Of a DNA stretch of 5,321 bases, positions 1-5,321 are shown piece after piece. Within the stretch, counting starts at the first letter, position 1. Every line of letters starts with the position of its first letter. A program made the position numbers and the translations under genes. The notes under the pieces were generated by a model. That model saw nothing but the letters and a program-made list of their open reading frames with translations, did not search any database and was not told where the DNA came from. The stretch lies in NCBI GenBank assembly GCA_025464735.1, contig JAODMX010000279.1:1-5321 (forward strand). The letters run 5' to 3'. This stretch comes from Frondihabitans sp. (GTDB lineage Bacteria; Actinomycetota; Actinomycetes; Actinomycetales; Microbacteriaceae).

Positions 1-1442
1 AGCGCGTCGCTGTACGACGAGATGACGATGTCGTGCAGGGCGGTCGGCAGGTTTTTGACGTTCTCGGGGGTAAGCGAGTCGGTGCTGCCGGTGGCGCTTC
101 CGGATCCGGCAGGCAGTCGGTCTGAGAGGAGACCGGTCAGCTTCGTGACGAACAGGCTGCCGACGACCGCAGCCCCGAGCGAGGCGCCGATCTGGCGGAA
201 GTAGTTGTTCGACGCTGTTGCGGTGCCGACCTCGCGGAGCGGGAAGGTGTTCTGCACGATCAGGGTCAGGATCTGCATGGCGAGGCCCAGTCCGATGCCC
301 ATCAGGGCGAAGAAGCAGCACATCAGCCAGATCGGAGTGGTCGGGGTCATCGTGCTCATCAGAGCCAGGGCACCTGCGGTGATCACCATGCCGGCGACCG
401 GGAACCACTTGTAGTGGCCGGTACGGCTGACGATCTGGCCGGCCAGGATCGAGGTGATCAGGAGACCTGCCATCATCGGGATCATGAGGAGGCCCGCCTG
501 CGTTGCGTTCGAGCCGGTGACCATCTGGAGGAACGTCGGGATGTAGGCCAGCGACCCGAACATCGCGATACCGATGACCATGGTGGCGGCCGTGGTCAGG
601 ACGAAGTTCGACTGCTTGAAGAGGTGCAGCGGCATGATCGGCTCGGCGGTGCGGCGCTCGACCATGACGAAGGAGAAGCCGAAGACGGCGACGCCGGCGA
701 AGAGGCCGATGATCATCGGGGAGTTCCAGGCGTACTGGTTACCGCCCCAGGTGGTGACGAGCACGAGACAGGTGCTGGCAAGGGCGAGGAGCGCCATGCC
801 GTAGCCGTCGATCGTGGGCTTGCCCTGGTCTTTGCGCTTCGGGAGCTTGAGGAAGAAGACGGCGCTCGCCATGGCGAGGAGCCCGAGCGGAATGTTCATC
901 CAGAAGCCCCAGCGCCAGCCGATGCCGTCCGTGAAGAAACCGCCGAGCAGCGGGCCGGCGACGCTCGAGAAGGCGAAGACCCCGCCCATGATGCCCATGT
1001 ACTTGCCCCGCTCGCGAGCGGGGACGACGTCGGCGATGATTGCCTGAGCGAGGATCATCAGGCCGCCGCCGCCGAGACCCTGGATGGCGCGTCCCGTGAT
1101 GAGCACTGGCATGGTGGTCGCCAGGCCGCCGACGATCGAGCCGCCGACGAAGATCGCGATCGCGATGATGAACAGACTCTTGCGGCCGATGAGGTCACCG
1201 AGCTTGCCGTAGATGGGGAGGACGATCGTCTCGGCCAGGATGAAGGCCGTGGTGACCCAGATCATCTGGTCGACACCGTGGAGCTGACCGACGATCGTCG
1301 GAAGCGCGGTGGAGAAGATCGTCTGGTCGAGGGATGCCAGGAGCATCGTGACCATGAGGCCGGCGAAGACGAGGAGAATGCCTCGTCTCGAGGCGGTAGC
1401 ACTGGTGCCCTTGGGGGGCCGCGCCGTGAGGGTGTTTGTCAT
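1..1442 (-). CDS. MFS multidrug exporter, DHA2 (EmrB/QacA) family, C-terminus cut by window edge
   Basis: The visible 480 residues form a polytopic inner-membrane protein of the 14-TM drug:H+ antiporter family (DHA2), which exports drugs or other toxic compounds using the proton gradient. Seen in the translation: a short basic N-terminus, then motif D1 (LDQTIFSTALP, about residues 38-48), motif A between TM2 and TM3 (GKLGDLIGRKSLF, 79-91), motif B with its arginine (R118 followed by QGLGGGG), antiporter motif C (GPLLGG, 163-168), and the late family motif EVGTATASNNYFRQIGASLG (404-423). A hydrophilic Ser/Gly/Thr loop follows at about 440-465. Family members are usually 480-550 residues, so only the last TM segment and tail should be missing. 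The ATG at 1442 overlaps the TGA of the TetR gene as ATGA and has only a weak AAAGAA ribosome site upstream, suggesting translational coupling. The regulator next door is likely its repressor. The substrate cannot be inferred. Confidence 0.95.
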   Translation of the reverse strand, partial: MTNTLTARPPKGTSATASRRGILLVFAGLMVTMLLASLDQTIFSTALPTIVGQLHGVDQMIWVTTAFILAETIVLPIYGKLGDLIGRKSLFIIAIAIFVGGSIVGGLATTMPVLITGRAIQGLGGGGLMILAQAIIADVVPARERGKYMGIMGGVFAFSSVAGPLLGGFFTDGIGWRWGFWMNIPLGLLAMASAVFFLKLPKRKDQGKPTIDGYGMALLALASTCLVLVTTWGGNQYAWNSPMIIGLFAGVAVFGFSFVMVERRTAEPIMPLHLFKQSNFVLTTAATMVIGIAMFGSLAYIPTFLQMVTGSNATQAGLLMIPMMAGLLITSILAGQIVSRTGHYKWFPVAGMVITAGALALMSTMTPTTPIWLMCCFFALMGIGLGLAMQILTLIVQNTFPLREVGTATASNNYFRQIGASLGAAVVGSLFVTKLTGLLSDRLPAGSGSATGSTDSLTPENVKNLPTALHDIVISSYSDA

Positions 1443-2071
1443 GAGATTCTTTCGACGAGAGAACGGACGAGCTGGCGAGCTCGGATCTGGATGGTCTCGG
1501 TGGGCTCGGTGCTGCCCTCCTCGATCCACTGCTTGACTGCGGAGCGGACCGCGCCGCCGCAGAGTGTGAGGAGCACCTCGGCGTCCCCGCGGTCGATGAC
1601 TGCGGTGACGTCGGTGCTGGGGGTGTCGTGCTCGAGGATCGCGGTGGTCGCGGCGAGCAGCTGGTCGACCATCCTCGTCATCTGGGCCATGTGGCGGGCG
1701 AAGAGCTGAGGATGGCGACGAAGGATCTCGATGCGCGACTCGTGGAGAGCGGCGCCTTCGATCGAGGGGCTGATCAGGTGGAGCAGCAGGGCGATCGTCG
1801 AGTCGACGACGTCGGCCCCATCGGTCTGTGCAATGTGAAGCTGCACGACGTCCGGGGTCAGATTTTCGTCACGGATGCCGAGAATGGCATCTTCTTTGGT
1901 GTCGAAGTAGTTGAAGAAGGTGCGAGAGGAGACGTCGGCCATTGCGCTGATCGAGTCGACGGTCGTGTGCTCGATGCCGTCTTTCAGCACGAGGGTGACG
2001 GCCGCCTGCTCGAGGCGTGCTCGGGTCTCTTCGCGCTTACGATCGCGCAGACCGATGTGTTCGGGAACCAT
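1439..2071 (-). CDS. TetR/AcrR-family transcriptional repressor of the downstream exporter
   Basis: This complete 210-residue protein has the usual TetR length and layout. The N-terminal DNA-binding domain covers about residues 8-65: a basic lead (RDRKREETR), a first helix, then the helix-turn-helix TTVDSISAMADVSSRTFFNY (36-55) followed by the typical FDTKEDAIL. The remainder, about 75-205, is helical and variable, as expected for the ligand-binding and dimerisation domain. It includes an ESRIEILRRHPQL stretch that resembles the MftR-like TetR C-terminal class; that resemblance is from memory. The start ATG at 2071 fits the domain boundary and lies 7 bases after a good -10 box. No ribosome site precedes it, so the mRNA is probably leaderless. 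It is the first gene of a two-gene unit with the MFS exporter (ATGA overlap). Inference: it represses its own promoter and therefore the exporter, and is released by an exported compound or its relative. Confidence 0.95.
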   Translation of the reverse strand: MVPEHIGLRDRKREETRARLEQAAVTLVLKDGIEHTTVDSISAMADVSSRTFFNYFDTKEDAILGIRDENLTPDVVQLHIAQTDGADVVDSTIALLLHLISPSIEGAALHESRIEILRRHPQLFARHMAQMTRMVDQLLAATTAILEHDTPSTDVTAVIDRGDAEVLLTLCGGAVRSAVKQWIEEGSTEPTETIQIRARQLVRSLVERIS

Positions 2072-2077
2072 GCGTCA

Positions 2078-2106
2078 ATTATTGCTCACACTGTAAAATT
2101 ACGCAA
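2078..2106 (-). promoter_or_regulatory. Promoter of the tetR-MFS operon, apparently leaderless
   Basis: On the minus strand a -10 box AATAAT (2083-2078, 5 of 6 to TATAAT) lies exactly 17 bases after a weak -35 box TTGCGT (2106-2101, 3 of 6 to TTGACA). The -10 box is separated from the A of the repressor's ATG by six bases (TGACGC), so the predicted transcription start falls at or next to the ATG. No purine-rich ribosome site is present. Leaderless transcripts of this geometry are common in actinobacteria. The AT-rich composition of the block stands out against the surrounding GC-rich DNA. The weak -35 element lowers certainty. Confidence 0.65.
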
Positions 2107-2114
2107 GTGTAAAA
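2088..2114. promoter_or_regulatory. Candidate TetR operator: repeats overlapping -35 and spacer
   Basis: Two exact copies of TGTAAAA lie 16 bp apart (2092-2098 and 2108-2114). An imperfect palindrome TTACGCAAGTGTAA (2099-2112, pattern TTACnC-nn-GnGTAA) covers the -35 box, and a wider inverted repeat ACACT/AGTGT (2088-2092 and 2106-2110) is present. TetR proteins normally bind palindromes of about 14-20 bp overlapping their own promoter, so this is the likely site for the adjacent repressor. Which of the overlapping repeats is the true operator cannot be decided from one sequence. Confidence 0.45.
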
Positions 2115-2121
2115 ATTCAGT

Positions 2122-2143
2122 TCTGCATTCGTGCAGATCTGCA
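2122..2143. repeat. Hairpin plus palindrome made of three TCTGCA/TGCAGA units
   Basis: TCTGCA (2122-2127), a TTCG loop (2128-2131) and TGCAGA (2132-2137) form a perfect 6-bp hairpin. A third unit TCTGCA (2138-2143) follows immediately and makes TGCAGATCTGCA (2132-2143), a perfect 12-bp palindrome. The cluster lies about 16 bp upstream of the -35 box of the tetR promoter, between it and the terminator of the preceding operon. It could be a binding site for another regulator or a chance structure; there is no T-run, so it does not look like a terminator. Confidence 0.4.
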
Positions 2144-2164
2144 CCGTTCAGTGTCGCACTCTCG

Positions 2165-2199
2165 GCTGCGGGGGCCGGGCGCCGCCCAGCGCCCGCAGC
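2165..2199 (-). terminator. GC-rich hairpin terminator after the importer/GDPD-IMPase operon
   Basis: An 8-bp perfect stem (GCTGCGGG at 2165-2172 pairing with CCCGCAGC at 2192-2199) encloses a 19-base loop containing a second small stem (GGGC 2177-2180 with GCCC 2184-2187). It begins four bases after the TGA of the fusion gene, where a terminator is expected. No T-run follows on the minus strand, so it would be a non-canonical actinobacterial type or a barrier/3'-end stabiliser. As a near-symmetric hairpin it could act in either direction, but no plus-strand gene is seen. Confidence 0.6.
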
Positions 2200-2203
2200 G
2201 CGG

Positions 2204-3751
2204 TCAGACGCGGGCGGCGTCGCAGGCGATCGCGTTGCGCCACAGGGCGTAGAGCGCCTCGGCCGTGCGCCGATCGGCTGCAGCAAGGACACCACCCCAG
2301 GCGGGGAAGAGTGTGTCGCGACCGTTCTCGTCCAGAACGACGCCCCCCGCCTCGCGCACGATCAGCGCCGCCGCCAGATGGTCGACGGGGCCGAACGTTC
2401 CGATTACCGCGCCCACGCCGTGGCCAAGCGCGATCCCGGCGACGGTCAGGGTGCCGGATCCCATGACCCGCGTCGTGCAGTACCGGTCGGCGAGACCGTC
2501 GAGCAGGTCGAGCATGCCCGGCCACGGCCGATGCCCGGCAAGTTCCGTACTGACGATCGCGCCCCGAAGCGGGTCGACCGATCGATCCCACGAGCCTTCG
2601 GGAAGAGTCAGTCGGCGCTTGCCGACCCATGCGCCCTCACCTGCGGCGGCGTCGACCACCAGCCCTCGCCAGGGATCGGCGACGACCGCGACGACGGGGA
2701 CGCCGTCGACCACGAGGGCGAGAGAGAAGCTCGTCCACGGAACGCCATTGGCCAGGTTCGCGGTGCCGTCGACGGGGTCGAGGTACCAGCACGGCAGCCC
2801 GGCAACAGCCGCGCCGCCGTATTCCTCACCCACGAAGACGTGGTCGGGGAACTGGGCTCCGATCACGCCACGCACGCCACGTTCGATGGCGCGGTCGATC
2901 TCGGTGACATGGTCGGCAGGGTTCGCCTTCGTGGCGACGTCACCGACGCGGTGAGTGATGACGTGCTCGATGGCCCACTCGGCGAGCGACCGGGCGACGA
3001 GGCGGGCGCGGCGTCGATCGAGGGCATCGTCCGTTGCGCCGAACTCAGGAGCATTGGCTCCGAGCACGTCGAGCAGGGTCGACAGCCGGTTTGTGGTGAT
3101 CGAGTCGACTCCGATGGAGATCAACCAGGCCATCTGGTCGTCATCGTCGACGGTCCAGCACGAGACGCGGGCCCCGAGGGCATGGACGTCGCGCACCAGT
3201 TCGCGCCCGACGACAAGGTGCGGCAGGTTGATCATCGCGGGGCGGAGCTCGTCGAGGTCGGCGGCCTCGGGGGCGACGGCAGATCCCCAGGCGAGCCAGA
3301 TCTCTGCGTCCGGGTCGAGCGAACGCACAATGCGCATCGCGTCGGTGTCGCCGCACCAGGCGACATCAGGGCGCGGCACTGCGGCGGCGACCACGCGCTG
3401 GGCTGCAGCCGCGGGCTCGGGGGAGTCCATGTCGATGAGGAGCGTCGCGTCTGAACCTTCGAAGAGCGGGAGGATGTCGTCGAGTCGGGGGATCCGCTGG
3501 TCACCGCCACCCAGATCCTGGACTTCCTGCCACGTCAGTTCGGCGACGGGCCGATCGAGTCCCCAGAGGCGGTCGAGCGTCGCATCGTGCAGCAGGACCA
3601 CGACGCCGTCCCGCGTCAGACGCACGTCGATCTCGACGGTGTCGGCCCCGGCGTCGAGGGCGGAGACGATCGCGCTCACGGTGTTCTCGCGAAAATGCGA
3701 CGAGTTACCGCGGTGCGCGACGGCCCGCGTCGTCGTGGTTCCGGCGGTCAA
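2204..3751 (-). CDS. Bifunctional GDPD-IMPase fusion: glycerophosphodiester phosphodiesterase + inositol-phosphatase family domain
   Basis: This 515-residue protein has no signal peptide or membrane segment, so it should be cytoplasmic. Residues about 9-230 are a GDPD TIM barrel: HRGN (H13, R14), REN (21-23), EIDVRLTRDG (E40, D42), HD (H55, D56) and the late CWTVD motif (198-202). GDPDs cleave glycerophosphodiesters, usually to glycerol 3-phosphate plus an alcohol. Residues about 245-508 are an IMPase-family metal phosphatase with a full visible ligand set: K276 and D280 with VTEID (to D286), GEE (308-310), DPVDGT (325-330), and the final D457 in PVDHLAA followed by EAGG. A short basic/acidic linker separates the domains. 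Oddities: the usual GDPD IEIK element reads IDMD (106-109), and the late TD motif reads TN (220-221). The TTG start overlaps the ATPase stop (TTGA) and has a strong GAGGGAG site 7 bases upstream; the fold begins by residue 10, so a later start is unlikely. Alternatively the phosphatase half may act on another sugar or glycerol phosphate, as the family is promiscuous. Confidence 0.92.
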   Translation of the reverse strand: MTAGTTTTRAVAHRGNSSHFRENTVSAIVSALDAGADTVEIDVRLTRDGVVVLLHDATLDRLWGLDRPVAELTWQEVQDLGGGDQRIPRLDDILPLFEGSDATLLIDMDSPEPAAAAQRVVAAAVPRPDVAWCGDTDAMRIVRSLDPDAEIWLAWGSAVAPEAADLDELRPAMINLPHLVVGRELVRDVHALGARVSCWTVDDDDQMAWLISIGVDSITTNRLSTLLDVLGANAPEFGATDDALDRRRARLVARSLAEWAIEHVITHRVGDVATKANPADHVTEIDRAIERGVRGVIGAQFPDHVFVGEEYGGAAVAGLPCWYLDPVDGTANLANGVPWTSFSLALVVDGVPVVAVVADPWRGLVVDAAAGEGAWVGKRRLTLPEGSWDRSVDPLRGAIVSTELAGHRPWPGMLDLLDGLADRYCTTRVMGSGTLTVAGIALGHGVGAVIGTFGPVDHLAAALIVREAGGVVLDENGRDTLFPAWGGVLAAADRRTAEALYALWRNAIACDAARV

Positions 3752-4824
3752 GCGACTGCTCCCTCGAGGAGACCGTTGCGGTAGTGGCGGACGTTCCGCA
3801 GCTCGAGCGAGCCGCGCTCGCCGACCGCGGGGACGGCGCCCGTCACGATCGAGCGGATGCTTAGACCGTCGATGTCCACGACGAGTTCGGCGAAGTGACC
3901 GTGCGGGAGCACCCGCCGGACCTCGGCCGGGCCGCCTCCGGTGGATGCGAACGTGACGTCCTCCGGCCGCACCGCCCAGACGTCGGCCGATTCGGCAGCG
4001 TCTGGATCCGGTGCGCCCGCCACTCGGGCAGCGCCGAGGTCCGCGCCGGTCAGGAAGTTCATGCTGCCGATGAACGAAGCGACGAACCGGGTCTGCGGGT
4101 TGGCGTAGAGCTCGGACGGCGTGGAGACCTGCTCGATGCGGCCCTCGTTCATGACAGCGACGCGGTCGGAGATGGCGAGTGCCTCCTCCTGGTCGTGGGT
4201 CACCATCACCGTGGTGATGGCGAGGCGCTGCTGGATCTCGCGGATCTCCTCCCGGACCCGCACGCGGAGTTTGGCGTCGAGGTTCGACAGCGGTTCGTCA
4301 AGGAGGAGGAGCTCCGGCTCCTGGACGATCGCGCGGGCGAGAGCGGCGCGCTGCTGTTCGCCGCCCGAGATGTGCGCCGGGCGGGAGTCCTTGTGATGCG
4401 CAAGGTTCACGGTCTCGAGAGCGGCCATCACGCGGTCGCGGACCTCGGCCCGGGGCAGCCGCTTCAGCGTGAGCGGGAAGGCGACGTTCTTGAAGACGCT
4501 GAGGTACGGCCAGAGCGCGTAGTTCTGGAACACCATCGCGCTCGGGCGCTTCTCCGGTCCGAGCGTGGTCACGTCACGTCCGTCGATCAGGACGGAGCCG
4601 GTGTCGGGTTCGAGGAAGCCGGCGATCATGCGGAGGGTCGTCGTCTTGCCGCAGCCGGACGGACCGAGCAGGGCGAGGAGCTCGCCGTGTCGGATACTCA
4701 GGTCAAATGCATCGACGATGGTGCGCCCACCGAGGTTCTTCGACAGCCTGCTGATCAGAAGTCCTGAATCGGCGACGCCGGTTCCCTCGGGGGTGCGGGT
4801 GGGAACGGTGGTCTGGATAGCCAC
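3748..4824 (-). CDS. ABC importer ATPase with TOBE domain (PotA/FbpC/UgpC-like)
   Basis: This complete 358-residue subunit powers uptake of a periplasmic/extracellular-binding-protein-delivered solute. Visible motifs: Walker A GPSGCGKT (54-61), Q-loop Q100, signature ISGGEQQR (152-159), Walker B LLLLDEP (172-178), D-loop SNLDAKLR (180-187) and switch histidine H210. The stretch FVASFIGSMNFLTG (247-260) leads into a C-terminal TOBE-type regulatory domain (about 283-350, with VRPEDV at 285-290). Length and domain order match the ATPases of polyamine, ferric iron, phosphonate, sugar-phosphate and glycerol-phosphate importers, which cannot be told apart reliably by this subunit. The GTG start at 4824 has AGGAG at 4835-4831, six bases upstream. 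The permease ends nine bases upstream and the GDPD-IMPase gene overlaps its stop. The coupling to a phosphodiester-cleaving enzyme favours an organophosphate solute (inference). Confidence 0.95.
   Translation of the reverse strand: MAIQTTVPTRTPEGTGVADSGLLISRLSKNLGGRTIVDAFDLSIRHGELLALLGPSGCGKTTTLRMIAGFLEPDTGSVLIDGRDVTTLGPEKRPSAMVFQNYALWPYLSVFKNVAFPLTLKRLPRAEVRDRVMAALETVNLAHHKDSRPAHISGGEQQRAALARAIVQEPELLLLDEPLSNLDAKLRVRVREEIREIQQRLAITTVMVTHDQEEALAISDRVAVMNEGRIEQVSTPSELYANPQTRFVASFIGSMNFLTGADLGAARVAGAPDPDAAESADVWAVRPEDVTFASTGGGPAEVRRVLPHGHFAELVVDIDGLSIRSIVTGAVPAVGERGSLELRNVRHYRNGLLEGAVA
3759..3765 (-). promoter_or_regulatory. Ribosome-binding site GAGGGAG supporting the TTG start
   Basis: The minus strand reads GAGGGAG at 3765-3759, with a 7-base spacer before TTG at 3751. 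It lies inside the last codons of the ATPase gene. It is the main evidence, with the TTGA overlap, that translation of the fusion enzyme begins at the rare TTG codon. Confidence 0.75.
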
Positions 4825-4830
4825 GACGGG

Positions 4831-4835
4831 CTCCT
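4831..4835 (-). promoter_or_regulatory. Ribosome-binding site AGGAG for the ATPase GTG start, overlapping the permease stop
   Basis: The minus strand reads TAGGAG at 4836-4831. Its first three bases are the permease TAG stop, and the AGGAG core lies six bases upstream of GTG at 4824. Terminating ribosomes would therefore be positioned at the next start, which supports co-translation of the two importer subunits and decides the start codon. Confidence 0.75.
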
Positions 4836-5321
4836 ATCGAATCTGGAAGCCCTCGGCCAGTCGTCCGCCCAGGATGTACTTCCGGGCGACGAGCAGCAGG
4901 GCGATGGAGGGGAGGGAGAGCAGGATCGCGAAGACCGCCGCGACCTGGTCGGGATAGTTGAGGACCAGGGTGTACATCTCGGTGGGCATCGTCATGTAGA
5001 CGGGCGCACCCACGAGATAGGTACCCTGCGCCTCGTCGAACGAGGCGAGGAACGACATCAGCAGGGCCACCAGGATCCCGGGTAGCGCGAGAGGCAGGGT
5101 CACCTGGATGAAGGTTCTGAAGCGCCCCGCTCCGGCGTCTCGCGCAGCCTCCTCGAGGTTTCGCGGGACGGCGCTGAAGGCGGCGGCCGGGATCCAGGTC
5201 ATGAACACGACCGTTCCGATGAACTGCACGATCACGATGCCGAGGACCGTGTTCATCAGGTGCAGGCCGTAGAAGAGCGAGGCCATCGAGACGAACAAGC
5301 CCATTATCGGGAACTCGTTGG
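4834..5321 (-). CDS. ABC importer inner-membrane permease, N-terminus outside window
   Basis: The reading frame is open to the window edge, so the first in-frame Met (5304) is internal and the gene starts beyond 5321. The visible 161 residues are the C-terminal part of a binding-protein-dependent permease. They include a membrane segment at about fragment residues 24-45, the cytoplasmic EAA coupling loop (EEAARDAGAG at 56-65, then TLP at 74-76) that docks on the ATPase, a membrane segment at 80-94, SFDE (93-96), and a final membrane segment at about 127-145 ending in a basic RKYILGGRLAEG tail. The SFDE and late MTMPTEMY pattern resembles the PotC/ThiP-type second permeases of polyamine, iron and phosphonate importers; this is family resemblance only. 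Its stop lies in the ribosome site of the ATPase gene. The partner permease and the solute-binding protein are presumably encoded upstream, outside the window. Confidence 0.92.
   Translation of the reverse strand, partial: NEFPIMGLFVSMASLFYGLHLMNTVLGIVIVQFIGTVVFMTWIPAAAFSAVPRNLEEAARDAGAGRFRTFIQVTLPLALPGILVALLMSFLASFDEAQGTYLVGAPVYMTMPTEMYTLVLNYPDQVAAVFAILLSLPSIALLLVARKYILGGRLAEGFQIR

What the first reader, a model, noticed from the sequence alone, without database searches (positions are those of the whole stretch)
2204..3751. A GDPD and an IMPase-family phosphatase fused in one cytoplasmic enzyme
The sequence shows both domains with most of their metal-binding residues in one uninterrupted frame. 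GDPD would cut a glycerophosphodiester and the IMPase half would remove phosphate from a resulting monoester, so the fusion could take one substrate through two consecutive steps. With glycerophosphoinositol the products would be inositol, glycerol and phosphate. Equally, the phosphatase could act on glycerol phosphate for phosphate scavenging. I do not recall a characterised enzyme with this architecture.
Basis: partly seen in the sequence, partly recalled or inferred. Interest (0 to 1): 0.75.

Follow-up and report, generated by a model that had tools for sequence, protein, structure and literature searches.

The report
Fused two-step enzyme of importer operon
This gene joins a phosphodiester-cutting enzyme and a phosphate-removing enzyme in one protein, and in related actinobacteria it is the last gene of a small import operon, so it probably lets the cell use an as yet unidentified phosphate-linked nutrient in two steps.

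Summary
Window 2204-3751 (-) encodes one 515-residue protein with a full GDPD half and a full IMPase half, both far above Pfam's cut-offs. It is not an assembly error: all 120 homologues listed (one is the window's own) carry both domains, and 18 of 249 sampled genomes of one family have the fusion. The surroundings say more. In 22 of 22 operon loci a start codon of the enzyme frame overlaps the stop of an ABC-importer ATPase gene by 4 nt. All 16 of 249 genomes with the operon's binding protein also have the fusion. A LacI-type regulator stands divergently in 16 of 20 loci, with a palindrome largely confined to this operon. Best reading: a self-contained module imports a phosphodiester, cuts it and dephosphorylates the product. 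The nearest precedent is the agrocinopine system of pTiC58, with separate AccF (GDPD) and AccG (IMPase) genes. Glycerophosphoinositol is not favoured: the position of the inositol-contacting Glu is Ile/Val/Thr in 120 of 120 rows. Unexplained: no active-site Lys in the GDPD half in 119 of 119 readable rows. Substrate unknown.

The parts
2204..3751 (-). GDPD-IMPase fusion gene, 515 aa, TTG start
3083..3715 (-). GDPD half (residues 13-223, PF03009)
   Evidence: motifs
3029..3061 (-). interdomain linker, about residues 231-241, lower-confidence stretch of the model
   Evidence: length variable in homologues
2234..2962 (-). IMPase half (residues 264-506, PF00459)
   Evidence: motifs
3748..3751 (-). 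4-nt overlap TTGA: TTG start of the fusion on the TGA stop of the ATPase gene; a start with the same overlap is present in 22 of 22 operon loci (9 of them also have other possible starts)
   Evidence: sequence
3748..4824 (-). ABC importer ATPase (PhnT2/PotA/UgpC-like; below the cut-off of each of the 25 NCBIfam models shown of 187 matched)
4834..5319 (-). ABC importer permease B, cut by the window end (82% identical to L001 permease B)
2122..2137 (-). terminator-like hairpin with T-rich tail downstream of the fusion gene (2 such sites found in 1300-5321, 0.8 expected, so weak)

Best explanation
The fusion is the catabolic enzyme of a self-contained nutrient module: divergent LacI-type regulator, then lipoprotein binding protein, two permeases, ATPase and fusion enzyme. 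The binding protein and ABC importer bring in a small phosphodiester. The GDPD half hydrolyses the diester to an alcohol plus a phosphomonoester, and the IMPase half takes the phosphate off that monoester, leaving ordinary metabolites (a sugar or polyol, possibly glycerol) and phosphate. Shown here: domains, catalytic-residue conservation, and, in relatives, operon structure, co-occurrence, regulator and palindrome (the window itself ends inside the permease gene). Inferred: that both halves are active, that the importer's cargo is the enzyme's substrate, that the regulator binds the palindrome, and that the substrate is more likely a sugar- or polyol-phosphodiester than a plain glycerophosphodiester, because cells can use glycerol 3-phosphate without dephosphorylating it (established knowledge), whereas an unusual sugar phosphate such as arabinose 2-phosphate would need it, and because control is LacI-type.
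For: Both halves complete and conserved. A start codon overlapping the ATPase stop by 4 nt in 22 of 22 operon loci, 20 fused and 2 split (25 loci examined, 3 without the operon; 9 of the 22 have further possible starts). Binding protein (E up to 1e-50) in 16 of 249 family genomes, all 16 with the fusion; 2 further genomes have the fusion without it. Order sample: binding protein in 6 of 297, 5 with the fusion and 1 with split genes. LacI relative (query L054; others 60-82%, L001 partial) beside 16 of the 20 operon loci that reach upstream. Palindrome within 2 mismatches in 16 of 16 of those intergenic stretches; in 12 genomes 21 of 26 sites of the degenerate pattern lie there (positions). Invariant Cys23 in 40 binding-protein rows, as in a lipoprotein (lipobox read by eye). 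Precedent: the pTiC58 acc region has GDPD and IMPase genes overlapping by 8 nt behind an ABC importer; the accF mutant no longer responds to agrocinopine A but does to arabinose 2-phosphate (PMC4526662, passages; that paper calls AccF and AccG putative enzymes). pTiAF3.44 has ATPase, two permeases, binding protein, GDPD, IMPase in a row (its substrate is not known to me).
Against: No substrate or activity evidence. The GDPD half lacks the canonical active-site Lys in 119 of 119 readable rows, so its chemistry may differ or be weak. The binding-protein model (pLDDT 82.1, pTM 0.73) resembles many binding proteins at nearly equal scores, from phosphonate-, sugar-phosphate- and glycerophospho-type (ligands partly recalled) to plain sugar- and iron-binding ones, so the ligand is not decided. 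Two loci (L066, L067) have the fusion without the importer genes in the held 18 kb, and no binding protein was found in those two genomes. Four of 20 operon loci lack the orthologous LacI gene. A LacI-type regulator suggests but does not prove a sugar ligand. Co-occurrence counts are not corrected for relatedness.
Confidence: 0.65

Rival explanations
1. Glycerophosphoinositol (or a related inositol diester) scavenger: GDPD releases inositol phosphate or glycerol phosphate and the IMPase half yields inositol, glycerol and phosphate.
For: Domain pairing and full IMPase metal site; a cytoplasmic enzyme linked to an importer.
Against: The inositol-contacting Glu position is Ile114/Val5/Thr1 in 120 rows; no inositol-catabolic gene recognised among the 20 neighbour proteins given to Pfam (a choice of neighbours; one xylose-isomerase-like TIM barrel in L062 is too general to count). 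The position also varies in other IMPase matches (E in L014, L088, L089; V in L013; G in L068), so the argument is moderate.
Confidence: 0.12
2. General phosphate scavenging: a Ugp-like glycerophosphodiester importer whose enzyme strips glycerophosphodiesters down to inorganic phosphate.
Against: LacI-type regulator and operator-like palindrome; ATPase scores 305.5 against UgpC's cut-off 432; UgpB is one of many tied matches. Pho-type control was not tested.
Confidence: 0.13
3. Only the IMPase half is an enzyme of the pathway; the GDPD half has lost diesterase activity (missing Lys) and serves binding or stability, or has become a transferase.
For: No Lys in all 119 readable fusion rows nor in the standalone relatives L073-L084. 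Of three further GDPD genes looked at in G001 and G002, two keep it (L015 NIDLK, L016 NLDIK); the third, a short weak match (L018, LRDLL), does not.
Against: Both catalytic His and all three acidic ligands are invariant in the readable rows of 120 homologues, which a dead domain would hardly keep. Distant Poribacteria GDPDs also read Asp at the Lys position (L004-L008), so the loss is not peculiar to the fusion. A paper on a GDPD-derived synthetase lists an Asp (D596) among its canonical catalytic residues (PMC12807533, passage), so Asp as an acidic ligand need not be disabling.
Confidence: 0.08
4. Chance fusion with no functional link between the two halves or with the importer.
For: Linker length varies; two loci have separate genes.
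Against: Strict operon linkage and co-occurrence; both domains in all 120 listed homologues.
Confidence: 0.02

Closest known systems
Agrocinopine catabolic (acc) operon of pTiC58: AccF (phosphodiesterase, GDPD family) and AccG (phosphatase, IMPase family) with ABC importer
   Same: Importer plus GDPD-family plus IMPase-family enzyme in adjacent genes; local repressor; two-step breakdown in the cytoplasm.
   Different: Two genes, not a fusion; importer annotated as peptide-type with two ATPases, regulator DeoR-type, a Na/Pi cotransporter and sucrose phosphorylase nearby on the other strand. Sequence distance: AccF 37% over 100 aa, AccG 27% over 202 aa; AccF keeps the ELK motif.
Agrobacterium larrymoorei pTiAF3.44 operon (L087), substrate not known to me
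   Same: Same broad class of importer (ATPase 49%, permeases 28% and 31%, binding protein 25% over 200 aa) followed directly by GDPD and IMPase genes.
   Different: Separate genes with 9 nt between them, a ROK-family gene nearby, Na/Pi cotransporter and aldose 1-epimerase downstream, ATPase gene first; GDPD keeps ELK.
ugpBAECQ glycerophosphodiester uptake system (recalled)
   Same: ABC importer with a cytoplasmic GDPD as last gene.
   Different: No phosphatase (recalled); UgpC model 305.5 of 432 bits and GDPD model NF006989 80.1 of 264 bits, cut-offs not reached.
Xanthosan uptake-utilisation system (XanT/XanP) of Xanthomonas, PMC12807533
   Same: Sugar phosphodiester used as a nutrient by plant-associated bacteria (abstract, passages, discussion).
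   Different: TonB-dependent transporter and a 2H-phosphoesterase, not GDPD plus IMPase; the word phosphatase does not occur in the main text.
2-aminoethylphosphonate importers PhnSTUV / PhnT2
   Same: Best NCBIfam match of the ATPase (348.1 bits) is PhnT2.
   Different: Cut-off 457.7 not reached; no phosphonate-degrading gene recognised among the 28 proteins given to Pfam.

Membership tests
GDPD (PF03009) | profile match above gathering score | tested here: met
   132.8 against 23.6 bits
GDPD (PF03009) | two catalytic His and three acidic metal ligands | tested here: met
   His13, His55, Glu40, Asp42, Asp107 invariant in 117-118 readable rows; third ligand Asp instead of Glu (alignment to 2pz0)
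GDPD (PF03009) | active-site Lys in the E-x-K motif (role recalled) | tested here: not met
   no Lys at position 109 in 119 readable rows
IMPase (PF00459) | profile match and metal-site residues (EE, DPxDGT, last Asp) | tested here: met
   134.8 against 27 bits; 120 of 120 rows
inositol monophosphatase proper (SuhB, IMPA) | equivalog cut-off and Glu contacting inositol | tested here: not met
   NF008027 80 against 332 bits; Ile/Val/Thr at the position in 120 rows
histidinol-phosphatase HisN (TIGR02067) | equivalog cut-off | tested here: not met
   96.8 against 275.15 bits
AccF/AccG agrocinopine enzymes | close sequence relation to AccF and AccG | tested here: not met
   37% over 100 aa and 27% over 202 aa
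AccF/AccG agrocinopine enzymes | ABC importer plus GDPD plus IMPase in one operon | tested here: met
   in the window the importer is seen in part
AccF/AccG agrocinopine enzymes | cleaves agrocinopine to sucrose and arabinose 2-phosphate, then dephosphorylates | not testable with these tools
   needs assay
Ugp glycerol-3-phosphate/glycerophosphodiester importer | UgpC model cut-off | tested here: not met
   305.5 against 432 bits
Ugp glycerol-3-phosphate/glycerophosphodiester importer | UgpB-type binding protein | tested here: inconclusive
PhnT2 2-aminoethylphosphonate importer | equivalog cut-off of the ATPase | tested here: not met
   348.1 against 457.7 bits

The most novel reading that the evidence does not exclude
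Some actinobacteria carry a dedicated, opine-like nutrition module for an undescribed sugar (or polyol) phosphodiester in their surroundings, with diesterase and phosphatase fused in one protein and a GDPD active site rebuilt around a mostly acidic residue in place of Lys to fit that substrate. With agrocinopine and xanthosan it would be a third case of a sugar phosphodiester used as a private nutrient.
Probability: 0.3. Interest if true: 0.8.

Novelty: new variant of a known kind. Interest (0 to 1): 0.55.

Why it matters
The module is compact (six genes) and tightly linked, so its unknown substrate can be sought directly: express the binding protein and the fusion enzyme and ask what they bind and cut. 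It extends the GDPD-plus-IMPase logic known from Ti plasmids to another phylum and in fused form. Most source names mention only inositol monophosphatase (some add deoxyribonuclease-2, some name both enzyme families), so the diesterase half is easily overlooked.

Full report

Is it an artefact? No. A protein search gave 594 homologues; all 120 that were listed (the window's own included) carry both domains, with names from Frondihabitans, Clavibacter, Agreia, Humibacter, Arthrobacter, Kribbella, Rathayibacter and others. In whole genomes the fusion was found in 18 of 249 genomes of one family (19 had a match; the nineteenth is a GDPD stretch with one stop; one of the 18 is broken by contig ends), in 5 of 297 of the order (8 had a match; 1 split, 2 GDPD only) and in 2 of 396 of the phylum (12 had a match; 10 GDPD only). 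These samples overlap, and matches were counted at E up to 1e-40.

Operon. tblastn maps of 38 loci show binding protein - permease A - permease B - ATPase - enzyme as a fixed order wherever the operon is present. The window holds the end of it: part of permease B (4834-5319), the ATPase (3748-4824) and the fusion. In 22 of 22 operon loci, 20 fused and 2 split, a start codon of the enzyme frame overlaps the ATPase stop by 4 nt; 9 of the 22 have further possible starts. The binding protein was found in 16 of 249 family genomes, all with the fusion, and 2 genomes have the fusion without it. In the order sample it was found in 6 of 297: 5 with the fusion, 1 with separate adjacent genes. Fisher tests are extreme but ignore relatedness.

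Regulation. Beside the binding-protein gene stands a divergent LacI-type gene in 16 of the 20 operon loci that reach that far (the query L054 and 15 others, 60-82% identity, L001 partial). L062 has a GntR/UTRA regulator there instead, L064 and L065 show only distant LacI homologues, and in L072 none was recognised. The 16 intergenic stretches all hold a palindrome within 2 mismatches of ATCGCAACGTTGCGAT; 12 of 16 hold at least two copies, 6 of these 12 with copies 44 bp apart. A degenerate form occurs at 26 distinct places in 12 genomes, 21 of them in this intergenic stretch, at least one per genome; the reversed pattern gives none (positions compared). So the regulon seems to be mainly or only this operon, which suggests that the enzyme's products need no further dedicated genes under the same control. 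The window does not reach this stretch and holds no copy.

Active sites. In 120 homologues the GDPD half keeps both catalytic His and three acidic ligands in every readable row, but the third ligand is Asp for Glu and the Lys two residues on is replaced: D66, E37, A6, G5, T4, S1. Standalone relatives in other actinobacteria (L073-L084) share the loss, and distant Poribacteria GDPDs also read Asp there. Of three further GDPD genes looked at in G001 and G002, L015 (NIDLK) and L016 (NLDIK) keep the Lys and a short weak match, L018 (LRDLL), does not. The role of that Lys in binding phosphate is recalled, not tested. The IMPase half keeps every metal-site residue in 120 of 120, has an invariant His458 after the last Asp, lacks the Trp before it, and has Ile/Val/Thr where SuhB has the Glu recalled as inositol-contacting; that position also varies among other IMPase matches.

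How it probably works. Import by the ABC transporter, diester cleavage by the GDPD half, dephosphorylation by the IMPase half. The same logic is described for agrocinopine: AccF cleaves the sugar phosphodiester to sucrose and arabinose 2-phosphate, and AccG is the putative phosphatase (PMC4526662, passages). I saw adjacent GDPD and IMPase genes next to ABC importers on pTiC58 and, with an importer of the present broad class, on pTiAF3.44. By sequence the fusion is not a close relative of AccF/AccG, so it may work like them but is not one of them. A 2025 paper on xanthosan (PMC12807533; abstract, passages and discussion) shows another sugar phosphodiester used as a nutrient and suggests that such nutrients might be common. 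The window's substrate could be of that kind; this is inference. The binding-protein model does not decide it.

Window's origin. No genome is held. The best named homologues are of Frondihabitans australicus (73%) and F. peucedani (72%). So the window is probably from Frondihabitans or a near relative.

Verdict. Real, conserved, in databases but apparently uncharacterised within the listings searched. A new variant of a known kind: a fused, actinobacterial version of the importer + GDPD + IMPase catabolic module. Interesting mainly because a dedicated operon makes its substrate directly testable.

Noticed in passing
window 3-2071 (-): TetR-type regulator (1439-2071) overlapping by 4 nt a DHA2-family MFS exporter gene that runs off the window (TIGR00711 above its cut-off; best-scoring model OtrB, below cut-off); both recur beside the fusion in L056, the TetR gene alone in L053.
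   Followed up: partly
L075-L084: Standalone GDPDs of large-genome actinobacteria, 44-49% identical to the fusion's GDPD half, also lack the active-site Lys (mostly DLP; L078 aligned with a shift): a Lys-less GDPD subfamily without the fused phosphatase.
   Followed up: partly
L002 3070-4622 and L072 7788-9421: Same operon with GDPD and IMPase as separate overlapping genes; the L002 GDPD lies inside the fusion clade, the L072 GDPD outside it.
   Followed up: partly
L087 9673-12432: The Agrobacterium larrymoorei gene row continues with a Na/Pi cotransporter and an aldose 1-epimerase, which would suit handling of released phosphate and sugar; pTiC58 also has a Na/Pi cotransporter near acc.
   Followed up: no
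L088 6857-11766 and L089 6857-11672: Rhizobium plasmids carry an IMPase gene at the end of a sugar ABC operon, facing a second ABC operon; possibly another importer-linked phosphatase.
   Followed up: no
L066 and L067: Fusion gene present without the importer genes in the held stretch; in L067 Trp199, Trp in 120 of 120 homologues, reads Arg.
   Followed up: no
L068 8747-9436: A GDPD-only relative of the fusion; the genome match that led to it contains one stop.
   Followed up: no
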